Assembly (NCBI RefSeq): GCF_029643425.1
Contig: NZ_CP119106.1
Location: forward strand, 3,162,001-3,226,000
DNA length: 64,000 bases
Source of the DNA: Isoptericola sp. AK164
GTDB taxonomy: Bacteria > Actinomycetota > Actinomycetes > Actinomycetales > Cellulomonadaceae
Reading direction: 5' to 3'
Position numbers and translations under genes: made by a program. Positions 1-64,000 of the stretch are shown here, piece by piece. Each line of letters begins with the position of its first letter. Positions within the stretch are counted from its first letter, which is position 1. The notes beneath the pieces were generated by a model. It saw only the letters and a program-made list of their open reading frames with translations, had not been told where the DNA came from and made no database searches.

Positions 1-478
1 CGAACATCTCCTTGAGCTCGCGGGTCTCGGCGTCCGACATGTTGGAGCTGATCAGGGTCGCCTTGAGACCGTGCAGGCGCTCGCGGAAACGGTCCGGGTC
101 GCCCTGCTCGGAGATGAGGAACAGGCCGGAGGTCCCGGGCACGATCTCGGCCCGGATCCGCTCGAGGTCGTCCTTCTTGATGCCGGTGCTCGACAGCGCG
201 CGGCTGAGCCCGCCGATCGCGGCCCCCGCGACGGCACCGACGACGGGGATGAAGAACAGGGCGCCGATCAGGAGGCCCCACAGCGCGCCCCAGCCCCCGG
301 ACCTCGCGGCGTCGTCGTTCACCCCGTGGGTCTTCGGTTGGCTCTCGCCCTCGGGCCACTCGACGACCGCGTGGTCGACCAGCGTGATCAGGCCCTCCGA
401 GGCGGCATCCTTGACGATGCGGGCGGCCTTGCCGGCGCCCTCCGGATCGTCGAACTTCCAGACGGTGAACATGGCCAT
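1..478 (-). CDS. DUF1269-like membrane protein, 3' end cut by window
   Basis: This partial gene enters from the left edge; about 159 codons are visible. The protein begins [19 protein letters not shown] and has a ferredoxin-like N-terminal half, then a Gly/Ala-rich hydrophobic hairpin ([19 protein letters not shown]) and a charged C-terminal part ([20 protein letters not shown]). This is the layout of the DUF1269 family of small actinobacterial membrane proteins, whose function is unknown. The ATG at 478 is chosen because a strong ribosome binding site (GGAGGAAGG, 485-493) lies about 6 nt upstream; the in-frame ATG at 472 is also possible. It is divergent from pgi. Confidence 0.8.
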
Positions 479-627
479 GCGGGGTCCTTCCTCCGTGCGT
501 CACGACCGGGCCCTTTCCCGGCCGGTTCCGATCCTGGCACCAGCGCAGGGCGGGCGCCACAGGGGACGAACCGGACGGGTAAGCGCTCACCGTGCGGACC
601 GCACGAGCACGCGGCCCCCGCGGTCAC

Positions 628-633
628 TACGGT
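628..633 (+). promoter_or_regulatory. putative -10 element of a leaderless pgi transcript
   Basis: TACGGT lies 7 nt before the pgi ATG, no Shine-Dalgarno sequence is visible, and transcription would start at or next to the ATG. The same TANNNT-N6/7-start layout recurs upstream of at least seven other genes in this window. Confidence 0.45.
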
Positions 634-640
634 AGGCGTC

Positions 641-2350
<1,710 letters not shown>

Positions 2351-2369
2351 GCCGGGCCGCCGCCGCGCC

Positions 2370-3485
2370 GTGTCCGTGCCGCTCGACCCCCGGGCGATCC
2401 TCGCGGGACGTCCCACCGCCCGCCCCTCGGTCGGCGTGGTGGTGACCGTCGCCGTGTCGTCGGTGTGCCTGCTCGTGGCGCTGGCGCTCCTGCTGCGCGG
2501 CGGCGCGACCGGCGTGGCGACCGCCGTCGTGCTGGCGCTCGTCCCCCTGCCGCTGCTGCTGGCCGGCATCCTCGCGCTGGACCGCCTCGAGCCCGAGCCG
2601 CCCGACGCCCTCGTCGCCGCGTTCGGCTGGGGCGCGGGCGTCGCCGTCCTGCTCGCGACCGTCGTCAACACCGCCGGCCTCGACCTGGTGTGGCGGCCGA
2701 TGCTCGGCGCCGAGCTCGGGCTGTACGCCACGGCGTCGCTCACCGCGCCCGTGGTCGAGGAGCTGGCCAAGGGCGCGGTGCTCGTCGGGCTGCTGTGGTT
2801 CCGCCGCCACGAGCTGAACGGCCCCACCGACGGGATCATCTACGGGTCCATGGTCGCGCTCGGGTTCGCCACCGTGGAGAACATCAGCTACTACGCCTTC
2901 GCCCCGGAGGGCGCCCTGGCGTGGACGTTCGTCCTGCGCGGCGTCGTCTCCCCGCTCCTGCACCCCCTGTGCACGGCACTGATCGGCGTGGGCGTCGCGA
3001 CGGCGGCGCTGCGTCCGCGGGGCCGACGCGTACTGCCGGTCGTGGCCGGGTTCGCGGGGGCCGTCGCGCTGCACGCCGTGTGGAACGCCTCGACCGCGGC
3101 CGGCCTCGTCGGCGTCGGGCTGGCCTATCTGCTCGGCGTCGGGGTGCTCGTGGGACTCGGTGTGGTGCTGCACCGCGACCGGCGCCGCATCGTCGGCCTC
3201 GTGCAGCAGCACCTGCCGCAGTACGCCGCGCTCGGCGTCGTCGCCCCCGGTGACCTCCGCATGCTGTCGTCGTTGCGGACCCGGCGTCTCGCGCGCGAAC
3301 AGGTGCGCAGCACCCGAGGCCACGGCCCGGCCCGCGCGCTGGCGGACTACCAGCAGGCCGCGACCGAGCTGGCGATGCTGCACCGCCGGTACGGCCTGGG
3401 CCTCGTGCCCGACGACGAGTTCGTGGCCCGGCGCGACCCCTTGCTGCTGCTCATGGGGCACGCGCGCGCCGTCTTCGTGCGCTGA
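2370..3485 (+). CDS. PrsW family intramembrane metalloprotease
   Basis: A 371-aa polytopic membrane protein. The PrsW family (CPBP superfamily) contains membrane proteases that cut anti-sigma factors in Bacillus. Family motifs are present: E130-E131-x-x-K134 (VVEELAKG), F166-xxx-E170-N (GFATVENIS), H198 in the LLHPLCT helix and H235-xxx-N239 (HAVWN). About eight hydrophobic segments cover residues 20-265; the C-terminal 100 residues are hydrophilic and probably cytoplasmic. The GTG start lies 19 nt after pgi and has no clear ribosome binding site, suggesting translation coupled to pgi. The substrate is unknown; no sigma/anti-sigma pair is adjacent. Confidence 0.85.
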   Translation: MSVPLDPRAILAGRPTARPSVGVVVTVAVSSVCLLVALALLLRGGATGVATAVVLALVPLPLLLAGILALDRLEPEPPDALVAAFGWGAGVAVLLATVVNTAGLDLVWRPMLGAELGLYATASLTAPVVEELAKGAVLVGLLWFRRHELNGPTDGIIYGSMVALGFATVENISYYAFAPEGALAWTFVLRGVVSPLLHPLCTALIGVGVATAALRPRGRRVLPVVAGFAGAVALHAVWNASTAAGLVGVGLAYLLGVGVLVGLGVVLHRDRRRIVGLVQQHLPQYAALGVVAPGDLRMLSSLRTRRLAREQVRSTRGHGPARALADYQQAATELAMLHRRYGLGLVPDDEFVARRDPLLLLMGHARAVFVR

Positions 3486-3497
3486 GCGGGCGTCCGG

Positions 3498-4244
3498 TCA
3501 GGCGCCGGCCAGCCCCAGGAACTCCGCCACCCGGTCCGTCGCCGGACGGTCCCGCAGGGTGTCCGGGGTGTCGACCTGCAGCAGCCGGCCGGCGTCCATG
3601 ACGGCGACGCGGTCGGCCACGGTGAACGCCTCAGTGTGGTCGTGCGTGACGAACACCGCCGTCGTGCCCGTGGACCGCAAGGTGTCGCGCACGTCGATCG
3701 CGAGCTTCTCGCGCAGCTGCCGGTCCAGGGCGGACAGCGGCTCGTCCAGCAGCAGCAGCCGCGGCCGCGGGGCCAGCGCCCGGGCGAGCGCCACCCGCTG
3801 CTTCTCCCCGCCGGACAGCGTCGCCACGGCGCGGCGCCCGTAGCCGGCGAGCCCGACGTCCTCGAGCAGCTCGGCCACCCGCGCCCGCTGCTCGGCGGCC
3901 GGCACGCCCTGCATCTCCAGGCCGTAGGCGACGTTGCGCCCGACGTCCCGGTGCGGGAACAGCTGGCCGTCCTGGAACAGCAGCCCGAACCCGCGCCGGT
4001 GCACCGGCACCCGGACCAGGTCCTGCCCGCCGAACGTCACGGTGCCGGCCGCCAGCGGCTCGAGCCCCGCCACCGCGCGCAGCAGGGACGACTTGCCGCA
4101 GCCGCTGGGGCCGAGCAGCGCGACGATCTCCCCCACGGAGACGTCGAGGGAGACGTGGTCGACCGCCGTCGTGCCCGCGTCGCGGCGCGTGCCCTCGTAG
4201 CGCACGACGGCGTCGCGCACGGTCAGGCCCTCGGCCCCGGCCAT
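3498..4244 (-). CDS. thiQ: thiamine ABC transporter ATP-binding protein (ThiQ-like)
   Basis: ATPase subunit of the import system encoded by the three genes at 3498-7080. The 248-aa protein has Walker A GPSGCGKSS (45-53), signature LSGGEKQR (143-150), Walker B LLLLDEPLSALD (163-174) and the H-loop VTHDH. Its ATG overlaps the permease stop codon by one base (TGATG), so the two are translationally coupled. Sequence alone would also fit iron(III) or polyamine importers; the TPP riboswitch at the head of the operon makes thiamine or a precursor the likely substrate. Confidence 0.85.
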   Translation of the reverse strand: MAGAEGLTVRDAVVRYEGTRRDAGTTAVDHVSLDVSVGEIVALLGPSGCGKSSLLRAVAGLEPLAAGTVTFGGQDLVRVPVHRRGFGLLFQDGQLFPHRDVGRNVAYGLEMQGVPAAEQRARVAELLEDVGLAGYGRRAVATLSGGEKQRVALARALAPRPRLLLLDEPLSALDRQLREKLAIDVRDTLRSTGTTAVFVTHDHTEAFTVADRVAVMDAGRLLQVDTPDTLRDRPATDRVAEFLGLAGA

Positions 4245-5980
4245 CAGAACTCCCCTCCGCCCGCGTCACCGCGCAGGCGCTCCGCCACCATCATGACCGT
4301 CGCGGTGAGCACCGCGAGCACGACCGACGCCGCGAGCGCCATGCCGTAGTTCTCCGCGCCCGGCTGCCCGATGAGCCGGTAGATGACCACGGGCAGCGTC
4401 GCGGTGTCCGGGCGGGCGAGGAACGACGTCGCGCCGAACTCGCCCAGCGACACAGCGAACGCGAACCCGATGGCCAGCCCGAGCGAACGGGCCGTCAGAG
4501 GCCCGTCGACGGTGCACAGCACCCGACCGGGCGCTGCCCCCAGCGTGGCGGCGACCTCCCGCAGCCGGGGGTCGATGGCTCGCAGCACGGGCAGGACGGT
4601 GCGCACCACCAGCGGGATCGCCACGACGGCCTGGGCGATCGGCACCAGCAGCCCGGAGGTGCGCAGGTCGACGTCGAACCCGAGCGGGCGGTCCAGGGTG
4701 ATGAGGAACCCGAAGCCGACCGTCACGGCCGAGACGCCGAGCGGCAGCATGAACACGGCGTCGAGCGTCCCGACGGCGCGGCGCAGCCCGGGCGAGCGGG
4801 GCCGGCGCGAGACGACGAGGGCGACCAGCCCGCCGACGACGACGGCGATGACGGCCGCGACGGCGGCGGTGCGCAACGAGTTCGCCGTCGCCTCCCACAC
4901 CGTCACCGACAGCGCGTTGCGGCCGCCGGTCGTCCCCAGCGCGACGTAGTTGTCCAGCCCCCAGCTACCGTCCGGGGCGCGCAGCGAACGGGCCACCAGA
5001 CCCGCCAGCGGCGTCACGACCAGCAGGCCGACCACGACGAGCGTCGCCAGGGCCGGCACGGCGTCGGAGGCCCGGCGCCAGGAGAACCGGTGAGCGGCGG
5101 AGCGGTCGCTGCTCAGGTGCAGGGCGCGTTCGCGCCGGGCGCGCAGCCGGGCACTGACCAGCAACGCCCCGGTGACGACGACGAGCTGCAGGATGCTGAG
5201 CACCGCGGCCGCGCGCAGGTCGAGGAACTGGGTGGTGCGGATCCAGATCTCGGTCTCGATCGTGCCGTAGCGCATCCCGCCGAGGACGAGGACGACGCCG
5301 AACGCCGTCGCGCAGAACAGGAACACCACGGCGGCCGCGGACGCGATCGCGGGCCCGAGGGCGGGCAGCGTCACCGTGCGGAACGCCCGCCAGGGGCTGG
5401 CGCCGAGGGAGCGGGCCGCCTGCTCGGCACGCGGATCGAGCCGTTCCCAGAGCCCGCCGACCGTGCGCACCACGACGGCGTAGTTGAAGAACACCAGGGC
5501 GATCACGACCCCGGCGAACGACTCCTCGACGCCGAGCCAGCCGAACGTGCCCCCAGGGGCGAACAGCGCCCGGAAGGCCACGCCGACGACGACGGTCGGC
5601 AGCACGAACGGCACGGTCACCAGCCCGCGGACCAGCGTCCGGCCGGGGAACCGGCACCGGTACAGCACGTAGGCGCCGGGCAGCCCGAGCAGGACGGCCA
5701 GGGCGGTGCCGACGGTCGCCTGCGCCAGCGTCTGGCCCACCACGCGCCACGTGCGCGGCTGGGACAGGACCTCCCCGAACCCGGACAGGTCGAGCACCCG
5801 CGTGCCGCCGTCGTCGGCGAAGAAGCCCTGGACGACCAGGGCCGCGACGGGCCACGCGAAGAAGACCCCGAGGAACAGCAGGGGCAGCCCTGCGGCGAGG
5901 GCCCACCACAGCCAGGTCCCCGGGGCCGGTCGACGGCGGGGCGCCCGCACGGACGCCCCGCCGCTGGCGGGGGACGTCAC
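4244..5980 (-). CDS. thiP: thiamine ABC transporter permease (ThiP-like, two fused halves)
   Basis: A 578-aa membrane protein with about 12 transmembrane segments formed by two homologous permease halves, as in ThiP and FbpB. Each half has an EAA-type coupling loop: EQAARSLGASPWRAF near the middle of the N-half and REVAATLGAAPGRVL in the C-half. The GTG start at 5980 overlaps the stop of the substrate-binding gene (GTGA, 4-base overlap); the reading frame continues upstream to 6088, but that part lies inside the preceding gene. Together with the ATPase it forms the import channel. Confidence 0.87.
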   Translation of the reverse strand: MTSPASGGASVRAPRRRPAPGTWLWWALAAGLPLLFLGVFFAWPVAALVVQGFFADDGGTRVLDLSGFGEVLSQPRTWRVVGQTLAQATVGTALAVLLGLPGAYVLYRCRFPGRTLVRGLVTVPFVLPTVVVGVAFRALFAPGGTFGWLGVEESFAGVVIALVFFNYAVVVRTVGGLWERLDPRAEQAARSLGASPWRAFRTVTLPALGPAIASAAAVVFLFCATAFGVVLVLGGMRYGTIETEIWIRTTQFLDLRAAAVLSILQLVVVTGALLVSARLRARRERALHLSSDRSAAHRFSWRRASDAVPALATLVVVGLLVVTPLAGLVARSLRAPDGSWGLDNYVALGTTGGRNALSVTVWEATANSLRTAAVAAVIAVVVGGLVALVVSRRPRSPGLRRAVGTLDAVFMLPLGVSAVTVGFGFLITLDRPLGFDVDLRTSGLLVPIAQAVVAIPLVVRTVLPVLRAIDPRLREVAATLGAAPGRVLCTVDGPLTARSLGLAIGFAFAVSLGEFGATSFLARPDTATLPVVIYRLIGQPGAENYGMALAASVVLAVLTATVMMVAERLRGDAGGGEF

Positions 5981-7080
5981 CCGATGACCGTCGCCGTCCA
6001 CTGCTCGATCCACTCGTCGCGGTGCGCGTCGATCTCGGCCGGCGCGACGTCGAACGGGTCCTCGGCCAACGGGGCGAACTGCTCCCACTCGGCCGGCAGC
6101 TCGACGGTGTCGTCGGCCGGGTACATGTACATGTTCGGCGGGACGTCGGCCTGCACCTCCGCGGAGGCGAGGAAGTCCACCAGGGCGCGGGCACCGTCCG
6201 GGTTGTCGGTCCCGGCCAGGACGCCCGCGTACTCGACCTGGCGGAAGCAGGTGTCCAGCAGCGCCGCCGTCGTGGTCTCGCTGCCGTCCTCGGTGACCGT
6301 GAACGCGGGCGAGGTCGCGTACGACAGCACGATCGGCCGCTCACCGCCCTCCCCGGCGCCGGAGAAGTCGACGTAGTAGGCGTCCGACCAGCCGTCGGTG
6401 ACCTTGAGGCCGTTGTCGGCGAGGTCGGCCCAGTACTGCTCCCAGCCGTCCTCGCCGAAGGCGTCGACGGTGGCGAGCAGGAACGCGAACCCGGGCGACG
6501 AGGTCGCCGGGTTCGTCACGACCGTGAGGTCCTCGTAGGCCGGGTCGGTGAGGTCCTCGAGCGTGCTCGGCGGCTCGACCCCCTCGTCCTCGAACCAGGT
6601 GGTGTCGACGTTGAGGCAGACGTCGCCCTTGTCGATCGGGGTGAGGCCCTCGAGCGCCGGGTCGACGAGGTCGGTGACGGACGGGTCGAGCTCGTCCGGG
6701 GTGTACGGCTCGAACACGCCGGCCTCGACGGCGCGCGAGGCGAACGTGTTGTCGACCCCGTAGACGACGTCGCCGAGCGGGCTGTCGGCCGTCAGGACGA
6801 GCTGGTTGACCAGGGTGCCGGCGTCACCGGCGGCGGCCTGCTCGACCGTGAGGCCCGTCTCGGACTCGAAGGACTCCAGCAGACCCTCGCTCAGGGCGAA
6901 GGAGTCGTGGGTGACGAGCGTGACGGTGCCGGACAGCTCCGGGGTGCCGCTCTCGCTCGCGGACGTCGTGGGCGAGCTCTGCGCCTCGCCCGGCGTGTCC
7001 TCGCCCGTGCAGGCCGCCAGCGCGGGCAGCAGGGCGACGACGGCGGTGGTCGCCAGCGTGCGACGGGTACGACGATTCAT
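5977..7080 (-). CDS. thiB: thiamine ABC transporter substrate-binding lipoprotein (ThiB-like)
   Basis: A 367-aa periplasmic-type binding protein of the thiamine/iron class, anchored as a lipoprotein: basic start MNRRTRRTL, hydrophobic core and lipobox LAAC (Cys about 24) followed by an acidic Ser/Thr-rich linker. The mature part includes the typical TLVTHDSFALSEGLLESFE opening strand. The ATG at 7080 has a good ribosome binding site (GAGGAGGACAG). It is first in the operon and lies about 70 nt after a TPP riboswitch, which should shut the operon off when thiamine pyrophosphate is abundant. Confidence 0.88.
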   Translation of the reverse strand: MNRRTRRTLATTAVVALLPALAACTGEDTPGEAQSSPTTSASESGTPELSGTVTLVTHDSFALSEGLLESFESETGLTVEQAAAGDAGTLVNQLVLTADSPLGDVVYGVDNTFASRAVEAGVFEPYTPDELDPSVTDLVDPALEGLTPIDKGDVCLNVDTTWFEDEGVEPPSTLEDLTDPAYEDLTVVTNPATSSPGFAFLLATVDAFGEDGWEQYWADLADNGLKVTDGWSDAYYVDFSGAGEGGERPIVLSYATSPAFTVTEDGSETTTAALLDTCFRQVEYAGVLAGTDNPDGARALVDFLASAEVQADVPPNMYMYPADDTVELPAEWEQFAPLAEDPFDVAPAEIDAHRDEWIEQWTATVIG

Positions 7081-7149
7081 CTGTCCTCCTCAGACGTGCG
7101 AGAAGGGGGTCCGCCGATCGGGGGTCCGATGCGACGGGATCGAGAAGCC

Positions 7150-7238
7150 CGACTTCCTCCACCGGTGCTAACCGGATCAGGTTCGAGGGTCTGCGGTGGT
7201 CCGCACTCTCAGCGCCGGTGGCGCTCCCCTGTCGTTCC
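7150..7238 (-). promoter_or_regulatory. TPP (THI-box) riboswitch
   Basis: Read on the minus strand, the leader of the thiB operon contains the conserved aptamer blocks in order: GGGGAGC (about 7224-7230), CTGAGA (7207-7212), ACCCTCGAACCTGATC (7175-7190), then CGGTTAGCACCGG and AGGAAG. These are the hallmark pyrimidine- and pyrophosphate-binding elements of the thiamine pyrophosphate riboswitch. Located about 70 nt before the thiB start. The control mechanism (termination or ribosome binding site masking) is not decided by the sequence. Confidence 0.95.
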
Positions 7239-7349
7239 CTCCGAGCCTACACACCGTGAGCGCGCTACGGTGGTGGCGTTCGTGGTGCGGACGCCCGCCG
7301 TGAGACGGCCGTCACGCACCACCCGGCGCACCGATCGACAGGAGGACCC

Positions 7350-7634
7350 GTGGAACAGTCCGAGAGCACCGAGCCGACGCTGGCCGTCAAGGTCGGGACG
7401 ATGGCGGCGACGCTCGCTGCCGGTTGGGTGGCCCAGAAGCTCATCAAGACGATCTGGGAGAAGTCCACGGGCAAGGACGCGCCCATCGACCTCGACGCGG
7501 ACGACATCCCGATCCTCCAGGCCATCACGTTCGCCGCCGTCACCGGTGGCGCCGCGGTGCTCGCGAGGCGGCTCGCCCGCCAGGGCGTCGCCAAGGCCGT
7601 CGACCGGCGCGCGCACCAGGTCTCGACGGTCTGA
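7350..7634 (+). CDS. DUF4235 domain protein
   Basis: A 94-aa actinobacterial protein of unknown function. It has a short acidic N-terminus, a hydrophobic segment (LAVKVGTMAATLAAGWVAQK), the family-typical IWEKSTGKDAP motif and a second hydrophobic segment (ILQAITFAAVTGGAAVLARR), so it is probably a two-pass membrane protein. The GTG start follows GGAGG at 7341-7345. Converges on the ANTAR gene. Confidence 0.8.
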   Translation: MEQSESTEPTLAVKVGTMAATLAAGWVAQKLIKTIWEKSTGKDAPIDLDADDIPILQAITFAAVTGGAAVLARRLARQGVAKAVDRRAHQVSTV

Positions 7635-7703
7635 CGCGATCGACACCGGACGCGACAGGTCCGGGACCGGCGGCCCGCGCCGTCCGGGCCGTCCGGCGTG
7701 CGG

Positions 7704-8432
7704 TCAGCGCGAGCTGCTCTGACGCCGGCGCGCCAGCTGGGCCTCGTGCCCGTGCGGCCGGTCCACGCTGTGCACGGACTCCAGGGCGGTCCGCAGACGG
7801 TCGTCGGGCTCGCCGGTCGCGGACCGGAGCGCGGTGACGACCTGTGCTGCCGCCGCCTGTACCGGAATCCCGGCGCGTGCCGCGACCTCGCTGATCTGCT
7901 CGGCGGCCGCCGACTCGTCGACGCCCCGCACGACCATCAACGACCCCTTGACCTGCTCGACGGCGGCGGCCGAGACCATGGCCCGCCCGACGGCGCGGTG
8001 CGTCTCGCGCTCCAAGGTCTCGCGGGCGACCGGGCTCACGTCGAGGACGTAGCCGCCCACCTGCGCGATCGTGCCGTCGTCGGCGACCTGCCCCCGGCCC
8101 GTGATGACGACGGTGCGCGCCTTGCCGTGCGGGTCGATGATGCGGTGCGCACTGCTGAACGGGCGACCGGCGCGCAGGGAGACGATGGCGGTCCGGGACA
8201 CGCGCGCGCGGTCGTCCGGATGGGTGCGTGCACGGATGAGGTCCACGGTGGGAGTGATCTCGCCCGGTTCGCAGCCGTACATGCGATAGACCTCGTCCGA
8301 CCACCAGACCGCCCCCGACGGTGCGTCGATCCGATAGCGGCCCACGACGAGCTGGGTACCGGTGGACAGGGCGTCGGTGACGCTCGAGAGCGCAGAGCCC
8401 CTCATGGTCCGCGACGACGACGGCGAGCTCAT
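7704..8432 (-). CDS. PAS-ANTAR domain regulator
   Basis: A 242-aa putative RNA-binding antiterminator. An N-terminal PAS-3-type domain (about residues 30-135, GRYRIDAPSGAVWWSDEVYRMYG and THPDDRARV) should sense a small ligand. A C-terminal ANTAR helical domain (about 145-205, RAVGRAMVSAAAVEQVKGSLM ... AAAEQISEVAARAGI) is the family that binds paired hexaloop hairpins in nascent RNA. The ATG at 8432 is preceded by GGGAGGAGATCCG; the frame stays open upstream but without coding character. No obvious ANTAR target hairpin pair was recognised nearby. Confidence 0.87.
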   Translation of the reverse strand: MSSPSSSRTMRGSALSSVTDALSTGTQLVVGRYRIDAPSGAVWWSDEVYRMYGCEPGEITPTVDLIRARTHPDDRARVSRTAIVSLRAGRPFSSAHRIIDPHGKARTVVITGRGQVADDGTIAQVGGYVLDVSPVARETLERETHRAVGRAMVSAAAVEQVKGSLMVVRGVDESAAAEQISEVAARAGIPVQAAAAQVVTALRSATGEPDDRLRTALESVHSVDRPHGHEAQLARRRQSSSR

Positions 8433-8704
8433 CGGATCTCCTCCCGACTGTCCCCGGACCGGACCGGGGCCGGTGGGGCCACCGTACTCCCCCGAGTGAC
8501 GACCGCCACCTGGGCGGATGTCTTCACCCGCTCGCTCACCCGCCCTCATGGTGTGCACGTCCCGCGTACCCCGCACCAGGACGGAACGCCCTCGGTCCTG
8601 GTGCGCTGCCGCCCTCGACGGGACGTAGGACGAACCCTGCCCGGCGCGGACGTCGGCGGTGTCAGGCCGGCCGGGTGGCGCGGTGGGCGTGTGGTGGGGG
8701 GGAA
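8433..8704. other. intergenic region between ANTAR gene and rRNA terminator
   Basis: No convincing gene. It holds the upstream region of the ANTAR gene and one clear hairpin at 8573-8604 (10-bp stem GCACCAGGAC / GTCCTGGTGC, 12-nt loop) that could be a second, distal rRNA terminator. Nothing else recognised. Confidence 0.5.
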
Positions 8705-8705
8705 A

Positions 8706-8746
8706 GCAGTCAGGCCCCCAACCCGCGAGGGGTTGGGGGCCTGCTG
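8706..8746 (-). terminator. rRNA operon terminator
   Basis: A very stable GC-rich hairpin (stem CAGGCCCCCAACC / GGTTGGGGGCCTG, short GCGAG-type loop, extended by AGCAG/CTGCT) lies just past the 5S 3' end in the direction of rRNA transcription, followed on the minus strand by a short T run (TTTCCCCCCC). Confidence 0.85.
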
Positions 8747-8755
8747 TGAAGGGTG

Positions 8756-8872
8756 TCCGGCGGCGTCCTACTCTCCCACCCCGTCTCCAGGGCAGTACCA
8801 TCGGCGCTGAAGGGCTGAGCTTCCGGGTTCGGTATGGGACCGGGCGTTTCCCCTTCGCTGTGACCGCCGTAA
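8756..8872 (-). rRNA. rrf: 5S ribosomal RNA
   Basis: The minus strand reads TTACGGCGGTCACAGCG...CCCATACCGAACCCGGAAG...GCCGATGGTACTGC...GGGAGAGTAGGACGCCGCC, the standard 5S signature. Length about 117 nt; last gene of the 16S-23S-5S operon. Ends are estimated from the terminal stem. Confidence 0.95.
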
Positions 8873-8992
8873 CAGTATCGAGTTGTCGGGTCCCCACCGG
8901 GTTTCCCCGGGTGCCACGCAGGGTGGCGGGGGGGTGGGGGTGGTGCCCGTTTCTCGGGAACCGCACAGTGGACGCGGAGCAAGCAGTGTAGG

Positions 8993-14140
<5,148 letters not shown>

Positions 14141-14280
14141 GAGAGAAAACACCACCAACCACCACGGGCCGGCGATGCCATATCGATACTGGCCAGACCA
14201 AACAAACTAGCAAAACTAGCTGTCCAATCTAGTCCAAAGGAACCAATGAAGGTTCAAAATTTGGCATTGACTATCAAGCA

Positions 14281-14297
14281 CACTGTTGAGTTCTCAA
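14281..14297 (-). promoter_or_regulatory. boxA-like antitermination/processing element in 16S leader
   Basis: TTGAGAACTCAACAGTG on the minus strand, in the leader between the promoter and 16S. It matches the element known from mycobacterial and other actinobacterial rRNA leaders, where it binds Nus factors. A second copy sits in the 16S-23S spacer. Confidence 0.7.
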
Positions 14298-14362
14298 ACA
14301 ACCGACACACACCATCCAAGACCGGAACATCCCGTCCCGACCCCGTCCGGGGCAACCCCTCT

Positions 14363-14391
14363 AACTTAGCATTTCGCTTTTCTCTCTGCAA
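14363..14391 (-). promoter_or_regulatory. putative rRNA promoter
   Basis: On the minus strand: TTGCAG (-35, 14391-14386), a 17-nt spacer and TAAGTT (-10, 14368-14363), about 220 nt before the 16S 5' end and directly followed by a GC-rich stretch. The spacing is ideal, the -10 only moderate. Further upstream promoters are likely but not resolved. Confidence 0.5.
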
Positions 14392-14399
14392 ACCGCCCT

Positions 14400-15209
14400 G
14401 ATCTCGCGATCAATGACGACTCGGACAAAAGAGCGTCCTGCTCCACCCGGTTCAGGGCGCACAATGCTACCTGTCCCGGAGGGTGGTGGTCGTCAGCTCC
14501 GGCCCGGCCACCGAACTGAACCTTCGCGGTTCGTTCATCTGGTGTCCGTCGGCCCGTCGGGCTGACGTCAGAGAACATTACCGACGTGTATCCCCGAGAG
14601 TCAACGCGGGACGACGTGGCGCGCGCCACTGTCGACAAGAACGGCGGAATTCCGCGCTTCTCCGCCGCCGATCCGGCTGTGACGGCCCCGTGGGCGGGTT
14701 CCTGAGCCCGGTCGGCGCCGCCGGACTCGCCCGGCGAGCAGCTGCCGGGCTCCATCGTCGGGTCCTCCGCGTCGACACCGGGGCGACAGGACGCACCGCC
14801 GCGGGACAACACCTCTCGTCCGTTCGGCGTGCGAGCACCCGAGGAGAGCGGGCGCCGACGAGCGGGCACCCGATCAACCGCCGACCGGCAGGGACCGTCG
14901 GGCGACGGGCCGCCGGCCGCTCCCCGGGGACGAGAGCTGCAGCCGGCCGACCCCGGGGCGGGGAAACGGGGTGTCGTGCCGACGGCGCCGTGCGCCGGGT
15001 GGAGCGGGCCGGCCGCCCGCGCGGGATGCGGCCCCTGCGTGGTGGCCTCGCGTCGTCGCGTCGTCGCGCACCCGTCCGCCGGAGGCGACCTGCTCCACTC
15101 GTGGGGCATCCACGAGGAGGAATCACGGCTGTTCCGCGGGCGCGGGACGTCCGCGCCGTGCCCGGAAACGAGAACGACGCCCGCCAGCAGTGCTGACGGG
15201 CGTCGTGTC
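14400..15209. other. gene-poor region upstream of the rRNA operon
   Basis: About 800 bp without a convincing gene. The open frames crossing it are Arg/Gly-rich and lack ribosome binding sites or family motifs. It presumably carries upstream activating sequence for rRNA transcription; no specific sites could be supported. Confidence 0.45.
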
Positions 15210-15285
15210 TGGCGCGCCCGGAGGGATTCGAACCCCCAACCTTCTGATCCGTAGTCAGATGCTCTATCCGTTGAGCTACGGGCGC
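15210..15285 (-). tRNA. tRNA-Arg (anticodon ACG)
   Basis: Cloverleaf on the minus strand: acceptor GCGCCCG...CGGGCGC, anticodon stem TCTGA/TCAGA with loop CTACGGA (ACG), T-arm GGGGGTTCGAATCCC. Discriminator G is followed by an encoded CCA. Reads CGN codons after inosine modification. Confidence 0.96.
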
Positions 15286-15436
15286 AGACCGTCCGATGCG
15301 TTCGCACCGGCCGACGAGAACTCTACCGCCCTGACGGCCGATCCCCAAACCGGATCCGCCGTTCGTGACCGACGCCACGAGCAGCCGGTAGAGCTGCAAC
15401 AGAAAAGGCCCCGGGCGTCGAGCACCGAGGCCTTCC

Positions 15437-15528
15437 TGGCGGAGACGGCGGGATTTGAACCCGCGAACGGGTTGCCCCGTTACCACCTTAGCAGGGTGGC
15501 GCACTAGACCAGACTATGCGACGTCTCC
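15437..15528 (-). tRNA. tRNA-Ser (anticodon GCT)
   Basis: 92-nt minus-strand class II tRNA: acceptor GGAGACG...CGTCTCC, anticodon stem CCACC/GGTGG with loop CTGCTAA (GCT, reads AGC/AGT), long variable arm and T-arm GCGGGTTCAAATCCCGC. CCA is encoded. Confidence 0.96.
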
Positions 15529-15621
15529 TTGCGGCCGACGAGAAACCACGTCTCCGTGCCGCGGCGACCAGAGTAACCGCCCGGGGCACGATGGGGCAAA
15601 GCGCCGTCGTATCGTCGGGGC

Positions 15622-17355
15622 ATGACGCGCACCACAGACGGTGAGGACTACGACGTCCTGGTCATCGGCTCCGGGTTCGGCGGCAGCGTGGCCGCACTGC
15701 GACTCACCGAGCGCGGGTACCGCGTCGGTGTCCTGGAGGCCGGGCGCCGGTTCCCGGACGACGAATTCCCTCGCACGTCCTGGGACCTGCGTCGATTCCT
15801 CTGGGCACCGGCCCTCGGATGTTTCGGGATCCAACGCATCCACCGGCTGCGCGACGTCGTGGTGCTGGCCGGGGCAGGTGTCGGCGGCGGGTCGCTCGTC
15901 TACGCCAACACGCTGTACCGGCCCGTCGGACGCTTCTGGCAGGACCCGGCCTGGCGAGGCATCACCGACTGGGAGGCCGAGCTCGACCCGTACTTCGACC
16001 AGGCCGAGCGCATGCTCGGCGTCGTGGACTACTCCCGCACCACGCCCGCCGACGAGGTGGTCCGCGACGTCGCCGAGCAGATGGGCGTCCGTGCGACGTG
16101 CCGCACCGCCCGCGTCGGCGTGCATCTCGGGGATCCTGCGTCGACGGAGCCGGGTGCCGCCCGGCCGGACCCCTACTTCGGCGGCGCGGGGCCCGACCGC
16201 CACGCCTGCCTGCACTGCGGCGAGTGCATGACGGGGTGCCGGCACGACGCCAAGAACACCCTCGTGAAGAACTACCTGCACCTGGCCGAGCGGGCAGGCG
16301 CCCAGGTGCACGCCCTGACCACGGCCACGGCCGTCGTTCCCCGGTCCGACGGCGGCTACACCGTCCGGACGCACCGCACCGGGCGCCCCTGGTCACGACG
16401 CCGGGCACTGCACGCCGGGCAGGTCGTCCTCGCGGCCGGCACGCTCGGGACGCAGCGACTGCTGCACGCGATGCGCGACGACGGGACGCTCCCCCGGCTG
16501 TCCGACCGCCTCGGCGAGCTCACCCGCACCAACTCCGAGGCCCTGCTCGGGGCGGTGCGCCCACCCGGCGCACCGGACGCGCCCGACTACTCCCGCGGGG
16601 TCGCGATCACCTCGGCGTTCGCACCCGACGCCGACACGCACGTCGAGCCGGTCCGCTACGGCCACGGATCGAACGCGATGGGTCTGCTGCAGACCGTCCT
16701 GGTCGACGGCCGGCGCCGTCCCGACGACCGTCCGCGGGTCCGGCGCTGGGTGGCCGAGCTGTGGCGACAGCGTCGGCACCTGCCCACGCTGCTGAACCTG
16801 CGCGGTTGGTCGCAGCGGACGGTCATCGCCCTGGTGATGCAGAACCGCGACAACTCCCTGACCACGGTCACCCGGCGGGGGCTGTTCGGCCGCCGACTGA
16901 CGTCCCGCCAGGGCACGGGCGAACCCAACCCGACCTGGATCCCGGTCGCCCACGACGTCGTGCGGGCCATGGCCGACAAGATGGGCGGGGTGGCCGGCGG
17001 GAGCATCGGCGACCCGTTCGACGTCCCGATGACCGCGCACATCCTCGGCGGATGCACCATCGGGGTCTCGGCGGAGTCCGGGGTGATCGACCCCTACCAC
17101 CGCGTGCACGGGTATCCCGGTCTGCACGTCGTCGACGGCTCGGCCGTGACCGCCAACCTCGGGGTCAACCCGTCGCTGACGATCACCGCCATGGCCGAGC
17201 GCGCCTGCGCACTCTGGCCCAACCGGGACGAGCCCGACCGCCGGCCCGCCCCGGGCAGCGTGTACACCCCGGTCGCGACGACCGCTCCCCGCCGACCGGC
17301 CGTGCCACCGACGGCACCGGGGGCACTGCGGCTGCCCCTCGTCGAGATCCGCTGA
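15622..17355 (+). CDS. GMC-family FAD-dependent oxidoreductase (cholesterol oxidase-like)
   Basis: A 577-aa flavoprotein. FAD-binding Rossmann motif GSGFGGSVAALRL (16-28), a second flavin loop GAGVGGGSLVYANTL (84-98) and the C-terminal GMC motif HILGGC...HVVDGSAVTANLGVNPSLTITAMAERA. This is the architecture of mycobacterial ChoD-like proteins that oxidise alcohols or sterols; the substrate here is unknown. Unusual: C196-x2-C199-x2-C202-x3-C206, a ferredoxin-like spacing suggesting an iron-sulfur cluster. ATG at 15622 follows TATCGT by 6 nt with no ribosome binding site, so the mRNA is probably leaderless. Not part of an operon: it is flanked by tRNA genes on the other strand. Confidence 0.87.
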   Translation: MTRTTDGEDYDVLVIGSGFGGSVAALRLTERGYRVGVLEAGRRFPDDEFPRTSWDLRRFLWAPALGCFGIQRIHRLRDVVVLAGAGVGGGSLVYANTLYRPVGRFWQDPAWRGITDWEAELDPYFDQAERMLGVVDYSRTTPADEVVRDVAEQMGVRATCRTARVGVHLGDPASTEPGAARPDPYFGGAGPDRHACLHCGECMTGCRHDAKNTLVKNYLHLAERAGAQVHALTTATAVVPRSDGGYTVRTHRTGRPWSRRRALHAGQVVLAAGTLGTQRLLHAMRDDGTLPRLSDRLGELTRTNSEALLGAVRPPGAPDAPDYSRGVAITSAFAPDADTHVEPVRYGHGSNAMGLLQTVLVDGRRRPDDRPRVRRWVAELWRQRRHLPTLLNLRGWSQRTVIALVMQNRDNSLTTVTRRGLFGRRLTSRQGTGEPNPTWIPVAHDVVRAMADKMGGVAGGSIGDPFDVPMTAHILGGCTIGVSAESGVIDPYHRVHGYPGLHVVDGSAVTANLGVNPSLTITAMAERACALWPNRDEPDRRPAPGSVYTPVATTAPRRPAVPPTAPGALRLPLVEIR

Positions 17356-17361
17356 GACGAC

Positions 17362-17396
17362 GACCGGGGTGCGACGTCGTGCGTCGCACCCCGGTC
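17362..17396 (+). terminator. terminator of the GMC oxidoreductase gene
   Basis: Perfect 13-bp inverted repeat GACCGGGGTGCGA / TCGCACCCCGGTC with a 9-nt loop, 6 nt after the stop codon. It also lies immediately downstream of the minus-strand tRNA-Ser, so it may serve both. Confidence 0.75.
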
Positions 17397-17403
17397 CGTC
17401 CGG

Positions 17404-17488
17404 CGGAGGGCGGGGGATTCGAACCCCCGGTTGCTTGCGCAACAACGGTTTTCAAGACCGTCACATTCGGCCGCTCTGTCAGCCCTCC
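17404..17488 (-). tRNA. tRNA-Ser (anticodon TGA)
   Basis: Class II tRNA on the minus strand: acceptor GGAGGGC...GCCCTCC, anticodon stem ACGGT/ACCGT with loop CTTGAAA (TGA, reads TCA and related codons), long variable arm and T-arm GGGGGTTCGAATCCCCC. The 3' CCA is not encoded (discriminator G then CCG), unlike the two other tRNAs here. Confidence 0.95.
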
Positions 17489-17531
17489 TCGGCCCGACAG
17501 TGTAGTCGGGCCCGTTTCCGGCCCAGAACGG

Positions 17532-17566
17532 CGGTCGGGGGACGGAGCAGCTCCGTCCCCCGACCG
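17532..17566 (-). terminator. terminator of the conservon operon
   Basis: Perfect 16-bp stem (CGGTCGGGGGACGGAG / CTCCGTCCCCCGACCG) with a 3-nt loop, 13 nt past the cvnD stop in the direction of transcription. Confidence 0.8.
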
Positions 17567-17579
17567 TCGTCCGACGTCG

Positions 17580-18548
17580 TCAGGCCGGCTGGCTGCCCGT
17601 CCGCAGCTGCCGCATCGCGAGCTGCACCAGCGAGATCAGCGTCTGCTTCGTCGCCGCACGCGACCGCGCGTCGGTGTAGAGCATCGGCACGTGCGCCGGG
17701 ATCTGCAGCGCCTCCCGCACGTCCTCGAGGCGGTGCTTGGCCACGCCGTCGAAGCAGTTGACGCCCACGACGAACGGGACGCCGCGCGACTCGAAGTAGT
17801 CGATGGCCGGGAAGCACTGCTCGAGGCGGTCGGTGTCCACGAGCACCACGGCGCCGATCGCGCCGCGGACCAGGTCGTCCCACATGAACAGGAAGCGGTC
17901 CTGACCGGGGGTGCCGAACAGGTACAGCCACAGGTTGCCCGGCAGCGACACGCGGCCGAAGTCCATCGCCACGGTGGTCGTGGTCTTGCGGTCGGTCACC
18001 CCGCCGGCGTCGTCGACACCCATGGAGTGCTCGGTCATGGCCGCCTCGGTGTTCAGCGGCTCGACGTCCGAGATGGACCCGATGAACGTCGTCTTGCCCA
18101 CGGCGAAGCCGCCGGCGACCACGATCTTCGTGACGGTCGGGGCGGCGCTGTTCTCGCCCGCCGTCGACTGCGCCGGACCGGCGGTCTGCGCGGACGCGGG
18201 GGCCGCACCGCTCGAGGCCTGCGGAGCGGCAGGGGTCTCCGCCGCCGTGGCGCTCTGCGCCGGCGGGGCGGGGTGCTGGTTCTGCGCCGGGGTGGCGGGT
18301 GCGGCCGCCTCGGTCTCCGCGACCGCACCACCCTGCTGCGGGGCGGCCGACGCCGCGGGAGCGGCCGGAGCCGACGCCGCGCCGCCGAGGACGCTCTGGC
18401 GCGCCGGGCCGCCGCTCGCACCGACGGAGGGAGCCGCGCCGCCCGTCGACGCGCTCATCGCACCGGCAGGCTGCGAGACCGGCGCCCAGCTGGGAGCGAA
18501 CCCGCCCGAGCCTGCGGGCGACGCACTGTCAGAGGGCGGAAATGCCAT
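17580..18548 (-). CDS. cvnD: CvnD-type small GTPase with long Pro/Ala-rich N-terminal extension
   Basis: Last gene of a conservon. The C-terminal 190 residues match the CvnD/MglA-like GTPase family: P-loop GGFAVGKTTFI, switch region LFGTPGQDRFLFMW and base-recognition motif VNCFD. The first 125 or so residues are a Pro/Ala/Ser-rich low-complexity segment, absent from typical CvnD proteins (about 190 aa). ATG at 18548 is chosen over the GTG at 18557 because GGAGAG lies 8 nt upstream; it overlaps cvnC by 20 bp. In Streptomyces, conservon proteins form a membrane complex resembling eukaryotic G-protein signalling. Confidence 0.87.
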   Translation of the reverse strand: MAFPPSDSASPAGSGGFAPSWAPVSQPAGAMSASTGGAAPSVGASGGPARQSVLGGAASAPAAPAASAAPQQGGAVAETEAAAPATPAQNQHPAPPAQSATAAETPAAPQASSGAAPASAQTAGPAQSTAGENSAAPTVTKIVVAGGFAVGKTTFIGSISDVEPLNTEAAMTEHSMGVDDAGGVTDRKTTTTVAMDFGRVSLPGNLWLYLFGTPGQDRFLFMWDDLVRGAIGAVVLVDTDRLEQCFPAIDYFESRGVPFVVGVNCFDGVAKHRLEDVREALQIPAHVPMLYTDARSRAATKQTLISLVQLAMRQLRTGSQPA

Positions 18549-18945
18549 TGAGAACACTCTCCAAGACGCTCAGGGAAAGTCCCGAGTGGTTGCTGCCGTG
18601 GCCCGTGTGGACGTTCACCGGGGCCGAGGTGTGCACGGTGATGTGCCCCTCCTCCTGCATGTCCGCGACCAGGACGCGGACCACACCGAGGGGGAGCTTG
18701 AGCAGCGCCGACAGTTCGGCGATCGACACGTAGGTGTGCGCGGCGTGCTGCAGGATCGCGCGCTTCTCCGGTGTCAGACCGTGGCTGCTCACCGCCCCCG
18801 GCATCACCTCGACGAGCGCCTCGAGCGGCAGGTCGGACATCGACGAGCGGACACGACCTCCCGTGACCGCGTAGGGACGCACCGTGGCAGCCTCGTAGCC
18901 GTCCGCGGATTGCGCGCCCAGGGAACCGAACGGTGCGTGCGTCAT
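18529..18945 (-). CDS. cvnC: CvnC-type DUF742 protein
   Basis: A 138-aa DUF742 protein. It opens with the family phrase AATVRPYAVTGGRV (20-33), followed by a helix-turn-helix-like region (AHTYVSIAELSALLKLPLGVVRVLVADMQEEGHITVH). It lies between cvnB and cvnD in the conserved cvnA-B-C-D order, 8 nt after cvnB, and overlaps cvnD. Likely part of the signalling complex; biochemical role unknown. Confidence 0.88.
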   Translation of the reverse strand: MTHAPFGSLGAQSADGYEAATVRPYAVTGGRVRSSMSDLPLEALVEVMPGAVSSHGLTPEKRAILQHAAHTYVSIAELSALLKLPLGVVRVLVADMQEEGHITVHTSAPVNVHTGHGSNHSGLSLSVLESVLNGISAL

Positions 18946-18953
18946 GCTCTACC

Positions 18954-19403
18954 TCATCCCACCTGTGCGGAGCGCTGGTTGCCGTCGACCGGAAGGTTGC
19001 CGCGCATCTCGGAGATCAGCTGCGGCGTCAGCGTCGACTCGGTGCGGGACACCAGAAGAGCCATCTCGTATCCCACGAGCCCGATGTCGCAGTTCCCGTC
19101 GGCCACGACCGCGAGGACCGAGCCGTTCGAGACGTTCATCAGGAAGAGGTACCCGTTGTCCATCTCGATGATGGCCTGGCGGACGTTGCCGCCGTTGAGC
19201 TGGCGCGAGGCGCCACGGGTCAGGCTCGACATCCCCGACACGATGGCGGCGAGCTGGTCGCCGCTCGTCCGGTCGAGCTGGTCCGACATCGCCATCAGGA
19301 GACCGTCGGCCGAGACCACCAGGGTGTGGCGGCTGCCCGGAACGGTCCGGACGAAGTTGTCGAGAAGCCACCCGAAGTTGGTCGCTTCAGTACTGAGGGT
19401 CAC
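18954..19403 (-). CDS. cvnB: CvnB-type Roadblock/LC7 protein
   Basis: A 149-aa Roadblock/LC7 domain protein, the family that regulates or stimulates small GTPases such as MglA. Motifs: NFVRTVPGSRHTLVVSADGLLMA at the N-terminus and DNGYLFLMNVSNGSVLAVVADGNCDIGLVGYEM in the centre. The GTG start follows GAGGAGG. Expected to work on the CvnD GTPase two genes downstream. Confidence 0.9.
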   Translation of the reverse strand: MTLSTEATNFGWLLDNFVRTVPGSRHTLVVSADGLLMAMSDQLDRTSGDQLAAIVSGMSSLTRGASRQLNGGNVRQAIIEMDNGYLFLMNVSNGSVLAVVADGNCDIGLVGYEMALLVSRTESTLTPQLISEMRGNLPVDGNQRSAQVG

Positions 19404-19438
19404 GCTTCCTCCTCGTCAAGTGCGCTGATCTGCGCAGG

Positions 19439-22400
19439 TCACCGCTGGTGCGGAGCCGATCCTTGGACATCATTCACGCTCAGGGGCCCATTCGTCGAGG
19501 CCCCCTCGTCGGTCGTCTCCGACCGGCCACGCGCCGTGGCGGTCTGGAAGGCCGACAACCGAGCGCGCAGCTGCTCCGGGTCACGCTCGATACGGGCGGT
19601 GAAGCGCTCCGGGGGCTCCACGGTCTCGTCGCGTCGGTCGCGGCGCGTCAGCCCGTTGGCTGCCGGTGCCACGCTGGCGGGACGATAGGTCTGCTCCTCG
19701 TTGGTCGTCGTCACGTTCTCTTCCTGGAAGACACCGCGCTGCATCAGCGTGGACATCTCCTCGTACAGGACGGCCGAGGCCATCCACTCCGACCGCGCCT
19801 CGACGGTGTCGGAGACGTCCTGCGGGTCGAAGGCGTCGACGTCGGCCGTCTCGGTGGATCGCAGCGGAAGGACGGAGTCGCCGTAGGACGTCCGGGACGG
19901 ACGCTCCCCGTTCACCGTCGGGTCGGTCTGGGTCTCCCCCGCGGCCGGAGCAGGCTCCGCCGACGCGGACGCCGACGAGGCGGCGGGCTCCGGCCGGAAC
20001 GGCACCTCGTCCGCCACGGGCGGGGAGTAGGCCGACGGTGCGGAGCCGGCCGGACGCGCCGCTCCCCAGGCCTCGTCGAACGGCCGGTCGGCCGGTCGAC
20101 GCTGGGCCGAGGGCAGCGGGAGCTCGTCGGGACGCGGTGCCGGCACCGGTGCGGAGCCGCCCTGCGGGGCGGCGTCCTGGGAGGCGTCCTCGGCTCGGGC
20201 CGGGCCGCCGTCACGAGGTGCGGGCACGGTCGACGGCGTCGCCGAGGAGTCGGCGGACGGCGCGGACAGCGGGTCCACCCCGCCGGCCGAGCCGACCGGC
20301 TGCGCGGATCCTCCGCGGGCCACGGACCCGACGGCGGACTCCGGGGCGTCCTTGGGGGCCGGCTTGCGACCGAACAGCCCACGCTTGCGGTGCGCCGTCG
20401 ACGAGCCGCCCTCCGTGCGTCGCGTCGGGAGGTCCGACATGAGCTCCTCGAAGGCGGGCAACGCCGCGAAGGAGGTGCTCGACGCCACGGGCGCGGAGTC
20501 GGCCGAGGCCACCTCGGGCTGCGTCGCGGGTGCCGGCCGGTGGTCCGCCACCGGTGCGGCCGGGACGGCCGGGGCCGGTTCCGCAGGCGGCTGCCAGGCC
20601 GGAGCAGGAGCGGGCGTCGCCGCGGTCCGCTCCGGCGCGGGAGCCGAGCTCGCGGACGTCGGCTCCGACGCGGCCGGACGCTCCGGGACGGGTGCCGGCG
20701 CAGGGACCGGGGCGGACGCCGGCGCGGGAGCCGGGACCGGCGACGGCGGCACGACCTGGTCGGACTCCGGGCGCTCGGACGGCGCCTCCTCCTCGACCCG
20801 CGGGGCCGGGGCCGACTCGGACGTCGAGGTCTCCAGCTCGGGGACGTCGGCCGGGTCGTCCGTCACCGCGTCGAGCTGCAGGGTGCTCTCGGCGAGGTTG
20901 TCCATCGTCCGGAAGCTGGAGAACAGGCCCGTGCGCTGCTGCGGGGCGACGGGCTCCGTCGTCGGCTCGGCGTCGGGCAGCGCGATGGCACCCGACTGCG
21001 CCTCCGGCTCCGGCGGCCCGGTCGGGGACGGCCGGCGGCTCGGCAGCGACGCCGCGGCCGGCTCGACCGCGGTCGGCGGGGCCCACGCGCTGTCTCCAGG
21101 GTCCGACTCCTCGAGGTGCGGCGTCTCGAGCGGCGGCAGCACGATCGCCTCGGTCGGGGTCGCGGTGGTCTCCGAACGGCGGCGACGCGGCATGCCGGCG
21201 CGGGTCGTGCCGTCCGTCAGCGCCGCGATGTCGACCGGTTCGACCTCGGGCGCCTCGGGGGCGACGCTCTGCATCGACGACGTGGCCGGGGCCGGCGCCG
21301 CGGGTGCAGGCTCGGCCGGAGCGGGAGCGGGAGCCGGAGCGGGCTCAGCCGGCGCGGGAGCCGACGCCGGCGCGTGGTCCTCCCCCGGCACCGGGACGGT
21401 CGACGGCTCGCCCTGCGGCAGCGGGGTGTCGGTCGACGGGCTCGTCAGCTGGGCCACGGAGGCCTGGGTCGACGCCTCCAGCGGGTCGGTCGGCTGCGGC
21501 AGCGGCATCGCCTCGTCGGCCACGAAGAGCTCGTCGGGGAAGGTCACGGTCGCGACCGTGCCCTTGCCGTCCCGACCGCTCGAGAAGTCGACGTGGACGC
21601 GCAGACGCTGCGCCAGGCGGCCGACCACGAACAGGCCCAGGCGCTGGGCGCCGACCGCGTCGGAGGCCGCGGACGAGGCGACCTTGGCGTTGGCGTCGGC
21701 GATCTCGGTCGCCGACATGCCCAGGCCCTGGTCGACGACGGAGACGACGACGCCGCGCGTGTCGCGCGAGGCCGTGACCTCGACGGCGGTGTGCGGCTCG
21801 GAGAACATCGTCGCGTTCTCCAGCAGCTCGGCCAGCAGGTGTGCCGCGTTCAGCGCGTTGTGGCCGAGCATGTGCGGGTCGGCCTGCAGGTTCAGCCGGA
21901 CCCGGTCGTACAGCTCGATCTCGGAGGACGCCGTCCGGATGACGTCGGAGATCGGCATCGGGGTGCGCACGCGGCGGCCGGAGTCGATGCCCGCCAGGAC
22001 CAGCAGCGACTCGGCGTTGCGGCGCATACGGGTCGCGAGGTGGTCCAGCCGGAACAGGTTGGACAGCGTGCCCGGGTCCTCCTCGGACCGCTCCAGCTCG
22101 TCGAGGAACGCGAGCTGACGGTTCAGGAGCACCTGGTCGCGGCGGGCCACGTTGACGAACATCTCCGCGATCGAGCCGCGCAGCGCGGCCTGCTCCCGCG
22201 CCACCTCGATCGTGGTGGCGTTGACCTCGTTGAACGCGTTGGCCAGACGGCCGATCTCGTCCGTTGACTCGACCGGGATCTGGACCACGTCCATCTCGGG
22301 CGCCTGGCCCGGCACCGCCATCTGCTCGACCATCTGCGGCAGGCGGTCGCGCACGTCCGCCGTCGCGACGGTCAGGCGCCGCAGCGGCGTGACGATCCGG

Positions 22401-23404
22401 CGGGCGATGACCAGCGCCAGGACCAGCGAGATGAGCACGATGCCGAACGTCGCGGCGACCGTGCCGATCGCCTGGTTGCGCGCGTCGGCCGAGGCCTGCG
22501 CGGCGTAGCTGACGGTCTCGGTCCGGACCTCGTCGCGCACCGGGCGCATCGAGTCGATCCAGCCGGCGGAGAGCTCGGACCAGCTGTTCGCGGTCTCCGG
22601 GTCGATGGAGGAGAAGTTCACGTAGCGGAGCTTGAACCGCAGCTCGTCCAGCTCGTCGGAGAGCGGCGGGACCGTGATGTCCAGGCCGAGGCGGTCGGCC
22701 TGCGCCTGCGCGGCCACCTGCAGCTCGTCGGTGGTCTCGATGGCGTTGACCATCCGGCCGACCAGCTCGCCGTCGCGGTCCTCGCCCTGCTGCGCCGCGC
22801 GGGCGGCGTCGGCCAGCGCCAGACCCACGATCGGACGCTCGATCGTGTTGGCCAGCATCACCTCGTCCATCGCGACGTAGGCGTTGAGCAGCTCGGCCAG
22901 CCCGGAGTCCGTGGACGACGCCGACACCGCGCGCGGGAGGTCCAGGGCCCGCTGGATGATGTCGGTGTACTGACCGGTGGCGGCGGTCTCGGTGATCTGG
23001 CCCGCGATGACCTTGCGCTGCAGCTCGTCGAGCGCGCGCCGGTCCTCGAGGGTCACGTCGATGGCGTCCTGGACGTTGACGCTCAGGGCGTCCGTCTCGA
23101 GAGCACGCAGCTCTTCGTCGCGAGCATCGACGGCCTCGTCGGTCTGCTCCTGCGCGGCGACGAGCTGTTCCATCGCACCGTCGGCACCGTTGAGCGCGGC
23201 GATGGCGAGCGCGCGCTCGGTCGCCACCGCGGTGCCCGCGGCGTCCTGCGCCTCGAGGCTGTCCACGAGCTCGGACGTCTGGTCCGCGCTGACGGCATCC
23301 TGCAGCGCGCCCCAGGAGATGTAGGCCGCCGCCAGCATCAGGACGAAGATCGGCACGGCGAGTGTCGCCAGGATCTTCCCGCGAACGCCCAACCTGCGGA
23401 GCAT
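19439..23404 (-). CDS. cvnA: CvnA-type sensor histidine kinase with nitrate-sensor-like domain
   Basis: A 1321-aa membrane protein. A transmembrane helix (about 10-32) is followed by a mostly helical extracytoplasmic domain resembling NIT sensors (about 35-310), a second transmembrane helix (about 315-335), a HAMP domain, and a kinase region with the HATPase motifs LLAELLENATMFSEP, DQGLGMS and GLFVVGRLAQRL. From about 660 onward lies a very long Pro/Ala/Ser-rich tail; the last 150 residues regain composition, with a helix WMASAVLYEEMSTLMQRGVF. CvnA proteins often lack a usable phospho-acceptor; none was clearly identified. Heads the cvnABCD operon. Confidence 0.88.
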   Translation of the reverse strand: MLRRLGVRGKILATLAVPIFVLMLAAAYISWGALQDAVSADQTSELVDSLEAQDAAGTAVATERALAIAALNGADGAMEQLVAAQEQTDEAVDARDEELRALETDALSVNVQDAIDVTLEDRRALDELQRKVIAGQITETAATGQYTDIIQRALDLPRAVSASSTDSGLAELLNAYVAMDEVMLANTIERPIVGLALADAARAAQQGEDRDGELVGRMVNAIETTDELQVAAQAQADRLGLDITVPPLSDELDELRFKLRYVNFSSIDPETANSWSELSAGWIDSMRPVRDEVRTETVSYAAQASADARNQAIGTVAATFGIVLISLVLALVIARRIVTPLRRLTVATADVRDRLPQMVEQMAVPGQAPEMDVVQIPVESTDEIGRLANAFNEVNATTIEVAREQAALRGSIAEMFVNVARRDQVLLNRQLAFLDELERSEEDPGTLSNLFRLDHLATRMRRNAESLLVLAGIDSGRRVRTPMPISDVIRTASSEIELYDRVRLNLQADPHMLGHNALNAAHLLAELLENATMFSEPHTAVEVTASRDTRGVVVSVVDQGLGMSATEIADANAKVASSAASDAVGAQRLGLFVVGRLAQRLRVHVDFSSGRDGKGTVATVTFPDELFVADEAMPLPQPTDPLEASTQASVAQLTSPSTDTPLPQGEPSTVPVPGEDHAPASAPAPAEPAPAPAPAPAEPAPAAPAPATSSMQSVAPEAPEVEPVDIAALTDGTTRAGMPRRRRSETTATPTEAIVLPPLETPHLEESDPGDSAWAPPTAVEPAAASLPSRRPSPTGPPEPEAQSGAIALPDAEPTTEPVAPQQRTGLFSSFRTMDNLAESTLQLDAVTDDPADVPELETSTSESAPAPRVEEEAPSERPESDQVVPPSPVPAPAPASAPVPAPAPVPERPAASEPTSASSAPAPERTAATPAPAPAWQPPAEPAPAVPAAPVADHRPAPATQPEVASADSAPVASSTSFAALPAFEELMSDLPTRRTEGGSSTAHRKRGLFGRKPAPKDAPESAVGSVARGGSAQPVGSAGGVDPLSAPSADSSATPSTVPAPRDGGPARAEDASQDAAPQGGSAPVPAPRPDELPLPSAQRRPADRPFDEAWGAARPAGSAPSAYSPPVADEVPFRPEPAASSASASAEPAPAAGETQTDPTVNGERPSRTSYGDSVLPLRSTETADVDAFDPQDVSDTVEARSEWMASAVLYEEMSTLMQRGVFQEENVTTTNEEQTYRPASVAPAANGLTRRDRRDETVEPPERFTARIERDPEQLRARLSAFQTATARGRSETTDEGASTNGPLSVNDVQGSAPHQR

Positions 23405-23536
23405 CTGGACCTCTCTCCATCACTTATCGTTCGAGGTCGGCGGGGGGTCACCCTCCCCGAACCTCCGGCATGTCGCCACCCGCCGGCGGGACCGCTTCCC
23501 CACGCACGACGGCGCGCGCGAGTAGTCTTCGTCGGT

Positions 23537-24514
23537 GTGCGAGCCGTCACGATATCGGGCGATGGGCCCACAGCGAAACTCACCACGAGCCAGGTCGAAC
23601 CAGACGAACCGGGCGAGGGCGAGATCCTCGTCGACGTCACCTCGAGTGGCGTGAACCGTGCTGACCTGCTACAACGCGCCGGACTCTACCCTCCGCCGCC
23701 AGGCGCTCCCGCGTGGCCGGGGCTCGAGATATCCGGCACGGTCGCCCGGCTCGGCGCGGGCGTGTCGGACAGGCGTGTCGGCGACGAGGTCGTCGCCCTG
23801 CTCGACGGGGGCGGCTACGCGGAGCAGGTCGTCGTCCGCGCGAGCCAGACCCTCCCCCGACCGGACGGCGTCGATCTGGTCGACGCGGCCGCGCTGCCCG
23901 AAGCGGTCTGCACGGCCTGGACGAACCTCGTGGACACCGCGCGGCTGCAGGCGGACGAGACGTTGCTGGTCCTCGGCGGGTCCGGCGGCGTCGGGAGCAT
24001 GGCCGTCCAGCTCGGCCACGCCCTCGGGGCCCGCGTGGTCGCCACCGCGGGCGGACCCGAGCGGACCGCGCGCTGCCGCGAGCTCGGGGCCGACGTCGTC
24101 GTCGACCACCGCGCCGAGGACGTCGTCGACGCGGTACGGGCCGCCACCGACGGCCGGGGCGCCGACGTCGTCCTGGACGTGCTCGGCGGCGGGGCGCTCG
24201 GCGACAACGTGCGCGCCCTCGCTCCGGGTGGCCGCCTCGTCGTCATCGGGCTGCAGCAGGGGCGCACCGGCGAGCTCGACCTCGCCCGCCTCATGGCGAA
24301 GCGCGCCCTCGTCACCGGGACCCTGCTGCGGTCGCGCAGCCCGCAGGAGAAGGCCGCCATCGTCGAGGCCGTCGGGGAGCACGTGTGGCCGCTCGTCGCC
24401 GCGGGCCGGATCCGCCCGGTCGTGCACGCCCGGCTGTCCTTCGACGAGGCGGACCGGGCCCTGGGGATGCTCGAGTCCGGCGAGGCCTTCGGCAAGGTGC
24501 TCCTGCTGCCCTGA
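23537..24514 (+). CDS. NAD(P)H:quinone oxidoreductase (PIG3-like MDR family)
   Basis: A 325-aa zinc-independent medium-chain reductase. Typical phrases: VNRADLLQRAGLYPPPPGAP (39-58), PEAVCTAWTNL, cofactor loop GGSGGVGSMAVQLGHALGA and the substrate-side RSRSPQEKAAIVEA. Members reduce quinones with NADPH. The GTG at 23537 has no ribosome binding site but follows TAGTCT by 8 nt, suggesting a near-leaderless mRNA. Divergent from cvnA; bpa follows in the same direction after 31 nt. Confidence 0.9.
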   Translation: MRAVTISGDGPTAKLTTSQVEPDEPGEGEILVDVTSSGVNRADLLQRAGLYPPPPGAPAWPGLEISGTVARLGAGVSDRRVGDEVVALLDGGGYAEQVVVRASQTLPRPDGVDLVDAAALPEAVCTAWTNLVDTARLQADETLLVLGGSGGVGSMAVQLGHALGARVVATAGGPERTARCRELGADVVVDHRAEDVVDAVRAATDGRGADVVLDVLGGGALGDNVRALAPGGRLVVIGLQQGRTGELDLARLMAKRALVTGTLLRSRSPQEKAAIVEAVGEHVWPLVAAGRIRPVVHARLSFDEADRALGMLESGEAFGKVLLLP

Positions 24515-24545
24515 CGCCGCGACGCGTGCGGGGCAGACTGGGACC

Positions 24546-25055
24546 ATGACGGACGAGCATCCCGGCGAGGCGTCGGCACCGGAGACCGCGGAGACCTCAC
24601 CCGCCGCACCGGAGACCTCCCGCATCTCCGAACCGGCCAAGGTCATGCGGATCGGGAGCATGGTCAAGAAGCTCCTCGACGAGGCACGTGCCGCCCCGCT
24701 GGACGCCGCGGCGCGCGGGCGGCTCGCCGAGATCCACGAGAGGTCGCTCACCGAGCTGGAGGACGGGCTCTCGGAGGATCTCGTCGCCGAGCTGCACCGC
24801 ATCACGTTGCCGCTGACCGACCACGACCCGCCGTCGGACGCGGAGCTGCGGGTCGCCCAGGCACAGCTCGTCGGCTGGCTCGAGGGGCTCTTCCACGGCA
24901 TCCAGACCGCGCTGGTCGCCCAGCAGATGGAGGCGCACCACCAGCTCGACCAGATGCGGCGTCAGCTCCCCCGCGGCGCACGCCCCGGACCGGGTCTCGC
25001 GGGCAGGGGGCCGGACGACGGAGACGACGCCGCGTCGCCGGGTCAGTACCTCTGA
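24546..25055 (+). CDS. bpa: bacterial proteasome activator
   Basis: A 169-aa homologue of mycobacterial Bpa/PafE, an ATP-independent ring that opens the 20S proteasome. The central helical core (RISEPAKVMRIGSMVKKLLDEAR, then ELHRITLPL...LRVAQAQLVGWLEGLFHGIQTALVAQQM) matches the family, and the protein ends GQYL, the C-terminal motif that docks in the proteasome alpha-ring pockets. N- and C-terminal tails are disordered. The window contains no proteasome genes, but the intact motif implies this organism has a 20S proteasome. Confidence 0.92.
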   Translation: MTDEHPGEASAPETAETSPAAPETSRISEPAKVMRIGSMVKKLLDEARAAPLDAAARGRLAEIHERSLTELEDGLSEDLVAELHRITLPLTDHDPPSDAELRVAQAQLVGWLEGLFHGIQTALVAQQMEAHHQLDQMRRQLPRGARPGPGLAGRGPDDGDDAASPGQYL

Positions 25056-25064
25056 GCCGACGCC

Positions 25065-25970
25065 CTACTCGCGCCCGGTCGCCGTCATCGCGATGGCTCC
25101 GGACACCAGCACCAGGCCGACGATCTCCGGCCAGCTCGGCAGCTGCCCCAGGACGACGGCGCCGACCACCGTGGCCGTCGCCGGCAGCAGAGCGAGCAGC
25201 ACGGCGAAGGTCGCCGTGCCGATCCGCCGCAGCACCACCTGGTCGAGCACGTACGGCACCACGGACGAGCACACGGCGACCACGAGCAGGAATCCGAGCA
25301 GGCGCAGGTCCGGGACCACCGTGGTGACCGAGCCCGCGAAGAACGGCGCGAACACGACGGCACCGGTCGCCATGCCCACGGCGAGCCCGTCGATCCCCGC
25401 CCCGCCGCCGGCCACGCGCTTGCCGAGCACGATGTACCCCGCCCAGCAGGCAGCGGCGGCGAGCACGGCGACCAGGCCGACCAGCGCGTCGGAGCGGGCC
25501 AGGTCCCCCTCGAGCGTGACGCCGGCGAGCAGGATCACGCCGGCCGCGGCGACGACGATCGCGCCGCGCTCGCGCCAGCCGCGCCCGGTGATCGCGGCCA
25601 CGGCGATGGGACCGGTGAACTCGATCGCCACCGCCACGCCCAGCGGCAGATGGTCGATGCCCACGTAGAAGACGATGTTCATCGCGGCCAGCGCCACGCC
25701 GAACAGCCCGGCGCCGACGAGCTCCTGGCGGGTCCAGCGCCGGCGCCAGGGACGGCGCCAGGCCACCAGGACGACGGCGGCGAGCACGATCCGCCACCAG
25801 CTCACCGTGGGCGCGCCGAGGGTGTCGAAGAGACCGACCGCGACGGCCGCCCCCAGGTAGAGCGTCAGCCCGGAGGCGACGAACAGCAGCGGTGCCGGCA
25901 CACGGTCGGCAAGGCCGCCAGGGGCCGACGGCGGCGAGCCGGGCCGGGCGGGGGAGGTCGCGTCGGGCAC
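25065..25970 (-). CDS. EamA/RhtA-type drug-metabolite transporter
   Basis: A 301-aa membrane protein with about ten hydrophobic segments arranged as two EamA repeats. Characteristic phrases: SWWRIVLAAVVLVAWRR, NIVFYVGIDHLPLGVAVAIEFTGPI (typical of the RhtA threonine/homoserine exporter subgroup) and VVPYVLDQVVLRRIGTATFAVLLALLP. Probably exports amino acids or related metabolites. Its stop lies 9 nt from the bpa stop (convergent). Confidence 0.85.
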   Translation of the reverse strand: MPDATSPARPGSPPSAPGGLADRVPAPLLFVASGLTLYLGAAVAVGLFDTLGAPTVSWWRIVLAAVVLVAWRRPWRRRWTRQELVGAGLFGVALAAMNIVFYVGIDHLPLGVAVAIEFTGPIAVAAITGRGWRERGAIVVAAAGVILLAGVTLEGDLARSDALVGLVAVLAAAACWAGYIVLGKRVAGGGAGIDGLAVGMATGAVVFAPFFAGSVTTVVPDLRLLGFLLVVAVCSSVVPYVLDQVVLRRIGTATFAVLLALLPATATVVGAVVLGQLPSWPEIVGLVLVSGAIAMTATGRE

Positions 25971-26085
25971 GCGGGGAGCCTACGCGGCGCGGTCGTGTCG
26001 CCGCGCGAGGTCCGGCCGCAGCCGCCAGGATGTCACCGAGAGGTTCCGGGACGAGATGTCCATCGACCTGCACGAGGAGCTCGGC

Positions 26086-26499
26086 ATGGGGTTCGGCGAG
26101 GCCGTCACGACCGTCTTCGGCAAGTACGCGACCTTCTCGGGGCGGGCACGCCGCGCGGAGTTCTGGTGGTGGTACCTGTTCGTGCTGCTCGTCAGCATCG
26201 CGCTCTCCGTGATCGCGGCCGCCACGGGTGGCTTCACCCTCGACCCGGACACCGGGATGCCCGAGATCGGCGGCATGTACTTCGTGACGCTCCTGGTCGG
26301 TCTGGCGCTGCTGCTCCCCAACCTGGCGGTGACCGTGCGCCGTCTGCACGACACCGACCGCTCCGGCTTCTGGTGGTTCATCGGCCTGGTCCCCCTGGTC
26401 GGATGGATCATCCTGCTCGTGCTCATGGTGCTGGAGGGAACCACGGGACCGAACCGCTTCGGCCGCGACCCGAGGTACCGGTCCGACCTGCCGAGCTGA
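26086..26499 (+). CDS. DUF805 membrane protein, copy 1
   Basis: A 137-aa four-helix membrane protein of the DUF805 family, function unknown. Family core KYATFSGRARRAEFWWW...NLAVTVRRLHDTDRSGFWWFIGLVPLVG. The start at 26086 (MGFGEAV) is chosen because GAGGAG lies 7 nt upstream and the neighbouring paralogue starts identically; an in-frame ATG at 26056 exists. It is a tandem duplicate of the next gene. Confidence 0.85.
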   Translation: MGFGEAVTTVFGKYATFSGRARRAEFWWWYLFVLLVSIALSVIAAATGGFTLDPDTGMPEIGGMYFVTLLVGLALLLPNLAVTVRRLHDTDRSGFWWFIGLVPLVGWIILLVLMVLEGTTGPNRFGRDPRYRSDLPS

Positions 26500-26642
26500 T
26501 CCGACCTGCCGGGCTGACCAGCGCCGACGACCCGATGTGGAGAAACCCTGATGATCTCCTGGACGTGAGGTGTGCGGTGCCCTAGGTTCGGCACGCGTCG
26601 GCACGCAGGGTGGCGACGATCGACCGTCACGAAAGGCACATC

Positions 26643-27065
26643 ATGGGATTCGGCGAAGCCGTCAAGACCGTCTTCAGCAAGTACGCGACCTTCTCGGGCC
26701 GAGCCCGCCGCTCGGAGTTCTGGTGGTGGGCGCTGTTCCTGTTCCTGGTCAACATCGTGGTCTCGGTCGTCGTCGCCGCCACCGGCGGCTACTCGATCAA
26801 CGCCGAGACGATGATGCCGGAGTTCGGCGCCAGCTACCTGCTCGTCGTCGTCGTCGGCCTCGCGCTCCTCCTGCCCAACCTCGCCGTGACCGTCCGCCGC
26901 CTGCACGACACGGACCGCTCCGGCTTCTGGTGGTTCATCGGCCTCGTGCCGTTCGTCGGCCCCATCGTCCTGCTGGTCTTCATGGTGCTGGAGGGCTCGC
27001 TCGGCCAGAACCGCTTCGGCCCCAGCCCGAAGGGTGCCGCCGCGCCGGTGCAGCACACCGTCTGA
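26643..27065 (+). CDS. DUF805 membrane protein, copy 2
   Basis: A 140-aa paralogue of the preceding gene, nearly identical through the first helix (MGFGEAVKTVFSKYATFSGRARRSEFWWW) and the loop RRLHDTDRSGFWWFIGLVP. Differences cluster in the loop between helices 1 and 2 and at the C-terminus. The ATG at 26643 has GAAAGG about 8 nt upstream. A long hairpin element (27101-27200) follows the stop. Confidence 0.87.
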   Translation: MGFGEAVKTVFSKYATFSGRARRSEFWWWALFLFLVNIVVSVVVAATGGYSINAETMMPEFGASYLLVVVVGLALLLPNLAVTVRRLHDTDRSGFWWFIGLVPFVGPIVLLVFMVLEGSLGQNRFGPSPKGAAAPVQHTV

Positions 27066-27100
27066 GCACCGCCGTCGTCCCGCGCACCGGACCCAGGTCC

Positions 27101-27200
27101 GGCGGGGATGCGCAAGGCCTTCGCGACGTCGTCGTCCCCGAAGTGGAGGCCGCCCTGCGGCCGTGAACGCGACGTCGCGAAGGCCTTGCGCATCCCCGCC
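27101..27200. repeat. 100-bp hairpin element, copy A
   Basis: Perfect 31-bp inverted repeat (27101-27131 with 27170-27200), starting GGCGGGGATGCGCAAGGCC. The interior (27131-27170, read on the minus strand GCGTTCACGG...TCCACTTCGGGGACGAC) contains its own stem GGCCGC/GCGGCC. The interior is 35/40 identical to that of the element at 60291-60390, whose outer arms are unrelated in sequence. It sits between convergent genes and could act as a bidirectional terminator, but the conserved interior implies more. Confidence 0.8.
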
Positions 27201-27211
27201 AGGGACGAGAG

Positions 27212-28165
27212 CTACCCCTTCACCGCCCCCGCCAGCATCCCGCGCACGAAGTAGCGCTGGAGCAGCAGGAACACGATCAGCGGCACGATCATCGAGATGA
27301 ACGCCCCGGCGGTCAGGATGTGCCAGTCACCGCCGCGGGTACCCGCGAGCTCGGCGACGGCCACCGTCAGCGGCCGGTACTCCGGTGCCGCGAAGGTCAG
27401 GCCGACGAGCAGGTCGTTCCAGACCCAGAGGAACTGGAAGATCCCGAACGCCGCGATCGCCGGCACGAGCAGCGGGAACAGCACGCGGAAGAAGATCTTC
27501 ACGTGGCCGGCGCCGTCGACGCGGGCCGCCTCGACGAGCGAGCGCGGGATGTCCTTCATGAAGTTGTGCAGCAGGAACACCGCGAGCGGCAGCGCGAAGA
27601 TCGAGTGGGACAACCACACGGCCCAGAACGACCCGGCCATGCCCCAGTTGTTGTAGTTGGTCAGCAGCGGCACGAGGGTGACCTGGATGGGCACCACCTG
27701 CAGCGCGAAGACCGCCACGAACAGCAGGTTGCGGCCGGGGAACTCGATCCACGCGAACCCGTAGGCAGCCAGCAGCGCGACGGTGATCGGGATGATCACC
27801 GCCGGGATCGTGATGACGAAGGTGTTGATGAACACCTCCGACAGTCCCGTCCCGCTGCCGTAGAGCGCCTGGTCGTAGTTGTCGAGCGTGAACTCCGTCT
27901 CGCCCGTGAAGATACCGGGGATGACGGTCCACCAGCCGCTGCGGCGGATGTCGATCTCCGGCCGGAACGACGTCACGAGCAGCCCGACCGTGGGGATCGT
28001 CCACAGGATCGCCAGGATCACCGCGGTCAGGGAGGCCCACGGCGAGGTCAGACGGCCCTTGGTGGCGATGGCCCGCTTCTCGAGGCGGGTGAGCTTGCGT
28101 TCCTTGACCGGAGCGGTGTCCTCCGTCTCGGGGTTCGTCGTGGGGACGGGCGGCGTCGTACTCAT
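27212..28165 (-). CDS. carbohydrate ABC transporter permease (MalG/AglG-like)
   Basis: A 317-aa inner-membrane permease with a cytoplasmic N-terminal tail and about six transmembrane helices. The EAA coupling motif EAARVDGAGHVKIFFRVLFPLLVP identifies it as a sugar-type permease. The ATG at 28165 overlaps the stop of the partner permease (ATGA) and has GGAGGAG 7 nt upstream. Third gene of a binding protein-permease-permease operon with no ATPase; such systems usually share an MsmK-like ATPase encoded elsewhere. Confidence 0.92.
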   Translation of the reverse strand: MSTTPPVPTTNPETEDTAPVKERKLTRLEKRAIATKGRLTSPWASLTAVILAILWTIPTVGLLVTSFRPEIDIRRSGWWTVIPGIFTGETEFTLDNYDQALYGSGTGLSEVFINTFVITIPAVIIPITVALLAAYGFAWIEFPGRNLLFVAVFALQVVPIQVTLVPLLTNYNNWGMAGSFWAVWLSHSIFALPLAVFLLHNFMKDIPRSLVEAARVDGAGHVKIFFRVLFPLLVPAIAAFGIFQFLWVWNDLLVGLTFAAPEYRPLTVAVAELAGTRGGDWHILTAGAFISMIVPLIVFLLLQRYFVRGMLAGAVKG

Positions 28166-29151
28166 CGAATCTCCTCCGACCTACGCATCTGCCGCACGTT
28201 GTAGGCGACGATCGGCACGACCAGGATGAACAGGACCACGGCGAGCGCAGCGGCCAGTCCCTGGTTGTTCTGGCGGAACGCCTGCGTGTAGAACTCGTTC
28301 GCGATGATCTGGGTGCCGAACTGGCCGCCGGTCATGGTGCGGACGATGTCGAACGCCTTGAGCGTCGTCATGGCGATGGTGGTCAGGACGACGACGAGGG
28401 CCGGCCGGATGCTCGGCACGGTGATGTAGCGGAACATCCCCATCCCGTGCAGCCCGTCGAGGCGAGCCGCCTCGACGATGTCGTCCGGGATGGCCTTGAT
28501 CGCCGCCGCGAGCACCGTCATGGCGAAACCGGTCTGGATCCAGATCATGACGACGATGAGGAACCCGGTGTTCCACGGTTCGCCGATGAGGAACTGCTGG
28601 GGTGGCAGTCCGAGCCAGACCAGCAGCTGGTTGAGCAGACCGATCTGCTCGATGCCCGGCTGGTCGGGCCGGAACTCGTAGACGAAGCCCCAGATGATCG
28701 AGGCGCCGACCATCGAGATCGCCATCGGGATGAAGATCAGCGTCTTGGCGACCTTCTCGAAGCGGGCCCGGTCGACCAGCACCGCGTAGACCAGCCCGAC
28801 GAACGTGCTCACCAGCGGGGCCAGGACCACCCAGGCCGCGGTCACGACGAGCACCTTCTGGAACTGGGCACCGGTGAACATCGTCACGTAGTTGTCGAGA
28901 CCGACGAACTCGGTGGTGGTGCGGTTGAAGAACGAGTTGTAGAGCGTCTCGAGCCCCGGTCGCAGCAGACCGTAGGCGATGAGCAGCAGGGCGGGGCCGA
29001 CGAAACCCACGGCGACCACCCACGACGGGATGCGCTTCGGCCGGTCGACCAGGAACAGGATCAGGCTCATCACCGCGACGAACAGCGCGATGCCGACGCC
29101 CATGACGACGAACTTCTGGGTGACCGTGTCAGGATTCAGCAACCAGTCCAC
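28162..29151 (-). CDS. carbohydrate ABC transporter permease (MalF/AglF-like)
   Basis: A 329-aa permease with about eight hydrophobic segments, including two N-terminal helices before the core. Coupling motif EAARLDGLHGMGMFRYITVPSIRP. The overall pattern, with an N-terminal LNPDTVTQKF segment, resembles AglF of alpha-glucoside/trehalose importers, so an alpha-glucoside substrate is a reasonable guess. Starts with GTG. Separated from the binding-protein gene by a strong hairpin. Confidence 0.9.
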   Translation of the reverse strand: MDWLLNPDTVTQKFVVMGVGIALFVAVMSLILFLVDRPKRIPSWVVAVGFVGPALLLIAYGLLRPGLETLYNSFFNRTTTEFVGLDNYVTMFTGAQFQKVLVVTAAWVVLAPLVSTFVGLVYAVLVDRARFEKVAKTLIFIPMAISMVGASIIWGFVYEFRPDQPGIEQIGLLNQLLVWLGLPPQQFLIGEPWNTGFLIVVMIWIQTGFAMTVLAAAIKAIPDDIVEAARLDGLHGMGMFRYITVPSIRPALVVVLTTIAMTTLKAFDIVRTMTGGQFGTQIIANEFYTQAFRQNNQGLAAALAVVLFILVVPIVAYNVRQMRRSEEIR

Positions 29152-29177
29152 GACATTCTCTCCTCACGGCGTAGGAC

Positions 29178-29216
29178 GGACCGGGTCCGCCGACCGTCTG
29201 TCGGCGGACCCGGTCC
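29178..29216 (-). terminator. intra-operon hairpin between binding protein and permeases
   Basis: Perfect 16-bp stem (GGACCGGGTCCGCCGA / TCGGCGGACCCGGTCC) with a 7-nt loop, just past the binding-protein stop and before the permease genes. Such hairpins stabilise the upstream message or partly terminate it, so the binding protein exceeds the permeases. Confidence 0.75.
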
Positions 29217-29223
29217 AGGGACG

Positions 29224-30621
29224 TCACGGCCAGCTGTTCTCGATCTGGTCGGTGACCTCCTGGGTGGAGGAGCCGGTCACCCAGTTCACCATCCCGGTCC
29301 AGAAGGTCCCGGCACCGACCTCACCGGGCATCAGGTCCGAGCCGTCGAACCGGAACACGGTGTTCTCGTCGGCGAGGATCGCGGCGGCGTCCTGGTCGAA
29401 CTCCGTGGCGAGGTTGCTCACGTCCAGGCCGTTGTTCGCACTGATCCAGCCGCCGTCGGGCGTGGCGATGGCCTTCTGGTTGGCCCAGTCGGCGCTGGCG
29501 AGGTAGGTCTGGAACGCCTGCACCTCCGGGCGGTCCTCGAACGCGAGCACGAACTCCCCGCCGCCCAGCATCGGCTGGGTCTCCCCGTCGCCGGGCAGGT
29601 AGAAGGCGTACACGTCACCGTCCGACCCGACCTCGGTCCCCTCCGGCCACTGCGTGGCGTAGAAGTTGGCCATGCGGTACATCCAGCAGGTGCCGTCCAG
29701 GACACCGACGCCGGCCTGGTCCCACGGCGTGGTGGCGATCGAGTCCACGCCGCCCAGTCCCGCGTTGACGTAGTCCGGGTTCTTGAGGATCTCCCCGGCG
29801 GTGTCGAACGCGTCCACGATCTGAGGGTCGTTGAACGGGATCTCGTGCATGTACCACTGGTCGTACACGTCGGGGCCGGCCGTGCGGAGCACGACGTCCT
29901 CGATCCAGTCCGTACCGGGCCAGCCGGTCGCGTCACCGGACTCGAAGCCCACGCACCACGGCAGGACCTCCTGCTCGGTGGCGATCGTCTCGCTGAGCTC
30001 CATCAGCTCGTCCCAGGTCTCGGGGACCTCGTAGCCGGCGTCGGCGAACATCGCCGGGTTGTACCAGACGAACGACTTCGCGTTCGCGCCCAGCGGGGCG
30101 GCGTAGAAGGTGCCGTCGACCGAGCCGTACTCCTTCCAGTCCTCGCTGAAGTACTCGTCGACGTTGGCCGCGGTCGCCTCCGGAGCCTCCACGACGGCGT
30201 CCGGGAAGTCGGACACGATCGTGTTCAGCAGGCCCGGCTGCGGCATGTAGGCGATGTCGGGCGTGTTCCCCGCCTGGATGCGGACGAGCAGCTGCGCCTC
30301 GAACTCGCGCGAACCCTCGTACTCCACCGTGACCCCGGTGCACTCCTCGAACGCGTCGTAGGAGTTCTCCTGCTGCGTCTGCTCGGGGTCGACGATCGAG
30401 GTGTAGATGCTGACGCTCGTGCCCTCGAGGTCACCGAACTCGTCGTACGCGGCACAGTCGATGTCCGCGGCGGCACCTCCGCCACCGCCCTCGCCCATGT
30501 CGTCGCCGCCACCGCCGTCGTCGTCCCCGCCGCCGCACGCGGCGAGCACGAGGGCGAGACCGGCACCGGCGGCCACCGCCGCCAGCCGTCGGCGTGCGCT
30601 CGTCGTGGTCCTTCGTGTCAT
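29224..30621 (-). CDS. sugar ABC transporter substrate-binding lipoprotein (AglE-like)
   Basis: A 465-aa extracellular solute-binding protein of the carbohydrate class. Lipoprotein signal: basic MTRRTTTSARRR, hydrophobic core, lipobox VLAAC (Cys about 29), then a Gly/Asp-rich linker. Typical binding-protein phrases include VSIYTSIVDPEQTQQ, NTPDIAYMPQPGLL and the C-terminal ANNGLDVSNLATEFDQ. ATG at 30621 follows GGAGGG by 6 nt. Heads the operon; a palindrome in the divergent region (30737-30757) may be the operator of a sugar-responsive repressor. Confidence 0.9.
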   Translation of the reverse strand: MTRRTTTSARRRLAAVAAGAGLALVLAACGGGDDDGGGGDDMGEGGGGGAAADIDCAAYDEFGDLEGTSVSIYTSIVDPEQTQQENSYDAFEECTGVTVEYEGSREFEAQLLVRIQAGNTPDIAYMPQPGLLNTIVSDFPDAVVEAPEATAANVDEYFSEDWKEYGSVDGTFYAAPLGANAKSFVWYNPAMFADAGYEVPETWDELMELSETIATEQEVLPWCVGFESGDATGWPGTDWIEDVVLRTAGPDVYDQWYMHEIPFNDPQIVDAFDTAGEILKNPDYVNAGLGGVDSIATTPWDQAGVGVLDGTCWMYRMANFYATQWPEGTEVGSDGDVYAFYLPGDGETQPMLGGGEFVLAFEDRPEVQAFQTYLASADWANQKAIATPDGGWISANNGLDVSNLATEFDQDAAAILADENTVFRFDGSDLMPGEVGAGTFWTGMVNWVTGSSTQEVTDQIENSWP

Positions 30622-30736
30622 CGCAGACCCTCCACTCCATCGTGTGTGGTCGCCCGGCGGCCGTCCGCCGTCGGACCCGTCCAGGACTTCGACCGGCCGC
30701 CACCGGACACGTCGTTCCTGGTGAAAGTCGACCGCA

Positions 30737-30757
30737 AGGTTTCACGCGGTGCAACCT
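30737..30757. promoter_or_regulatory. putative operator palindrome
   Basis: AGGTTTCAC-GCG-GTGCAACCT, a 9-3-9 inverted repeat with one mismatch, in the divergent region between the sugar-transport operon and map, about 120 nt upstream of both starts. It overlaps a possible minus-strand -35 (TTGCAC), the position expected for a LacI-type repressor site. No regulator gene is adjacent. Confidence 0.4.
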
Positions 30758-30859
30758 CACAGCGTGCACAACTTGATGACGATGCCGTAACGATCAAGAC
30801 GGGGTCGGATCTGTGACACCCTTGAGCCGACACCGTCGGACCGCACCGGAAGGACCACC

Positions 30860-31642
30860 ATGATCGAGCTGAGGACGCCCCGTGAGATCGAGGAGATGCG
30901 TCCTGCCGGCCGGTTCGTCGCCGAGACGCTGCAGGCTGTCCGCGAGGCCGCCGAGCCCGGCGTCAACCTGCTCGAGCTCGACGCCCTGGCGCACCGGCTC
31001 ATCAAGGAGCGCGGTGCCGAGTCCTGCTACATCGACTACCACCCCTCCTTCGGCGCGAGCCCGTTCGGCAAGGTGATCTGCACCTCCGTCAACGACGCCG
31101 TGCTCCACGGGCTCCCGCACGACTACGACCTCGTCGACGGCGACCTGCTCACCCTCGACTTCGCGGTCGCCGTGGACGGCTGGGTCTCGGACTCCGCGAT
31201 GTCCTTCGTCGTCGGGGAGTCGCCGTCCGAGGAGCGCGCCGCCGCGGACGAGAAGCTGATCCGCACCACCGAGGTCGCGCTCGAGGCCGGGATCGCCGCC
31301 GCGCAGCCGGGGAAGAAGGTCGGGGACATCTCCGCCGCGATCGCCGCGGTCGCCCGGGAGGCCGGCTACACGATCAACACCGACTTCGGCGGTCACGGTG
31401 TCGGACGCACGATGCACGGCGACCCGCACGTGCCGAACGACGGCCGCGCCGGCCGAGGCTTCCCGCTGCGTCCCGGGCTCGTCATCGCCATCGAGCCGTG
31501 GTTCCTGGAGACCACCGACGAGATCTACACCGACGACGACGGCTGGACGCTGCGTTCGGTCGACGGCTCGCGCGGGGCGCACAGCGAGCACACGATCGCC
31601 ATCACCGCCGACGGGCCGATCGTCCTCACCGCCCGCGACTGA
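30860..31642 (+). CDS. map: methionine aminopeptidase, type I
   Basis: Removes the initiator methionine from nascent proteins. The 260-aa protein has the complete metal site D100, D111, H179, E212, E243 and the substrate histidine H83 in VLHGLP. Motifs: SVNDAVLHGLP, LLTLDFAVAVDGWVSDSA, GGHGVGRTMHGDPHVPN and HSEHTIAI. The ATG follows GGAAGG by about 6 nt. It stands alone, away from the secY-adk-map cluster where another copy often resides, so it may be a second map gene. Confidence 0.95.
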   Translation: MIELRTPREIEEMRPAGRFVAETLQAVREAAEPGVNLLELDALAHRLIKERGAESCYIDYHPSFGASPFGKVICTSVNDAVLHGLPHDYDLVDGDLLTLDFAVAVDGWVSDSAMSFVVGESPSEERAAADEKLIRTTEVALEAGIAAAQPGKKVGDISAAIAAVAREAGYTINTDFGGHGVGRTMHGDPHVPNDGRAGRGFPLRPGLVIAIEPWFLETTDEIYTDDDGWTLRSVDGSRGAHSEHTIAITADGPIVLTARD

Positions 31643-31655
31643 CCCCGCGCTCCGC

Positions 31656-31882
31656 CGAGGTAGGCAACTTCTCCGCGGGGTAGGCAGAACGAGGACGAGG
31701 TAGGCAACTTCTCGGCGAGGTAGGCAGGTCCCCCTCGGAGGTCCGGCCGCGCAGCCGGACGTTGCCTACCTCGGCCCGACCTTGCCTACCTGGTGGGAAA
31801 GTTGCCTACCTCGCCGAGGTTTTGCCTATCTCGGCCCGACCTTGCCTACCTGGTGGGAAAGTTGCCTACCTCGGCGGGAGGA
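31656..31882. repeat. head-to-head array of 20-bp GGTAGGCA units
   Basis: Forward units GGTAGGCA start at 31659, 31679, 31699 and 31719; reverse units TGCCTACC (one variant TGCCTATC) start at 31763, 31783, 31803, 31823, 31843 and 31863. All spacings within each arm are exactly 20 bp. A hairpin (GTCCGGC/GCCGGAC, 31741-31760) lies between the arms. The first three units on each side are symmetric about 31734.5, with 13-bp complementary blocks. 31763-31822 and 31823-31882 are near-identical 60-bp repeats. The last unit supplies the TAG stop of the HAD gene. Confidence 0.9.
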
Positions 31883-32687
31883 GGGAGCGGAGCACCTCGA
31901 CCGCGCCGTCGTCCTCGATCGGCCCGGTGACCTCGTCCGCGGCCGTCTGCACGGCGTCGTCCGCGTGCCCCATCGCGACGCCGCGGGCCGCCCAGCGCAG
32001 CATCTCGAGGTCGTTGTGCCCGTCGCCGATCGCGACCGTGCGGTGCGGCTGCAGGTGCCGCCGTCGCCGCACCTGCTCGAGCGCCGTCGCCTTGGACACC
32101 CCCAGCGGGGCGAGGTCCATCCAGGCGCTCCACCCCACGGCGTAGGTGACGTCCTCGAGGCCGAGGTGCTCGACCAGCTCGTGGAAGTGCCCCGACGTCG
32201 AGTCCGGCCGGCGCACGATGACACGGGTGACCTCGGTCGACCAGAGGTCCTCCATGGGGACGATGACGTGCTCGCCCTCCAGCTCGCCGTCCGGGAAGTG
32301 CTCCGTCATCCGGAACCCGACGCCGAGGTCCTCGACGGCGTACCGCGCGTCCGGGAGCTGCTCGCGCAGCAGGCGCAGCGCCGGCTCGGGGTCGAACGTC
32401 ACGACGTCCTCGGTGGCCCACCCCTGCGACGACGCCGGGTCCAGCCGGACCGTGACGGCACCGTTCGAGCACACCATCCACCCGGTCTCGATCCCGAGCG
32501 CGGACGCGACCGGGAGCATGGCCAGCAGCGACCGTCCGGAGGCGAGCACGACCTCGTGCCCGGCCTCGCGGACCGCCCCGACGGCCTCGCGCACGGCGTC
32601 GGTGAGGTCGCCGTCGTAGGACAGCAGGGTCCCGTCGATGTCGAGGGCGACGAGCATCGGGCCGTCCGGAGGCAGGGTCCGGGCCAT
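31866..32687 (-). CDS. HAD-superfamily (Cof-type) phosphatase
   Basis: A 273-aa cytoplasmic hydrolase of the Cof/YbiV type. HAD motifs: nucleophile region MLVALDIDGTLLSYDGDLT (DxDGT), motif II LASGRSLL, catalytic Lys in SKATALEQV and motif IV GDGHNDLEML. Members dephosphorylate sugar phosphates or nucleotides; the substrate is unknown. The ATG is 1 nt from the serS stop, so the two are co-transcribed. The stop codon TAG lies inside the last unit of the 20-bp array. Confidence 0.9.
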   Translation of the reverse strand: MARTLPPDGPMLVALDIDGTLLSYDGDLTDAVREAVGAVREAGHEVVLASGRSLLAMLPVASALGIETGWMVCSNGAVTVRLDPASSQGWATEDVVTFDPEPALRLLREQLPDARYAVEDLGVGFRMTEHFPDGELEGEHVIVPMEDLWSTEVTRVIVRRPDSTSGHFHELVEHLGLEDVTYAVGWSAWMDLAPLGVSKATALEQVRRRRHLQPHRTVAIGDGHNDLEMLRWAARGVAMGHADDAVQTAADEVTGPIEDDGAVEVLRSLLPPR

Positions 32688-32688
32688 C

Positions 32689-33957
32689 TCAGCGCACCGG
32701 CTCGAGGACCTCGAGTCCGCCGAGGTAGGGGCGCAGTCCCTCGGGGACCCGCACGGAGCCGTCCGGCTGCTGGTGGTTCTCCAGGATCGCGACGATCCAC
32801 CGGGTGGTGCCGAGGGTGCCGTTGAGGGTCGCCACGGTCCGCGTGCCGTGCTCGGCGCGCTCGCGCACGTTGAGCCGCCGCGCCTGGAACGTGGTGCAGT
32901 TGGAGGTCGAGGTCAGCTCGAGGTAGCGCTGCTGGGTGGGCAGCCACGCCTCGCAGTCGAACTTGCGCGCCGCGCTGGTGCCGAGGTCCCCGGCCGCCGT
33001 GTCGATCACCCGGTAGGGCAGCTCGACCGCGGCCATCATGGCCTCCTCCCAGGCGAGCAGACGCTGGTGCTCGGCCTCGGCGTCGTCCACGGAGCAGTAG
33101 CTGAACATCTCCACCTTGTGGAACTGGTGCACGCGGATGATGCCGCGCACGTCCTTGCCGTGCGAGCCCGCCTCGCGGCGGTAGCAGGCGCTCCAGCCCG
33201 CGTACCGCTTCGGGCCGTCGGACAGGTCGATGATCTCGTCGCCGTGGTAGCCCGCGAGCGCCACCTCGGAGGTGCCGACCAGGTACAGGTCGTCCCGCTC
33301 GAGGCGGTACACCTCGTCGGAGTGCTCCCCCAGGAACCCGGTGCCCCGCATCGTCTCCGGGGTGACGAGCGTGGGCGTGATCATCGGGGTGAAGCCCTCG
33401 GCGACGGCCTTGTCCATCGCGGCCTGCAGGATGGCGAGCTCGAGGCGGGCGCCGACACCGGTGAGGAAGTAGAACCGCGAGCCGGAGACCTTCGCGCCGC
33501 GCTGGGTGTCGATCGCGCCGAGACCCTCGCCGAGGTCGAGGTGGTCACGCGGCTCGAAGCCCTCGGCCGCGAAGTCGCGCGGCGTGCCGACGGCCTTGAC
33601 GGTGACGAAGTCCTCCTCGCCGCCCGCCGGGGCGCCCTCGACGATGTTCGGGATCCGGAACAGCAGCTCGTCGAGCTCGGCCTCGGCCTCGTTCACGGCG
33701 GCCTGGTGGTCCTTGACCTCCTGGGCGAGCTGCTTGGTCCGGCCGATGAGCGCGGCCTTCTCGTCGCCGGTCGCCTGGGCGACCTGCTTGCCCATCGCCT
33801 TCTGCTCGGCCCGCCGGGACTCGAACTCCGCCAAGGAGGAGCGCCGGCGGGCGTCGGCGGCCAGCGCCGCGTCCACCAGGTCGAGGTCCTCGCCGCGGGC
33901 ACGCTGGCTCGCGCGGACGGCGTCGGGGTTGTCGCGCAGGAGACGGATGTCGATCAC
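32689..33957 (-). CDS. serS: seryl-tRNA synthetase
   Basis: Charges tRNA-Ser; 422 aa, normal family length. The N-terminal coiled-coil arm (about 25-105) is followed by the class II core: [17 protein letters not shown], motif 2 [28 protein letters not shown] and motif 3 [18 protein letters not shown] with the C-terminal [11 protein letters not shown]. The GTG start at 33957 is preceded at 7 nt by TAGGCT and has no ribosome binding site, so the mRNA is probably leaderless. The HAD gene follows in the same operon. Confidence 0.97.
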
Positions 33958-34064
33958 GCCCGCCAGCCTAACGGCCGCGAGGGCTTCCGCTCCCGGACGT
34001 CCGCGCGGCGACGCGCCGCCGACGCCGTCGTGCGGTCGAGGGGGATCAGCCCTATCTTTCGGAC

Positions 34065-35150
34065 ATGCCCTGGGAACTCACCGTCGGGATCGTCGCACTG
34101 GTCGTCGGCCTGACCGCACTGGTGGTCGCGCTGGTCGTCCTGCGACGCAGCCGGCACGCCGCCGCCCCGTCGTCGGGTCGGGCGACGCCGGCCGACCGTC
34201 CGCAGCGTCCCCAGCTCGCCGTGGTGGTGAACCCCTCCAAGGAGAGCACGCAGCAGGCGATGGAGACCGTGCGCCGGGTCGCCGGGGAGGCGGCGCTGCC
34301 GGCACCACGCTTCTACGAGACGACCGTCGACGACCCCGGCATCGGGCAGGCCCGCGCCGCCGTGCGCGACGGGGCCGACATCGTCGTCGCGGCCGGCGGG
34401 GACGGCACCGTCCGCGCCGTCGCCGAGGGCATGCTCGGGTCCGAGGTGCCGATGGGCATCATCCCGGCCGGGACGGGCAACCTGCTGGCACGCAACCTCG
34501 ACCTGCCGCTGACGGACCCGAAGGACGCGCTGGCGGTCGTCCTCGGCGGGATCGACCGGTCGATCGACGTGGGCCGCGTCCGCGTCACCGAGCGGCCGCC
34601 CGACGAGGAGCCGGACGACACCGACCACCTGTTCCTCGTCATCGCCGGCCTCGGCTTCGACGCCGCGATGGTGGCCGACGCCGACGACCAGCTCAAGGCG
34701 AAGATGGGCTGGGTCGCCTACTTCCTGGCCGGGGCGCGCCACCTGCACGGTCGGCGCATGGCCACCCGCATCACCGTCGACGACGAGGAACCGGTCGAGG
34801 CCAGGCTGCGCAGCATCATGGTCGGCAACTGCGGCCGGCTGCCGGGCGGCATCAACCTGCTGCCGGACGCGGCGCTGGACGACGGCGTGCTCGACGTCGC
34901 GGCGATCGACACGCGTGGCGGGCTGGCCGGCTGGGCACAGCTCTTCGGCGAGGTCGTCGCGCAGGGCATGGGCGTGCAGAACGACATGCGGGCCAAGATC
35001 GGCCGGATCGACCACGTCAAGGCCCGGCGGGCCACGATCCGCGTCGAGGACGGCGAGCAGGCGCAGGTCGACGGCGAGGTGCTCGGCAAGGCGGTCCAGA
35101 TCCAGACGTGGGTCGAGCCCGGGGCGCTGGTGGTCCGCGCGCCCGCCTGA
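34065..35150 (+). CDS. diacylglycerol kinase-like lipid kinase, membrane-anchored
   Basis: A 361-aa protein with one N-terminal transmembrane helix (about 6-27) and a DAGK catalytic domain. Signatures: [10 protein letters not shown], the nucleotide motif [15 protein letters not shown] and [18 protein letters not shown]. The family includes diacylglycerol, sphingosine-like and other lipid kinases. ATG at 34065 follows TATCTT by 6 nt with no ribosome binding site, suggesting a leaderless mRNA. Divergent from serS, 19 nt before the large membrane-protein gene. Confidence 0.88.
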
Positions 35151-35168
35151 GCCGCATAGGCTGACGGG

Positions 35169-38100
35169 GTGCGTCTCCTCGTCCGACTCGTCGTCGCCGT
35201 GGTGGCGCTCCTGGTCACCGCCGCGTCCGTCGTCCTGCCGACGAGCGCGCACGCCGAGGAGTCCGCCGCCCCGACCGACACGCCGCTCGTGCTGGCCGGC
35301 GTCGCCGGGCTGCAGTGGACGGACATCGACGCCGCGCGCACCCCGCACCTGTGGCGGCTGGTGGGCGGCGGGTCGGTCGCGTCGGTCTCGGTCCGCACCC
35401 TGACCCCGACCTGCCCGCGGGACGCCTGGCTCTCGCTCTCCGCGGGCAGCCGGGTCGTGACCGAGCGGCCCGAGGACACCGGCGCGGGCGCGGACGGAGA
35501 CAGCACCGGCGGAGGTGACGACGGCGAGGACGACGGCCGCGCGACGGCCGGGGAGCCGGAGCAGCCCTGCCCGCCGTTGCCCGCGGTCCGGGGGGCGGAC
35601 GACGCCGGGCCCACGCAGGTGCCCGGCTGGGGCGCGCTCGTCGACGAGGACGCCCTGGCCTCCACGGGTGCCGAGCCCGGCACCCTCGGCGAGCTGGCCC
35701 GCACGGTGGGCACGTGCACGACGGCGGTCGGCCCGGGCGCTGCCCTCGCGACGGCGGACCGGTCCGGCGACGTGCCCCGCTACCTCGCGGACCCCGACGA
35801 CGTCACGGCGGCGGAGGACCTGACCACCTGCCCCGTGACGGTGGTCGACCTCGGCGAGCTCCCGGACGCGGCCACCGAGCGGGCCGACGCCGTCGCCGCC
35901 GTCGACGCGGCCGTCGGACGGATCGCCGACCTGCTGCCCGCCGGCGGCCGGCTCGTCGTGGCCGGTCTGGCCGACACCCCGCTGGGACCCGCCGACCTGC
36001 AGGTGGTGGTGGACTGGACGCGTCCGGGCGGCCAGGCCACCTGGCTGACCTCCACCTCGTCACGCTGGCCCGGCGTGGTGGTGGCCGGCGACCTGTCCGC
36101 GACGCTGGCCGACGCCCTGCTCACCGACGCCGATCCCGACGAGCTGGCCGCCGCCGAGCAGGACCCCGACAGCAGGCTGGCCGGGCTCGTCTCCGCGTTC
36201 ACCGGGTCCCCGCTGGAACGCGGCGAGGACCGTCGGCTGTCGGTGTTCCGCACCGTCGAGAACCGGCAGTACCTGTCCGTCCTGACCGAGACCCTGCCGC
36301 GCATGACGCCGGTGCTGGTCGGCGTGCTCGCGCTCGGCGTGGTCGGCGTCGTGACCGGGCTGCTGCTCGGGCGTCGCCGGCGCACCGGCGACGCCGCGTC
36401 CGCGGGGTCCCCCGCGGCCGTCCCGCCGCCGTGGCGCACGGGGCTGGCGATCGCGGTGCTGACCGTCGTGGCCTCGCTGCCCGCCGCCGCCACCCTGGCC
36501 ACGCTGTCGCGCTGGTGGGTGTGGCCGGTCCCGGTCGCGGTCCTGTGCCTCGCGATCGGTGCCGCCGCGCTCGCCGTGGCGCTCGGCGCGTGGTGGGCCC
36601 GGCTGCTGCTGCCGCGCACGCCGTGGCGGCTGCCCACGGCCCTCGCGGCGATCACCTGGCTCGTGCTCACGGTGGACGGCCTGACCGGCACCACGCTGCA
36701 GCAGGGGTCGCTGCTCGGCCCCGCCCCCTCGCTCGGGGCGCGCTTCTACGGGTTCTCCAACTCGGTGTTCGCCGTGTACGCCGTCGTCGGCCTCGTGCTC
36801 GCCGCCGGCATCGCCGCGCTGCTGCGCGACCGGGGCGCTTCCCGCCGCGCCCAGGCGTGGTCGGCCGCCGCGGTCGGCACGGTCACCGTGCTCGTCGACG
36901 GGCTGCCGCCGTTCGGCGCCGACCTCGGCGGAATCCTCGCGCTCGTGCCCGCCTTCGCCGTGCTGGTCCTCGGCGTCGCCGGGATCCGGCTGACCTGGCG
37001 GCGCGTGCTGCTCGTGCTGGCCGCCTCCGCCCTCGTGGTCGCCGTCGTCGCCGTCCTGGACTGGGCCCTGCCCCCGGCGACGCACCTGGGCGGGTTCGTC
37101 GACTCCGTCCTGGACGGCACCGCCCTGGCGGTGATCGCCGGCAAGGCGGCCGGAGCCTGGGCCACGGTGGCGAACCCCGCCGGGGCGTTCGCCGCCGTCG
37201 TCTGCGCGCTCGCGGCCTGGGCCGTGATCGACCCGCGCCGGGCCCGGCTCGACGGCGTCGCCGCGGCCTACGCCCGCGAGCCCCTGCTGCGCCGTGCCGT
37301 CCTGGCGGTCGTCACCGTCGGCGTCGTCGGCACCGTCGTCAACGACTCGGGCGTCGTGGTGGCGATGTACGTGCTGCTCGTCGGCACCCCGCTGCTGCTT
37401 GTCGGCCGCCTCGAGGCGGCGCTCACCCCGCCCGCCGCGCCCTCCGGCGCCGCCCGGGGCACGGGACGCCGGATCCTCGGCGTGGCCGCCGGCGTCGTGG
37501 TCGCGCTGCAGCTCGGCGGCGCCGCGGTGCCGGCGGGCGGCATGTCCCACGCCGGGGACGTCACCGCCGGAGGTGATCCCGTGCTGACCGACGAGGAACC
37601 GGTCGTCGTCGTCGGCACGAACGGTCTGCGCTGGCAGGACGTCTCCCCCACCCGCACCCCGACCCTGTGGGGCCTGCTGCGCGACGGCGCGAGCGCCGGC
37701 GGGATGACGACGACCACCACCGGACCGTCCGGGGACTGCCGGGCCGCCGGGTGGCTCAGCCTGTCGGCCGGCCGCAGCACCGTCACCGGCGCGTTCGACG
37801 ACGGCACCTGGCGCTGCACGGACTGGGGGGTGACGGCGGACGGCGAGGGCGCCGTCGTCGACGGCTGGGACGCGCTGCAGGCCGAGCAGGCGGTCTCGGA
37901 GTTCAACCCGCACCCCGGGGTGCTGGGCGAGACCCTGTCCGCGGGGGACGTCTGCACGACGGCGGTCGGCCCCGCGGCCGCCCTGACGCTCGCGGGCCGC
38001 GACGGCACCGTCGAGCGGTACCGGACCCTGGACGCCGCGCTGCAGGACCCGGACGACGCGTTCTCGTGCCCGGTGACCGTCGTGGACGCCGGCGCCGCGC

Positions 38101-39662
38101 CCTACCACCCGACCGGCGAGGGATCGGACGCCCGGCCCGTGCCGACGGACGCGACGCAACCCGGGCCGGAGCGGGACGCCATGCTGCGCGACGTCGACGC
38201 GACGGTGCGCAGCGTCCTGCTCGCCGCCCCGCGGGACGTCACCGTGCTCGTCGCCGACATGGGGAACCCCGCGCCCACGCGGCCGGCGCTCGGCGTGGGC
38301 GTCGCCCGGACGCACACGGACGCCGCGCCGTCGTACCTGGCGTCCTCGGCCACCCGCTGGGTCGGCGTCGTCCGGCTGCTGGACCTGCCCCCGACCCTCG
38401 TCGCGGACTTCGACCTGCCACGGCCGACGGACTTCTCCGGGGCGCCCGTGACGCTCAGCGAGCAGCGTCCGAGCGGCACGGGCGCCACGGTCCGCGACCT
38501 GTCGTCCCTGACGGAGCGGGACCACGGCCTGCGCGAGGTCACCGGCGCCGTGACCGGGCTGCCGACCAACGTCGCCCTCGCCGCCTTCGGCCTGGTCGTG
38601 TTCCTGCTGCCGACGGTCCGACGACGCGCCTCCGACCGCACCACCCGGCTGTGGACGGGTGCGCTGGAGACGGTCCTGCTGGTGTGCGCGGCGATCCCGG
38701 CGGCCTCGTTCCTCATGACGACCTGGTCGTGGTGGCGGATGCCGGACCCGCAGGCGGGTCTGTGGGTGGCGCTCGCGGGCGGCACCGCGCTGGTGGCTCT
38801 CGTCGGGACCCTGGCGCCGCGTCGCCCGGCGTGGGCGGGCACGGTCGTGCTCGCCACGGTCACGTTCGTGGTGCTCACCCTGGACGCGGTGCTGGGCACG
38901 CCCCTGCACCGCGGCAGCCCGCTCGGCGCGGCGCCCACGCTGGGCGGCCGGTTCTACGGCTTCGGCAACCCGACGTACTCGGTCTACGCGGTCGTGGCGG
39001 TGCTCGCCGCCGCGGGGCTCGCGACCGTCGTCGCACGGCGGTGGGGTCGGGTCGCCGGCGCCGTCGTCGCGGGCGTCGTGGGCCTCGTCGCGCTGGTCGT
39101 GACGGTCTGGCCCACGTTCGGCGTCGACGTCGGGGGCGGGCTGGTCCTGGTCCCGGTGTTCGCCGTCTTGGTGCTCGCGGCGCTCGGCGCGCGGCTGACC
39201 TGGCGCAAGCTGCTGGTCGCCGGGGGCGCCGGCGTGCTGCTGGTCGCCGTCATCGGCGTCCTGGACTGGCTGCGGCCGCCGGCGGAGCGCTCGCACCTGG
39301 GCGCCTTCGTGCAGTCCGTGGTGGACGGGACCGCCGTCGAGACGATCTGGCGCAAGGCGGGCTACGCCCTCGGCTCCCTGGACGGCGGTCCGCCGGCCTG
39401 GCTGTCGCTGGCCGTCCTGCTCGGGGTCGTGGCTGCCCTGTGGGCGGGTCCACGCTTCTCCGCGCGATGGCTCGAGCGGGCCGAGGAGGCGTGGCCGCTG
39501 CTGCGCCCGGTGCTGGTGGCGCTGCTCATCGCGGGCGTGGGCGGCGCGCTCGCGAACGACTACGGCATCCGGGTCGTGACGATCATGCTGTTCCCCGCGG
39601 TGCCGCTCATCGGTCTGCTCGTGCTCCGCACCGACGATTCTCGACAGATGTCTGCCAACTGA
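35169..39662 (+). CDS. large membrane protein, two tandem phosphatase-like/membrane halves
   Basis: A 1497-aa protein of unknown function made of two homologous halves offset by about 770 residues. Each half starts with an extracytoplasmic domain resembling the alkaline phosphatase/sulfatase fold (GLQWTDIDAARTPHLWRL...SLSAG near 46-95; GLRWQDVSPTRTPTLWGL...SLSAG near 815-865) and continues with about eight transmembrane helices (shared phrases PSLGARFYGFSN / PTLGGRFYGFGN and HLGGFVDSVLDGTA / HLGAFVQSVVDGTA). A signal peptide opens the protein. Catalytic metal residues of the fold are not evident, so it may be a pseudo-enzyme. GTG follows TAGGCT by 6 nt (leaderless). Confidence 0.75.
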   Translation: MRLLVRLVVAVVALLVTAASVVLPTSAHAEESAAPTDTPLVLAGVAGLQWTDIDAARTPHLWRLVGGGSVASVSVRTLTPTCPRDAWLSLSAGSRVVTERPEDTGAGADGDSTGGGDDGEDDGRATAGEPEQPCPPLPAVRGADDAGPTQVPGWGALVDEDALASTGAEPGTLGELARTVGTCTTAVGPGAALATADRSGDVPRYLADPDDVTAAEDLTTCPVTVVDLGELPDAATERADAVAAVDAAVGRIADLLPAGGRLVVAGLADTPLGPADLQVVVDWTRPGGQATWLTSTSSRWPGVVVAGDLSATLADALLTDADPDELAAAEQDPDSRLAGLVSAFTGSPLERGEDRRLSVFRTVENRQYLSVLTETLPRMTPVLVGVLALGVVGVVTGLLLGRRRRTGDAASAGSPAAVPPPWRTGLAIAVLTVVASLPAAATLATLSRWWVWPVPVAVLCLAIGAAALAVALGAWWARLLLPRTPWRLPTALAAITWLVLTVDGLTGTTLQQGSLLGPAPSLGARFYGFSNSVFAVYAVVGLVLAAGIAALLRDRGASRRAQAWSAAAVGTVTVLVDGLPPFGADLGGILALVPAFAVLVLGVAGIRLTWRRVLLVLAASALVVAVVAVLDWALPPATHLGGFVDSVLDGTALAVIAGKAAGAWATVANPAGAFAAVVCALAAWAVIDPRRARLDGVAAAYAREPLLRRAVLAVVTVGVVGTVVNDSGVVVAMYVLLVGTPLLLVGRLEAALTPPAAPSGAARGTGRRILGVAAGVVVALQLGGAAVPAGGMSHAGDVTAGGDPVLTDEEPVVVVGTNGLRWQDVSPTRTPTLWGLLRDGASAGGMTTTTTGPSGDCRAAGWLSLSAGRSTVTGAFDDGTWRCTDWGVTADGEGAVVDGWDALQAEQAVSEFNPHPGVLGETLSAGDVCTTAVGPAAALTLAGRDGTVERYRTLDAALQDPDDAFSCPVTVVDAGAAPYHPTGEGSDARPVPTDATQPGPERDAMLRDVDATVRSVLLAAPRDVTVLVADMGNPAPTRPALGVGVARTHTDAAPSYLASSATRWVGVVRLLDLPPTLVADFDLPRPTDFSGAPVTLSEQRPSGTGATVRDLSSLTERDHGLREVTGAVTGLPTNVALAAFGLVVFLLPTVRRRASDRTTRLWTGALETVLLVCAAIPAASFLMTTWSWWRMPDPQAGLWVALAGGTALVALVGTLAPRRPAWAGTVVLATVTFVVLTLDAVLGTPLHRGSPLGAAPTLGGRFYGFGNPTYSVYAVVAVLAAAGLATVVARRWGRVAGAVVAGVVGLVALVVTVWPTFGVDVGGGLVLVPVFAVLVLAALGARLTWRKLLVAGGAGVLLVAVIGVLDWLRPPAERSHLGAFVQSVVDGTAVETIWRKAGYALGSLDGGPPAWLSLAVLLGVVAALWAGPRFSARWLERAEEAWPLLRPVLVALLIAGVGGALANDYGIRVVTIMLFPAVPLIGLLVLRTDDSRQMSAN

Positions 39663-39676
39663 GTCACATCTTTTGG

Positions 39677-39705
39677 TTGACACTCGTCATAAGTGCCCCT
39701 AGATT
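39677..39705 (+). promoter_or_regulatory. strong sigma70-type promoter before the sugar dehydrogenase
   Basis: TTGACA (39677-39682), 17-nt spacer, TAGATT (39700-39705). This is the best consensus promoter seen in the window. It would give a 5' leader of about 240 nt before the ATG at 39955. Confidence 0.75.
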
Positions 39706-39954
39706 CGGGGCCATGGTCATTGACGACCGCGCGGCGCGGATGCCGCGCCAGCGGGCGATTCAGTCGCCTACCGGACCCGTGATCGCTGCGACGTCGCCGC
39801 GGAACGGGTCACAGCACGCTCTCCGTCACGGACGCGAGAGGAGGCTCCTGCTCCACACCCCGGAATGAGAAACCCCGCCCTGTCCGTATCCGTCGTGGCG
39901 GCGACGGGGACGTCGGCGGGGCACTCACGCACTACATCCAGGAAGGCAAGTGCG

Positions 39955-42900
39955 ATGTCCCATTCTATGCGTTCACGTGCTCTCGCGGCGGTAGCCACCG
40001 CGGCGTTGGCACTGCCGATCGCAGCGGCGACGGCGTCGGCCCACGACGGTGTCGACCACGGCTCCGAGGAAGGCGCCGAGGCGGCGCTCGACTGGTCCAA
40101 CTACGAGAAGATCCTGCTCACCGAGAACACCGGTGAGCCCATCGCCATGGCCGTGATGCCCGACGGGTCGGTGCTGCACACCGCTCGCGACGGCGCGATC
40201 CGGCACACCGACCCCAGCACGGGCGTCACCGAGGTGGTCAACACCGTCGACGTCTACGCCAACTCCGAGGACGGCATGCAGGGCATCGCCCTGGCCCCGG
40301 ACTTCGAGGAGTCCGGCTGGGTGTACCTGTACTACGCGCCCCGCGTCATGGACGTCGAGGGCTACCCCACCACGACGCCGTCCGGCTCGGCCCCCAACTC
40401 CCTGCCCGAGGGCGAGGACGAGTCCTACTGGGACCAGTGGAAGGGCTACAACCAGCTGACCCGCGTGCAGTGGGACGCCGAGGCCGGCGCCCTGGACATG
40501 AGCACCGAGCAGGACATCCTCGAGGTCGAGGTCCAGCGCGGCCAGTGCTGCCACGTCGGTGGTGACATCGACTTCGACGCCGAGGGCAACGTCTACGTGT
40601 CCACCGGCGACAACACGCCGGCCGGTACCCCGGGCTCCAACGGCTTCGCCCCCAACAACAACGCCCCCGGCATGAACCCCGGGTTCGACTCGCGGCGCGG
40701 CGCCGGCAACACCAACGACCTGCGCGGCGCGATCCTGCGGATCCACCCCGAGGACGACGGCAGCTACACGATCCCCGAGGGGAACCTGTTCGAGCCGGGC
40801 ACCGAGGGCACCCGTCCCGAGATCTTCGTGATGGGCCTGCGCAACCCGTTCCGGATCGACGTCGACGACGTCACCGGTGCGGTGAGCTGGGGCGACTACG
40901 GTCCCGACTCCGGTGTCGCCAGCGACGAGCGTGGCCCGATGGGCTACGTCGAGTGGCAGAGCACGACGACGCCGCTCAACGGCGGCTGGCCGTACTGCCA
41001 CGGCCCGAACGCCAACTACAACGAGTGGGACTTCGAGACCGCGACGCCGGGCGACTGGTTCGACTGCGAGGCCGGGGCGGAGAACAACTCCACCTGGAAC
41101 ACGGGCCTCGACGTCCTGCCGCCGGCGACGGCGCCGCAGGTCTACTACGGCGACAACCCGGGCGACCAGCCGTTCGACGAGTTCGTCGAGTTCGACCCGC
41201 AGGGCGGCCAGGGCCCGATGGGCGGCCCGACCTTCGCCTTCGACCCGGAGGGTCCCGAGACCCAGTGGCCGGAGTACTGGGACGGCAAGGCGTTCTTCTA
41301 CGAGTTCTCCCAGGACTACATCGCCGGGCTGACCATCCCGGACCGTGACGGCCCCGTCACGCACGTCGAGCACGTGCTGCCCAACGCGGCGCTGACCGAC
41401 AACGTGCAGGCCATCACCGACGGCCCGATCGACATGGAGTTCGGTCCCGACGGGTCGCTGTACATCCTCGACTACGGCAACGGCTTCTTCCGGCAGAACC
41501 CGGAGGCGGGCCTGTACCGCGTCGACTACGCCGAGGGCAACAAGGCCCCGACCGCGGTCATCGAAGCCGACCCGATCTCGTCCTCCGAGGCGCCGCTGAC
41601 GGTGACCCTGGACGGCTCGGGCTCGACCGACCCCGAGGGCGAGGAGCTCACCTACGAGTGGGACACCAACGGTGACGGCACGTTCGACGAGACCGGCGTG
41701 GAGATCACCACGACCTACTCCGAGCTCGGCCAGTACACCGCTCGCCTGCGGGTCACCGACCCGGCCGGCCGCATCGGCCTCACCTCCGAGCTGATCACGG
41801 TCGGCAACGTGGCGCCGACGCTGACCGCCGACTACCCGGCCGACGGCGCGTTCTTCGCCTGGGGCGACGCCGTGCCGTACGCGTTCAGCACCTCGGACCC
41901 GGAGGACGGCACCGACACGGTGTGCTCGAACCTGTCCTGGACGCTGGGTCTGGGCCACGACACGCACGCCCACCCCGAGGTGCTCGGCAGCGGTTGCTCC
42001 GGCGCCTGGGTCACCCCGGCCGACGCCCCGGAGCACGGCGAGACGGAGAAGCTGTACGCCGTCGTCGTGGCGAACTACACCGACCAGGGCAACGGGGACA
42101 TCCCGCCGGCCGTGGCCGAGACGTCGCTGCTGCTCAACACCTTCACCCAGGAGGCCGAGCACGCCGACACGTTCTCCGGCGTGGAGGTCGTGAGCGACGA
42201 CACCGCGGGCGCACTGTCCAAGGTCGTCTCGTTCGACGCCGGTGACCACCTCGCCTGGGACCCGGTGAACTTCGCCGGGATCGACGGCGTCGAGGTGACC
42301 GGGGCCGGGACCGGCACGATCGCGCTCCGCTGGGGCGCGGCCGACGCCGAGCCCTTCGCCACCGCCGACCTCGACTCGTCCGGCTGGTCCACCGTGGCCG
42401 CGGACGTGACCGCGTTCCCCGAGGGCACCGGCGAGCTCTTCGTCACCTCCACCGGCGGCGTCGAGCTCGACACCCTGGAGTTCCAGGGCGACGGCGTCAG
42501 CGACGTCACCCCGCCCGAGGCGAGCCACTCGCTGAACCCGTCCGAGCCGACCGGTGACAACGGCTGGTACACGGGCTCCGTGTCGCTCTCCGTCAACGGG
42601 ACCGACGACGGCGAGATCGGCGACGCGGAGGTGTCGTACGACGGCGGCGAGACCTGGGACAGCATCCGCCACCCCTGGTTCGGCATCCGTCCGGTCACGC
42701 TGTCCGACGACGGCGTGCACGAGGTCCAGTACCGCGTCATCGACACCGGCGGCAACGTCTCCGAGCCCGGCGAGGTGACCGTCTCCATCGACACCACGGC
42801 CCCCGAGGTCGCAGTGACCGGTGTGGCCGACGGTGACGAGCTCGGCTCCTCCGAGGTCCTCGACCTCGGCGCCGAGGCCTCGGACGCCACCTCCGGTGTC

Positions 42901-43275
42901 GCGTCGTGGAGCCTCACGCTCGACGGCGAGGAGATCGAGGCCGGCGAGATCGAGCTGTGGACGCTCGACCTCGGCGACCACGAGGTCGTCGCGACCGCGA
43001 CCGACGAGGCCGGCAACACGGCCGAGGCGACCGCGAGCTTCACGGTCACCACCTCGGCCGCCGACCTCGCGGCGCACCTCGAGCGCCTCGACGAGGCCGG
43101 CGAGCTGTCGACGTCCGAGTCGGCCCGCCTGCACGCCTTCCTCGAGCAGGCCGAGCGGCACGCCGACGCCGGCCGCGACGCCCAGGCGGCGAACGCCCTG
43201 CAGCGGTTCGCCGACGCCACCGACGAGGAGGTGCTGATCCGCGACGCCGAGGCGCTCATCGCCCAGCTCGGCTGA
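39955..43275 (+). CDS. secreted PQQ-type sugar dehydrogenase with PKD, CBM6-like and Ig-like modules
   Basis: A 1106-aa exported protein. After a signal peptide (to about 33) comes a glucose/sorbosone dehydrogenase beta-propeller (about 45-520: EPIAMAVMPDGSVLHTARDG, MGLRNPFRIDV, DIDFDAEGNVYVSTGDN). Then follow a PKD domain (about 530-620, DGSGSTDPEGEELTYEWD), a CBM6-like beta-sandwich (about 735-855), Ig-like modules (about 870-1040) and a helical C-terminal segment with no anchor motif. It probably oxidises extracellular or polysaccharide-bound sugars. ATG at 39955 has AGGAAGG 8 nt upstream. Confidence 0.87.
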   Translation: MSHSMRSRALAAVATAALALPIAAATASAHDGVDHGSEEGAEAALDWSNYEKILLTENTGEPIAMAVMPDGSVLHTARDGAIRHTDPSTGVTEVVNTVDVYANSEDGMQGIALAPDFEESGWVYLYYAPRVMDVEGYPTTTPSGSAPNSLPEGEDESYWDQWKGYNQLTRVQWDAEAGALDMSTEQDILEVEVQRGQCCHVGGDIDFDAEGNVYVSTGDNTPAGTPGSNGFAPNNNAPGMNPGFDSRRGAGNTNDLRGAILRIHPEDDGSYTIPEGNLFEPGTEGTRPEIFVMGLRNPFRIDVDDVTGAVSWGDYGPDSGVASDERGPMGYVEWQSTTTPLNGGWPYCHGPNANYNEWDFETATPGDWFDCEAGAENNSTWNTGLDVLPPATAPQVYYGDNPGDQPFDEFVEFDPQGGQGPMGGPTFAFDPEGPETQWPEYWDGKAFFYEFSQDYIAGLTIPDRDGPVTHVEHVLPNAALTDNVQAITDGPIDMEFGPDGSLYILDYGNGFFRQNPEAGLYRVDYAEGNKAPTAVIEADPISSSEAPLTVTLDGSGSTDPEGEELTYEWDTNGDGTFDETGVEITTTYSELGQYTARLRVTDPAGRIGLTSELITVGNVAPTLTADYPADGAFFAWGDAVPYAFSTSDPEDGTDTVCSNLSWTLGLGHDTHAHPEVLGSGCSGAWVTPADAPEHGETEKLYAVVVANYTDQGNGDIPPAVAETSLLLNTFTQEAEHADTFSGVEVVSDDTAGALSKVVSFDAGDHLAWDPVNFAGIDGVEVTGAGTGTIALRWGAADAEPFATADLDSSGWSTVAADVTAFPEGTGELFVTSTGGVELDTLEFQGDGVSDVTPPEASHSLNPSEPTGDNGWYTGSVSLSVNGTDDGEIGDAEVSYDGGETWDSIRHPWFGIRPVTLSDDGVHEVQYRVIDTGGNVSEPGEVTVSIDTTAPEVAVTGVADGDELGSSEVLDLGAEASDATSGVASWSLTLDGEEIEAGEIELWTLDLGDHEVVATATDEAGNTAEATASFTVTTSAADLAAHLERLDEAGELSTSESARLHAFLEQAERHADAGRDAQAANALQRFADATDEEVLIRDAEALIAQLG

Positions 43276-43295
43276 GCCGCTCTCCGGAGCACCGG

Positions 43296-43326
43296 GTGGG
43301 GCGGGGCCACCGAGGCCCCGCCCCAC
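43296..43326 (+). terminator. hairpin after the sugar dehydrogenase
   Basis: Perfect 13-bp stem GTGGGGCGGGGCC / GGCCCCGCCCCAC with a 5-nt loop, 20 nt after the stop. No T run; may limit read-through into the isomerase gene. Confidence 0.75.
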
Positions 43327-43400
43327 CACCCGGGCGGCACCGCAGCCGCCCACCGATCCACCTGTGCAGCACCGATGCTGCCCATCCGAGGAGGAACGCA

Positions 43401-44363
43401 GTGACTACGCACAAGACCCGTCGCACCATCGCCACCACCGCCGCCGGAGCCCTGCTCGCCACCGGCCTCATGGCCGGCGCACCGGCTGCCGCCGTTCCCG
43501 ACCACCCGCACGGCGACGACTTCCCCGGCCAGGGCCAGGGTCGGACCGTCCCGGCCGAGAAGATCTCGATCCAGCTGTTCAGCTACCTCGGCTGGACGTT
43601 CTCCGAGGGGATCGACACCGTCATCGACGAGCTCGACGAGATCGGCTACCGCAACGTCGAGCCCTTCGGCAGCCCCGGCGGCGGCTTCAGCTCGTACGGC
43701 GACTACTCGGCCGCCGAGTTCCGCACCGAGCTGCGCGAGCACGGCATGAAGGCGCCCTCGTCGCACGGCAGCACGAACGAGGCCACGTTCGACACCTCGC
43801 TCCAGAACGCCAAGGACCTCGGGCAGCGCTGGACGGGCTCCGGCGGCTGGGCGGCGCCGGGGATCGCGCGCGACGGATCCAGCACCTACGAGGAGGTCGC
43901 GGAGACCGCCGCGACCATGAACCGCCTCGGGGAGCGGTCCGTCAAGAACGGCACCGGCAAGATCTTCGGCCACAACCACCAGTGGGAGTTCACGACCCAG
44001 ATCGCGGACCCCGACACCGGCGAGGTGAAGAGCGCCTGGGAGCACCTGGTCGAGCTCACCGACCCGCGGTACGTGACCTTCCAGCTCGACACCCTCTGGG
44101 CCGCCGACGCCGGGTACGACGTCGCCGAGCTGCTCGAGGAGCACGGCGACCGCGTCGAGCTGCTGCACATCAAGGACGGGCTCCTCAACGGCGACGAGCG
44201 GGGCATCCCGACCGACGTCGGCGAGGGCGAGCTGGAGTGGGGTCCCATCCTGCGGGCCGCGCACGGCCACGTGAAGCTCTACGTCGTGGAGCGGGACGGC
44301 GCCCCGTCCACGCCGGAGTTCGCCGAGGACAGCTTCGACTTCCTCACCAGCTTCCGCTACTGA
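43401..44363 (+). CDS. secreted sugar phosphate isomerase/epimerase-like TIM barrel
   Basis: A 320-aa protein of the xylose-isomerase-like TIM-barrel family with an export signal (HKTRRTIATTAAGALLATGLMAG, no strict twin-Arg motif). Core phrases: ISIQLFSYLG, GYRNVEPFG, the metal-site candidate NHQWEF, FQLDTLWAADAG and ELLHIKDG. Secreted members are typically linked to processing of oxidised (3-keto) sugars, which fits the dehydrogenase upstream; that link is inference. The GTG start follows GAGGAGG by about 6 nt. Confidence 0.85.
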   Translation: MTTHKTRRTIATTAAGALLATGLMAGAPAAAVPDHPHGDDFPGQGQGRTVPAEKISIQLFSYLGWTFSEGIDTVIDELDEIGYRNVEPFGSPGGGFSSYGDYSAAEFRTELREHGMKAPSSHGSTNEATFDTSLQNAKDLGQRWTGSGGWAAPGIARDGSSTYEEVAETAATMNRLGERSVKNGTGKIFGHNHQWEFTTQIADPDTGEVKSAWEHLVELTDPRYVTFQLDTLWAADAGYDVAELLEEHGDRVELLHIKDGLLNGDERGIPTDVGEGELEWGPILRAAHGHVKLYVVERDGAPSTPEFAEDSFDFLTSFRY

Positions 44364-44376
44364 GCCCCGGCTCGCC

Positions 44377-44419
44377 CACCGCGGCCCCGGTCGTCCTCGC
44401 GACGGCCGGGGCCGCGGTG
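44377..44419 (+). terminator. terminator of the isomerase gene
   Basis: 19-bp near-perfect stem (CACCGCGGCCCCGGTCGTC paired with its complement, one G-T wobble) with a 5-nt loop, 13 nt after the stop codon. Confidence 0.8.
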
Positions 44420-44558
44420 CATCCACGACGGGCCCGCCGGGCGAACACCGGGTAGACCGTGACGCCCGGCGGGTGGCGTCGAGGGGGTGAAACCAGGAAT
44501 CCTTGCGCCCGCACAGACGTTGTGCAAAGTGGAACAAGCCCAACAGCCAAGGAGAGTT

Positions 44559-44978
44559 GTGCGACGCATCCCGAGAAAGGTCGAGATCGAGGACGACGCG
44601 GGCAACGTCACGCGGTACGTCCGACACGAGAACGGCCTGGGCTACGTCTCCCCCCACGCGACCGTCCACCCGGAGGCCCGGATCGAAGCCGGCGCCTACG
44701 TCGAGGCCGGCGCGCGGGTGGGCGCCGAGGCCCGGGTCGGCCGTTTCAGCTGGATCGACGTCGACGCCGTCGTCGGCACGCGCGCCCGGGTCGGCCAGTG
44801 CGTGCACGTCGGACGCCGCACCGTCGTCGCCGACGAGGCCCGCGTGGGCGCCTACGCCCAGCTCGGCGAGGACACCATGGTCGAGGCCGGCGCGGACGTC
44901 GAGGCGGACGAGCTCGTCGCCGACCGCACCGTCGTGCGCACGCGGCGCCACCGCCGCGACTTCAGCACCGCCGCCTGA
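44559..44978 (+). CDS. hexapeptide-repeat (left-handed beta-helix) protein
   Basis: A 139-aa protein dominated by hexapeptide repeats of the type A-x-V-x-P-E-A-R-I-E-A-G, covering about residues 33-120, which fold as a left-handed beta-helix as in gamma-class carbonic anhydrases and acyltransferases. There is no acyltransferase catalytic insert and no clear His triad, so an enzymatic role is unproven. The GTG at 44559 is chosen because AAGGAG lies just upstream; the reading frame is open to 44487. No signal peptide, so cytoplasmic. Confidence 0.7.
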   Translation: MRRIPRKVEIEDDAGNVTRYVRHENGLGYVSPHATVHPEARIEAGAYVEAGARVGAEARVGRFSWIDVDAVVGTRARVGQCVHVGRRTVVADEARVGAYAQLGEDTMVEAGADVEADELVADRTVVRTRRHRRDFSTAA

Positions 44979-45002
44979 CCCGGCCGCGAACGGCCTCGGG
45001 TC
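44977..45002 (+). terminator. possible terminator of the hexapeptide gene
   Basis: Two-part stem (GACCC/GGGTC and GGCCG/CGGCC with a 2-nt bulge, CGAA loop) beginning at the stop codon. It also lies 50 nt past the end of the convergent giant gene. Confidence 0.5.
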
Positions 45003-45051
45003 CCGGGCAGGACGCGCGACCACCGGCGCGCCCCACCCGGTCCCAGTGTGC

Positions 45052-48000
45052 TCACCACAGACCGCGGCGTCGTGAGACGAGCACTGCGGCTCCGGTGAGC
45101 AGCAGCAGGACGGCCGCAGCGACCATCGCCGAGACGTCGCTGCCCGTCTGCGGCAGCGGACCGGGCGGTCCCGGGACGGGCGGCGGGACGTCGAACGTGT
45201 TCGTGACCGTCACCGATCCCGGTGCGCCGGCGACGACGGTCACGGCCCCGGCGGCGCCTCCGTCGACGCTCGAGACCTCGCTGGCGGTCGCACCGCCGTC
45301 GTCGGTCTCGGTCACGAGGCACTCGGCACCGGCGGGCAGCCCGGCATAGGTGACGGGGTCGCCCGGCGTGAGCTCCCGGACCGCACCTCCGGGGATCTCG
45401 ATCCCGGCGTCCTGGAACGTGCACTCGACGGTCACCTCGAACGGGCCACCGCCGAGCTGGTCGGCACCAGGACCGGTGACGACCTTGTCCACGACGAGCG
45501 ACCCGACGTCGAACGTGTTTGTGACCGTGACCTCGGCCGGCCCGGCGTCCGTGGCCGGCACCGCGACCTGCCCGGGCTCGCCCCCCTCGACGGCGGTGGA
45601 GATCGTGGTCGCGGCCGCACCGGCCGCGTCGACCTCCGTCACGGTGCACTCGGCACCCACCGGCAGCCCCTCGTAGAGCGCCGGGACGTCCGGGGTCACC
45701 GCGCGGGTCGCCCCGCCGGGGACGTCGATCGGTGAGCCCTGGAAGGTGCAGGCCAGCGAGACCTCGAAGGGCGCCGAGACGAACGGTGCCCCGGGACCGT
45801 CGACCTCCTTGACGACCTCGATCGCGCCGGCGTCGTAGGTGTTGGTGACGGTGACGACCACCGGGTCCTCCAGCAGGGAGGTCTCGTCGACCGTCACCGT
45901 CTCCGGATCGATGCTCACCGCCGTGGCGCCGCCGGTGTCGACCTCGGTGAAGGTGCAGACGGCACCGTCGGGCAGCCCGTAGTAGGCGGCCGCGAAGCCC
46001 GGGCCGAACCGGCGGGTCGGACCGCTCGGGATCGGTACGGGGCTGCCGTTCAGCGAACACCCGATCTCCACCTGGTACGGCATCTGGTCGAACGGGATGG
46101 CACTGAGGTCGAGCTCGGCGAGGAACTCGGCGAGCTCGGCGAGGTCGATCGGACGCTCCGGCAGCGCCGGCAGCGCCGACAGGTCCGGCATCGACGGCGC
46201 GAACTCGGCCGCTTCCCCGTCGACGACCTTCTCCACCAGCAGCGGGCTGAGCTGGAAGGTGTTGGTCACGGTGATCGCCACGGGGTCGTCGCCACCGGTG
46301 ACGACGACCTCTCCCGGCTCGCCGCCGTCGACCGTGGTGGAGATCTCGACGGTCGTCGCACCGCCGTCCCCGGTCTCGGTGACCAGGCACTCGGAGCCCA
46401 CGGGCAGCCCCTCGTAGAGGATCGTGTCGCCCGCCTCCAGCGTGCGCGTCGCACCCCCGGGGATCGCAAGCTCGGCGTCCTCGTACGTGCACGCGAGCGT
46501 CACCTCGAAGGGTCCTGGCCCGTAGAGCGCGCCGAGCCCCTGCAGCTCCTTGGCGACCTCGATCGCCCCGACGTCGAACGTGTTGGTCACGACGACCTCG
46601 ACGGGTTCGGAGGCGCCGATGGTCACGGTCTCCGGGACGACGACGGCGCCGGTCGCCCCGGCGTCGTCGGTCTCGGTGACCGTGCACACGGCACCGGCCG
46701 GCACGTTCGAGATCTGCGCCTCCAGCGGGCCGGCTCCGCCGAGAGTCACCGTGTCCTCGTAGACGGTCCGGGGTGCGCCCGGCCCGTCCCCGTCGTCGTC
46801 GAAGGTGCACAGCACCTCGATCGTGAAGGGCCCTGTGCCGTAGGCGTCCGCGCCGTCGCCGTCGACGACCTTGAGCAGGTCGAGCGACCCGACGTCGAAC
46901 GTGTTGGTGAGCGTGACGCTGTTGCGCGGGATCTGGACGACGTCGCCGAGGAGGTCGAGGACCGCGCTCGTGCCGTCGTAGGTCTCCGGCTCCTGCAGTC
47001 CGTGCTGCACGGTGATCGTCGTGGACGACGCGTTCCCCGTCCCGGTCTCGGTGACGGCGCACTCCGAGCCGACGGGCAGGCCGGTGAACTCCACCGAGTC
47101 GCCGTCGCTCAGCTCGAACGTCATCGGGGTGTCCGCGTCGTACCCGTCCGCGTACACGGCCTCCCCGAGGAACGTGCACTCGACGGTGCCGTCGAACGGA
47201 CCGAACGTGATCGGCTCTCCGTCCTGGTCGACGGCGTCGGAGACGACCTCCTTGTCGACGACGAGGCTCGACAGGTTGTACACGTTGGTGGCCGTGATCG
47301 ACGCCGGTTCGCTCTGCTCGTCGATCGTCTCGGTGTCCACGGTCACGGTCTGCGGCGTCACGAGCAGCTCGGTCTGGCCGTCGCTGCCGTCCTCGGTGAG
47401 CGTGCACTCGGCGCCGTACGGCAGCTCGGGCACGACCGTCGGAGTACCTGGCGTCACGGTGATGGTGATCGGGTCGAGGTCCGCCTCGACCCAGGTGCCG
47501 ACGGCCGAGGCACACTGCACGGTCAGCTGGAAGGAGTCGGGGGCGTACTGCGCACCCTCGCCGGCGACGATCTTGTTCACCTCGAGGGTGCCCGACGCCG
47601 TGGCGACGCCGACCTTGGTGCCCTCGGTGGGCAGCAGGTTCTGTTCGGTGCCGTTCGGCAGCACGACCACACCCGAGGCCGCGGCCGAGTTCCAGGCGAT
47701 CGACCGGTCTCCGGCCTCGGGAACGGGCGGGGTGGTCGAGGTCGCGTCGAGCGCGATGAACTGGCCCGGCGCGAAGAGCTGATCCTGCGGGAACGTGATG
47801 ACGTTCTTGATCGCGGTGATCTCCTGCAGGATGCTGACGTCCAGATCGGTGGTCAACGGCGCCCACCCGGCCTCCGGGTCCTGCGGGCACACCGGCTCGT
47901 CCACCGGATCGTTGATGTCGTCCATGCAGTAGTCGTCGACGGTGGTGTAGAAGTAGTCGACCGTCGAGCCCTCCGGGGTGTTGACGACCTGCGGGAGCGG

Positions 48001-51000
48001 GTCGTCGGTGAAGTACGGCCCCCAGGCCGACCCGCGCTCGGAGTTCGCGAACGACCCGGTGTCACCGACGGCCGGGAACCGGTCGTAGACGACGACCTTG
48101 TCCATGGGCAGGTTGCCGACGTTGTCCACGCGGATGCGCCAGGTCTCGTCGCCACCCGGCGGGATGATCGGCGTGCACGGGTAGGCGTAGAAGCCGGCGG
48201 CGTTCGGCGCGCAGTCCTCCGGTGCCACGTTCCCCGGCTGGTCGGGGTCGACCATGATCCCCAGCGGGTACTCGTCGTCCGTGGACTTGACGAACTTGGA
48301 CTGGCTGAGCACGGCCGAGGGCACGGTCACCACGTCGGCGCTGGCCTCGCACGCGCCGGTCTCCTCGTTCAGGGTCGTCTCGCACTGGTCCCAGGGGCGG
48401 TCACCGGTCACGCCGGCGGTGTTCTCCACGACGGTGTTGGCCGCCAGGGTGACGCGGAACTGTACCTGCACCGTGATGGTGTAGGACTGGCCCACCTCGA
48501 GCACGGAGCCCTCGGGGAACGTGAACTCCAGCGACGAGATGTTGCCGGCCCTGTCGACGGTGACGTCGTCGGGATCGGTGGGCAGCGGGCTCCCGTTCGC
48601 GGGGTCCGGGGCGGCGCCCTGCAGCGCGTACGAGTAGGGCTCGTCGACGTCCGCGAGCCGGAGCTGGGGCCCGTCGGCGTCCGTCGGCATCGGATCGGTG
48701 ATCACGGGGTCGACGATCGGCCGGTCTCCCGTGTTGGTCACCGTGATGTTCATCGGCACCACGGCGTCGGGAGGTTCGGTCCCGTCCAGCGAACCGCGGA
48801 AGTCCTTGACGATCTCCACGGCGTTGGTGGCGTGCTGGTACAGCATCGACGCCTCGGCCTCGTCGCCGGAGCTGACCGGCACGACGTCCCCGGTGTCGGG
48901 GTCGACCACGAGGTCGGCACCGGTCGTCGTGCCCTGGACGGTGTTGCTCGCGACGCCGGGCGCGTCCTCCCCGGGAGCCGACGGGTTCGCCGCCAGGTCC
49001 GGCAGCACCTCGCCGCCCGAGCGCAGGTCGTCCCGGCGCAGGATCTGGATCGGCACCGGCTGCGTCGGGGTCGCCGGGTTCTCCCAGACGGACCCGTCGG
49101 TCTTGCTGAAGGTGAATCGCAGGCCCTGCACGTCCTCGGGAGTCACGCCGTCGGGCAGGTCGAACGTCGCCGACACGTCGTCGTCGACGACCCAGTCTCC
49201 ACCGGCGCGGGTCACCGGGTCGGTGGAGCCGGGGTTGCCGGAGAACACCCCGCCGACGAACGCGTCCACCTGCACCTGCTGGATCGGGTCGACCAGCGCG
49301 GCACTCGGGTCGAACCCGACGAAGTCGTACTGGTTCCAGAACTGCGGGTCGTCGTCGACGAGCACCATCTCGACGCTGCGCGACGGGCCGAGCGGCTGCC
49401 CGGTGAGCGTCATGACCACCGGGTCCTCGGACATGTTCGCGCCGTGGTACGGCTCGACGACCGTGTCCGGGGCGAACGACTTGCCGACCTCGAGGTCGAT
49501 GGACGCCGTCTGCAGCGTCATGTCGGCGTCGTCGTAGGCCTGCCGGACGTCGTCGTCGGTGCCGCCCGGGTCGTCGATCGTCGCGACCGCCCCGTCCGGC
49601 ACGGGGTTCTGGGTGACGATCGCTCCCGCGTCGTCGAGCAGGGCCTCCCCCGTGGCGCGGTCCGTCTCCCGGAGCCGCAGCGTGAGGTCCATCGAACCGG
49701 TCGCACCAGGTGCGACGAGCCCGTCGTAGGAGACCTCGATGCCGACGACGTCGACCAGGTCCGCCGCCACGAGAGCCTCGGCACCCACCTCGTCGAAGTC
49801 CGCCGTGGTGCCGTCGTCATACGTCAGCGTCACCGTGGTGGACGTCGCCCCGTCCGGGGGCGTCAGGTCGATACCGGTCAGGTCGAACACGTCGAACGGC
49901 GCTGTGCCGGCAGCCGTCTGGACGTCACCGGAGTCAGGTGCTCCCGGTTCCACCAGCCGGAGCTGGTCGACCTTCGCGTTCGAGGCGTTGGTGCCGGTGA
50001 TGCTCACCGTGGTCGACGGGTAGAACTGGGCCGGGGTGCCCGGCGGAGGTACCGAGATCGGCCCACCGGTCCACTCCTTGGCGACCGCCACGTTGAGCGG
50101 CTGGTCGATGATCAGCACGTCGTCGTCGTCGACGTCGGTGTACTCGTCGCCGTCGAACGTGGCAGTACCGCGCGCCGTGTCGTTGACCAGCCCCGGGTCC
50201 GAGGTGTTGTACAGCGTGCCGTTGGTCGACCCCAGCACCGGGGAACCGTCGGAGCGCTTGGTGTCCCGCACCTGGAACGTCAGATCCAGGTGCCGGCCGT
50301 CCGCCTGCGTGGAGCGGGCGACACCGTCACCAGCGGCGGGTTCGGTCGGGTCGGCAGGAGTCGCGCTGCGCGACGGGGACTCGGTGTAGACGACGCGCAC
50401 CGACACCGTGGACTCGACCTCGGCGTCGGTGAGGTCGACCCCGGGCATGCCGCCGTCGCAGGGAGCCGTCGTGGTGCATGTGGAGTTCGTCGCCTGGCCC
50501 CAGTCGGAACCGTCGTAGAGCTCGACGCCGACGATCGCGTCGTACTGGATCAGCGGGTCCGCCGCGCCGTCGATCGGCTCGACGCGCACCAGGTCGAAGG
50601 CGTCGTAGAAGGAGTCGGCGATCGCGGTGGTCTCCGGGTCGGCGACGTCGGAGACGACCATCGGATCGACGCCGTCGAAACCGTAGGTCGACCACGTGAT
50701 CTGGGCGGTCACCTCGTCGTCGGAGCGGGCCAGCACGCTGACGGGCTGCTCGCCGAGGAAGTCCTTGGCGATGAAGTTGATGCCCGGCCCCGGGTCCACC
50801 GGGTACGGATCGACGGTGTCGCACCCGACGGCCGGGTCCGTGGGGTCCACGGTGCCCGACGAGGCGCTGGACGACCCGCAGTTCTCGATCGGGTCGTCAC
50901 GGTCCGTGGGGCCCGTGTAGTCGGCGACGAAGTTCGGCTGGAAGCTGGTGCCCGGCGGGAACCCGTCAGCTGTCGAGTCGTAGACGAACTGCACGCCCTG

Positions 51001-52896
51001 GGCGTCGTCCGGCAGGTCGCAGTTCACCGTGTCGGGTCCTGTGTAGGGGCCGCAGTCCGGGGCCGGGACCCAGTCCGTGCCGTTCCAGTAGTTGACCGTC
51101 AGGGTGGAGTCGGCCGGCACGTCGGTGGAGCGGACGGCCGTCGGGGTGAAGTTGTCCGAGAAGTCGTCCGGGGAAGTCGGGTCGATCGGGTCCTGGATGA
51201 CGACCTGGTCGGCGTTCGCCGTCGAACCGTCCGGCCCGAACGGCAGCAGCTGGGACGGCAGCTGGACGATGACGGACTGGCCCGGCACCGCGGGGAAGGT
51301 GGACGGTGAGATGACCTTGTCCGTGCCGGTGGCGAGCCGGTCGGTCAGGGTGACCAGGTCCGCCGAGGCGGAGTCTTCCGCGTTCGGCACCTCGGCGGAG
51401 ATCTCGTTGGGGTGCGTGACCTCGTCGGCACCCTGGTCAGGGTCGGTGTCCGCGGTGAACGGGACGGTCGCTTCGCCCCCGGCGAGGATGCCCCCGTCGA
51501 AGGTGATCGCGAATCCGAGCACCTCGCAGGTCTCGGGCGGGTCGGGGAGCGTGTCGACGGTCGTGGTGGACTCGGTCGGGGTCGAACCGTCGGCACAGGT
51601 GAAGGTCACCGTGGCGGAGGCTGCCTCGGCCGGCCACGACACTCCGGCGCCGGCGCCGTCCGTGCCCCACCCGGTGAACGTGATCGCGTCATCGCCCTCG
51701 AAGGGGCTCGGGGTGCCGGGTGCGGGTTCGGTGATGGTCAGCGACGGCGTCGAGGTCCCGGTGTTCGTCGCACCGACCGTCACCGTGGTCGGGTCGCCCG
51801 CGCTGACCGTCGCGGGGTCGAAGCTCTTGGACGCGGAGACGTCGTTGTTGACCGGAGTGATCTCGTAGGTGTCCTCCGCCGTCGTCGGCTCGGACTGGTC
51901 CTCACCGTGGGTGACGAAGGACGAGACGTCGTTGGTGATGATCGTCTGTGTGGTGAGATCCACGACGGCATCGCTCTGCTGGACCTCGACCGGAATCGTG
52001 GCGGTCGCCCCGGGTTGGATGTCGCCGCTGAAGGTGTAGCGCACTCCCTGGACCGTGGCGGGGTCGACCGAGTCGTCGAGCGGTTCCCACGAGTCGCCGT
52101 CCCAGTACTCCTCGGTGACCGTGTCGGCGTTCGGCGGCATGGTGATGTCCCCGGTGCCCGTGTACTCCAGGTAGGTGAACGGGTTGGGGGTCGCCGACGG
52201 GTCGACGGGATCCTGGACGACGAGGGTGTCGACCGGGTCGTTGGAGGTGTTGGTGCTGCCGAGGGTGATCGTCGCCGGCGTGCCGGGTTCGGCGAGCGCA
52301 CCCTCCGGGTCGATGGACTTGGTGGTCTCGGAGTCCAGGATCAGCGGCACGGTCGGCGTGATGTCGTCGGAGGCCGACGCCTCGTCCGCGTTGTCCGAGT
52401 CGACCGTGGCCGTGTTGGTGATCGGCACGCCGTCGGCGCTGTACGGGATGTCCGCGTCGATCTGTGCCGTGACGGCGATCTGCACCTGGCCGCCGTTGGG
52501 GACGCTGTCGGCCGTGTAGGTCACGGTGTCGCCGTCGGTGTCGAGACTGCCTCCGACCGCGCTGCCCTGGTTCTGGATCGATGCGTCGACGAGCGTCAGC
52601 CCGTCGGGCAGCTCGTCGGTCATGGTGGTGGGGACGCAGGGATCGGAGTTCGGGTCGGAGCAGGAGAAGGAGACGACCCACTGCACCTGGTCGCCGGGTC
52701 CGTAGGGCCCCTCGGACACCTCGACCTTCTGGATGCCCCAGGTCGCCGCGGACGCCGTCGTCGCCGGTACCGCCACCAACGGCAGTGCCAGCGCGAGCAC
52801 TCCGAGCACGGACCAGCCGCGCCGGAACCGACGGTCCGTCCGCCGACTCGCGTGCCGTGTCGTTCCCCCGTCGGCCCGCCCCCGGCGTCCCAGCAT
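45052..52896 (-). CDS. giant LPXTG-anchored surface protein with DUF11-like and DUF5979-like repeats
   Basis: A 2614-aa secreted protein. Start MLGRRGRADGG at 52896 (GGGAGGGG 6 nt upstream; the frame is open to 52911), signal peptide ending near PATTASA. Residues up to about 1750 are DUF11-like beta-sandwich repeats. The last part holds seven DUF5979-type repeats of about 105-140 residues, each with a VxKxVxGxG start, an ECTF/ACTY strand, LPxGAEC and a closing VTNTF. It ends LPQTG, hydrophobic helix, RRRGLW: a sortase cell-wall anchor. Probably an adhesin or surface-layer stalk. The fifth DUF5979 repeat has an inserted helical stretch of about 40 residues. Confidence 0.9.
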   Translation of the reverse strand: MLGRRGRADGGTTRHASRRTDRRFRRGWSVLGVLALALPLVAVPATTASAATWGIQKVEVSEGPYGPGDQVQWVVSFSCSDPNSDPCVPTTMTDELPDGLTLVDASIQNQGSAVGGSLDTDGDTVTYTADSVPNGGQVQIAVTAQIDADIPYSADGVPITNTATVDSDNADEASASDDITPTVPLILDSETTKSIDPEGALAEPGTPATITLGSTNTSNDPVDTLVVQDPVDPSATPNPFTYLEYTGTGDITMPPNADTVTEEYWDGDSWEPLDDSVDPATVQGVRYTFSGDIQPGATATIPVEVQQSDAVVDLTTQTIITNDVSSFVTHGEDQSEPTTAEDTYEITPVNNDVSASKSFDPATVSAGDPTTVTVGATNTGTSTPSLTITEPAPGTPSPFEGDDAITFTGWGTDGAGAGVSWPAEAASATVTFTCADGSTPTESTTTVDTLPDPPETCEVLGFAITFDGGILAGGEATVPFTADTDPDQGADEVTHPNEISAEVPNAEDSASADLVTLTDRLATGTDKVISPSTFPAVPGQSVIVQLPSQLLPFGPDGSTANADQVVIQDPIDPTSPDDFSDNFTPTAVRSTDVPADSTLTVNYWNGTDWVPAPDCGPYTGPDTVNCDLPDDAQGVQFVYDSTADGFPPGTSFQPNFVADYTGPTDRDDPIENCGSSSASSGTVDPTDPAVGCDTVDPYPVDPGPGINFIAKDFLGEQPVSVLARSDDEVTAQITWSTYGFDGVDPMVVSDVADPETTAIADSFYDAFDLVRVEPIDGAADPLIQYDAIVGVELYDGSDWGQATNSTCTTTAPCDGGMPGVDLTDAEVESTVSVRVVYTESPSRSATPADPTEPAAGDGVARSTQADGRHLDLTFQVRDTKRSDGSPVLGSTNGTLYNTSDPGLVNDTARGTATFDGDEYTDVDDDDVLIIDQPLNVAVAKEWTGGPISVPPPGTPAQFYPSTTVSITGTNASNAKVDQLRLVEPGAPDSGDVQTAAGTAPFDVFDLTGIDLTPPDGATSTTVTLTYDDGTTADFDEVGAEALVAADLVDVVGIEVSYDGLVAPGATGSMDLTLRLRETDRATGEALLDDAGAIVTQNPVPDGAVATIDDPGGTDDDVRQAYDDADMTLQTASIDLEVGKSFAPDTVVEPYHGANMSEDPVVMTLTGQPLGPSRSVEMVLVDDDPQFWNQYDFVGFDPSAALVDPIQQVQVDAFVGGVFSGNPGSTDPVTRAGGDWVVDDDVSATFDLPDGVTPEDVQGLRFTFSKTDGSVWENPATPTQPVPIQILRRDDLRSGGEVLPDLAANPSAPGEDAPGVASNTVQGTTTGADLVVDPDTGDVVPVSSGDEAEASMLYQHATNAVEIVKDFRGSLDGTEPPDAVVPMNITVTNTGDRPIVDPVITDPMPTDADGPQLRLADVDEPYSYALQGAAPDPANGSPLPTDPDDVTVDRAGNISSLEFTFPEGSVLEVGQSYTITVQVQFRVTLAANTVVENTAGVTGDRPWDQCETTLNEETGACEASADVVTVPSAVLSQSKFVKSTDDEYPLGIMVDPDQPGNVAPEDCAPNAAGFYAYPCTPIIPPGGDETWRIRVDNVGNLPMDKVVVYDRFPAVGDTGSFANSERGSAWGPYFTDDPLPQVVNTPEGSTVDYFYTTVDDYCMDDINDPVDEPVCPQDPEAGWAPLTTDLDVSILQEITAIKNVITFPQDQLFAPGQFIALDATSTTPPVPEAGDRSIAWNSAAASGVVVLPNGTEQNLLPTEGTKVGVATASGTLEVNKIVAGEGAQYAPDSFQLTVQCASAVGTWVEADLDPITITVTPGTPTVVPELPYGAECTLTEDGSDGQTELLVTPQTVTVDTETIDEQSEPASITATNVYNLSSLVVDKEVVSDAVDQDGEPITFGPFDGTVECTFLGEAVYADGYDADTPMTFELSDGDSVEFTGLPVGSECAVTETGTGNASSTTITVQHGLQEPETYDGTSAVLDLLGDVVQIPRNSVTLTNTFDVGSLDLLKVVDGDGADAYGTGPFTIEVLCTFDDDGDGPGAPRTVYEDTVTLGGAGPLEAQISNVPAGAVCTVTETDDAGATGAVVVPETVTIGASEPVEVVVTNTFDVGAIEVAKELQGLGALYGPGPFEVTLACTYEDAELAIPGGATRTLEAGDTILYEGLPVGSECLVTETGDGGATTVEISTTVDGGEPGEVVVTGGDDPVAITVTNTFQLSPLLVEKVVDGEAAEFAPSMPDLSALPALPERPIDLAELAEFLAELDLSAIPFDQMPYQVEIGCSLNGSPVPIPSGPTRRFGPGFAAAYYGLPDGAVCTFTEVDTGGATAVSIDPETVTVDETSLLEDPVVVTVTNTYDAGAIEVVKEVDGPGAPFVSAPFEVSLACTFQGSPIDVPGGATRAVTPDVPALYEGLPVGAECTVTEVDAAGAAATTISTAVEGGEPGQVAVPATDAGPAEVTVTNTFDVGSLVVDKVVTGPGADQLGGGPFEVTVECTFQDAGIEIPGGAVRELTPGDPVTYAGLPAGAECLVTETDDGGATASEVSSVDGGAAGAVTVVAGAPGSVTVTNTFDVPPPVPGPPGPLPQTGSDVSAMVAAAVLLLLTGAAVLVSRRRGLW

Positions 52897-53441
52897 CGAT
52901 GCCCCTCCCACACGTCACTGCTCCCCCCGCAGGCCCGGATGCCCGCAGAGCCAGTTCCGACCGTGCCAGAATCGTGGAGGCTCAGCGCGTCGAAAGTGCC
53001 GTTTCCCAGGAGACTTGAGTTGTTTGGGGCACAATGTCCGAACAATCGATGAACTGTCGTAGCGGCATGGACCCCCGCCGGGAACGAGTTCGACCCGATG
53101 GCCACGAAGAGCAGTCTGCGCATCGCGAATCCGGTGATCCCGGGTCGAGGACGCCCTGGGTCCAGGCGTCCTCGCGCCCGGAGACCGTGGTGTCGCCGTC
53201 CAGGTCCTGCTGAGAAGTGGACGCACAGCGAGGCCCCGCCGAGCGTGGCGACACGCGCTGACCTGCGTCGATGCCCCGTGGGGCCACGACGGTGTCGCCC
53301 TGCGCACAGCGCGAGGAATTGGTGCAGAACACCTCATGACAGGACGAAGCCACACGCCCGGATCACGAAGTGATCACGGCGCGAAGAAATGGCGGAACTC
53401 GACCGGCCCGGCGGGCCGGACGGCCACGCCGGCAGAGAGTG
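52897..53441. other. intergenic region upstream of the giant surface-protein gene
   Basis: About 545 bp without a supported gene; short Ser/Arg-rich frames cross it. It has lower GC than its surroundings near 53010-53060. One hairpin at 53146-53174 (10-bp stem CGAGGACGCC/GGCGTCCTCG) could end the GT2 transcript or lie in the leader of the giant gene. The promoter of the giant gene should be here, but no clear -35/-10 pair could be assigned. Confidence 0.5.
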
Positions 53442-54332
53442 TCAGCGTCTGGCTCCCGACCGGCCCGCTCGTCCGATCCTGTCGACGGCCCGCCGCACCT
53501 GCCGCGCACCGACCGCCGCCATGACGTCGCGGTACTGGCCGGCTCGATGGAGCTGACCGGCCAGGTCGTTCGTCGACGGCCGGTGGCGCAGGTCGCACGG
53601 CACCTCGACGGCGACATAGCCGGCGCGCAGCAGGTCGATCGTCATCCCGGTCTCGACACCCCACCCTCGGGCCAGCGGGGTCGCGGCCTCGAAGGCCTCC
53701 CGCGTCAGGCACCGCATGCCGGACAGCGGCTGCGTCGGGCTCCATCCGGTCATCCGGTGGATGGCGCGCCGCGCCGCGCCGACGACGATGCCGCGACCGC
53801 CGGCACCCTTCTGCTGCGGCAGGAGCGCGATCGCCAGGTCGGCGACACCTGCCCGGACCGGGGAGACCAGTGGCGCGGTGTTGACCGCGGTATCACCGAG
53901 ATCGCCGTCGACGAAAAGGAGGAGCCGGGGGGCGCGCCCGTCCGCGTCGCGCATCGCCACCACGGCCGCACCGGTCTCCATCGCGGCCGCCTTGCCCCGG
54001 TTGTGCGAATGACGCACGACGACGGCGCCCGCCTCGCGGGCGACGTGCTGGGTGTCGTCCTCGGACCCGTCGTCGACCACGAGCACGAGGTCCACGTGCG
54101 GGATCGCCCGCGCGGAACGCACGGTCGCGGCGATGCGCTCCTCCTCGTCCTTCGCCGGCACGATCACGGCGACACGCTGCGTGCTGCGACCGTCCCGCGT
54201 GGTGGGCGGTCGAGGCGTCTTCGCCACGGGCATGCTCGGACGTCGGCCCGACGAGCGCTGCGGGACACCGCGCACGCCTCCGTCGGGCACGACGTCGTCG
54301 CCGGTCCTCGTTCCCCCCTGGTCCGCGTTCAC
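53442..54332 (-). CDS. family 2 glycosyltransferase
   Basis: A GT-A fold glycosyltransferase of about 297 aa. Motifs: VAVIVPAKDEEERIAATVRS, VLVVDDGSEDDT (first Asp motif), HNRGKAAAMETGA, LLFVDGDLGD (DxD-like metal site) and the acceptor-side SGMRCLTREAF. It resembles synthases such as glucosyl-3-phosphoglycerate synthase and polyprenyl-phosphate sugar transferases; no transmembrane helix. The start is uncertain: GTG at 54332 (AGGGAG very close), TTG at 54410 (GAGGG at 7 nt) or ATG at 54233; the first 50 or so residues look disordered in every case. Located upstream of the giant surface protein. Confidence 0.82.
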   Translation of the reverse strand: MNADQGGTRTGDDVVPDGGVRGVPQRSSGRRPSMPVAKTPRPPTTRDGRSTQRVAVIVPAKDEEERIAATVRSARAIPHVDLVLVVDDGSEDDTQHVAREAGAVVVRHSHNRGKAAAMETGAAVVAMRDADGRAPRLLLFVDGDLGDTAVNTAPLVSPVRAGVADLAIALLPQQKGAGGRGIVVGAARRAIHRMTGWSPTQPLSGMRCLTREAFEAATPLARGWGVETGMTIDLLRAGYVAVEVPCDLRHRPSTNDLAGQLHRAGQYRDVMAAVGARQVRRAVDRIGRAGRSGARR

Positions 54333-54503
54333 AGCTCCCTGCCTCGTGCGGTGGTCACGACCGTGGTCGTCGATCGTCCCGGTCCGTCGGACCGGGAAAC
54401 GGAAGTGCAAAGAACTTCCCTCAGGATCCTACTCCCACGGTAGAGGCTTCGTGGGCAGGTCGAGCGGTCCGGCGGGGCGGAGCGGGTGAAAAATCTGTGC
54501 GGG

Positions 54504-55331
54504 TCAGCGCAACGTCACCTGACGCGACACGATCCCGGCGCGAGCGCGGCGCTGGGTGGCGTCGAGCGGCTCGTCCACGGCGAGCGCCGCCTCGAACCGG
54601 CTCGACAGATCCTGCATCGGCTCGGCGAGCTCGTCGGCCTCCGTGCCGCGGGGCAGCTCCCACACCGGCACCACGAGACCGCAGGCGCGGAACATGCCCA
54701 GGAACTTGCCACCGGCCAGACCCGAGTCGCGCTTCGCGTGCATGCGGGCGATCGCGTCGACGACGCGGTCCTCGTCCTCCGTACGGGCCCAGCGCACGAA
54801 CTCTCGGCTCATGCGGCACCAGTAGGCGGCCTCGACACCCTCGACCTTGACGGTCGGCACCGACTGGTCGGCGGCCTCGTCCAGACCCGCCTTGATCTCG
54901 TCGGTCATCTCGGCGTCGGAGTCGATCCAGTACTCGTAGCCGTCGTGGACGGTCACCTCGAAGGACACCGAGTCGTCCAGCACGTCCTGCAGGCGCGGAC
55001 CGTCGGGGTCCACCTCGAGGTGCTCGGGGAGGACGCCGGTTCCCGGCTCGCCCTCGAGGGCGGCCAGCAGGGCGGCGGCCAGGTCCCGGCTGAGGTCGTC
55101 GGAGTTGAGGATCCCCTGCACGCCGAGCAGCACCGTGCCGTCCTCGCGGTGCATCGCGGCCCATCCACCGGGCAGCACCGTGGCGACGACGACGTCCTTG
55201 CTCCCGTGCTCGGCCGTGGTGCGGGCGGGCGCGGTCGCCGAGGGGACGATCTCCCGCATCGAGACCCAGTCGGCCTCCCCCGGGAGACCCTCGAACGGAC
55301 GCAGCACGAATTCAGTGGTGGACTTGGCCAT
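54504..55331 (-). CDS. DUF5926 family protein
   Basis: A 275-aa actinobacterial protein of unknown function, cytoplasmic (no signal or membrane segment). It opens KSTTEFVLRPFEGLPGEADWVSMREIVPSATAP and has a repeated acidic C-terminal half containing YWIDSDAEMTDEIKAGLDEA and MFRACGLVVPVWELPRG. The ATG at 55331 is preceded by TAGGAT at 7 nt and no clear ribosome binding site, consistent with a leaderless mRNA. Confidence 0.85.
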   Translation of the reverse strand: MAKSTTEFVLRPFEGLPGEADWVSMREIVPSATAPARTTAEHGSKDVVVATVLPGGWAAMHREDGTVLLGVQGILNSDDLSRDLAAALLAALEGEPGTGVLPEHLEVDPDGPRLQDVLDDSVSFEVTVHDGYEYWIDSDAEMTDEIKAGLDEAADQSVPTVKVEGVEAAYWCRMSREFVRWARTEDEDRVVDAIARMHAKRDSGLAGGKFLGMFRACGLVVPVWELPRGTEADELAEPMQDLSSRFEAALAVDEPLDATQRRARAGIVSRQVTLR

Positions 55332-55421
55332 ACGTCGCATCCTAACGGCCCCCGCTCGTCGGTCGCCGCGCCCGCCCGGCAGGCATCCGGCGAGTCGGAG
55401 TCCGGCGCCGGGCCGCACGCG

Positions 55422-55452
55422 GAGGGCCGGGCGCGCACGGCGCCCGGCCCTC
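55422..55452 (-). terminator. terminator of the amidase-cohesin operon
   Basis: Perfect 13-bp stem GAGGGCCGGGCGC / GCGCCCGGCCCTC with a 5-nt loop, 7 nt past the cohesin-gene stop. Confidence 0.8.
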
Positions 55453-55459
55453 GACGGTC

Positions 55460-55987
55460 TCAGCCGCGACCGCGTCCTGGCGTGCTGACGGTCAACGTCG
55501 CCACGCCGGCGTCGTCGACGGTGGCGGTGTCCCGGTCCGTGCTCACGGTGACGACCGAGGCCAGGTCGATCTCGGCCTCGCCCGGCCCGTGGGTCCGGAA
55601 GGTCATCGTGGCCAGGTCGATGTCGCCGGACGCCGCCGGAGACGTCCCGAGCTTCGTGTGCACGACCTCGAGCGACCCCTTTGACACGGACTCGTTCGTG
55701 AAGCCCGAGATCTCCGTGGTGGCCGACCCCTTCACGTAGGTGAGGTCGCGGCGGTCGTACTCGAGCGTCAGCTCGTAGGCGTACAGGTCCACGGCGTCGG
55801 ACGCCGTGACGGTCACCTCGACGGTCTCGCCGGGGCCCGGCGCGACGTCCGAGACCTCCACGGCGAACGACGTCTCGGCGTCGTCCGCCGTGGCCACGGC
55901 GGCGCCGCCGGCGCACAGGGCGAGGCCGAGGACTCCGGCCCCTGCCAGGAGACGGGTCCTGCCGACCCGCGCGGGCGTTGTGGTCAT
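55460..55987 (-). CDS. secreted single-cohesin protein
   Basis: A 175-aa exported protein: signal peptide (TRLLAGAGVLGLALCAGGAAVATA, cleavage near 34), then one cohesin domain filling the rest (about 38-168). Cohesin features: GETVEVTVTASDAVDLYAYELTLEYD, then DLTYVKGSATT, SGDIDLATMTFRTHGPGEAEIDL and a final beta-strand VATLTVS. No anchor, no second domain. The gene is 44 nt after the dockerin-bearing amidase in the same operon, with ribosome binding site GGAAGG 8 nt before ATG 55987. Cohesins bind dockerins, so a complex with the neighbouring enzyme is likely. Confidence 0.85.
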   Translation of the reverse strand: MTTTPARVGRTRLLAGAGVLGLALCAGGAAVATADDAETSFAVEVSDVAPGPGETVEVTVTASDAVDLYAYELTLEYDRRDLTYVKGSATTEISGFTNESVSKGSLEVVHTKLGTSPAASGDIDLATMTFRTHGPGEAEIDLASVVTVSTDRDTATVDDAGVATLTVSTPGRGRG

Positions 55988-56031
55988 GGTCCGGTCCTTC
56001 CGAAGGCGGGTGGTCGTGGTGGTCGCGCGGC

Positions 56032-57861
56032 TCACGGGGCGATCTCCCCGTACAGGGCGGGAGCCGTCCGCGCGCCAGTGGCCTGCTCGAAGGAGTAGGT
56101 CAGGCCCAGCAGGGAGCCCTCGTCGAAGTCGCGGCCGAGGAACTCGAGGTTGACGCCGGCGCCGTCGATGGTGCCGTCGGCGGGGATCGCCTGCCCCATG
56201 GGGACGGTGACGGACGGCATGCCGGTGTTCGGGCTCAGGCGCAGGTTGCGGCCCTGGGTGCGGTAGGGATTCCCCGACGGGTAGACCAGGGCGTCGAGCT
56301 CGGCCTCGTCGAGCATGCCGGTCACGAGCTCCTTGCCCATCGCGAGCAGCTGGGTGTGCGAACCGTCCGGGCCGGCCCACGCCTCGTACTCCTCCTCGGT
56401 GACCGCCGCACGACGCTCGTAGGTCCGCTGCCTGCTGGTGACGAACCGCCCGGTGTCGACGATCTCCGGCAGGGTGCGTGCCTCGACCTCCGGAGCGAGG
56501 TACGCCTCGACGTACTCGGCGAGGTCGTGCCGGAACTCCGGCGTGCTGCCGGAGCCCTCGGCGAGCACCGTGGCGAAGGCCTCGGGCGCCTCGATCTCCA
56601 CGACCTCGGCCCCGAGGGACTCGAAGGTCTCGACGGCCTCCGCCCAGAGGCGGGTGGTCGTCGCGTTGCTCCCGAGCATCGAGGGCACGTAGCCGATGCG
56701 GGCGCCGTCGAGAGCGTCGGCGTCGAGGTAGGCGGTGTAGGACTCGGGGACCAGTCCCTCCTGCCGTGCGGTGACCGGGTCGTTCTCGTCCACGCCCACC
56801 ACGGCGTCCAACGCCACGGCGGCATCGGTGACGGAGCGGGTCATCGGGCCGCCGGTGTCCTGGCTGAGCGCCAGCGGCACGATCCCGTCGCGGCTCGCGA
56901 GACCGACGGTCGGTCGCACGCCCACGAGCTGGTTGTACGAGGACGGCACGCGGATCGAGCCGCCGGTGTCGGTCCCGAAGCCGATCCCGGCCAGGTTCGC
57001 CGCGATGGCCGCGCCCGTGCCGCCGCTGGAGCCGCCGGCGGTCCGGGAGGTGTCGTACGGGCTGGCGACGTACGTGGTCTCGCCGGCCGCCTGGTACGAG
57101 GTGAACTGCGAGGAGAAGCCGTAGGCGAACTCGTCGAGGCTGGCCTTGGCCATGACGACCGCGCCGGCGTCCCGCAGCCCGGCGACCATGGTCGCGTCGT
57201 CGGTGGTGAGGTTGTCGTCCCAGCAGCCGCAACCGGCGGTGGTCGGCATGTCGACGGTGTTGTAGTTGTCCTTCACCGCGACCGGGACGCCGAGCAGCAT
57301 GCTCGTCATGCCGGTCGCGGCACGCTCGGCGTCCGCCTCCGCGGCCCTGTCGAGGGCCAGATCGCTGGTGGAGATGATCGACGCCAGGGGACGCCCGTCC
57401 TCGGCCGGGTCCACCAGGGTGCGGTCGTAGGCGTCGATACGATCGAGATAGTCCTGGGTGATCTCCACCGAGGTCGTCACACCGGCGTTCATCGCGGCCT
57501 GCATGTCGACGACGGAGGCCTCGACGAGGTCGAACGGGCCGTCGTCGTAGACCATGCGCTGGGAGAGGTCCGCCAGGTCGGCGACAGTGATCTCGCCGTC
57601 GCCGTCGGTGTCGGCGACGGCGACTTCGTGCCAGCCCTTCGACCTGGTGCCGGTGCCGAGCGCGTCGGCCAGCACCTCGAGGTCGGCGGTGGTGACCTGC
57701 CGGTCACCGGTGAGGTCGAGCTCGCTGTAGTAGGGGGCCAGGAACGCGGCGTCGGGCTGGTCGGCAGCTGCCGCGGGCGCGGCACCGACGGCCACGGCGG
57801 CCGTTCCGGCGAGGGTCGCGGCAGCTCCTGTCGCCACGACACGCATGCAGGGAATCCTCAC
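56032..57861 (-). CDS. secreted amidase with N-terminal type I dockerin
   Basis: A 609-aa exported amidase-signature hydrolase. Signal peptide to about 33; dockerin with two calcium loops D49-x-T51-x-D53...D60 and D84-x-D86-x-D88...D95; then the amidase domain (about 115-605) with intact triad K197 (PVAVKDN), S278 (GGSSGG) and nucleophile S302 (GTDTGGSIR). It should cleave amide bonds outside the cell; substrate unknown. GTG at 57861 is chosen for its GGAGGAG 7 nt upstream; ATG 57846 is possible. First gene of a two-gene operon with the cohesin protein. Confidence 0.9.
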   Translation of the reverse strand: MRIPCMRVVATGAAATLAGTAAVAVGAAPAAAADQPDAAFLAPYYSELDLTGDRQVTTADLEVLADALGTGTRSKGWHEVAVADTDGDGEITVADLADLSQRMVYDDGPFDLVEASVVDMQAAMNAGVTTSVEITQDYLDRIDAYDRTLVDPAEDGRPLASIISTSDLALDRAAEADAERAATGMTSMLLGVPVAVKDNYNTVDMPTTAGCGCWDDNLTTDDATMVAGLRDAGAVVMAKASLDEFAYGFSSQFTSYQAAGETTYVASPYDTSRTAGGSSGGTGAAIAANLAGIGFGTDTGGSIRVPSSYNQLVGVRPTVGLASRDGIVPLALSQDTGGPMTRSVTDAAVALDAVVGVDENDPVTARQEGLVPESYTAYLDADALDGARIGYVPSMLGSNATTTRLWAEAVETFESLGAEVVEIEAPEAFATVLAEGSGSTPEFRHDLAEYVEAYLAPEVEARTLPEIVDTGRFVTSRQRTYERRAAVTEEEYEAWAGPDGSHTQLLAMGKELVTGMLDEAELDALVYPSGNPYRTQGRNLRLSPNTGMPSVTVPMGQAIPADGTIDGAGVNLEFLGRDFDEGSLLGLTYSFEQATGARTAPALYGEIAP

Positions 57862-58007
57862 GGACGTACTCCTCCGGTCGGGTGGGGCCGTGCTCGTGCG
57901 CGGCCTGGCACGACGCTAGGACGACGAGGTTTCCGGCCACGGCACGAATCGTTTCGATCACTTTTCGTCTTCTCCCCGACGCACCCGATCCGCCGTAGCG
58001 TCGCCCC

Positions 58008-59276
58008 ATGAGCTGGCTCGCCGCGACCCTGCCGGTCGCAGACCTCGCCACCCACGCGCTCGAGGAGCTGCGCAGGGCTGCCCGCCGCGCGGGAGCGACC
58101 GGCCCCCTCGTGGACGCCTCGCTCGACCCGTCCCGCGTCGCCGCCTCGTTCGGATCCGACCGCCTGCTGCGGATCGACGACGCACCGGTCGCCGGGTTCG
58201 CCCCGCACTCCGGGTTCTTCCCCACCGCCGACGGCTGGGTCCGCACCCACGCGAACTACCCCCACCACCGCACCCGGCTGCTGGGACTGCTCGACCTGCC
58301 CGACGACGCCACCCGCGACCAGCTGGCCGGTCGGCTCGCGACGGCCGCGGCCTGCACGGTCGAGGACGACGCCGCGGCGGCCGGCGCGATCGCGGTGCGG
58401 GTCCGCACGGAGGCCGAGTGGCGCGCGTCCGCACCGGGCCGGGCCGCCGCCGTCGGCCCGCTGGTCCGCACCGCCGTCCGTCCAGCCGCGGACGAGCCGG
58501 TGGCCGCCGCTGACACCCCCGGGCGCGGCGCACCGGAGGTCACCGGACCGACACCGCTCGCCGGGGTCCGGGTGCTGGACCTGACCCGCGTCGTCGCCGG
58601 CCCGGTCGGCACCCGCACCCTCGCGCTGCTCGGCGCGGACGTGCTGCGCGTCGACCCCCCGGAACCCGCCGAGATCGCCGCGCAGCACCTCGACACCGGC
58701 CAGGGCAAACGATCCACGCTGCTCGACCTGGGCGGACGCGACGGCCGGGCCCGCGCCCAGGAGCTCCTCGACACGGCCGACGTGCTCGTCACCGGATACC
58801 GGCCCGGCGCCGTGGAGGCGCACGGGCTGGTGGTGCCGCCCCGCACCGTGCACGCCCGGGTCTCGGCCTGGGGCACCGCCGGCCCGTGGGGGACGCGGCG
58901 CGGGTTCGACTCCATCGTCCAGGCGGCGTGCGGCATCGCGATGATCGAGGCGCCCGACGGCGGCCCGCCGGGAGCCCTGCCGGCCCAGGCCCTCGACCAC
59001 GCCACGGGCTACCTGCTGGCCGCCGGGGTGCTGGACGCGCTCACCGACAGGACGCGCGACGGCCGCGGACGCGAGGTCTCGGTGTCCCTGGCCCGGACGG
59101 CGACCTGGCTGCTGGACGCCCCCGGGCGCGACGCGGACCATCCGCCCGCCGCGGTGCCGCCGTCGTCGGCCACCGTCGCCCACGGGCGTGTGACGACGGC
59201 GCGTCCGGCGCTCCCCGTGGCCGACTACCCCACGCCGGCCCGCCCCTGGGGCACCTCCCCGCCGTTGTGGGCGTGA
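58008..59276 (+). CDS. CoA-transferase family III (CaiB/BaiF) protein with permuted-looking domain order
   Basis: A 422-aa protein. Residues about 183-400 match the N-terminal part of CaiB/BaiF enzymes: PLAGVRVLDLTRVVAGPVGTRTLALLGADVLRVDPP, LLDLGGRDGR and SAWGTAGPW...GFDSIVQAACGI, whose Asp is the usual catalytic residue. Unusually, this is preceded by about 180 residues resembling the family's C-terminal part (FFPTADGWVRTHANYPHHRTRLLGLLDLP, VRTEAEWRAS). ATG 58008 follows TAGCGT by 6 nt with no ribosome binding site (leaderless). The 3' end overlaps a large palindrome. Confidence 0.8.
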   Translation: MSWLAATLPVADLATHALEELRRAARRAGATGPLVDASLDPSRVAASFGSDRLLRIDDAPVAGFAPHSGFFPTADGWVRTHANYPHHRTRLLGLLDLPDDATRDQLAGRLATAAACTVEDDAAAAGAIAVRVRTEAEWRASAPGRAAAVGPLVRTAVRPAADEPVAAADTPGRGAPEVTGPTPLAGVRVLDLTRVVAGPVGTRTLALLGADVLRVDPPEPAEIAAQHLDTGQGKRSTLLDLGGRDGRARAQELLDTADVLVTGYRPGAVEAHGLVVPPRTVHARVSAWGTAGPWGTRRGFDSIVQAACGIAMIEAPDGGPPGALPAQALDHATGYLLAAGVLDALTDRTRDGRGREVSVSLARTATWLLDAPGRDADHPPAAVPPSSATVAHGRVTTARPALPVADYPTPARPWGTSPPLWA

Positions 59277-59335
59277 AATGTGCGGCCTCGGACCGGTCCG
59301 GGGCCGCACATTTCACGCCCACAACGGCGGAGGTG
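59252..59335. repeat. 84-bp near-perfect palindrome between convergent genes
   Basis: Arms of 43 and 41 nt meet with no loop at about 59294/59295 (GGACC/GGTCC centre). They match except for a 2-nt bulge and one wobble; core GCGTGAAATGTGCGGCC. It spans the stop codon of the CoA-transferase gene and ends 3 nt before the ppx stop, so it can terminate both transcripts. Confidence 0.85.
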
Positions 59336-59338
59336 GGG

Positions 59339-60265
59339 TCAGAGCCGGTCGAGCCGCTGCAGGATCGCCCCCTCGCGCAGCGCCCACGGACAGATCTCGA
59401 CCTCGTCGACACCGAGCGCACGCATCGTCTCCTCCGCGACGACCGCCCCGGCGACCACCTGCGTGGCCCGGCCCGGCCCGATCCCCGGCAGCACCGTGCG
59501 GTCGGCCGAGGACAGCTTCGCCAGCCGCGGCTCCCAGTCGGCCAGGTGCTCCTGCCGCATCCGCCACCGGTCCCCCGTCCCCATGACCTGTCGAGGCATG
59601 CCCGCCAGACGCGCGAGCGACCGGAACGTCTTCGACGTCGCCACCGCATGGTCCGGACCCGGCGCCTTCGTCACGGGTCGGACGGCGTCGCGCAGCACGC
59701 GGCGCGCATGCTTGCGCAGCCGCTCGACGTCCTTCGGGCTCGGCGGGTCCGAAGCCGCCAGGAACTCGCGTGTCATCCGTCCCGCACCCAGAGGGACCGA
59801 GAGGGCCACGTCGGGCGACTCGTCCACCCCCGTGGCGATCTCCAACGAACCGCCGCCGATGTCCAGCAGCAGCAACCGGCCCGCACCCCAGCCGTACCAG
59901 CGGCGCGCCGCCAGGAACGTCAGGCGCGCCTCCTCGTCACCCTCCAGGACCTCGATCGGCACGCCGATGCGCTCGGAGAGGTCCTCGATGAGCTCCGGGC
60001 CGTTGGTGGCCTCCCGCAGCGCCGACGTGGCCAGGGCCATCGTGCCCTCGATCCCGTGCTCGCGGCCGACCCCGGCGGCCTCGCCGACCGCCTCCTGCAG
60101 CGCCGCGACGCCGTCGGGAGAGAGGCACCCGTCCGGCTGCAGGTAGCGCATGAGCCGCACGGTGGTCTTGTGGCTCGCCTGCGGGACGGGCCGCGCGCCG
60201 TGGCGTGCCTCCATCACCAGCAGGTGGACGGTGTTGGAACCGATGTCGATGACGCCGAGACGCAT
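59339..60265 (-). CDS. Ppx/GppA family phosphatase
   Basis: A 308-aa exopolyphosphatase/guanosine pentaphosphatase-type protein of the actin-like ATPase fold. Motifs: MRLGVIDIGSNTVHLLVME (phosphate 1), ALATSALREATNG, EARLTFLAA, LLLLDIGGGSLEIATG (phosphate 2) and the C-terminal GIGPGRATQVVAGAVVAEETM. Length matches short actinobacterial Ppx proteins, which act on polyphosphate or pppGpp. ATG at 60265 has GGGAGG 8 nt upstream; the longer frame to 60328 runs into the hairpin element. Confidence 0.9.
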   Translation of the reverse strand: MRLGVIDIGSNTVHLLVMEARHGARPVPQASHKTTVRLMRYLQPDGCLSPDGVAALQEAVGEAAGVGREHGIEGTMALATSALREATNGPELIEDLSERIGVPIEVLEGDEEARLTFLAARRWYGWGAGRLLLLDIGGGSLEIATGVDESPDVALSVPLGAGRMTREFLAASDPPSPKDVERLRKHARRVLRDAVRPVTKAPGPDHAVATSKTFRSLARLAGMPRQVMGTGDRWRMRQEHLADWEPRLAKLSSADRTVLPGIGPGRATQVVAGAVVAEETMRALGVDEVEICPWALREGAILQRLDRL

Positions 60266-60290
60266 GAGCGAAACCTCCCTGCCGACGCGA

Positions 60291-60390
60291 ACGCGCCCGG
60301 GGAGAGTCCGGTGCGCGATCGCGTTCACGGGCGCTGCGCGCCCTCCACTTCGGGGATGACGATCACGCGCCGGACTCTCCCCGGGCGCGT
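60291..60390. repeat. 100-bp hairpin element, copy B
   Basis: 30-bp arms (60291-60320 with 60361-60390, 28/30 paired), starting ACGCGCCCGGGGAGAGTCCG, around a 40-nt interior GCGTTCACGG...TCCACTTCGGGGATGAC (60321-60360). The interior has an inner stem GGGCGC/GCGCCC where copy A (27101-27200) has GGCCGC/GCGGCC, a compensatory change. It lies 14 nt past the SHOCT-gene stop and before ppx. Confidence 0.8.
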
Positions 60391-60404
60391 CAGACCTGCT
60401 CAGG

Positions 60405-60785
60405 TCAGGAGAGGGCCTTGGCCTTGATCGACTCGAACTCCTGGGGCGTGATGGTGCCCTCGTCGAGCAGCTTCTTGGCCGAGGCGATCTGGTCCGCCGG
60501 CGCCGGCTGGGTGGCCACCGAGCGGATGTAGTCGTCGGTCGCCGCCTTGGACTCCTTCACGGCCGCGAGGTTGCGCTCGGCCATGCCGCGACCGCGCGCG
60601 ATGAGGTAGACCAGCGCGGTCACCAGAGGGATGAAGATGAGGAAGACGACCCAGACCGCCTTCCACCACCCGCTGAGGGTGTGGTCCCGGAAGAGGTCGG
60701 TCAAGATCTGGAACAGGACGATGAGATACGCCATGAACAGGAAGATCCAGAGCAGGAACCAGATGTAGTCCCAGAAGCTGTCCAT
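60405..60785 (-). CDS. membrane protein with PLDc_N-like and SHOCT domains
   Basis: A 126-aa protein: two N-terminal transmembrane helices (about 5-28 and 42-63) with the PLDc_N-like signature HTLSGWWKAVWVVFLIFIPLVTALVYLI, then a basic juxtamembrane stretch and a C-terminal SHOCT motif (ADQIASAKKLLDEGTITPQEFESIKAKAL). Such small proteins are common in actinobacteria; function unknown. The stop is followed by hairpin element copy B. Confidence 0.87.
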   Translation of the reverse strand: MDSFWDYIWFLLWIFLFMAYLIVLFQILTDLFRDHTLSGWWKAVWVVFLIFIPLVTALVYLIARGRGMAERNLAAVKESKAATDDYIRSVATQPAPADQIASAKKLLDEGTITPQEFESIKAKALS

Positions 60786-60881
60786 CGGTGGTGCGTCCTT
60801 CCACGAGTTCGTTCGTCGGCCGGTCGACCGGCCTCGGGACGGAGACTAGCGGAGGTCGCCCACTCTCGCCCGACAAGAACG

Positions 60882-62279
60882 CTATGCGCGTGAGGCCGGT
60901 GTTGCCCGAGACGTCCGGAGCGTCTGCTCCGCGCCCTCGACGACCGCCGCCTCCGCGGCACGCGCCTCGGCCAGCGCGGCGGCCCGCACGGCCACGATCC
61001 GGTCGTGCAGCGCGGTGTGCACCCGACGGCGCACCGACCGCGCGATGCGCTCGACGTCGGCCTCGGTCGGCCGCTGGCCCCGGGGCGCCAGCTCGTCCGC
61101 CAGACGGGCGGTCTCGTGGGCGACCTCGCGGTCGACCTGCTGCTCGGCGTCGTCGAAGAGCTCCACGACGGCGGCGTCGGCCGCGCGGCCCAGCCGCGTC
61201 TCCTCGAACCGGACGGCGGCGTCGTCCACCAGGCCGTGGGCCCGCTCCAGCTCCGCGTGGTCCGTGGCCGGAGCGTGCGCCTTGAGGGTCGACAGGTCGT
61301 ACAGCAGCACGCCCTCGACGTCGGCGACCCGGGGGTCGACGTCCCGGTGCAGGGCGAGGTCCAGGATGACCAGCGCCGGGGGCTCCGGCGCGTCCTCGGC
61401 CCGGGCGGCGGCGCGCTCCCGGGCGCGGGCCACGGCCGCCGCGTCCAGGACGTAGGCCAGCGAGGCCTCCGCCCCGGCGGCACCCGGAGCGCCCGGGGCA
61501 CGCCCCCGTGCACCCGAGCACGACACGACGACGTCGACGTCCTCGAGCGCCTCGACGAGCTCCTCGAGCCCGGTGCCGACGGCCTGGACGTCGTGCGACG
61601 CGGCGAAGTCGGCGGCCCGGCCGGAGCGGGAGTAGACGCGCACGTCGGTGCAGCCGCGGGCCCGCAGGGCCGCGACGGAGGCGCCGGCGTAGGCGCCCGT
61701 GCCGATGATGACGGCCCGCGCGGCCGGATAGGGCGGCAGGGTCTCCCCCGCGAGGTCGAGACCGAGCGCGACCAGCGAGCGCCCGACCCCGCCGAGCGTG
61801 GTGTGGTGCCCCACCCGCTTGGAGGTGCGCGACGCCGTCTGGAACAGCAGCTCGAGGGTCTTGGAGGTGGTGTCGTCCTCGCGCGCCGTGACCAGGGAGC
61901 GCTTCACCTGCCCGGCGATCTCCCGCTCCCCGACGACCATCGAGTCCAGCCCGGCGGCGACGCCGAACAGGTGCTGGGCGACCTCGGAGCCGGTGCGCAC
62001 GGTGAAGGAGTCCGCGGCGGTGGCCGTCGTGACGCCCGAGGAGGCGGCGACGAGGTCGGCCACGTGCCGCGTGGCGTGCCGGACGGCGTCGCCGTCCAGG
62101 GGCGCGTCGACGTCGAGGTACAGCTCGAAGCGGTTGCACGTGGAGATCACCACGGCGCCCTGGACCGGCCGGCACGTGCCCACGACCTCACGGCCCACGG
62201 AGTGCGAGCCGGACGACAGGCGCTCGAGCGCGTCCAGGTCCAGCTCGCGGTGGGAGGCGGTGAGGGAGAGGAGAACCAC
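60882..62279 (-). CDS. hemA: glutamyl-tRNA reductase
   Basis: First committed enzyme of C5 heme biosynthesis, reducing glutamyl-tRNA to glutamate-1-semialdehyde. The 465-aa protein has the catalytic Cys48 in VISTCNRFELYLDV, the helical catalytic segment GLDSMVVGEREIAGQVKRS, the NADPH fold AVIIGTGAYAGASVAALRARG and a C-terminal dimerisation region. The GTG start at 62279 has GGAG 5 nt upstream. Divergent from hemE, so the 50-bp gap at 62280-62328 holds both promoters. Confidence 0.95.
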   Translation of the reverse strand: MVLLSLTASHRELDLDALERLSSGSHSVGREVVGTCRPVQGAVVISTCNRFELYLDVDAPLDGDAVRHATRHVADLVAASSGVTTATAADSFTVRTGSEVAQHLFGVAAGLDSMVVGEREIAGQVKRSLVTAREDDTTSKTLELLFQTASRTSKRVGHHTTLGGVGRSLVALGLDLAGETLPPYPAARAVIIGTGAYAGASVAALRARGCTDVRVYSRSGRAADFAASHDVQAVGTGLEELVEALEDVDVVVSCSGARGRAPGAPGAAGAEASLAYVLDAAAVARARERAAARAEDAPEPPALVILDLALHRDVDPRVADVEGVLLYDLSTLKAHAPATDHAELERAHGLVDDAAVRFEETRLGRAADAAVVELFDDAEQQVDREVAHETARLADELAPRGQRPTEADVERIARSVRRRVHTALHDRIVAVRAAALAEARAAEAAVVEGAEQTLRTSRATPASRA

Positions 62280-62328
62280 AGTGGCTCCACTTTAAGTTCA
62301 CCCCGGCGTGGGGGCAGAATCGTCAACC

Positions 62329-63462
62329 GTGACATCCCCCACGCCGAGCGTCAGCAACCTGCCGTCCACCCACCCCCTGGCCGACGGCCGCACGTCGGCG
62401 TCGCCCCTGGTCAGGGCGCTGCGGGGAGAACGACCGGATCGCCTGCCCGTGTGGTTCATGCGGCAGGCCGGCCGCTCGCTGCCCGAGTACCGCGAGGTGC
62501 GCGAGGGCATCGGGATGCTCGAGTCGTGCCTGCGGCCCGACCTGGCCGCCGAGATCACGCTGCAGCCGGTGCGTCGCCACGGCGTGGACGCGGCGATCTT
62601 CTTCAGCGACATCGTCGTGCCGCTGAAGCTCGCCGGGGTGGACGTCGAGATCGCCTCCGGCGTCGGCCCGGTCATGGACCGCCCGTACCGCACGGCCGCC
62701 GACATCGACGAGCTCGTCTCCCGCGACCTCGACGAGGCCGCGCTGGCCCCGATCACCGAGGCCGTGCACCGCACGGTCTCCGAGCTGTCCGACGGCGCCG
62801 CATCCACCCCGCTCATCGGGTTCGGGGGCGCGCCCTTCACGCTCGCCGCCTACCTGGTCGAGGGGCGCCCGTCGCGGGACCACCTGGCCGCACGCACCCT
62901 CATGCACGCCGACCCGGAGACCTGGCAGCGCCTGACGACCTGGACCGCCGACCTCACCGGCCGGTTCCTGCGGGCCCAGGTCCTCGCCGGCGCCAGCGCC
63001 GTGCAGCTCTTCGACTCCTGGGCCGGGTCGCTGTCGCTGGCCGACTACGTCACCCACGTCGCGCCGTCGTCCACGCGGGCCCTGCGTCACGTCGCCGACC
63101 TGCGCACGCCCGACGACGCCGGCGTGCCCGGCATCCACTTCGGCACCGCGACCGGCCACCTGCTGCCCGCCCTGCGCGACGTCCTCGTCGACGCCGGGGT
63201 GACCCACCGCACCGTCGGCGTCGACTACCGCACGCCGCTGGACGAGGCCGCCGGCCGCCTCGGCGACGACGTGCCGCTGCAGGGCAACATCGACCCGGCG
63301 CTGCTCGGCGCCCCGTGGCCCGCGCTGGAGGCGCACGTGCGCGACGTCGTCGAGCGGGGTCGCACCGCCCCCGCGCACGTGGTCAACCTCGGCCACGGCG
63401 TCCCGCCGACCACCGACCCGACGGTGCTCACCCGCGTCGTCGAGCTCGTGCACTCGCTGTGA
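62329..63462 (+). CDS. hemE: uroporphyrinogen decarboxylase
   Basis: Decarboxylates uroporphyrinogen III to coproporphyrinogen III. 377 aa with the family signatures RPDRLPVWFMRQAGRSLPEYRE and IGFGGAPFTLAAYLVEG, the active-site FFSDIVVPLKLAG and GNIDPALLGAPW. The GTG at 62329 is preferred over the one at 62308: it sits 8 nt after CAGAAT, a -10-like hexamer, with no ribosome binding site. The stop overlaps the hemY start by four bases (GTGA). Confidence 0.94.
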   Translation: MTSPTPSVSNLPSTHPLADGRTSASPLVRALRGERPDRLPVWFMRQAGRSLPEYREVREGIGMLESCLRPDLAAEITLQPVRRHGVDAAIFFSDIVVPLKLAGVDVEIASGVGPVMDRPYRTAADIDELVSRDLDEAALAPITEAVHRTVSELSDGAASTPLIGFGGAPFTLAAYLVEGRPSRDHLAARTLMHADPETWQRLTTWTADLTGRFLRAQVLAGASAVQLFDSWAGSLSLADYVTHVAPSSTRALRHVADLRTPDDAGVPGIHFGTATGHLLPALRDVLVDAGVTHRTVGVDYRTPLDEAAGRLGDDVPLQGNIDPALLGAPWPALEAHVRDVVERGRTAPAHVVNLGHGVPPTTDPTVLTRVVELVHSL

Positions 63463-64000
63463 GCCAGCAGGTGGACGCCGTCGTCGTCGGCGGCGGGATC
63501 GGCGGGCTCGTCGCCGCCAGCACGCTCATCGACCGCGGCCTGCACACCATCGTGCTCGAGGCGTCCCCGCGCCTCGGCGGCCCCATCCGCGGCGGCTCGT
63601 TCGAGTCGCTGCCGCGCGTGCCGATCGACCTCGGCGCCGAGTCGTTCGCCTCGCGCGGCACGGCGGTCGCCGAGCTCGCCGCCCGTCTCGGCCTCGACGT
63701 CGTCGCCCCCGCGCCGCTGACCGCCTGGGGCTACGCCGCCGGCCGACCCTTCCCGCTGCCCGCCGCCGGTGTGCTCGGCATCCCCGCGGTCCCGTGGGCG
63801 TCCGACGTCCGCCACGTGATCGGCTGGACGGGCGTGGCCCGGGCGTCCCTGGACCGGGTCCTGCCGCGGTTCGTCGGCGCGGACGCCCACGACCTCGACG
63901 CGCTGGTGCGCGCCCGGCTCGGCGCACGGGCCACCGACCGGCTCGTCGCACCCGTCGCCACCGGCGTGCACTCCGCGCCGCTGGACCGGCTGGACGTCGC
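63459..64000 (+). CDS. hemY: protoporphyrinogen/coproporphyrinogen oxidase, 5' part
   Basis: FAD-dependent oxidase of late heme synthesis, cut by the window end; about 180 residues are visible. FAD motif VDAVVVGGGIGGLVAASTLIDRG, then LEASPRLGGPIRGGSFESLPRVPIDLGAESFASRG and GYAAGRPFPLPAAGVLGIP, all typical of HemY/HemG-type oxidases. In Gram-positive actinobacteria the enzyme usually makes coproporphyrin III for the coproporphyrin-dependent route. The GTG start overlaps the hemE stop, so translation is coupled. Confidence 0.9.
   Translation, partial: MSQQVDAVVVGGGIGGLVAASTLIDRGLHTIVLEASPRLGGPIRGGSFESLPRVPIDLGAESFASRGTAVAELAARLGLDVVAPAPLTAWGYAAGRPFPLPAAGVLGIPAVPWASDVRHVIGWTGVARASLDRVLPRFVGADAHDLDALVRARLGARATDRLVAPVATGVHSAPLDRLDV

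Follow-up and report, generated by a model that had tools for sequence, protein, structure and literature searches.

Why would an actinobacterium encode a secreted amidase with a dockerin next to a protein that consists of little more than one cohesin? Most of what is known of cohesin–dockerin recognition comes from multi-enzyme cellulosomes. The genome that carries the pair (G000) is one contig of 3.58 Mb, and the window is the whole stretch of it that was analysed (64,000 nucleotides). The pair and its elements are as follows.

56032..57861, minus strand: dockerin-amidase, 609 aa, GTG start, probably secreted (gene coordinates confirmed)
57760..57861, minus strand: signal-peptide-like N-terminus of the amidase, aa 1-34 (by eye from the translation)
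57556..57717, minus strand: type I dockerin, aa 49-102 (PF00404, Dockerin_1)
57682..57717, minus strand: dockerin calcium loop 1, D49-D60, DLTGDRQVTTAD, intact (translation)
57577..57612, minus strand: dockerin calcium loop 2, D84-D95, DTDGDGEITVAD, intact (translation)
56107..57465, minus strand: amidase-signature domain, aa 133-585 (PF01425, E=5.7e-79)
55460..55987, minus strand: single-cohesin protein, 175 aa, probably secreted, without a sortase tail (gene coordinates confirmed)
55883..55987, minus strand: signal-peptide-like N-terminus of the cohesin protein, aa 1-35 (from the translation)
55520..55864, minus strand: cohesin domain, aa 42-156 (PF00963, E=2.4e-11)
55400..55462, minus strand: hairpin directly 3' of the cohesin stop, 13-pair stem, possible transcript end (-42.1 kcal/mol, z -2.41)

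The first-pass annotation had described two genes 44 nt apart at 55460..57861, a secreted amidase with an N-terminal type I dockerin and a secreted protein that is essentially one cohesin, and all of this held, the signal-like starts of both proteins being judged by eye. The cohesin gene lies downstream of the amidase gene after a spacer of exactly 44 nt, and purine-rich, ribosome-site-like stretches, read from the sequence, precede both starts. The dockerin has the two 12-residue calcium loops in tandem repeat of a type I module; its PF00404 score was 22.2 bits in hmmscan, just under the cut-off of 22.9, and 26.4 bits in the whole-genome search, over the same cut-off. The enzyme domain matched the amidase signature profile, with K197, S278 and S302 at the PF01425 catalytic motifs; this Lys-Ser-Ser set is catalytic in the family. 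Its closest solved relative was the peptide amidase PDB 1m21 (E 3.8e-72). The match to 1m21 and 1m22, presumably the peptide amidase of Stenotrophomonas maltophilia, was limited to the amidase region (query aa 109-601), and the activity of the window enzyme may be peptide-amidase-like. The cohesin scored 44.4 bits against PF00963, over the curated cut-off of 24.1, and belongs to that fold. As for the hairpin, 4 of 200 shuffles were equally good, a T-run is absent and the terminator scan returned 0.

We looked for a means of attachment in the cohesin protein. There was no LxxTG motif in it, and the best 18-residue hydropathy in its last 50 residues was 0.52. An overlooked wall anchor was rejected: around the end of the gene (55333-55700), all three minus-strand frames, that of the cohesin included, lack both LxxTG and hydrophobic stretches. 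A candidate lipobox (LALC) was also considered; its -1 residue departs from the lipobox consensus. G000 has three sortases, one over the class E cut-off and one over the class F cut-off. Elsewhere in the window, a 2619-aa surface protein (45052-52911, minus strand) combines seven DUF5979 stretches and a DUF11 match with an anchor of LPQTG type.

Whole-genome Pfam searching of G000 found one cohesin, that of the window, and two dockerins, one on the window amidase and one on an S8 subtilase. A cellulosome, i.e., a scaffoldin with several cohesins together with many dockerin enzymes, was rejected on these numbers. The minimal 1:1, non-cellulosomal pair with an amidase, as first proposed, is supported, and so is its retention in relatives, which we assessed across genomes.

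An amidase-based scan gave 49 loci, 43 of which were actinobacterial with a dockerin. A cohesin adjoined the amidase or shared its frame in 39 of the 43, indicating that the adjacency on which the first-pass annotation had staked its reading recurs among relatives. The other four loci (L005, L012, L013 and L025) are at contig ends, with 4 to 340 nt of sequence ahead of the match; a lone cohesin was present on another contig in three of these genomes, and the genome search found none in the fourth (G330). Pfam searches of 43 whole genomes (G000 and 42 others, with that of L028 left out) detected one cohesin in 37, none in six and two in none of them. Dockerins numbered one in 37 genomes, two in G000 and none in five. 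The family profile recovered the cohesin gene in five of the six genomes without a Pfam cohesin, and the amidases of the five genomes without a Pfam dockerin had calcium-loop motifs, that of L027 with only one loop. In addition, hmmscan overlooked the cohesins of L006 and L014, both of which the family profile detected (L006 reached 46 bits in the genome search). The calcium-loop motif search saw only one loop in L018, which has a variant loop, and none in the cut stretches L055-L057; the full loci L046, L041 and L199 were positive. Among 35 amidase loci without dockerin-loop motifs (L047-L049, L051-L053 and L067-L095), no cohesin was present within the available flank, although this control is loose because most of its members are distant (about 37-44% identical) and the flank is about 1.5 kb.

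Sampling by taxonomy gave the same association. A Pfam cohesin (E 0.001) was found in 13 of 297 genomes of the order, G000 included, and 12 of these 13 cohesins, the window's among them, sit beside or inside a dockerin-amidase; three of the 12, G000 among them, also belong to the 43-genome set. That is, the pairing of amidase and cohesin is beyond chance. The thirteenth, L064, is a below-cut-off cohesin in a 4186-aa frame without such an amidase alongside. The host family takes in Oerskovia, Cellulomonas and Cellulosimicrobium; 26 of its 221 genomes searched with the window cohesin had a match, and the amidase adjoins the cohesin in 19 of the 20 loci examined, L162 being near a contig end. Each of 17 genomes matched by genus to Cellulosimicrobium had one match, with the amidase alongside in 16 and a contig end in one. 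These 17 genomes contrast with a statement in the consulted part of PMC4562250 that the Cellulosimicrobium cellulans F16 genome has no cohesin or dockerin, F16 itself being outside our set. Among 396 genomes of the phylum, a Pfam cohesin occurred only in G000 and in three genomes of one genus. These three (L154-L156), from a genus with genomes of roughly 2 Mb, have the cohesin in frames longer than 2100 aa.

We also clustered the flanking frames by single linkage in search of conserved neighbours, and no functional context emerged. Three large clusters contain amidase frames and frames antisense to them; the remaining clusters are common to at most eight loci and look like genus-level synteny. 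One record, L050, labelled Sphaerisporangium cinnabarinum ATCC 31213, has a pair nearly identical to that of Cellulosimicrobium funkei and is probably mislabelled or contaminated.

The relatives differ from the window pair at the C-terminus of the cohesin. Motif and hydropathy indicate a sortase-type C-terminus (LxxTG, then a hydrophobic stretch, then basic residues) in 33 of the 34 partner cohesins that are separate proteins; the sole exception, L010, has a broken frame. In the order draw, the tail is present in all 11 other cohesins (one fused, L057) and the window's is without it. The sorting motifs of the relatives are mostly LASTG or LAWTG, which we take to be substrates of class E sortases. 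When six proteins were checked against NCBIfam, L019 alone was over the curated cut-offs (LAVTG and LPXTG models); the remaining matches were all below cut-off, to the LAVTG model for L006, L014 and L041 and solely to the LAXTG small-protein model for L045 and L022. With 33 of 34 tails of sortase type, a cell-wall receptor is therefore the simplest role for the family. The initial description of a cohesin without scaffold or anchor thus applies to G000 and to certain Nocardioides fusions and fails for the family at large.

Together, the pairing, the anchor tails and the existence of a natural single-chain form make the family look like a 1:1 surface-docking system. We consider it probable that the gene pair specifies a single enzyme together with a docking partner devoted to it, the partner being an anchored receptor in the family and half of a soluble heterodimer in G000. 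Both proteins would be exported, and the N-terminal dockerin of the amidase would bind the lone cohesin with calcium to give a 1:1 complex. In the family, the cohesin would serve as a sortase-anchored wall receptor, and the secreted amidase would be recaptured at its own cell surface without a scaffoldin. In G000, the pair would have been acquired (or kept) as a two-gene island whose cohesin has no anchor, and the product is likely to be a soluble secreted heterodimer with the cohesin as a tightly bound accessory subunit.

Natural fusions qualify the part played by anchoring. In the Nocardioides loci L037, L039 and L040, a single frame runs from the amidase into the cohesin, the L037 chain running on into an apparently shifted frame; in L038, the cohesin is ahead of the dockerin. 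Pfam recognised a dockerin (just under cut-off), an amidase and a cohesin in L039, L040 and L199, and an amidase and a cohesin in L038, whose dockerin was recognised by its loops. In L199, whose draft genome has a rated completeness of 69%, a single chain of 963 aa combines dockerin, amidase and cohesin with an LAVTG-type tail, and the fusions L039 and L040 keep the cohesin without a recognised anchor. Because the fused chains retain both dockerin and cohesin, anchoring is not the whole story; given these chains, the contact between the two modules may stabilise or organise the enzyme. We used AlphaFold to model the stretch of a natural fusion that holds cohesin and dockerin from alignments A4 and A5 (the cohesin rows of A5 are misaligned at their last few residues). 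Both modules were folded, with cohesin blocks mostly at 93-98 and the dockerin core at 91-93. The pTM was 0.61, equal to that of a run with a poorly modelled dockerin, and the relative placement of the modules is not confident.

These chains bear on two other explanations. It is possible, if doubtful, that the cohesin regulates the amidase as an inhibitor, stabiliser or folding partner and that surface anchoring is secondary: tethering needs no docking in L037, L039, L040 and L199, where dockerin and cohesin share one chain, and the window pair has no anchor, but the tail of nearly every separate cohesin would be needless for a pure chaperone or inhibitor, and no inhibitory feature came to light in the analysis. 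We think it rather unlikely that cohesin and dockerin form a self-contained part of the enzyme, clamping or stabilising the amidase or linking fused amidases head to tail, with anchoring optional; if true, this would account for the retention of both modules in chains where they are fused, and in the window pair despite its missing anchor.

The docking-partner reading, which we prefer, must also accommodate the history of the window pair. In the amidase tree, the window enzyme groups with three Microbacterium enzymes (94/84), and its next neighbours are Cellulosimicrobium and Oerskovia flava enzymes (80/79); its best identity is 79%, to L042. In the cohesin tree, the downstream or C-terminal cohesins, six in number, group together, and the 34 that are upstream or N-terminal fall elsewhere. 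The window member falls among the downstream-type cohesins (98/95), a grouping that is tentative because of its long end branch (1.23), and its best identity is 41% in the tree set and 44% in the family search. The cohesin of L199 is outside the tree; it is C-terminal and, by eye, of the upstream type. The window pair may be a mosaic, or its cohesin may simply be fast-evolving. None of 17 other genomes of the same genus had a match to the window cohesin. In nine of them, the DUF5926 and CoA-transferase genes, which flank the pair in G000, are separated by 0.2 to 1.3 kb with no pair between them; in the other eight, the CoA-transferase gene is outside the examined stretch. As judged from these loci, the simplest reading is that the pair was gained as a two-gene unit; its absence from the same-genus genomes through repeated loss would be a less simple one. 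With its anchor absent, its cohesin divergent and its genes in a two-gene island, the window member is derived.

A cohesin this divergent next to an amidase 79% identical to its relative could be losing function. The window cohesin would then be a decaying remnant, its anchor lost and its domain drifting, and the amidase a free secreted enzyme. The long branch and the missing anchor are consistent with this, as is L027 (Microbacterium sp. Marseille-Q6648, L027:4879-7743), where a disrupted cohesin frame continues into the amidase frame, the anchor is encoded out of frame and only one calcium loop of the dockerin is left; joint decay may therefore occur, a sequence error being the other possibility at that locus. 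However, the window cohesin has an intact frame, a clear Pfam match, a ribosome-site-like leader and a signal-like start, both calcium loops of its partner are intact, and L039 and L040 likewise keep cohesins without a recognised anchor. We regard decay as improbable.

The first-pass annotation had also called for a genome search for further modules, which yielded a second dockerin and no second Pfam cohesin. This dockerin is C-terminal on a protease with an I9 propeptide and a PA domain, located as follows.

L004:4515-8612 (2024515-2028612 of its own genome): S8 subtilase with dockerin, far from the one cohesin of G000

A cohesin suggested by eye inside this subtilase was rejected, having no Pfam support and a best family-profile domain of 2.1 bits. 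That the window cohesin also recruits other dockerin proteins such as the subtilase into a small multi-enzyme complex is suggested by this second dockerin and is nevertheless very improbable, since one cohesin is unable to assemble several enzymes simultaneously, the 42 other genomes have at most one Pfam dockerin each (one in 37, none in five), and, in the same genus, one of 17 other genomes has a dockerin and none a window-cohesin match.

The closest known modules are the non-cellulosomal ones of Clostridium perfringens glycoside hydrolases (NagJ/GH84C and GH33; PDB 2jh2, 2vo8, 2w1n and 2ozn). There, the cohesin is borne by an enzyme and the code is common to several enzymes, whereas the actinobacterial cohesin would carry one amidase only and, in most relatives, ends in an anchor-type tail. 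For cellulosome bacteria, the consulted part of PMC11557425 describes non-SLH anchoring scaffoldins, single-cohesin proteins and LPxTG cohesin proteins. Our pair resembles these classes in that a single cohesin, or a cohesin with a sorting signal, would act as a cell-wall receptor; it differs from them, as described in that part, in being non-cellulosomal, with a single cohesin and, as a rule, a single dockerin in each genome, with an amidase as the enzyme and with actinobacteria as hosts. Archaeal non-cellulosomal cohesins and dockerins, which include modules of Archaeoglobus fulgidus (PDB 2xdh), were surveyed in ANME, where the partners are left unassigned in the portion of PMC9012536 consulted; in actinobacteria, partners are suggested by adjacency and fusion. 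A methanogen study proposes, in the section consulted, that cohesins may help to anchor hydrogenases (PMC11452385). No title or abstract start among the matches listed announces the dockerin-amidase and cohesin pair in actinobacteria, and the survey of Peer et al. 2009 may include some members.

The pair amounts to a nearly closed code of one cohesin and one dockerin, built around an amidase in actinobacteria of several families; the matching of partners is proposed from their adjacency, their exclusivity and the existence of natural fusions. Its anchored, fused and anchorless forms provide a ready-made comparison, and it is a possible source of orthogonal pairs for protein engineering. It is also a clean natural case for the worth of a single docking event, be it in surface recapture, stability or regulation.
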